This document shows positions 1 through 23,404 of a stretch of 23,404 nt of DNA, piece by piece. This DNA comes from a virus. The notes below the pieces were generated by a model. That model saw only the letters and a list, made by a program, of their open reading frames with translations. It had not been told where the DNA came from and searched no databases. Numbering within the stretch: position 1 is the first letter of the stretch; every line of letters begins with the position of its first letter. The stretch is taken from the IMG/VR virus record IMGVR_UViG_3300030104_003913, positions 1 through 23,404 of that record. One strand, written 5' to 3'. A program made the translations under genes and the position numbers.

Positions 1-79
1 GGTCATTCTTCGCGGCAGGTTTCTGCTAGCGACAGAAAATAATTTGTGGGGTTCGTTTCACTTTAAAAAGGAAAATGAA

Positions 80-1327
80 ATGGACATAGAAAATATATCG
101 ATAAAAAAATTAATACCTTATGCGCGAAACCCTAGGTATAACGCGGACTCTGTGGATAAGGTTGCAGGCAGTTTAGCAGAGTATGGATGGCAACAACCAA
201 TAGTGGTTGATAGCGAAATGGTTATTATAGCCGGACATACAAGAATGGAAGCGGCAAAGCAATTAGGGTTAAAAGAAGTGCCGGTCCATATTGCAAAAGA
301 TTTAACTGATGAACAGGTTAAAGCTTACCGATTAGCCGACAACAGAATAGCGCAAGATAGCGAATGGAATGAAGAGCTGTTAGCGTTAGAGTTAAAAGAA
401 TTAAATAACTTATCATTTGATTTAGATAAGACAGGCTTTAATGCAGATGAACTAAATGATTTATTAGCTGATAAGTTAGAAGAAGGATTAACCGACAAAG
501 ATTATGCGCCACAATTACCTGAAGATAACACAGTTCAGGAAGGTGAAAGATATAAATTAGGCGAACATATTGTGATGTGCGGCGATGCGACTAGCGCAGA
601 TGATGTATCAAAGTTATTAGACAATCAATTAATTGATCTAGTTGTTACAGATCCACCTTATAATGTTGATTATCAGTCCGGACAAAAGACTAAGCGTGGC
701 GCAAGAGTTAAAGGATGGGATAAGATTGAGAACGATAATTTAACAGAAGATGAGTTTGAACAGTTCGTTGATGCGTTTATGAAAGTGTATCACGATAATA
801 TGAAACCACTAGCTTGCATTTATTTGTTTCATCCCGACTCTAAATTTAAACCTAAGCTAGCGTTCCTTAAAAGTTTTAATGAACATTTTATATTATCCGC
901 AACACTACAATGGGTTAAGAATTTTGGCGGCATAGGTTTCCAAGACTACAGATCACAACATGAACCTATCTTATATGGATGGAAGAAAGGTGAAGGCAAA
1001 CATTTTTATATTGGCGATAGAACTAAGACAACTGTTTGGTCGTTTAGCAAAGGTAACACGCAAGAGTATGTACATCCAACGCAGAAGCCTGTTGATTTAT
1101 TAGAAGAGGCTATAAATAACAGCACAAGAGGACAAGATATAGTCGCTGACTTCTTTGGTGGCTCAGGTTCTACTCTAATAGCGTGTGAAATGACCGGTAG
1201 AAAGGCACGAATAATAGAGAAGAGCGCAGGATATTGCGATGTTATTATAGAAAGATGGCAACAAATAACCGGGAAAGACGCGATTAATATGGAGAGTGGT
1301 GAGTCATATAATGGCAAAAAAGGATAA
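80..1327 (+). CDS. ParB-domain / beta-class N6-adenine DNA methyltransferase
   Basis: Probable DNA adenine methyltransferase with an N-terminal ParB-like domain, a common phage and prophage fusion. It would transfer a methyl group from S-adenosylmethionine to adenine in a short DNA target, most likely protecting phage DNA from restriction. Residues 1-90 are ParB-like, with IIAGHTRMEAA at 49-59. The methyltransferase part starts with the usual YKLGEHIVMCGDAT (158-171), then the catalytic DPPY at 191-194, HPTQKP at 332-337 and the cofactor loop FFGGSGST at 358-365. This order, catalytic motif before cofactor motif, is the beta class. I chose ATG 80 because AAGGA lies 7 bases upstream and the ParB domain begins there; an in-frame ATG at 44 has no ribosome binding site, and the frame is open back to base 2. 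No partner endonuclease is visible, so it looks like an orphan enzyme. Its target sequence cannot be read from the protein. Confidence 0.93.
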   Translation: MDIENISIKKLIPYARNPRYNADSVDKVAGSLAEYGWQQPIVVDSEMVIIAGHTRMEAAKQLGLKEVPVHIAKDLTDEQVKAYRLADNRIAQDSEWNEELLALELKELNNLSFDLDKTGFNADELNDLLADKLEEGLTDKDYAPQLPEDNTVQEGERYKLGEHIVMCGDATSADDVSKLLDNQLIDLVVTDPPYNVDYQSGQKTKRGARVKGWDKIENDNLTEDEFEQFVDAFMKVYHDNMKPLACIYLFHPDSKFKPKLAFLKSFNEHFILSATLQWVKNFGGIGFQDYRSQHEPILYGWKKGEGKHFYIGDRTKTTVWSFSKGNTQEYVHPTQKPVDLLEEAINNSTRGQDIVADFFGGSGSTLIACEMTGRKARIIEKSAGYCDVIIERWQQITGKDAINMESGESYNGKKG

Positions 1328-1865
1328 CGAAGGAACAGTCGGTGTTGAAGTGATAGCTAACCTGCTTAAAATCACACCGAGAAGAGTCCAACAACTTAGC
1401 AATGAAGGTATAATACCTCGCGCATCGCGAGGTAAATACAAGCTAATAACAGCAGTTTGGGGTTATATTGATTATTTAAAACAGCTTAATTTAGACAATA
1501 ATCAACCGGATGACCTAAAAGAAGTTAACTTAAGAATAGCAAAGCATAAAGCCGCACTAATGGAATTAGAAGTGTCAGAGAAATCAGGCGAGCTAGTTAA
1601 GGTAGAGCAGGTTATATCAACTTGGTCTCGCATATTTACTTTAATAAAACAGTCAGCAATGGCTATGCCGACAAGATTAGTGCCGGAGCTGTTAAGAGCA
1701 GAGAATGTAAATAAGGCAACGCAAATTGCTAAAGAACACATAGAAAATTTTTTAAACGAACATAGTGATATAGAACTAATTATAGATGATGCAGATACAA
1801 GTTCCGACAGAGGCAATACAGAACGCCTCGAAGATAGCGCTGAACAGTCTACGACCACCACCTAA
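1311..1865 (+). CDS. terminase small subunit, Nu1-like
   Basis: Probable small terminase subunit, which recognises the packaging site on phage DNA and recruits the large subunit. The 184-aa product has an N-terminal winged-helix-like DNA-binding region (about residues 10-45: GVEVIANLLKITPRRVQQLS, then a wing rich in R, K and G). A helical middle (about 60-150) would serve oligomerisation, and an acidic Asp/Ser/Thr-rich tail resembles the end of Nu1, which contacts the large subunit. Identity rests on the MerR/Nu1-like fold pattern and on lying directly before a GpA-type large subunit, as in lambda. ATG 1311 is preferred over GTG 1296 because a GGAGAG/GGTGAG purine run precedes it. It overlaps the methyltransferase by 17 bases and the large subunit by 80 bases. 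A GC-rich perfect palindrome lies inside the wing-coding part. Confidence 0.8.
   Translation: MAKKDNEGTVGVEVIANLLKITPRRVQQLSNEGIIPRASRGKYKLITAVWGYIDYLKQLNLDNNQPDDLKEVNLRIAKHKAALMELEVSEKSGELVKVEQVISTWSRIFTLIKQSAMAMPTRLVPELLRAENVNKATQIAKEHIENFLNEHSDIELIIDDADTSSDRGNTERLEDSAEQSTTTT
1414..1434. repeat. Perfect 9-bp inverted repeat inside the small terminase gene
   Basis: TACCTCGCG and CGCGAGGTA are exact reverse complements separated by the three bases CAT. The stem is much richer in GC than the surrounding AT-rich DNA. It falls in the DNA-binding wing region of the small terminase gene. It could be a protein-binding palindrome, an RNA hairpin, or chance from arginine/alanine/serine codons. Packaging-initiation sites of some phages (P22, for example) lie inside the small terminase gene, so a packaging role is possible but unproven. 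Confidence 0.5.
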
Positions 1866-3615
1866 ACTAACAATAGATGAATGGGCTGACACTTATAGAA
1901 TACTATCAAGTGAAGCAAGTGCTGAAGCAGGTAAATTTAACACAAGTCGCGCAGAATATCAGCGCGAGATAATGCGATGCTTTACAGATTACGATACTGA
2001 AAAGATAGTTATTAAAAGTTCGTCGCAGATAGGTAAGACAGAGATACTATTAAATATCATTGGTTATTTTATACACTTAGACCCTGCTCCGATAATGTGT
2101 ATTCAACCAAGCTTACAGATGGCATCCACATTCTCGCGGAATAGAGTAGCTCCGATGATAAGAGATACAGATGTCCTTAAAGATAAAGTAGCTGACTCTC
2201 GTTCACGCGATAGCGGAAACACAATATTCAGCAAATCTTTTAGAGGCGGTAGTTTAGACTTAATTGGTTCTAATAGTGCCGCATCAATATCATCGAGGCC
2301 TGTTCGCGTCTTATTATGCGATGAGGTCGATAGATATGGACTAACAACTACAGAAGGTGACGCAGTTGCACTAGCAGAAAGACGATGCGCTACCTTTCAT
2401 AATAAGAAAATGGCGTATGTTTCAACGCCTACTGTTAAAGGTAATAGTCGAATAGAAGCGTTATATGATCAAGGAGATCAGCGAAAGTTCTATGTTCCTT
2501 GTCCTGCTTGCGGCGATTATCAAACTTTGGAGTGGAAGAATGTTAAATGGAATAAAAATGATCATCAAAATGCTTCGTATGTTATGGAGTGTTGCGGCTC
2601 AATTTTGGATGATATGCAACGCTATAAAGCCATATCTAATGGCAAGTGGCAAGCGAGTGCTGACTTTAATGGCACAGCTAGTTTCTTTATTAACGCGTTA
2701 TATAGTCCTTGGCTTACAGTCAGCGAAATTGCAACTAACTTTATTAATAGCAAGCCTTACCCGGAGACGCTCCGCATCTTCGTCAACCAAATCCTCGGCG
2801 AAGTCTGGGATGAAGACCAAGGTGAAAAAATAGACGAAGATAAATTGATGGACCGCGCAGAAGATTATGGACCTGATGATTTTAACGAGAATATAATATT
2901 AATAACTGCAGGTGTAGATGTTCAAGACGATAGATTAGAATGTACTACAGTAGGATGGGAGAAGGACCAAACTTGTTATGTATTAGAGCATAAGATACTG
3001 CAAGGTGATCCGTCATCTCCTCAAGTGTGGCAAGATTTAGACGAGTTCTTATTAAAAACTTACGCTCATCCAAGAGGAGTAGAGCTACCAATAAGATGCA
3101 CAGCAATTGATAGCGGTGGTCATCATACTCAATCGGTATATAACTTCTGCAAGCTAAGAGAAGGCAGACGCGTATATGCTGTTAAAGGTAAAGGTGGAGA
3201 AGGTTATCCGGTAGTATCAAGACCGAGTAAGAATAATATTGCTAAGGTTAAACTGTTTAGCCTAGGCAGTAATACACTTAAATCACTAGTGTATGGCAGA
3301 CTAAAAATAGAAGAGGGACCGGGTATGGTCCACTTTCCAAATAATTTAGATGAAGAATACTTTAAACAAGTATCAAGTGAGACCCTAGTAGAGAAATTTC
3401 ACAAGGGTCAAAGAAAGACAGAATGGTTACCATTAAGAAGAAGGAATGAAGCGTGGGATTGTTTAAACTACTGTTTCGCCGCATACCACTTATTAAATGT
3501 AAATATGAAGTTATTACATAAAAGAGTAACCACACCTGAAGAAGACAAACCAACTAAACCTAAAAGGGTTAGAAAGCCTTTATATAAGAAAAAAGGTAAA
3601 TGGATGGATATTTAA
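1786..3615 (+). CDS. terminase large subunit, GpA family
   Basis: ATPase/nuclease that cuts concatemeric phage DNA and drives it into the prohead through the portal. The 609-aa product matches the lambda GpA type in length and layout. The N-terminal LRPPPKLTIDEWADTYR (22-38) is a family hallmark. A variant Walker A, SSSQIGKTE (78-86), and Walker B, VLLCDEVDRY (175-184), define the ATPase. A cysteine cluster CPAC (239-242) with CC (269-270) looks like the zinc-ribbon-like insert of the family. The nuclease half begins at ITAGVDVQDDRLE (373-385), where acidic residues bind metal, followed by the CTAIDSGGHHT motif. Its start overlaps the small subunit gene by 80 bases with only a weak ribosome binding site, which suggests translational coupling. 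Codons around 2758-2815 end in C/G far more than those of neighbours. Confidence 0.95.
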   Translation: MMQIQVPTEAIQNASKIALNSLRPPPKLTIDEWADTYRILSSEASAEAGKFNTSRAEYQREIMRCFTDYDTEKIVIKSSSQIGKTEILLNIIGYFIHLDPAPIMCIQPSLQMASTFSRNRVAPMIRDTDVLKDKVADSRSRDSGNTIFSKSFRGGSLDLIGSNSAASISSRPVRVLLCDEVDRYGLTTTEGDAVALAERRCATFHNKKMAYVSTPTVKGNSRIEALYDQGDQRKFYVPCPACGDYQTLEWKNVKWNKNDHQNASYVMECCGSILDDMQRYKAISNGKWQASADFNGTASFFINALYSPWLTVSEIATNFINSKPYPETLRIFVNQILGEVWDEDQGEKIDEDKLMDRAEDYGPDDFNENIILITAGVDVQDDRLECTTVGWEKDQTCYVLEHKILQGDPSSPQVWQDLDEFLLKTYAHPRGVELPIRCTAIDSGGHHTQSVYNFCKLREGRRVYAVKGKGGEGYPVVSRPSKNNIAKVKLFSLGSNTLKSLVYGRLKIEEGPGMVHFPNNLDEEYFKQVSSETLVEKFHKGQRKTEWLPLRRRNEAWDCLNYCFAAYHLLNVNMKLLHKRVTTPEEDKPTKPKRVRKPLYKKKGKWMDI

Positions 3616-6600
3616 ATGGCATTAATAGTTAAAGATAGAGTTAAAGAAACCACAACAACAACAGGTACAGGTACGCTAACATTAGCAGGAGCAGTTAATG
3701 GCTTTCAAAGCTTTAGTGCAATTGGCAATGGTAACACAACCTATTATTGTATCACTGATGGATCAGGCAATAACGCGTGGGAAGTAGGTATTGGTACTTA
3801 TACTCTTTCAGGAACAACACTAGCAAGAACAACTATATTAAGTTCAAGTAACTCAGGTAATGCCATAACATTAGCCGCAGGAACACATAATGTGTTTACA
3901 ACTTATGGCGCTGATCGCAGTAGTTTTGCGACAGAAGGATTACGATTACCATTTACAGCAAGCGGAGCAATAACAGCAGGCTCTCCTGTTGCTCGTAACT
4001 CTGATGGTACTATGCAAGATATTGCAACCACAACATCAACAACAACTAAGAACGGAAACTTTGGCTCACCATCCAATTTCCAATTTGAAAATGGAGCTGC
4101 TTTTAATGCAGATAATGGAGATATAGTTGTTGGTATAAATGATCCAGATAACAGCAGTTATTGGACAGGCATAGTAGTTCAGACAGCGGCAAATGGAGAT
4201 ATAACTGTTGGCTCTCGATATGTTTTTACATCAGATGATCAGCATGGCTACGGAGATTTAATATGCAGACATAAAAGCAGTGGTTCAGGGAATGGAACAG
4301 ACTTTGATGGTTATTTTGAAGTGCATAAAGATTATTCGAATTGGTTAACCTATGGTCATTTTACAGTAAGTGGAACAGTAATAACAGTAGGTGGATCAAG
4401 ACAAAATATTAATAACTATTCTAATACAATAACTGTTGGATGGACTGCTTCTAATCCACATAATAATACAATGAATGTGGCATTTATTCACAATGGTAAT
4501 CAAAGCCAAGTCAAATTCTCATCAGTTAATCCAAGTGGTACTGGTTTTACAAACCAAGATGATTTTGTTGTAACTAATGGCGCAGGCACAACTGGATATG
4601 TTCAAATGTGTTACGCTCCAACAAGCTATAATTGTCATATTTTTTATAACGACAGCAGTAACTATACTGTCGAAACTTATGCAAAAGAAAATGGATCACA
4701 ATATATGAGTGGTGGTTATACAACGAGTGCGTGGTATACTTCACAAGTAAACTCTCCTAATTGTTCTTATTGGGATTCAAATATTGAAAGAGTAGTATTG
4801 TTTTATGGCACTAATGGTAATGCAATTAGAGGTATTCAATTCACATCAACAACTGCCGCAGGTTCAACTTCTTCAAATGACACAGAATTAATAACAGGAA
4901 TATCAGGCGCTTATTATGATTCTAAACAATCAAAATGTTCTTTTGATTCAACAAATAATAAAGGGTATTATTGTTATAATGACGCAGGCGGATCGTCAGG
5001 TAATGTTAAATTAGCTGAAATAAATAGCGACACAGGAAGCTTATCAGTATCATCTACATCAACACTTATTGCGACAGGCACTTATACAGGAATAAATAGC
5101 TATATTAATTATTTTTATAATAGCTTTAGACAAATGCATAGTCCATTTTTTAGAACATGGAACAGCAGTTATGTTTATGTTACTCGCTTATTTAGCGTTA
5201 GCTCTTCTACATCATCAAATATTGCTAACTATCTTGGGATAGCGCAAAACACAGTAGCGGATGGCGAAACAGTTTATATAAATGTAGAGGGTAGTGTTTC
5301 CGAACAAAGTGGCTTAACGCCATTATCAAAATATTATGTTCAGGATAATGGAAGCTTATCTACTACAAGTTCTGATTATTATGCAGGCAAAGCTTTATCA
5401 GCAACACAACTATTAATGAACCAAGACAGTGGAAGCAGTGGAAGTGGTGTAACTTTAACTTTAGCAAGTGGAGAAAGTGTAACAGCAGGAGATGCTGTTG
5501 GAGTTAATAGTTCTGGTGAAGCTATAAAAGCAATATCTGCAACTTCAAGCACTTTAACTACAGGCACAGCAACAGAAGTCTGGGGAAGCACACAAACAAA
5601 TAACAATACAAATGGTAACTATGTCGGAACACTAACGGGCAATATTTATATCACAGCTCGTCATCAATATGGCTATGCAAAACTAATTGCAGGAACTTTA
5701 GCAAGTGATGGAACAATTACTTATGGCTCGGCAGTAACTCTTAGTGATAGTAGCGGATCAAGTGCTGTTACAGAAATGAAGAATTACTATGGAGATACTT
5801 CTGTAGTGTGGAATATAATGGATGGCACTATAAAACATTATGCGTATTCAGTTTCTGGAACAACATTAACTCAACAAGCAACCACAACAACTTCTAGTGT
5901 CTATCAAGGTGATAGTTGCTATCTTATGTTGTCAGGAATAATGACAGGCTCATCTACTCTTTGGGGTGGATTTGGAAGTGGAGCAAGTGGTGAATATGAT
6001 TGTAGTTATATGGTTTACACTAAAGGAACGGCTTGGGCGGATCATGGTATATACATCAGACCTATTTATCATGGTGATACAAGTAATTCAGGTTATACCA
6101 TAGGTTTCGGAAGTGAATATACTGTAAGATCAGGATATGGATGGACTACCTATCCAACAGCAGGATCATTGCAAGCAGGAAATTGCGCAGTATGGAATGA
6201 AACAGATGGTCAGATCGTTGTAAGCATGAGAACATCAGGATTTGATGGTGGAACCGTCTATGTAAAATCATATAAAAATAATAGTTCAAGCGCAAGTGCA
6301 GGTTTTGCTGCTAATGATGGAAGTAACAGTGAACTTGATTTAACTGCTAGTAGTGGAAATAATGGCAGAAGTGCTGAAACAGGTATTTTTGATATGACCT
6401 GGCATAAACAAGATAACAAGATTGTTTGTTTTGGAGTGCGTGGTGGATCAGAGGGAACGAACCCTTATGGTAATGTTGGATGGACTATAGATTGTAATTC
6501 AGGCGCAATTCCATCAATTGCTAAATCAGACGCTATTGCAACAGCTCCAACAACTTTAAATGACGCTAAATGGTTTAAATGTGTTTATAGCGACACATCA

Positions 6601-7101
6601 AAAGAAATATATTGCATACAGGCTTATGACGCGGATAGCGGAACATCAGATGACGCGCTGTATTTTCAAGCTGTAACATTATCAAGCAATGATATTACAA
6701 TGAGTGATTGGTCAGTTAAGGCAGTTGAAGCGTCAGGATTGACAACTGATTTTGCTAATTATAATTGTGGTTCAAATTTAATTGTTGATCCAACAACTAA
6801 CCTTTGTGTTTTACAATATTTTAATGAAAATACGAATTATTATACTTCAGCTAAAGCATTTGGATATATATTCACAGACGGAAGTGGTGGTTATATAGGC
6901 GCTAGTCAAACATCTGCTTCAAGCGGAGATATAACAGTAAATGTAATAGGGCAAACAGACGCTAATCAAACAGGATTAACAGTTGGCAGTAAGGTTTATT
7001 ATGATAGTTCAACAGGCGCATTTACTTCAACATCTACAAACAACTTAGAAGTTGGATTAGCTTTATCAGCAACACAATTTTTAATTAACAAACAACCATA
7101 G
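3616..7101 (+). CDS. large fibre/spike protein with two propeller-like modules
   Basis: Probable virion fibre or spike of 1161 aa. The N-terminus (about 1-105; [20 protein letters not shown]) is a recognisable attachment region found at the start of many marine phage fibres. Two large modules follow, each opening with a similar strand: [19 protein letters not shown] at about 114-132 and [20 protein letters not shown] from about 613. Each closes with a similar cap, [20 protein letters not shown] (ending near 597) and a counterpart ending [12 protein letters not shown] at the C-terminus. In between are loose repeats rich in Gly, Ser, Thr, Asn and Tyr that resemble the beta-propeller-like repeats of marine phage tail proteins. 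It starts directly after the terminase stop (TAA then ATG), with no clear ribosome binding site. The place between terminase and portal suggests either a head-associated or a tail fibre. Receptor and enzymatic activity are unknown. Confidence 0.75.
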
Positions 7102-7108
7102 GTAAACA

Positions 7109-7447
7109 ATGCAAATTTTAACTTGGAATAAAGAAGATTTAATAAATACAGTTCAAGACGATACAGGAGCAGATAGAACATTTGTTAAGTATTATATGAA
7201 TGTTGTTATTTGGTTTTTTCCTGATAACTACACAATAGATTTTGGTGATGATGAAAGATTTAACACTAAAGTTTATGATGAGAACAATAATTTAGTCGAA
7301 CATATTTGCGATATTAATTCGACTAACACTTTTCATTATACAAATGCTCCAGATATGCCATCCGAGTTTGAAGCAAGAAAATTTATATATACGAATGATA
7401 ATGGATGGCAGTTAAAACCGGCAGACATTGATCCAACAAAAGAGTAA
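7109..7447 (+). CDS. small protein of the fibre block, paralogue of the next gene
   Basis: Family not recognised. The 112-aa, acidic, aromatic-rich protein has no signal peptide or membrane segment. Its C-terminus RKFIYTNDNGWQLKPADIDP strongly resembles RKYIYTSDNGFILNDTWVDP in the following gene, so the two probably arose by tandem duplication or share a domain. It sits 7 bases after the large fibre gene and is probably in the same transcript. The position suggests a fibre-associated, chaperone or capping role, but the sequence does not show this. Confidence 0.75.
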   Translation: MQILTWNKEDLINTVQDDTGADRTFVKYYMNVVIWFFPDNYTIDFGDDERFNTKVYDENNNLVEHICDINSTNTFHYTNAPDMPSEFEARKFIYTNDNGWQLKPADIDPTKE

Positions 7448-7451
7448 TAAA

Positions 7452-7856
7452 ATGAAAATTATATGCGACTTAAATGAAGATGTTACAACTTATCAATATA
7501 CAGAAGATGAAGATGGTAACAGAACAGATATATTGGATGAAAATGGAAACAAAATAATTGATAATGTTAAAAAGAAAAAAAACACAGTTATTTATTTATT
7601 TGAAGATGATCTAAACATTTTATTTAATGAAAATAATTTAGTTATTAATTCACATTTAGAAGATGGCGATTATCATAAAATATTTGATCAAACAACAACA
7701 ACTAACAATGCTGTTTTATATGAAGCTATTGATTATCCTGAAGATGAATGGTTACCTCGTAAATATATTTATACTTCTGATAATGGTTTTATTTTAAATG
7801 ATACATGGGTTGATCCGAGAACAATAGAAAAGCCAACATCACCATCTGAGGAGTAA
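7452..7856 (+). CDS. small protein of the fibre block, paralogue of the previous gene
   Basis: Family not recognised; 134 aa from ATG 7452, which follows the stop of the previous gene by four bases. An in-frame upstream start at 7428 would overlap that gene and is less likely. The protein is very acidic (many D and E) with a lysine cluster VKKKKNT near residue 40. Its C-terminal region shares the R-K-[FY]-I-Y-T-[NS]-D-N-G motif with the 7109-7447 product. It lies between the large fibre and the repeat protein and is most likely a structural or fibre-accessory protein. Confidence 0.75.
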   Translation: MKIICDLNEDVTTYQYTEDEDGNRTDILDENGNKIIDNVKKKKNTVIYLFEDDLNILFNENNLVINSHLEDGDYHKIFDQTTTTNNAVLYEAIDYPEDEWLPRKYIYTSDNGFILNDTWVDPRTIEKPTSPSEE

Positions 7857-7859
7857 ACA

Positions 7860-8999
7860 ATGTCTTTTGGGTTCACTACTTATGCAGAAGGTGCTTTTTC
7901 TTCTGAAGGCATTGTTGAAATACCGGTTAATGTAACCGCAGGTGTTGGAGCTATAACTGTTAGTGGACAACAACCTACAGTAAATATTGGCAATAATATT
8001 ACTGCATCAACAGGTGCTGTTACTATTGCAGGACAAACACCAACAACCTCTATAGGCATATTAATAAGTGCTAATGTTGGTAACATAACTTTAAACACAT
8101 ATCAGGCAAATACTAGTATAGGCGCTGATATTAATGCGGGTGTTGGAGGGTTAACTTTCACCACACAAACGCCTTCCACACTCGCAGGACAAGATTTAAC
8201 TCCCGGTAATGATACCTTAACTATAACAGGATTAACTCCAAATGTTATAGAGGGAGATGTTATATTAGTAGGAGCAGGCAGTTTAACCTTAACAGGTTTA
8301 CAACCTACTGTTCTATTAGGTCATGACATCAGGCCTTCTACAGATGCGTTAACTATCACAGGACAACAACCGATAAGTGCTGTTGGAAATGTAATAAGCG
8401 CTAATGTCGGAGATCTATCGCTAACAGGATTAACGCCTGTTACTAACGCAGGTATAGATGCGAATGCAGGCGCAGGCTCAATCACTATAACAGGTGAGGA
8501 GGCAGAATTTACTAATGATGTTATTATTGATGTAGGCGCAGGCTCTATAACATCAAACACATTTAGTCCTGATATAGAAGCAGGAATAAATGCTCAACCG
8601 GATAATGCTATAATAAGTATAAGCGGTAAAACACCTGATTTAATAATAGGTAAAATTATTAACTTAGGAACAGGCGCTGTTAATATAACAGGATTACAAC
8701 CTGAATTTAATGAAAACGAGTTTGCTTATCCAAGCACAGGTTCAATAACCACGCAAGGACATCAACCGACAGTAAATGAAGGAGATGTAATAGCAGTCGG
8801 AGCAGGGTCAATATCCATAACCGGCATAGCTCCAACATTAGATGTATCAGTCGATGCTAAACCAAATGCAGGAAGCTTAGTATTAACAGGCAAACAACCA
8901 ATAGTTCATGTTTCGACATCTATTGGTCCAATATTATATGCGAAAGACAAGCGAATAATTTACGCGAAAGACAATCGCACATTAAACACAAAATTTTAA
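7860..8999 (+). CDS. beta-solenoid-like protein of fifteen 22-aa repeats
   Basis: Probable structural protein of 379 aa. After a 28-residue leader (MSFGFTTYAEGAFSSEG...), similar to leaders I associate with marine phage virion proteins, residues 29-358 are fifteen consecutive repeats of exactly 22 aa with no insertion or deletion. The core of a repeat reads like AGSLTLTGLQPTVLLGHDI: a short alternating hydrophobic strand, G-[LQ]-[QT]-P, then a hydrophobic turn. Such regularity suggests a beta-solenoid or a stack of equal beta units giving a rigid rod. The last 21 residues carry two copies of I-[LI]-YAKD-[KN]-R and are basic. AGGAG lies just before the start. The neighbours make it a fibre, decoration or adaptor component; its place in the virion is inferred. 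Confidence 0.8.
   Translation: MSFGFTTYAEGAFSSEGIVEIPVNVTAGVGAITVSGQQPTVNIGNNITASTGAVTIAGQTPTTSIGILISANVGNITLNTYQANTSIGADINAGVGGLTFTTQTPSTLAGQDLTPGNDTLTITGLTPNVIEGDVILVGAGSLTLTGLQPTVLLGHDIRPSTDALTITGQQPISAVGNVISANVGDLSLTGLTPVTNAGIDANAGAGSITITGEEAEFTNDVIIDVGAGSITSNTFSPDIEAGINAQPDNAIISISGKTPDLIIGKIINLGTGAVNITGLQPEFNENEFAYPSTGSITTQGHQPTVNEGDVIAVGAGSISITGIAPTLDVSVDAKPNAGSLVLTGKQPIVHVSTSIGPILYAKDKRIIYAKDNRTLNTKF
7944..8933 (+). repeat. Fifteen in-frame 66-bp coding repeats (22 aa each)
   Basis: The 990-base stretch encodes fifteen units of 22 residues. Conservation is clear at protein level (G at unit position 2, T or S near 5, P at 11 in most units, small residue at 16, hydrophobic at 19), while the DNA copies have drifted. 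The array is therefore old and held by selection on the protein, not a recent expansion. Units 3 and 9 lack the P. Confidence 0.9.
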
Positions 9000-9014
9000 A
9001 CAAGGAGAAAGAAA

Positions 9015-9446
9015 ATGGCGGCAGGATCATTTACACTTTACAACAATGCAAAATTATTAATTGCTAATAATGGAGTCGACCTTGATGGCGATACATTCAA
9101 AGCTATGATGACTACATCATCTTACACACCAAGTGTTAGTGGCAACACAGTTAAAACAGATGTTACTAACGAGATTGCTGACTCTGATTATGGTGAGCAG
9201 ACTCTAGGTTCAGTAACTGTTGCTGAGTCAGGAGGAACAGTTACATTTGACAGCGCGGACATAAATTTTGGAAGCTCAGTTACAATTAGTAATGCAAAAT
9301 ATTTAGTTATATACGACGATACTCACGCAAGTGATGCGTTACTTTGTTATGTTGATTTAGATACTTCAGCGGCATCCGGTGTAAGCTCAACTAATTCACA
9401 GTTTCAGGTTACTATCAACGCTAACGGCATATTTACCTTAGCATAG
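9015..9446 (+). CDS. small virion structural protein
   Basis: Likely virion protein of 143 aa. The opening (AGSFTLYNNAKLLIANNGVD then LDGDTFKAMMTTSSYTPS) is a pattern I recognise from phage structural-block proteins described as fibre, decoration or tail proteins. The rest is beta-rich (GSVTVAESGGTVTFDSADI, ISNAKYLVIYDD), compatible with a small beta-sandwich. A strong AAGGAGAAAG ribosome binding site precedes ATG 9015, one of the best in the window, suggesting high expression as for a multi-copy component. It has no membrane segment or signal peptide. The exact role is unresolved. Confidence 0.75.
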   Translation: MAAGSFTLYNNAKLLIANNGVDLDGDTFKAMMTTSSYTPSVSGNTVKTDVTNEIADSDYGEQTLGSVTVAESGGTVTFDSADINFGSSVTISNAKYLVIYDDTHASDALLCYVDLDTSAASGVSSTNSQFQVTINANGIFTLA

Positions 9447-9454
9447 GAAATATT

Positions 9455-9760
9455 ATGCCTCGTTATCCAAACGCGGTAGCTGTTGACAGCTATAATTCAA
9501 CTAAAGCTGTCGGCGAAACGCTACCATATAATATTAACTGGTCCGATATGCTAGCAAGTGCTGAAACCATCAGCACTTCTAATTGGACAGTAAGTAATAG
9601 TGAAATGACTTTATCTGACTCGCAGATTAGTGGAACACAAACCACTATCAAAGCTTCTGCAGGTAAGAATGGTTATAACTATGTTTTAACAAACACAATA
9701 GTTACCTCAAATGGCAATACTGCTGTGAGGAACTACAACATATTGGTAGAACCGAAATGA
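9455..9760 (+). CDS. fibre-tail adaptor-like / Ig-like small structural protein
   Basis: Likely small beta-sandwich virion protein of 101 aa. The layout LPYNINWSDMLASAETISTS, NWTV, SGTQTTIKASAG, YNYVLTNTIVTSNGN, then a final strand NYNILVEP, matches phage proteins annotated as fibre-tail adaptors, whose typical pattern is W-[ST]-D-x-L, E-T-I-x-T-S-x-W-T-V and Y-x-[VL]-T-N-x-[IV]. Its stop overlaps the next start as ATGA, so the two genes are probably translationally coupled. Position in the fibre block supports an attachment role. Assignment is by pattern recognition only. Confidence 0.7.
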   Translation: MPRYPNAVAVDSYNSTKAVGETLPYNINWSDMLASAETISTSNWTVSNSEMTLSDSQISGTQTTIKASAGKNGYNYVLTNTIVTSNGNTAVRNYNILVEPK

Positions 9761-10341
9761 CTACAGACTTAGAATACGATTATGTAAATCAAGAACCGGT
9801 ATTAGTAACAGCAGGAACGACTTGGAAGTGGGACAGAAGTTACTCAGACTTTAAAAGCGACACTTATACCTTAACTTATTACTTTAGAGAAAGCGCAGGT
9901 AAGAGTAGCTTTAATATTGTTGCGGCGGCTAATGGTAATAACTTTAGAATAACAGTCCCCAAAGCAACAAGCAAAGAGTATATGGCAGGTATATATACCG
10001 GTCAGGGTTTTGTTGAAAGCGCAACTGAAAGATACCAAGTATATGATGGCTCAATAGAAATACAACCTGATTATTCATTAGTATCAGATGGACAAGACTT
10101 TCGCACACATAATGAAAAAGTATTAGAGCAGATAAAAGCGTTGCTAGAAAATAAGTTTGTTGATGATGCATCTAGTTATTCAATAGCAGGTAGGTCATTA
10201 ACAAAGATGTCTATAACTGAACTCTATGATCATAAATTATTTTATGAAAGAGAAGTCGTTATGGACCAAAGAAGAAATAGAGCAAAGCGCGGTCTACCGA
10301 CAGGTCAAATAATATACGGAAAATTTAACAGCGGAGTATAG
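9757..10341 (+). CDS. gpW-like head-tail joining protein with N-terminal beta domain
   Basis: Probable head completion protein of 194 aa. The C-terminal part (about 120-194) is helical with a middle hairpin (SYSIAGRSLTKMSITELYDH) and a basic end (MDQRRNRAKRGL). This resembles lambda gpW, a small protein that plugs the portal after packaging. The N-terminal part (about 1-105; TAGTTWKWDRSYSDF, YTLTYYFRES) looks like a beta-sandwich as found in phage decoration or adaptor proteins. The gene directly precedes the portal, exactly where W sits in lambda. Length is more than twice that of gpW because of the extra N-terminal domain, so this would be a fusion of a decoration/adaptor domain with gpW. 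It starts in an ATGA overlap. Confidence 0.65.
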   Translation: MTTDLEYDYVNQEPVLVTAGTTWKWDRSYSDFKSDTYTLTYYFRESAGKSSFNIVAAANGNNFRITVPKATSKEYMAGIYTGQGFVESATERYQVYDGSIEIQPDYSLVSDGQDFRTHNEKVLEQIKALLENKFVDDASSYSIAGRSLTKMSITELYDHKLFYEREVVMDQRRNRAKRGLPTGQIIYGKFNSGV

Positions 10342-10344
10342 TTA

Positions 10345-11856
10345 ATGGCTTTAATGGACATATTTAAAAGAAACAAAAAAGCAAAAAAGAAAAGAGAATT
10401 TACCGCAGGTAAGTTTGGCAGATTGTTTAATGATTGGAAAGCCACCAACCAATCTCCTAATGAAGAATTAAAAGGTAATCTACAAACAATAAGAGATAGA
10501 GCGCGTGATTTAGAACGAAATAATCCAATAATACAAAGGTACTTTCAATTATTAAAACAAGGTGTCGTAGGTGTTGGAGAAGGGTTTAAGATTAAAGTAA
10601 GAGCAAGAAATGCTAATGGAGAGTTAGATAGTCCTGCAAACGATTTAATAGAACGCAAATGGTATGAGTGGTGTGAGAACCCTGATATAAGCGGCAGATA
10701 TAATATGCACGACCTATATCAAATGGTAATGGTAGGTTTAGTAAGAGATGGCGAAACATTTACGCAATTTATTCGTTCTAAAGATGGCTTTAAGCTAAAC
10801 TTCTTAGAGCCTGATTATATTGACTCAGACTTAAATAAAGATATTAGCGATAAAAAAGAAATACGCATGGGTGTTGAAATAGAGAAGAGGTCTATGAAGC
10901 CTACTGCATATTATTTAAAGGCTAACCCATATAGTGACATATTAACTAATATTACTAATGTAGATAAGAATATAAGACTGCCTGCAGATGATGCACTTCA
11001 TTTATTTGACTCGCATAGGTTTGGTCAGGTTAGAGGTTACCCTCGAATTGCTAATGTAATGACAGCAATTAAATGGTTACAAGATTTTAGATATAGTGAA
11101 CTAATAGCATCTAAATCTGCGGCGGCTAAAATGGCGTTCTTAAAAACACCAACAGGCGATAATTACGCAGAAGGCTATTTAGACGATGATAATGCTTATA
11201 TGCCTACTATGGACTTCTCTCCGGGTACGATTGAAATGCTACCGGAAGGCTATGATATAGAGTTTATGGATAATAAACATCCAAACACGAATGTAGACCA
11301 ATATGATAAGTCAATGATTAGAACAATAGCGTCAGGTTTAGGCGTTAGTTATGCAAGTTTATCTAATGATCTATCACAAACAAGCTACAGTAGTTCAAGA
11401 GTCGGTCTATTAGATGAAAGAGATTATTATAAGCAGAACCAATCGTGGTTAATTCACCATTTTTGCATACCTGTATATAGAGAATGGTTAAAACACAATC
11501 TAACTATAGGAGCGTTAGAATTTAATAATGGACCAATAAAGTTACAAAATTACGATAAATTTGCTTATAGCTGTTCATTTATACCAAGAGGTTACTCTTG
11601 GATTGATCCACAGAAAGAAATTCAAGCATCACAAATGGCTTTAAATAATGGCTTAATGACGATGCAAGATGTTTTGAACCAATATGGTAAAGAGTTAGGC
11701 TCACACTTTAGTGAGTTAGATGCTGAAAAAGCATTAGCTGATCGGTTTAAGATCGAGTTGGCGTTTCAACCATTTGGAACAAAGTTTAACACCACCACCG
11801 GTGAGGTCTATGACCAAGGTCCGGTAAATAACCAAGAAGGAGAAGAAGATGCCTGA
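10345..11856 (+). CDS. portal protein, lambda GpB family
   Basis: Portal protein: a dodecameric ring at one capsid vertex through which DNA enters and leaves, also the docking point for terminase and tail. At 503 aa it fits the lambda portal family. Typical features are the basic N-terminus followed by RDRARDLERNNPIIQRYFQL (51-70), VRDGETF (133-139), LEPDYID (154-160), and ADDALHLFDSHRFGQVRGYP (214-233) before the region leading to the central helices. GGAG lies 8 bases before ATG 10345. The end overlaps the protease-capsid gene by 8 bases, pointing to coupled translation. I see no truncation. Confidence 0.95.
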   Translation: MALMDIFKRNKKAKKKREFTAGKFGRLFNDWKATNQSPNEELKGNLQTIRDRARDLERNNPIIQRYFQLLKQGVVGVGEGFKIKVRARNANGELDSPANDLIERKWYEWCENPDISGRYNMHDLYQMVMVGLVRDGETFTQFIRSKDGFKLNFLEPDYIDSDLNKDISDKKEIRMGVEIEKRSMKPTAYYLKANPYSDILTNITNVDKNIRLPADDALHLFDSHRFGQVRGYPRIANVMTAIKWLQDFRYSELIASKSAAAKMAFLKTPTGDNYAEGYLDDDNAYMPTMDFSPGTIEMLPEGYDIEFMDNKHPNTNVDQYDKSMIRTIASGLGVSYASLSNDLSQTSYSSSRVGLLDERDYYKQNQSWLIHHFCIPVYREWLKHNLTIGALEFNNGPIKLQNYDKFAYSCSFIPRGYSWIDPQKEIQASQMALNNGLMTMQDVLNQYGKELGSHFSELDAEKALADRFKIELAFQPFGTKFNTTTGEVYDQGPVNNQEGEEDA

Positions 11857-13828
11857 AGAAATCAAAGCTCAGATAGGCGAAAATGCTGATGGAGACAAAT
11901 TCAGCATAGTTTTAGAACCTGCATATAAAGAAGAGGAAGAAGAAACAGAAGAAACTGAAGAAACAGCGCCTGCTGAAGAAGCATCAAATAGCTACGAAGA
12001 TGAAGAGGAGTCTAGAAGTAAAAAGAAAGGCTTGTCTTTAAGAGAAGGAAATGTTGAACGCGCTTCCTTCCCGTTAGAAATACGCGAGGCTACTAATACT
12101 TCAGATAGAACTTTAACAATGTCTGTAAGTTCAGAGTCTCCGGTCCAAAGAACATTCGGCAACGAAATTTTAGGACATAGAGATGGAGAGGTTAGATTAT
12201 CTCGACTATTAAGAGATGCTCCACTCCTATTAAACCACAATACTGAAAACCAAATTGGTGTGGTTGAAAATGCAACGCTTGACAGTGATCAGGGTAGATT
12301 ATTGGCAACAGTTCGGTTCGGTGAATCGGAATTGGCAAGTGATATATTTAGAGATGTTCAGACAGGTATCCGAAAAAATGTAAGTATCGGTTACCAAATT
12401 CACAACATGGAACGAAGTGAAGACGAGACCAGTCAAGATGTCAGAGTCACTGATTGGGAAGCTTATGAAGTGTCAGTAGTAAGTGTGCCTGCAGATAATA
12501 CTGTAGGTTTTGACAGAGGTCTTAATTTAGGTCGTTCACAATCACTTATAGATAATCTTAACAAGGAGAAAAAAATGTCAGAAGAAAATAAAACTGATAA
12601 TAGCGTAGACCTTGAGTCTGAAATTAGAACTAAAGTGTCAGAAGAAATGAAGCAAAGAAAGAATGAAATTGCTGAAATTCTTGAAATTGGCGCAAGACAT
12701 AATAAATCAGACTTAGCGAGAAAAGCAGTAGAAGACGATGTAAGTCTTTCAGCTTTTAGAGGTCAAATTTTAACAGAGCTAGAAAACACTCCAATAGAGA
12801 AACAAGAAATTGGTCTTAATGATCAAGAAAAAAGAGAGTTCTCTATTGTAAGAGCGGCTAAAGCTAAAGCAGGTATGATTAGCAGAGAGGAAGCGGCTTT
12901 TGAATTAGAAGCATCAGAAGCTTACTCAAAGAAAATCAGAAAAGAAACACAAGGTTTCTTCATTCCTGAAGATGTAACTAATGATTGGGGTCAGAGAACA
13001 ATGAACACTGCAAACAGTTCTTCATTTGTTTATACTGATAAGCAGTATGGTAATTTAATCGATGCATTAACACCATTCAGCACCATTCTACAAGCTAACC
13101 CAACATCAATTCCGGGTAATACAGGTAACATCGTGATACCTAGAGTTTCTGCTCTAAGTACAGTCGGATGGGTAACTGAAGGAAATGATGTTAACCAAAG
13201 CGATCCAACATTAGACAGCATTACACTTGATGAAAAGACTGTTGGCGCGGCAACTGACTTAACGAGAAGTCTACTACAAAATACCGATGGCTTTGCGATT
13301 GAGCAGATGGTGAGAACCAACTTGCTTAGAGCAACTGCTGTTGGCATTGATGACGCGGCTCTAAATGGAACAGGTGCTGCAGGACAACCTACAGGGCTTC
13401 TTAATGTAGCCGGTGTAAATGCAGTAGCATTCGGTGTTGCAGGCTCACCTACTTATGCCGAACTAATAGAATGTGAGTCAGCTATATTAGCCGACAACAA
13501 AGCATTAGATGGCGGTAGCGTTGCAGTTATTACAACACCTGCACTAAATGGATATGCTAAGTCACTCGCAACTAATGGCGCAGGCTCACCTGTAGCTCAA
13601 CGCGACGGCTTCATAGACGGCAGAAGAGTATTAATCTCAAGTCAAGTAGCGGCTAACAAATATATCCTCGGAGACTTCTCTGAGTTTATAGTTGCAACTT
13701 GGGCAGGCGGTATTGAAGTAGAAGCTGATCCATACGCATTATTTAAAAGCGGCGGATTAAGACTAAGAGTTCTAACTTCATTAGACTTCGGTGTTAAACA
13801 CCCGGTGTCTTTCGCAATTGGAGCTTAG
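11849..13828 (+). CDS. prohead protease / HK97-type major capsid fusion
   Basis: One 659-aa polypeptide combining prohead protease and major capsid protein, a fusion seen in a subset of phages. An acidic stretch (EEEEETEETEETA, about 28-40) precedes the protease domain (about 65-228), which has NHNT with candidate catalytic His130 and NVSIGY with candidate Ser179, as in HK97-type serine proteases. The capsid part begins near 243 with a helical, charged scaffold-like delta region (about 253-365), then GFFIPED (369-375) where the mature core typically starts, followed by the HK97 fold (IVIPRVSALSTVGWVTEGN, then LDEKTVGAATDLTRSLL). An AAGGAG site before in-frame ATG 12575 can start the capsid part alone. 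The protease presumably cleaves itself and the delta region away during maturation. Confidence 0.95.
   Translation: MPEEIKAQIGENADGDKFSIVLEPAYKEEEEETEETEETAPAEEASNSYEDEEESRSKKKGLSLREGNVERASFPLEIREATNTSDRTLTMSVSSESPVQRTFGNEILGHRDGEVRLSRLLRDAPLLLNHNTENQIGVVENATLDSDQGRLLATVRFGESELASDIFRDVQTGIRKNVSIGYQIHNMERSEDETSQDVRVTDWEAYEVSVVSVPADNTVGFDRGLNLGRSQSLIDNLNKEKKMSEENKTDNSVDLESEIRTKVSEEMKQRKNEIAEILEIGARHNKSDLARKAVEDDVSLSAFRGQILTELENTPIEKQEIGLNDQEKREFSIVRAAKAKAGMISREEAAFELEASEAYSKKIRKETQGFFIPEDVTNDWGQRTMNTANSSSFVYTDKQYGNLIDALTPFSTILQANPTSIPGNTGNIVIPRVSALSTVGWVTEGNDVNQSDPTLDSITLDEKTVGAATDLTRSLLQNTDGFAIEQMVRTNLLRATAVGIDDAALNGTGAAGQPTGLLNVAGVNAVAFGVAGSPTYAELIECESAILADNKALDGGSVAVITTPALNGYAKSLATNGAGSPVAQRDGFIDGRRVLISSQVAANKYILGDFSEFIVATWAGGIEVEADPYALFKSGGLRLRVLTSLDFGVKHPVSFAIGA
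12563..12568 (+). promoter_or_regulatory. Internal Shine-Dalgarno for separate capsid translation
   Basis: AAGGAG lies 6 bases before the in-frame ATG at 12575, exactly at the boundary between protease and capsid parts of the fusion gene. Sequence and spacing are as good as those of stand-alone genes in this window, such as the one before 9015. It is a plausible internal initiation site, not proven. Confidence 0.65.
12575..13828 (+). CDS. major capsid protein alone (internal start of the fusion)
   Basis: Proposed alternative product of 417 aa beginning MSEENKTDNSV, in the same frame as the protease-capsid fusion. That is a normal length for an HK97-type major capsid protein including its delta domain, and the N-terminus resembles that of stand-alone capsid proteins. 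The internal AAGGAG makes initiation here credible. It would let the phage make hundreds of capsid subunits per few protease-carrying subunits, the same logic as the nested C/Nu3 genes of lambda (where the nested product is a scaffold). Alternatively, the site may be a relic of two formerly separate genes that fused by losing a stop codon. Confidence 0.6.
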   Translation: MSEENKTDNSVDLESEIRTKVSEEMKQRKNEIAEILEIGARHNKSDLARKAVEDDVSLSAFRGQILTELENTPIEKQEIGLNDQEKREFSIVRAAKAKAGMISREEAAFELEASEAYSKKIRKETQGFFIPEDVTNDWGQRTMNTANSSSFVYTDKQYGNLIDALTPFSTILQANPTSIPGNTGNIVIPRVSALSTVGWVTEGNDVNQSDPTLDSITLDEKTVGAATDLTRSLLQNTDGFAIEQMVRTNLLRATAVGIDDAALNGTGAAGQPTGLLNVAGVNAVAFGVAGSPTYAELIECESAILADNKALDGGSVAVITTPALNGYAKSLATNGAGSPVAQRDGFIDGRRVLISSQVAANKYILGDFSEFIVATWAGGIEVEADPYALFKSGGLRLRVLTSLDFGVKHPVSFAIGA

Positions 13829-13871
13829 TGCTTAATTGACTTTAACAACTAAAAACACCTTTGAAGGAGAT

Positions 13872-13891
13872 GGGAGGGAGAAATCCCTCCC
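13872..13891 (+). promoter_or_regulatory. GNRA-capped hairpin between a Shine-Dalgarno and a start codon
   Basis: GGGAGGGA pairs perfectly with TCCCTCCC around a GAAA tetraloop, an 8-bp stem with a very stable loop. It lies between the major capsid stop (13828) and ATG 13902. AAGGAG at 13864-13869 is too far (32 bases) from the ATG in linear form, but folding the hairpin leaves about 12 unpaired bases between them. No T-tract follows, so it is not a normal Rho-independent terminator. It may tune translation of the next gene or protect the end of the capsid mRNA. Confidence 0.65.
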
Positions 13892-13901
13892 TAATAAAAA
13901 T

Positions 13902-14090
13902 ATGAAAATAAAACCAACTAGAGATATGTATATTAATGGCGTAGTCGTAAAAGCAGGTGAAACTGTTGAATGCGATGACAGAGATGCTAATTATTTAATT
14001 AACAACGGATTAGCTGTAGATGCTAAAGCAAAGTCTAAAAAAACAGACCGCGCTGTTAAAGGCGAGGAGCTAGAAACTCGTGGAGATTAA
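13902..14090 (+). CDS. small head-region protein, paralogue of the next gene
   Basis: Function not known; 62 aa from ATG 13902. The core MKIKPTRDMYINGVVVKAGE, followed by TVECDDRDANYLINNGLAVD, is a small beta fold that I recognise from short phage proteins lying just after the capsid gene. These typically read KIKxLRxxxxxGxxxxxGDVVELxxxxAxxLIxxGxAE. The tail is basic and charged. The next gene encodes a similar protein. A TTG start at 13836 is formally possible but would place a stable hairpin inside the coding part, so I prefer 13902. The position among head-completion genes suggests a minor capsid or connector role. Confidence 0.7.
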   Translation: MKIKPTRDMYINGVVVKAGETVECDDRDANYLINNGLAVDAKAKSKKTDRAVKGEELETRGD

Positions 14091-14268
14091 ATTAATTAAA
14101 GATACTGAAGTTTTAGGTATTAAAAGAAAAAAGGGAGATGTAATAGATCTCCCACCTGATAGCGCTGAAAAATATATAAATGCGAAATTAGCAGAACCTA
14201 ACAACGAAACAGTAGAAGAAGTTATTGCTAAACCAAAAACAGGCAGTCTTAACGCGAAGAGTGAGTAA
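14080..14268 (+). CDS. small head-region protein, paralogue of the previous gene
   Basis: Function not known; 62 aa starting at GTG 14080, with AGGAG at 14065-14069 about 10 bases before. It repeats the pattern of the preceding product: [KE]IK, a D, a central G, K-x-G-[ED]-[TV]-[VI], then A-x-Y-[LI]-N and a short charged tail. It overlaps the previous gene by 11 bases and shares one base with the next start (TAATG), so all three are probably coupled. Tandem duplication of a head-region gene is the simplest explanation. Confidence 0.7.
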   Translation: MEIKLIKDTEVLGIKRKKGDVIDLPPDSAEKYINAKLAEPNNETVEEVIAKPKTGSLNAKSE

Positions 14269-14594
14269 TGGGTATATATACGACACCATTAGCCTTCTTT
14301 AATACTCATGCGTTTGGTCAAAATATTACTTATACAGTAGCGTCATCAAACGATACCTATATTTTAAAGGCAATATTTGAAGACCCGTATTTTACTTTTG
14401 ATGGTGGTGGAGCACCTGTATCAAGCTCCACTCCAACCATACAATTAAGAACACAAGATTTACCTAATGGATATGCGGCAGACGATACAATAGTCCTAAC
14501 GGATGAAGTCACAGATACAGAAAAAACATTTAAGGTTAAAGAAATACAACGCGATGGCACAGGCATTTCTTTAATTCATTTACAATTACAATAG
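14268..14594 (+). CDS. head-tail attachment protein, lambda FII-like
   Basis: Probable head-tail joining protein that completes the connector and accepts the tail. The 108-aa product follows the lambda gpFII pattern: an N-terminal segment with AFGQNITYT, ILKAIFEDPYFTFDGGGAPV (like IRGVFDDPENISYAGQGV of FII, quoted from memory), SSTPTIQLRTQDL (like SSPSLFVRTDEV), then DTIVLTDEV and a final strand after the DGTG turn. The location after the capsid gene and before a U-like protein is the lambda order. It starts in a TAATG overlap with the gene before. Confidence 0.8.
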   Translation: MGIYTTPLAFFNTHAFGQNITYTVASSNDTYILKAIFEDPYFTFDGGGAPVSSSTPTIQLRTQDLPNGYAADDTIVLTDEVTDTEKTFKVKEIQRDGTGISLIHLQLQ

Positions 14595-14600
14595 GCAGAT

Positions 14601-15047
14601 ATGTCACACGCAAGACAACAAATTAGAGACCGGATAATAACAACATTAACCGGATTAACAACAACAGGCAGTAAAGTTTATAACACTAGGTTATACTCTC
14701 TAGTGCCTAACGCAAATCTACCATGTTTGTTAGTTTACACTAACGACGAGGCTTGTGAGCGTGAATATGGCAGTCCATCTACCTATAAACGAATGTGCGT
14801 CGTATCTATTGAAGGGATTGCAGAAGGCAACACATCAATAGAGAACACTTTAGATACTATATCAGGAGAAGTAGAAGATGCACTCGGAGCTGACCCTAAT
14901 TTAAATGGCAAGGCAATAGAAATATCATTAACCTCGACAGAGGTAGAGATAACAGCAGAGTCTGAAAAACCTATTGGACTCATAAGATTAAATTATGATG
15001 TTCTTTATTATACAAGAGCAACTAATTCACAAACACCTATAATTTAA
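14601..15047 (+). CDS. tail terminator, lambda gpU-like minor tail protein
   Basis: Probable tail terminator that forms a ring on the finished tail tube and stops its growth. The 148-aa product matches gpU in length and pattern: HARQQIRDRIITTLTGL, KVYNTR, NANLPCLLVYTNDE, a central VVSIEG strand, a helix ending in DTISGEVEDALGAD, then EVEITAESEKPIGLIRLNYD with the final strand DVLYYTRA. It sits between the FII-like protein and the tail tube gene, where U lies next to V in lambda. The N-terminal ATG follows the previous stop by six bases. Confidence 0.82.
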   Translation: MSHARQQIRDRIITTLTGLTTTGSKVYNTRLYSLVPNANLPCLLVYTNDEACEREYGSPSTYKRMCVVSIEGIAEGNTSIENTLDTISGEVEDALGADPNLNGKAIEISLTSTEVEITAESEKPIGLIRLNYDVLYYTRATNSQTPII

Positions 15048-15059
15048 GGAGATATTATT

Positions 15060-15467
15060 ATGGCAATAGCTAAAGGTTATGAAGCAGTAGTTAAAGTCGG
15101 CTCAGATACATTGGGTCAAGTTACTGACTTCTCATTTAATAAAACAGTAGATAGCGTTGAAACATCATCAATCGGAACAACTAGCAAATCATTCGTCAAC
15201 ACACTTGAGTCTTGGTCTGGTTCAGTTAATTTATTTTTTGATGATGCAGATACAGCAGGCGCGGCTTTACTAACTGCTTGTGCAGGCGGTGGATCAAGCG
15301 TAACAGTTTCTTTCTATGTAGAAGGAACAACATCAGGCGTGGATAAATACTATTCAGGAGATTGTTTAGTTTCTTCGCTTGATTGGAGTGAGTCAGCTAA
15401 TGGATTACTAACTGCATCAGTTAGTTTAACAGGCACAGGCGCACTATCACAAGCAACAGCACCATAA
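15060..15467 (+). CDS. major tail tube protein
   Basis: Probable tail tube subunit that stacks as hexameric rings around the tape measure. The 135-aa sequence fits the TP901-1/gpV-like tail protein families: AKGYEAVVKVGSDTLGQVTD, FSFNKTVDSVETSS, WSGSVNLFFDDADTAGAALL, then GVDKYYSGDCLVSSLDWSES and LLTASVSLTGTGALS at the end. The two-layer beta pattern with a central FFDD...AL helix is typical. A strong AAGGAG precedes the start, as expected for a highly expressed protein. It is followed by the G/GT chaperone genes and the tape measure in canonical order. No extra Ig domain is present at the C-terminus. Confidence 0.9.
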   Translation: MAIAKGYEAVVKVGSDTLGQVTDFSFNKTVDSVETSSIGTTSKSFVNTLESWSGSVNLFFDDADTAGAALLTACAGGGSSVTVSFYVEGTTSGVDKYYSGDCLVSSLDWSESANGLLTASVSLTGTGALSQATAP

Positions 15468-15476
15468 GGAGATTAA

Positions 15477-15851
15477 ATGAGCTTAAAGGACCGGCTCTTA
15501 GAGCTACAAAAGGGAAAGGAAAAATATTCTTTCTCTATACCCGGTTTGGCTGATAATGGAGACCCATTAAAAGTCTTTTATTCACAACTAACAGTTCGAG
15601 AGGACACAAGACTTCGAAAACAATACCCTGAATTTTATAAACAACTTCAATCAGGTGATCTACCAAGCTTTCAAGCTATAGTAGATTTAATCATAATGAA
15701 ATTGACAGATGAAGAAGGGACAAAAGTTTTTGGAGATGATGACCGCTCTTATTTATTAGGAATGGATGTTAAGTTCATAACTGATGTTGGCGCAAAATTA
15801 TTAGAGAATATCTTTGATGTTCCTGATGTTGAGCAAGCTGAAAAAAACTAA
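15477..15851 (+). CDS. tail assembly chaperone, gpG-like (zero-frame product)
   Basis: Probable tail assembly chaperone of 124 aa that coats the tape measure before tube assembly. It is a mixed, mostly helical protein (DRLLELQKGKEKYSFSIPGL, VREDTRLRKQYPEFYKQL, FQAIVDLIIMKLTD). It lies between tail tube and tape measure, the place of gpG in lambda. Its last codons cover a slippery AAAAAAC, so a fraction of ribosomes should shift to the -1 frame and make the longer gpGT-type product. A good AAGGAG precedes the start. Confidence 0.85.
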   Translation: MSLKDRLLELQKGKEKYSFSIPGLADNGDPLKVFYSQLTVREDTRLRKQYPEFYKQLQSGDLPSFQAIVDLIIMKLTDEEGTKVFGDDDRSYLLGMDVKFITDVGAKLLENIFDVPDVEQAEKN

Positions 15852-16027
15852 CTAGCGATCAGTTTACATATCTTATTTATTTATTAGCTGATCGTAAACA
15901 CACCACTATAGATGCAATATTAGATTTAAGCTTTGAAGAGTTTGTCTATTGGATTGCGTTTTATCAATTAGAAGCAGAGAAAATTAAAAATGAGTCAAGC
16001 AAAATTAAGCACGCTACTAGTAGCTAA
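15477..16027 (+). CDS. tail assembly chaperone, gpGT-like -1 frameshift product
   Basis: Proposed frameshift fusion of about 183 aa. Ribosomes translate the G part to the slippery AAAAAAC (15842-15848), slip back one base, and continue at CTA 15848 for 59 codons to TAA 16025-16027. The T part begins LTSDQFTYLIYLLADRKHTT and contains a helix ending FVYWIAFYQLEAEKIKNESS, the short aromatic/acidic helix pattern of T-type extensions. It has no start codon of its own and overlaps the tape measure start by 38 bases. In lambda, gpGT bridges tape measure and tail tube; the same role is inferred here. This explains the otherwise empty stretch 15852-15989. Confidence 0.85.
15842..15895 (+). promoter_or_regulatory. 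Programmed -1 ribosomal frameshift signal
   Basis: The heptamer AAAAAAC at 15842-15848 reads as A AAA AAC in the gpG frame, the classic slippery form, with the gpG stop (15849-15851) immediately after. Seven bases downstream CGATCAG (15856-15862) pairs exactly with CTGATCG (15888-15894). Inner T.G and T-A pairs bring the stem to 9 bp, and a G.T pair at the base could add one more. Site, spacer and stem are in the usual arrangement for a stimulated frameshift. Confidence 0.85.
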
Positions 16028-17579
16028 AGACCTAACGCGTGGAGTGTTTAGAGGTTTTACTAGGTCACTAAGTATAGCTAAAAAAGCAGTATTTAACTTT
16101 AAAACAGGTCTAGTAGCTCTCGCAGGTATTGCAGGACTCGGTATCTTAACGCAAAGAACCTTAGAGTCAGTCGATGCTAATAAGAAGATGGCTGACAGGA
16201 TTGGTTTAACTACCAAACAGTTAGGCGGCTTTGAATTAGCCGCCGCACTTGCCGGCGAGAAAATATCTACTGTTCAAAAGACATTAGAAAAGATGGAGAA
16301 GAACTTAGGTGAGGCAGAGCAGGGTATAGGTACTGCTAGATATGCTTTAGAAGCTCTTAATTTGTCTGTAGCTGAGTTAAATAGACTGTCACCTGATGAA
16401 AGGTTTAAAAGATTATCAGATGAAATAGCAGGTCTTGCAACGCAACAAGAAAAATCCACTCTATCTTTCCAATTATTTGGTAAAGGTGGTATGGCTATGA
16501 TCCAAGTTTTAGAGCTAGGATCAGAAGCTTTAACGCAGATGCAAGAAGATGCTGTTAAGCTTGGTTTAGTCTTAAATGCAGAAGCTTCAGCTAGCATTGA
16601 AAAATTTAACGATGACTTCTTTTTATTAAAAACAATCGGAGGAGGTGTATTTAGAACATTTTTAGTCGGATTAATACCGGCAATGACTAAAATGGTCGAG
16701 ATAGCGATTAAATTTGCAAAACAATTTAGTGAGAATGGTGGACCACAAAGAGCCGCACAAAAGTTACTCGATATATTTGTTAGATTAAGTCACGGAATAG
16801 TCTCAGGATATGAAGGTATATTAAAGATGTCCCATGCTATTGGGATGATGGTTAATAATATGCCGAAATGGTTAGTCGGAGAAGAACCTATTAAAGAAGG
16901 TTTCTTTATGGCTATTGAAAAAGGTCAAAAGGATGTCGATAAGATAAGAGCCGGTATTGATAAAGTCGGAGATGCGGCTAAAAATCTTTTAAATACCACA
17001 AAGAGTGAAAACGAATTATCGGAAACACTAGGTTTAACAAATTTAGTAGGAGAAAGTAAAAACGCAGTAAGTGCTTTTAATAAATTAAGGACCAAGGTTG
17101 AAGATTTTAGAGGAGCCGCTCTAAGTCACGCCGCCTCATTTACAACAGCATTCGGAAAAGCTTTTGAAAATGTTATATTAGGAACAAAAAGAGTCGGAGA
17201 GGCATTTAAAGACCTAGGAAGGCAGATATTAGCGGCATTAGTTAACTTATTTGTCCAAAAAATGATACTCGGACCAATTTTAGGACCATTTGAGACATTT
17301 TTTAAAGGATTATTACCTACTCCTCAAGCATTAGGCGGGCCTGTTAAGGCAGGTGGAACATTCTTAGTCGGTGAAAAAGGACCTGAATTGCTAACATTAG
17401 GTAGAATGTCCGGAACTATCACTCCTAATAATCAATTAGGCGGCACAAATCAGACAATTAATATAACAACAGGTGTTCAATCGACAGTTAGAGCTGAAAT
17501 TTTATCCTTATTGCCGGCAATAGCTCAAGCATCGCAAGGACACATGATAGATAATAGAATGCGAGGCGCAGAAGTATGA
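15990..17579 (+). CDS. tail tape measure protein
   Basis: Tape measure protein of 529 aa that sets tail length and later enters the host envelope. The N-terminus is helical with a hydrophobic stretch (about 34-54, TGLVALAGIAGLGIL), followed by long amphipathic helical regions (QKTLEKMEKNLGEAEQGIGT) and a second hydrophobic patch near 215-235. The C-terminal GGPVKAGGTFLVGEKGPELL (about 449-468) followed by TITPN is the typical end motif of lambda-type tape measures. At about 1.5 angstrom per residue this predicts a tail of very roughly 75-80 nm. It is short for the family, so the phage should have a fairly short siphovirus tail. The start overlaps the GT reading frame; the end overlaps the next start as ATGA. 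Confidence 0.92.
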   Translation: MSQAKLSTLLVAKDLTRGVFRGFTRSLSIAKKAVFNFKTGLVALAGIAGLGILTQRTLESVDANKKMADRIGLTTKQLGGFELAAALAGEKISTVQKTLEKMEKNLGEAEQGIGTARYALEALNLSVAELNRLSPDERFKRLSDEIAGLATQQEKSTLSFQLFGKGGMAMIQVLELGSEALTQMQEDAVKLGLVLNAEASASIEKFNDDFFLLKTIGGGVFRTFLVGLIPAMTKMVEIAIKFAKQFSENGGPQRAAQKLLDIFVRLSHGIVSGYEGILKMSHAIGMMVNNMPKWLVGEEPIKEGFFMAIEKGQKDVDKIRAGIDKVGDAAKNLLNTTKSENELSETLGLTNLVGESKNAVSAFNKLRTKVEDFRGAALSHAASFTTAFGKAFENVILGTKRVGEAFKDLGRQILAALVNLFVQKMILGPILGPFETFFKGLLPTPQALGGPVKAGGTFLVGEKGPELLTLGRMSGTITPNNQLGGTNQTINITTGVQSTVRAEILSLLPAIAQASQGHMIDNRMRGAEV

Positions 17580-18211
17580 GTATAACCTATCCATTATCAG
17601 TTCCTAATACTACTAGTTTTGCTTTAGTCAGAATGTTAGGAGTAAGCAGTACAGGTCAGACTGTTTCACCATTTACTCAAACTACACAACAATATCAATG
17701 GGCAGGACAATATTGGGAGGCAGATATAACGACTATTCCTCTTAATCGCGCTCAATCAGCTGAATGGGAGGCTTTCTTTTTAAAGTTAAAAGGAACTTTT
17801 GGCACATTCTATCTACAACCTGACCCTAATTCCCTCACTAACCAAGGCACTAACGCATCCTCTCCCGGTTCTCCTACCATTAATGGCGCTCACAGCGCTA
17901 ATATTTCCTCATTATCTTTAACAGGCGCTACAGGCGGTCAGACCAATTATTTCAAAGCATCAGATTATATTAGTATCGGCACAGGAACCTCTAAACAGTT
18001 ATTTAAAGTTTTATCCGATGCAAATACTGATGGCGGAGGAAATGTTACAGTCGATATATTCCCACGATTAAGAACAGCTTTATCAGGTGGAGAGAGTGTA
18101 ACGACAAGTAACTGCACAGGTGTCTTCCGATTAGTTAGTAATGAAATCACATGGACTGTAAATCATCAAAGTTTATATAGCTTAAGCTTTAGCTGTCGCG
18201 AGGCACTATAA
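17576..18211 (+). CDS. distal-tail minor protein
   Basis: Probable distal tail protein of 211 aa just after the tape measure. Visible signals are an N-terminal beta strand set, WAGQYWEADITTIPLNRAQS followed by AEWEAFFLKLKGTFGTFYLQ, then a middle beta-domain (HSANISSLSLTGATGG, ASDYISIGTG), VTVDIFPRLRTAL, and a closing strand TWTVNHQSLYSLSF with a C-terminal CREAL. This is the pattern of minor tail proteins I know at this position in marine and alphaproteobacterial phages: one half embraces the tail and the middle domain is an Ig- or OB-like insert. The precise family name is uncertain. It is coupled at both ends (ATGA, TAATG). Confidence 0.7.
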   Translation: MSITYPLSVPNTTSFALVRMLGVSSTGQTVSPFTQTTQQYQWAGQYWEADITTIPLNRAQSAEWEAFFLKLKGTFGTFYLQPDPNSLTNQGTNASSPGSPTINGAHSANISSLSLTGATGGQTNYFKASDYISIGTGTSKQLFKVLSDANTDGGGNVTVDIFPRLRTALSGGESVTTSNCTGVFRLVSNEITWTVNHQSLYSLSFSCREAL

Positions 18212-19182
18212 TGGCTCGGACTATTGATTTTCAGACTCAAATAAACGCACAATTAGTAGAGCCTTTTTATGCTGTTCATTTAGATTTTTCAGGAAGCGTT
18301 ACTAGAAATGTATATACAGAAGTATTAGCTACAGGAGATGGCAATAGATACTCATTAAACAATACTCAACAATTAGTTGTTAATGTTGCGAGAGGAAATA
18401 CTATTGTTTTTGATCAGAGCGACAGCTCTAACGCAGGACATCCACTATTATTAGCATCAACATTAGATGGAACGACTTATTCTACAGGTGTTACAACGAC
18501 AGGCACTCCGGGTAACGCAGGAGCTAAGACTGAATGGGTTGTTGATAGCACAGCTCCTAATACTTTATATTATAAATGCGGCTTACATTCAGGAATGGGT
18601 GGAGAGATAAATATTACTGACCCTGCTCTTAATTTATGGAGTGGATATGGCGAGATAACTTATGACGGCATAACTTATATAGGCGCAGGTGAGTTCGGAC
18701 AAATATCAGAAATAAAACAAGAAGAACAAATTAAAGCAAATGGCATTAATTTATCCTTATCCGGTATACCTAACGATTTAGTTGCATCAGCTTTATATGA
18801 AGAATATCAAAATAGAACTGCTAAAGTTTTATTTGGTGTTTTAACAGATGGTATATTAGTACAAAACCCATACACCTTGTTTATTGGTAAAATGGATGTA
18901 ATGACAATCCAACAGGGTGGTGAAACATCTTTAATTTCACTCACAGTAGAAAATTCATTAATAGATTTAAAAAGAACGAGACGACTGCTTTACACAGATG
19001 AAGACCAAAAGGCATTACATACAGGTGATGCTAGTTTAAGGTTTGTTGAAGCTTTACAACAAAAAGAAGTGTTGTGGGGTGTTCCATATAGTGTTGTAGC
19101 GCCAACAGTTTCAGCTCCATCGCAAGCAGAATTAGATAAAATTTTAGAAGACTTCCAATCAGGTAAGTATTACCCGTTTTAA
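18211..19182 (+). CDS. tail hub protein, DUF2163-like, with cupredoxin-like insert
   Basis: Probable baseplate hub component of 323 aa. The outer parts fit the DUF2163-like hub proteins of phages and gene transfer agents: an N-terminal VEPFYAVHLDF (17-27), LWSGYGEITYDGITYIGAGE (142-161), QIKANGINLSLSGIP, then RTRRLLYTDEDQKALHTGD and FVEALQQKEVLWG near the end. Between about 29 and 138 lies an extra domain, beta-rich and ending YYKCGLHSGMGGEI. Its GHP (His77) and C-x2-H-x2-M (Cys123, His126, Met129) recall type-1 copper sites of cupredoxins such as plastocyanin. Whether copper is bound is unknown; C-to-M spacing is shorter than in plastocyanin. The insert could be a surface or receptor-facing domain. 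The start is a TAATG overlap. Confidence 0.75.
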   Translation: MARTIDFQTQINAQLVEPFYAVHLDFSGSVTRNVYTEVLATGDGNRYSLNNTQQLVVNVARGNTIVFDQSDSSNAGHPLLLASTLDGTTYSTGVTTTGTPGNAGAKTEWVVDSTAPNTLYYKCGLHSGMGGEINITDPALNLWSGYGEITYDGITYIGAGEFGQISEIKQEEQIKANGINLSLSGIPNDLVASALYEEYQNRTAKVLFGVLTDGILVQNPYTLFIGKMDVMTIQQGGETSLISLTVENSLIDLKRTRRLLYTDEDQKALHTGDASLRFVEALQQKEVLWGVPYSVVAPTVSAPSQAELDKILEDFQSGKYYPF

Positions 19183-19183
19183 C

Positions 19184-19603
19184 ATGAACGATTTAGAAAC
19201 ATTTATAGCTCAAAAATTACACGAACCATTTAAATATGGTGTGAATGACTGCATTACATTTTCAGCAGAAGCAATAAGATTAGCAACAGGAATAGATCAT
19301 TTAAAAGATATAAAAAAATGGAATAGTGAAATGCAAGCGAGCAAATTATTAGATAAAATGGGTTATAAAAGCTTAACTGATGTTATTGACAGTCGGTTTC
19401 GCCAACACACCAATATTAATAAGTTACAAGATGGCGATGTGGTAACAGCAGAGCAAACATTAGATAAAAGGTTTAATGAATTAGCGTTAATTTATTATCA
19501 AGGCTATTTATTAGGACCTGCTAAAGAAGGTCTGCATAAATGTGAAGTTAATGAAGGTAAAAATTTTTTTAATGTAAGAAGTTTGAGGTTAGGATATGCC
19601 TGA
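19184..19603 (+). CDS. DUF6950 / NlpC-P60-like tail-tip protein
   Basis: Probable tail-tip protein of 139 aa at the place where lambda K and gene transfer agent NlpC/P60 peptidases lie. The N-terminal pattern FKYGVNDCITFSAEAIRLAT followed by GID is that of DUF6950 proteins, relatives of NlpC/P60 cysteine peptidases, with candidate catalytic Cys23. GDVVT and YQGYLLGPAKEGLHK mark the later strands; an obvious catalytic His in the usual G-H context is not clear, so activity is uncertain. If active it would help local opening of peptidoglycan during DNA entry. The end overlaps the J-like gene by 8 bases. Confidence 0.75.
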   Translation: MNDLETFIAQKLHEPFKYGVNDCITFSAEAIRLATGIDHLKDIKKWNSEMQASKLLDKMGYKSLTDVIDSRFRQHTNINKLQDGDVVTAEQTLDKRFNELALIYYQGYLLGPAKEGLHKCEVNEGKNFFNVRSLRLGYA

Positions 19604-21296
19604 TTTTGCAGCATGGTTATCAGCGCTAATAGTAGATGCAGGTGCGGCTATAGCGTCGGCATTCGGAGCGACAGGAAAATTAGCTACAGTTATATCTTGG
19701 GCGGCTCAGGCAGTTATAGTGGGAGTGCCATTATATTTCACAGCTAGAGCAATGATGCCTAAAGTTGATATGACCGGACTATTAGGTCGAGGTACTTCTC
19801 ATAGAAACCCAATAACATCTCGCAAAATTATCTATGGAAGAGCTAAAGTAGGCGGTCCAATATTATATATGGCAGAGGCAGAATATACTCAGTCAGGAAC
19901 ACCAGGAATGGATAGAGGTAATCTTTATGTATTGATTGGATTAGCCGGACATCAATGTGCTGAGATAGAAACAGTTTATTTTAATGATGATGTTTTAACA
20001 ATAAACGGATCAGGTGTGGTTACTTCTCCATCTCGTTATTATCCTAATAGTGAAAGTAGAGCTACAATATTTACAGGATTAATTGGGACAACTACTCAAT
20101 ATATTGGAACTATTTGGGGTAATAATACTGATTTAGATAATGCTACCGACAAATTTAAGGGGATCTGCTGTTTACAGGTTATATTAGGTTATGATCAAGA
20201 AGTTTGGGTCGGAGGTATACCGGCAATTAGTGCAATAGTTAAAGGTAACGACCAACTATATGACCCACGCGATGCTTCAACAGGGTGGAGTGAAAATCCT
20301 GCTATTATATTGCGAGATTATTTAACCAATACAGTTTATGGCATGGGAATTAGCGCAAGTATGGTAGATGATACTTTAATAAGTGCGGCGGCTAATGTTT
20401 GTGATGAAACAGTTAGTTTAGATGGTGGAGGAACACAGAAAAGATATACTTGCAATGGCACTTTAGATACAGCGCATAATTTTCAGCAAAATATTGAAAC
20501 TATTTTAAATAGTATGTCAGGATTTATGGTCTTTAGTAATGGCAAATTTAAAGTTTATGCAGGCGAATATAGAACGCCTACTGTAACGATAACAGATGAC
20601 GATTTAGCCGGTCCTGTTAATGTAATTGGCAAGCCAAGTAAAAGAGAAGCAATTAATATTGTTAGAGGTGTCGCAATAGGAGCGTGGAGTAATTATCAAC
20701 CTACATCATATCCTGAAGTTCGTGACTCAGCGGCTATAACAGCAGATGGCGCAGAATTAGTTGCACAATTACCTCTACCAATGACTGATGATAGCACTAT
20801 GGCTCAACGATTAGCTAAAATATTACTTAAAAGATCACGACAGCAGATGACTTTAAACCTTAGTTTAAAATTAACTAAATTTGCTCTCGAACCGGGTGAC
20901 ACCTGCTCAGTTACATTAGAGAGTTTAGGCATTAAAAATAAAGTATTTGAAATAATGCAATGGACCTTCGGAACTAGTGGGTCAGGAGAAGGATTAGCAT
21001 TAACTGTTGATGTTCAGTTAAGAGAGACAGAAAGCGCTGTTTATGATTGGTCCACTAGCGAACAAAACGACCCTGTTGCTGTTCCACAAGTTATAATAAC
21101 TAACCCAACATCAGTAGATGCTCCTGCGTTTGCTCTAACGCAGACACAAGGATTATCAGAAGACGGCACTATTATAGATCAAGTAGAGGTTAATATAACT
21201 GACCCTACTAATAATAAGTTTGTTTATGAATATGCAATTGAACACAAAGAGTCGACTGCATCTAATTATGAAACCACATCAGTATTAAGAGAATAA
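19596..21296 (+). CDS. tail tip J-like protein, N-terminal part (gene interrupted)
   Basis: Host-specificity/tail-tip protein of the J family, here 566 aa. An N-terminal hydrophobic region (about 8-52: ALIVDAGAAIASAFGA, then AAQAVIVGVPLYFTA) precedes the J core: RGTSHRNPITSRKIIYGRAK (65-84), RGNLYVLIGLAGHQC, ENPAIILRDYLTNTVYGMGI, the IETILNSMSGFMVFSNGKFK region, and FALEPGDTCSVTLESLGIKN. Near residue 507 an FN3 domain opens (IDQVEVNITDPT, FVYEYAIEHKESTASNYETT) but the chain ends at SVLRE with strands still missing. Those strands and the rest of J appear at 22048. The protein is therefore the front half of a split J. Its stop codon TAA seems to be supplied by the inserted DNA. Confidence 0.88.
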   Translation: MPDFAAWLSALIVDAGAAIASAFGATGKLATVISWAAQAVIVGVPLYFTARAMMPKVDMTGLLGRGTSHRNPITSRKIIYGRAKVGGPILYMAEAEYTQSGTPGMDRGNLYVLIGLAGHQCAEIETVYFNDDVLTINGSGVVTSPSRYYPNSESRATIFTGLIGTTTQYIGTIWGNNTDLDNATDKFKGICCLQVILGYDQEVWVGGIPAISAIVKGNDQLYDPRDASTGWSENPAIILRDYLTNTVYGMGISASMVDDTLISAAANVCDETVSLDGGGTQKRYTCNGTLDTAHNFQQNIETILNSMSGFMVFSNGKFKVYAGEYRTPTVTITDDDLAGPVNVIGKPSKREAINIVRGVAIGAWSNYQPTSYPEVRDSAAITADGAELVAQLPLPMTDDSTMAQRLAKILLKRSRQQMTLNLSLKLTKFALEPGDTCSVTLESLGIKNKVFEIMQWTFGTSGSGEGLALTVDVQLRETESAVYDWSTSEQNDPVAVPQVIITNPTSVDAPAFALTQTQGLSEDGTIIDQVEVNITDPTNNKFVYEYAIEHKESTASNYETTSVLRE

Positions 21297-21297
21297 A

Positions 21298-21489
21298 ATG
21301 GCAAAAGCAACAGTCAGCGAGGTAGATAAGAAGGTAGCTGTTATAGAACAGAAATTAACAGACCACATTGTATCTTGTGAAGATATAGGAGAGAGGACTC
21401 TCGACAGAGTTAAGAGATTGGAGATGATTTTATTAACAGCTACATCATCTTCTTTAATTTTACTCCTTAAACTAGCATTTTTTAGTTAA
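21298..21489 (+). CDS. small coiled-coil membrane protein, XhlA/holin-like
   Basis: Probable lysis-associated membrane protein of 63 aa. Residues 1-42 are charged with heptad-like spacing (VSEVDKKVAVIEQKLTDHIV, GERTLDRVKRLEMI), followed by one C-terminal hydrophobic helix (about 45-62: LTATSSSLILLLKLAFF). A soluble coiled coil plus a C-terminal anchor is the plan of XhlA-type holin partners. It starts two bases after the stop of the J-like N-part, with AAGAGA just upstream, and precedes a GTA-type holin gene. It might instead be an antiholin or a tail-associated membrane protein. Similarity is architectural only. Confidence 0.65.
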   Translation: MAKATVSEVDKKVAVIEQKLTDHIVSCEDIGERTLDRVKRLEMILLTATSSSLILLLKLAFFS

Positions 21490-21622
21490 ACGCCACAGGA
21501 GTCGATATAAGGCTCACACAAGCGTTTATATATATTTATATTAATTAGTATTACTTAGGCTCTGTATGCGCATTTGTGCGCGTTTGTGAGTCTTTTTTTT
21601 ATCAAATTAGAGGTAATTTATT
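21490..21622 (+). other. Non-coding stretch between the two lysis genes
   Basis: No gene is seen in these 133 bases. They hold an AGGAG at 21497-21501 without a start codon after it, an AT-rich tract (21525-21555), a terminator-like hairpin, and the holin ribosome binding site AGAGGT (21609-21614). A second copy of AGGCTC, extended as AGGCTCACA at 21510-21518, can also pair with the terminator's 3' arm TGTGAGTCT, so two mutually exclusive folds are possible. Confidence 0.6.
21557..21600 (+). terminator. Rho-independent terminator inside the lysis insert
   Basis: ATGCGCA pairs with TGCGCGT around TTTG (one G.T pair), and an outer stem AGGCTC with GAGTCT (one G.T pair) extends it across a small internal loop. 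Eight T follow directly. This is a conventional terminator layout and stands out in AT-rich DNA. It lies upstream of the holin and the J C-terminal part, so both would be reached only by readthrough or a local promoter that I cannot identify. Confidence 0.8.
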
Positions 21623-22051
21623 ATGATTAGCATTATTGGCTCACTATTGGGATTTAGCACTTCATTTGTGCCTAAAATTCTCGATCACTTCACTGAAAAG
21701 CAAAAATTTAAGAACCAAATGGCATTAATGCAGGCTCAAAGCAAAATGAAAGTAAGTGAAGCTAATGCTCTTGCTAAAATTCAGCAAAATAAATCTATTT
21801 ATGCTCATGACGAGGCAATAATAAAAAATACTTCATCAGGTTTTATTAGTAACTTAAGATCATCGGTCAGACCTATCTTAACTTACTGTTTTTTTCTAAC
21901 TTACCTAGCATTTAAGGTCGTTATTATAGTTATAGCGATACAAGAAGGCGATGAGGCTTTAAAAGCTATAAGAGATAGCTATTCAGAGGAAGATTTTGGA
22001 CTCTTATCCATTTGTGTTTCATTTTGGTTCGGGTCGAGGCTCCAAAAATGA
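21623..22051 (+). CDS. holin, GTA 3-TM type
   Basis: Probable holin of 142 aa, which forms lesions in the inner membrane so that endolysin reaches the cell wall. It matches the GTA_holin_3TM-type pattern: an N-terminal hydrophobic segment (ISIIGSLLGFSTSFVPKILD), a charged helical linker (KFKNQMALMQAQSKMKVSEA), SSVRPILTYCFFLTYLAFKV followed by VIIVIA (about 81-106), and the hallmark ending SFWFGSR. The SRL-Q-K C-terminus is a natural end, so the gene is complete although it abuts the J remnant. AGAGGT precedes ATG 21623 by 8 bases. The stop overlaps the next start as ATGA. No endolysin is in the window. Confidence 0.85.
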   Translation: MISIIGSLLGFSTSFVPKILDHFTEKQKFKNQMALMQAQSKMKVSEANALAKIQQNKSIYAHDEAIIKNTSSGFISNLRSSVRPILTYCFFLTYLAFKVVIIVIAIQEGDEALKAIRDSYSEEDFGLLSICVSFWFGSRLQK

Positions 22052-23016
22052 CAAGATGCTTAATAGGACCGGTTATATCCGGCAAAACATACGATATTAG
22101 ATGTAAAGCAAGAAATAACGCAGGTTATGAGTCAGCATTCAGTTCGGTTTCGCAAATTACTATAAATGCTAATACAAACCCACCAAGTGCGCCTTCTAGT
22201 TTATCCGCTACAAGCGATCCAATAGCAATAGTCTTAAAATGGACCAACCCTAGTGATAAAGACCTAAAGGGAGTGGAGATTTATTACTCAACATCTAGTG
22301 GCGGCACATTTAACCTATTGGGCTCGATAGATGGAACACCCGGACAACAAGAATATAACTTGAATTATGATACTGCCTTTAGTTTAAACCAAACCTACTA
22401 CTTTAAGGTTAGAGCGGTTAATAATTCAGGTGTTGCTAGCGCATACACCGCAGAGGTATCAGCTCAATTCAGCACAATAGCGACAAGTGATGTCACTATG
22501 AACGCTATATCTAATATATCAGGGTCCATTGTTAGCTCTAACGCATCAGCTGAGTCGAGTGTTCAGGATGCAGTCACCTATTCTGCTAACGGAACAGGAA
22601 GTGATAGCACTACTTTTAATGGTTATATGGCGGCAGAGATAACATTAGGAGCTATTGACAGCTCTATTGCCGGTTTTTTAATTAACGCAAACGCATTAGC
22701 TAGCAAAAGGACTGTTCTTGCTACGAAATATGCTTATGCCATAGTTCTTCAAAAATTACCGACTAACGCATATTGGACTAAAGCTAACGCATCAGGAAAT
22801 TATGCTGTGTTCTTAGGAACAGGCGATGCCACCGGACAAAGCTCGACAGAAGGTATACAGGGTAGCTTTAGCTCATCATTTTTAGATGATGCAACAGGAG
22901 TTACCGGCACGACAGGGTCTAAATATGGATTATTTATCTATGAGCCTACTGAAACGACAGACCAATATTGGATATTCGGTGGAACAGGACTAACTATCAC
23001 GGAGTTAAAACGATGA
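22048..23016 (+). CDS. tail tip J-like protein, C-terminal part (restarted after insert)
   Basis: C-terminal portion of the J-like protein, 322 aa from ATG 22048. It opens in the middle of an FN3 domain (CLIGPVISGKTYDIRCKARN, then NAGYESAFSSVSQITI), continuing the half domain that ends the 19596-21296 product. A complete FN3 follows (about 46-140: PPSAPSSLSATSDPIAIVLK, TYYFKVRAVNNSGVASAYT). The last part (about 150-322) is a beta-rich tip domain that may face the receptor, ending FGGTGLTITELKR like other J proteins. GAGG lies 8 bases before the ATG, which overlaps the holin stop (ATGA). A TTG at 22012 is an alternative start but lies inside the holin gene. It is not decayed: no stop or frameshift is visible over 323 codons. 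Confidence 0.82.
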   Translation: MTRCLIGPVISGKTYDIRCKARNNAGYESAFSSVSQITINANTNPPSAPSSLSATSDPIAIVLKWTNPSDKDLKGVEIYYSTSSGGTFNLLGSIDGTPGQQEYNLNYDTAFSLNQTYYFKVRAVNNSGVASAYTAEVSAQFSTIATSDVTMNAISNISGSIVSSNASAESSVQDAVTYSANGTGSDSTTFNGYMAAEITLGAIDSSIAGFLINANALASKRTVLATKYAYAIVLQKLPTNAYWTKANASGNYAVFLGTGDATGQSSTEGIQGSFSSSFLDDATGVTGTTGSKYGLFIYEPTETTDQYWIFGGTGLTITELKR

Positions 23017-23213
23017 GCCTAACTAAAGTTAAAGGTTACTTTTACAATAATGACGGAGATCTGATTGAGAGCTATATCGGACACCTAAATTTAGATGATA
23101 TGGATGAGGTCCTAGAATATAGAAAGAATGCAGTTGGTTTTATAGAAACCGAATTAGTTAACACAGAGGTTTTTAAATACGATTTAGAAACACAAACAAT
23201 AGTGGAGATTTAG
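23013..23213 (+). CDS. small acidic protein after the tail tip
   Basis: Function not recognised; 66 aa from ATG 23013, which overlaps the J C-part stop as ATGA and has GGAG 8 bases upstream. Acidic, with VKGYFYNNDGDLIESYIGHL and NTEVFKYDLETQTIVEI suggesting a small beta-rich fold. It has no membrane segment. Coupling to the tail-tip gene suggests a small tail or fibre-assembly accessory protein; this is inference from position. Confidence 0.75.
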   Translation: MSLTKVKGYFYNNDGDLIESYIGHLNLDDMDEVLEYRKNAVGFIETELVNTEVFKYDLETQTIVEI

Positions 23214-23404
23214 ATGGATAAAATACTATCAATTATCAAAAGTATTATATCGCCTGAGCAGAATTGGTCAGCTTTTGCTATGAAGATAACAGGCCTTATA
23301 GTTGTATCTATAATTGCTTACTTTGGATTTCAACAATACACCAATCTAACTGCTGATGAAGATAATCAAAACATTCCAATAATAGAGGTTTTTGAAAATC
23401 AACC
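23214..23404 (+). CDS. partial membrane protein, cut by window end
   Basis: The gene starts at ATG 23214, directly after the previous stop and 6 bases after GGAG, and runs off the window, so only 63 residues are visible. It has an amphipathic N-terminus (DKILSIIKSIISPEQNWSAF), one transmembrane helix (about 25-40: ITGLIVVSIIAYFGF), then an acidic segment (TADEDNQNIPIIEVFENQ). It could be another lysis component such as a spanin or holin partner, or an unrelated membrane protein; the visible part does not decide. Confidence 0.7.
   Translation, partial: MDKILSIIKSIISPEQNWSAFAMKITGLIVVSIIAYFGFQQYTNLTADEDNQNIPIIEVFENQ

Follow-up and report, generated by a model that had tools for sequence, protein, structure and literature searches.

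How can a phage keep a tail-tip gene whose reading frame stops inside a folded domain and resumes only after two further genes? This question is raised by the 23,404-nucleotide stretch of viral DNA analysed here (the window; IMG/VR record IMGVR_UViG_3300030104_003913, positions 1 to 23,404), where a J-like gene, coding for the host-recognition protein, is divided into an N-terminal piece (J-N) and a C-terminal piece (J-C) on either side of a two-gene cassette. The gene coordinates and reading frames proposed in an earlier note on this DNA were borne out and are used below; all features lie on the plus strand.

19596–21296 (+): J-N, N-terminal piece of a tail-tip hub protein of the lambda J type (Phage-tail_3), with strands A-B-C-C' of the first FN3 domain, FN3-1, at its end (Pfam PF13550, E 9e-10; phrog_5616 tail fiber, E 6e-75; phrog_31 central tail fiber J, E 9e-38; alignment to intact J)
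21108–21293 (+), approximate: N-terminal half of the divided FN3-1, with strands A, B, C and C', from alignment to intact homologues and an AlphaFold2 strand map of the intact homologue L014
21287–21292 (+): AAGAGA within the last J-N codons, where most lineages have the ribosome-binding site of the following gene
21298–21489 (+): small protein of 63 aa with an apparent coiled coil and one transmembrane helix, the conserved first gene of the inserted cassette
21490–21622 (+): non-coding spacer of the class A cassette
21623–22051 (+): class A holin-like protein with three transmembrane segments (phrog_6637; weak matches to GTA_holin_3TM and the phrog_3427 holin)
22048–22051 (+): ATGA, the holin stop overlapping the J-C start, in 27 of 27 members
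22048–23016 (+), from the ATG at 22048: J-C, the C-terminal part of the same protein, matching phrog_31 (central tail fiber J) at E 5e-16
22048–22170 (+), boundary approximate: the remaining half of FN3-1, with strands E, F and G, from the same alignment and strand map
22180–22467 (+): FN3-2, a complete second FN3 domain (PF00041, E 2e-7; model strands 50–140; Z 12–13 to FN3 domains)
22567–23013 (+): C-terminal beta domain, a candidate receptor-binding domain (model residues 174–321), exchanged between lineages

Uninterrupted homologues match J-N up to about residue 557–562 and resume at residue 3–10 of J-C with no FN3 segment missing, and the alignment together with the L014 strand map puts the cut in the C'–E loop of the first of two FN3 domains. 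J-N terminates in SVLRE, and the first residues of J-C are MTRCLIGPVISGK. The earlier note had proposed searching J homologues for an unbroken FN3; such homologues exist, with the domain continuous across the cut, and its concern that J-C might come from a different protein is excluded, since single uninterrupted proteins cover both halves in alignment. The structure model of J-C finds lambda gpJ as its best PDB match; the C-terminal domain obtained no specific fold match in the search with this model, where FN3 dominated the matches. J-N and J-C correspond to a single lambda-J-like tail-tip protein divided in two.

The same arrangement of four genes, including both junctions, is present in 26 further public contigs drawn from many metagenomes, which excludes chance and gives 27 members with the window, spanning approximately 10 lineages with J-N identities down to 41%. 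All are uncultured contigs, and the lineage is one of marine phages; J-C had no tblastn match among the cultured phages in INPHARED and was not found in GTDB genomes. Among 73 newly fetched J-N loci, every complete J was split where J-N identity was at least 41% and every one was continuous at 38% or below, while in more distant relatives the FN3 domain was uninterrupted in every one examined. Single contigs can be chimeric and the window is a 23-kb fragment, which would leave room for an assembly artefact or for a recently broken J in a dead phage. Against this, the same junctions occur in the other 26 contigs from many samples, on which ground we rejected the chimera that the earlier note had named as fatal to its reading; the split members form one clade with 100/100 support in two trees that include 15–17 unsplit sequences; and both half-domains are under purifying selection, with dN/dS well below 1 in nearly all pairs. 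Decay or artefact is thus scarcely credible: given this single clade and its recurrence across contigs, the locus cannot be put down to faulty assembly or to recent decay. The division of J is real, ancient and conserved.

The junctions bear on how the pieces are translated. On the left, the small gene's ribosome-binding site is formed in most lineages by extra codons in the J-N tail (L-R-D/E or E-R-E); the AAGAGA of the window is a weak site, with AAGGGA or GAGAGA as its counterparts in the junction sequences of relatives. A single base lies between the J-N stop and the start of the small gene, rather than the two described earlier. On the right, the ATGA reported for the window holds throughout the family, but the GAGG noted upstream of J-C is not a general feature: among the first 24 members, anti-Shine–Dalgarno pairing upstream of J-C is no better than in shuffled sequence. 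The conserved element is therefore the ATGA overlap, not GAGG, and a J-C Shine–Dalgarno sequence was rejected as a conserved feature.

Removal of positions 21294–22050 gives an open frame and a normal FN3 sequence, as expected if one continuous J were restored by a self-splicing intron carrying the lysis genes, by a split intein or by ribosomal bypassing; phage introns can indeed carry ORFs. However, Rfam scans of three inserts (from the window, L008 and L037) returned no group I or II intron and no other credible match, two sub-gathering snoRNA matches being taken as chance, and an intron was rejected on this lack of detectable catalytic RNA. Insert lengths run from 518 to 775 nt, those of 518–558 nt being almost wholly two back-to-back genes, and insert content is exchanged among members. 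Frameshifting or bypassing was rejected on the finding that, from member to member, the frame of J-C relative to J-N takes all three values; every member has its own J-N stop and its own overlapped J-C start. Intein halves would have no room because the chains end within a few residues of the FN3 strands. Because of the insert lengths, the three frames and the absence of catalytic RNA, intron, intein and frameshift do not fit, and we consider any joining into a continuous J very improbable.

What was inserted appears to be a lysis cassette. Three holin types are exchanged among split members in the holin slot. The class B holin of L008 scores above the GTA_holin_3TM (PF11351) cut-off (E 5e-14), and the class A proteins of the window and its relative L006 fall below it (E 6e-5 for L006); from these weak matches we call the class A protein holin-like, and the cassette presumably acts in lysis. 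The small protein resembles XhlA-type lysis helpers in layout only, all its family matches being sub-threshold. The class A spacer contains a 56-nt conserved element at 21504–21559, found only at this site, and, in the lineage of the window, a terminator-like hairpin with a T-run at approximately 21557–21600; it has no consensus fold across lineages and was rejected as a conserved RNA. The inserts encode only the small transmembrane protein and holin-like proteins, with no homing endonuclease of the Aeh1/T4 type. Relatives of the holins are very common in other viral contigs; none stood beside a J of the same family outside the split clade among the 80 + 80 loci kept, and no holin or small-protein homologue was present in the unsplit J loci examined. 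A non-exhaustive scan of downstream genes revealed no endolysin adjoining the cassette.

These exchanges provide what we regard as the strongest evidence, a natural experiment in which the holins and the C-terminal domain are exchanged and the FN3 halves stay matched. Pairwise distances of the J-N and J-C FN3 halves correlate at r = 0.88–0.90, where the holin reaches 0.57–0.60; those of the J-N body and the J-C half correlate at r = 0.94, with values of 0.57–0.62 for the holin that separates them. Between L031 and L033 the halves agree at 98 and 100% identity and the enclosed holins at only 43%; conversely, L031 and L046 share a 99% identical holin between halves that are 49–51% identical. A partial Mantel test controlling for holin and small protein retains r = 0.83–0.86 for the halves, although it ignores phylogeny; with 10 representatives only, the Mantel r drops to 0.73, and common descent may account for part of the co-segregation. 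In one group of close relatives (L008/L009/L044), the J-C half and J-N disagree.

An alternative is that J-C is now an independent tail protein, attached to the tip by another surface, its half-FN3 and that of J-N being leftovers or re-purposed segments. J-N without its half FN3 would remain a complete hub, and the C-terminal part of J-C has a recombination history separate from that of J-N, being swapped freely, with distance correlations of 0.2–0.37 to all other parts. Yet both half-domains retain their FN3 strand sequences under purifying selection, the J-C half tracks J-N more closely than it tracks the adjacent holin, and neither J half has been lost in any complete split member, so that we rate independence as unlikely. 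The two pieces evolved as partners while the genes between them were swapped; two-part assembly is therefore very probably how the protein works.

We thus favour, as the likely explanation, a two-chain tail tip joined by FN3 fragment complementation after a single cassette insertion into J. The ancestor would have had one continuous J comprising hub domains, FN3-1, FN3-2 and a C-terminal domain. A two-gene lysis cassette would have entered the C'–E loop of FN3-1 once, fissioning J into a J-N that keeps strands A-B-C-C' and a J-C that keeps strands E-F-G, FN3-2 and the C-terminal domain. Expressed from one operon, the two chains would fold together into FN3-1, giving each tail tip a non-covalent joint exactly at the start of the FN3 cone of lambda gpJ; translation of J-C would be coupled to the holin through the ATGA stop–start overlap, and that of the small gene to J-N through stop–start overlap. 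Physical assembly, the presence of both chains in virions and translational coupling are what we infer, and the working two-piece FN3 suggested by the earlier note gains evolutionary support from the selection on both halves and their co-segregation across exchanged holins. Our judgement is evenly balanced on a bolder reading, an obligate natural split-domain joint: FN3-1 would exist only as a two-chain complex, translation of the distal, host-specific chain would be coupled to that of the holin, with joint expression of tip completion and lysis, and the separate J-C gene would make the receptor-binding end exchangeable, with the half-FN3 as docking key.

The locus thus presents a conserved virion protein in two pieces, divided inside a single folded domain, and carries an evolutionary test of its own, as the intervening genes were swapped several times and the halves stayed matched. 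Should the halves assemble, they would constitute a natural, evolving split-FN3 system and would imply that a tail-tip receptor complex tolerates a non-covalent joint in the FN3 region that forms lambda's tube-closing cone, and that a structural gene can trap a lysis cassette within it.

Lambda gpJ (phrog_31; PDB 8xcj, 8iyk and 8k35), the protein of a trimeric, receptor-binding tail tip, shares with this family a Phage-tail_3 hub region followed by two consecutive FN3 domains, and a gene position downstream of the minor tail genes and DUF6950. The FN3 pair of lambda builds the closed cone at the tube end (PMC10721106). J is one chain in lambda and in every unsplit relative examined, whereas in the 27 split members a separate stop and start divide FN3-1 over a pair of chains whose coding regions flank two lysis-type genes, and a short beta domain takes the C-terminal place of the long central fibre. 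Judged by terminase (50%) and portal (36–41%), the closest cultured relatives of the window are the CRP-822-type roseophages (among them CRP-821, CRP-831 and CRP-406; PMC12629253), which share its tail gene order, but their J is continuous, at 956–971 aa, without a lysis gene inside.

Insertional gene fission is known in phages, in nrdA of Aeh1 (by mobE), the topoisomerase gene of T4 (by mobA) and gene 43A/43B of Aeromonas phage 25, with reassembly of the two products demonstrated for NrdA and gp43 (PMC2988022). As in those systems, where a contiguous phage gene was cut inside a critical region by inserted sequence, J is continuous in relatives, cut inside a domain and under selection in both pieces. 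The known cases concern enzymes, interrupted by homing endonucleases or by an untranslated sequence; J makes a virion tail tip and is interrupted by a lysis-type cassette that has itself undergone several replacements. The earlier statement that no family with this arrangement is described therefore needs narrowing: fission with reassembly is established for phage enzyme genes, and in the open-access literature we found no example that involves a tail-tip protein or in which the insert is a lysis cassette. In the T5-like phages DT57C and DT571/2, a lateral tail fibre that T5 makes as a single protein consists of two gene products, LtfA and LtfB, both with receptor-binding parts (PMC4728585). 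Unlike the halves of J, these neighbouring fibre proteins are proposed to form a branch, with no domain shared between chains and no inserted genes. An engineered FN3 domain that has been severed in a loop can be rebuilt from its two parts by fragment complementation; that system was designed and works in vitro, whereas the split in J is natural.

The window, a 23.4-kb viral contig, carries genes for terminase, portal, capsid and tail; its nearest cultured relatives are the CRP-822-type roseophages (50% identity in the terminase and 36–41% in the portal; PMC12629253). Its last tail genes encode two pieces of a lambda-J-like tail-tip protein, J-N and J-C, cut inside the first FN3 domain (FN3-1) and separated by a two-gene cassette:

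19596-21296: J-N, lambda-J-like hub protein, 566 aa (PF13550, phrog_5616, phrog_31)
between J-N and J-C: cassette of a 63-aa small protein and a 142-aa holin-like protein
22048-23016: J-C, 322 aa, with one complete FN3 domain (FN3-2) and a match to the central tail fibre J family

Elsewhere in the window, an N6/N4 DNA methylase domain is fused to a ParB_N domain (2-1327), a 1161-aa ORF with a weak C-terminal Phage_cement_2 match (3616-7101) lies between the terminase and the portal/capsid genes, and one segment of a minor-tail-like gene (18211-19182) resembles, below threshold, the plant-named Pfam domain PF25489.

J is continuous (719–1217 aa) in six unsplit metagenomic homologues (L004, L010, L011, L014, L015, L018), in Roseobacter phages CRP-406, 811, 821, 831 and CRP-6, and in Pelagibacter phages HTVC026P, 112P and 202P; that of a further locus, L013, reads through the cut site, its 5′ end being truncated by the contig edge. 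Aligned to these intact homologues, the end of J-N adjoins the start of J-C within FN3-1 with no segment missing and just a handful of additional residues at the new ends. For the intact homologue L014, an AlphaFold2 model (pLDDT 91; strands 11-20, 26-35, 42-50, 57-61, 65-68, 76-85 and 94-99) matches FN3 pairs, those of lambda gpJ among them, and places the cut between 61/62 and 63, in the C′-E loop. Strands A-B-C-C′ thus lie on J-N and E-F-G on J-C, so that each sheet of the sandwich would need strands of both chains. Modelled alone, J-C (pLDDT 75) begins with half an FN3 domain that has only short strands; FN3-2 is complete and is joined by a linker of low confidence to a beta domain at the C-terminus. 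The best PDB match of this model is lambda gpJ, in which the hub is followed by two FN3 domains that form the cone closing the tail tube (PMC10721106). By analogy, the J-N/J-C joint would sit where the cone begins.

Searching IMG/VR with J-C, J-N and alignments of each revealed both junctions in 26 further contigs, and the left junction alone in two more. The split contigs come from many different metagenomes and represent about ten lineages at <80% J-N identity, and this conservation of the split excludes decay or a chimera. The last survey fetched 73 new loci; among them a complete J was always split where J-N identity was at least 41% and always continuous where it was no more than 38%. All split members form one branch (100/100) in two maximum-likelihood trees, consistent with one fission event. 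Both half-domains are under purifying selection, with dN/dS mostly 0.0–0.30; only one pair stands out, with 0.59 in the J-C half, which is 40 residues long. A third, divergent subclade (L257, L258, L260) has a 121-aa holin-like protein, the J-N tail DREF(N/T)T and an insert of 518–531 nt. Two split-clade contigs, L029 and L032, carry tyrosine integrases, L029 alone adding an Erf-type annealing protein (L029 10540-11619 and 14372-14941; L032 11184-12524), which fits a putatively temperate, highly recombining lifestyle.

Holin stop and J-C start overlap as ATGA in 27/27 members. The small gene starts within the J-N stop region (≤4 bases overlap) or ≤1 base past the stop, and J-N overruns the ancestral strand by a few residues (LRD, LRE, ERE), whose codons (TTAAGGGAT, AAGAGA or GAGAGAG) supply the small gene's ribosome-binding site in most lineages. 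As Shine-Dalgarno pairing ahead of J-C is no better than in shuffled sequence, J-C is likely translated by stop-start coupling to the holin. Were J instead joined by splicing or bypassing, conserved signals would be required; however, insert length ranges over 518–775 nt, almost all of the sequence in the shorter inserts is coding, all three reading frames relative to J-N are used by J-C among the members, and a search of three inserts gave no intron RNA.

Three kinds of cassette occupy the slot, and the type switches several times over the J-N tree:

class A, as in the window: 63-aa gene, 111–133-nt spacer and phrog_6637-type protein of 142–151 aa
class B: 54–55-aa gene and phrog_3427/GTA_holin_3TM holin of 128–129 aa
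third kind: 52–54-aa gene and a 121-aa relative of the class B protein

The cassette's role in lysis is putative: the holin family match is clear in class B and weak in class A, and a scan of some neighbouring genes turned up no endolysin. The non-coding class A spacer (window 21490-21622; also L006, L030, L031, L033, L037-L039, L043 and L045-L050) holds a conserved 56-nt element, CATACAGCA ... TTGATGTTTTACATCAATTAGTATATAAAA, absent elsewhere among the loci examined, which may be a promoter, an operator or an RNA; in the window the spacer also contains a terminator-like hairpin and T-run upstream of the holin.

Without interaction between the halves, the J-C half of FN3-1 would be expected to track the adjacent holin at least as closely as it tracks J-N beyond the holin, which is not what we observed. 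Correlations of J-C-half distances are 0.94 for the J-N body, 0.90 for the J-N half and 0.57 for the holin (0.89, 0.88 and 0.60 after adding two more divergent members). With holin and small protein controlled, the two halves correlate at 0.83–0.86 in a Mantel test, which ignores shared ancestry; reducing the set to a single member of each lineage gives r = 0.73 between halves versus 0.29 between J-N half and holin. Individual pairs make the pattern clear: between L031 and L033 the holins are 43% identical and the flanking halves 98 and 100%, and L031 and L046 have holins 99% identical but halves just 49–51% identical; in L008, L009 and L044 the J-C half is discordant. The C-terminal domain of J-C recombines independently of all other parts (r 0.2–0.37): the window and L006 are 91% identical there (window 22567-23013) and 48% in J-N, as expected for a candidate receptor-binding module. 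The serious rival is that J-C docks via a different surface, the half-domains being remnants, although their purifying selection and co-segregation argue against this. Most likely, a single fission event put a lysis-type cassette into a cut-tolerant loop; we propose that J-N and J-C, made from one operon, would bind, refold into one FN3 domain by fragment complementation and enter the virion together.

In the open-access literature we found no description of a virion protein with a domain interrupted by a lysis cassette, or of an insert that has been exchanged several times between halves that remain matched. Phage gene fission with reassembly is already known from Aeh1 nrdA, T4 topoisomerase and Aeromonas phage 25 gene 43, but there the inserts are homing endonucleases or untranslated sequence and the products are enzymes (PMC2988022). 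T5-like phages encode in two genes fibres that relatives encode in one (PMC4728585).
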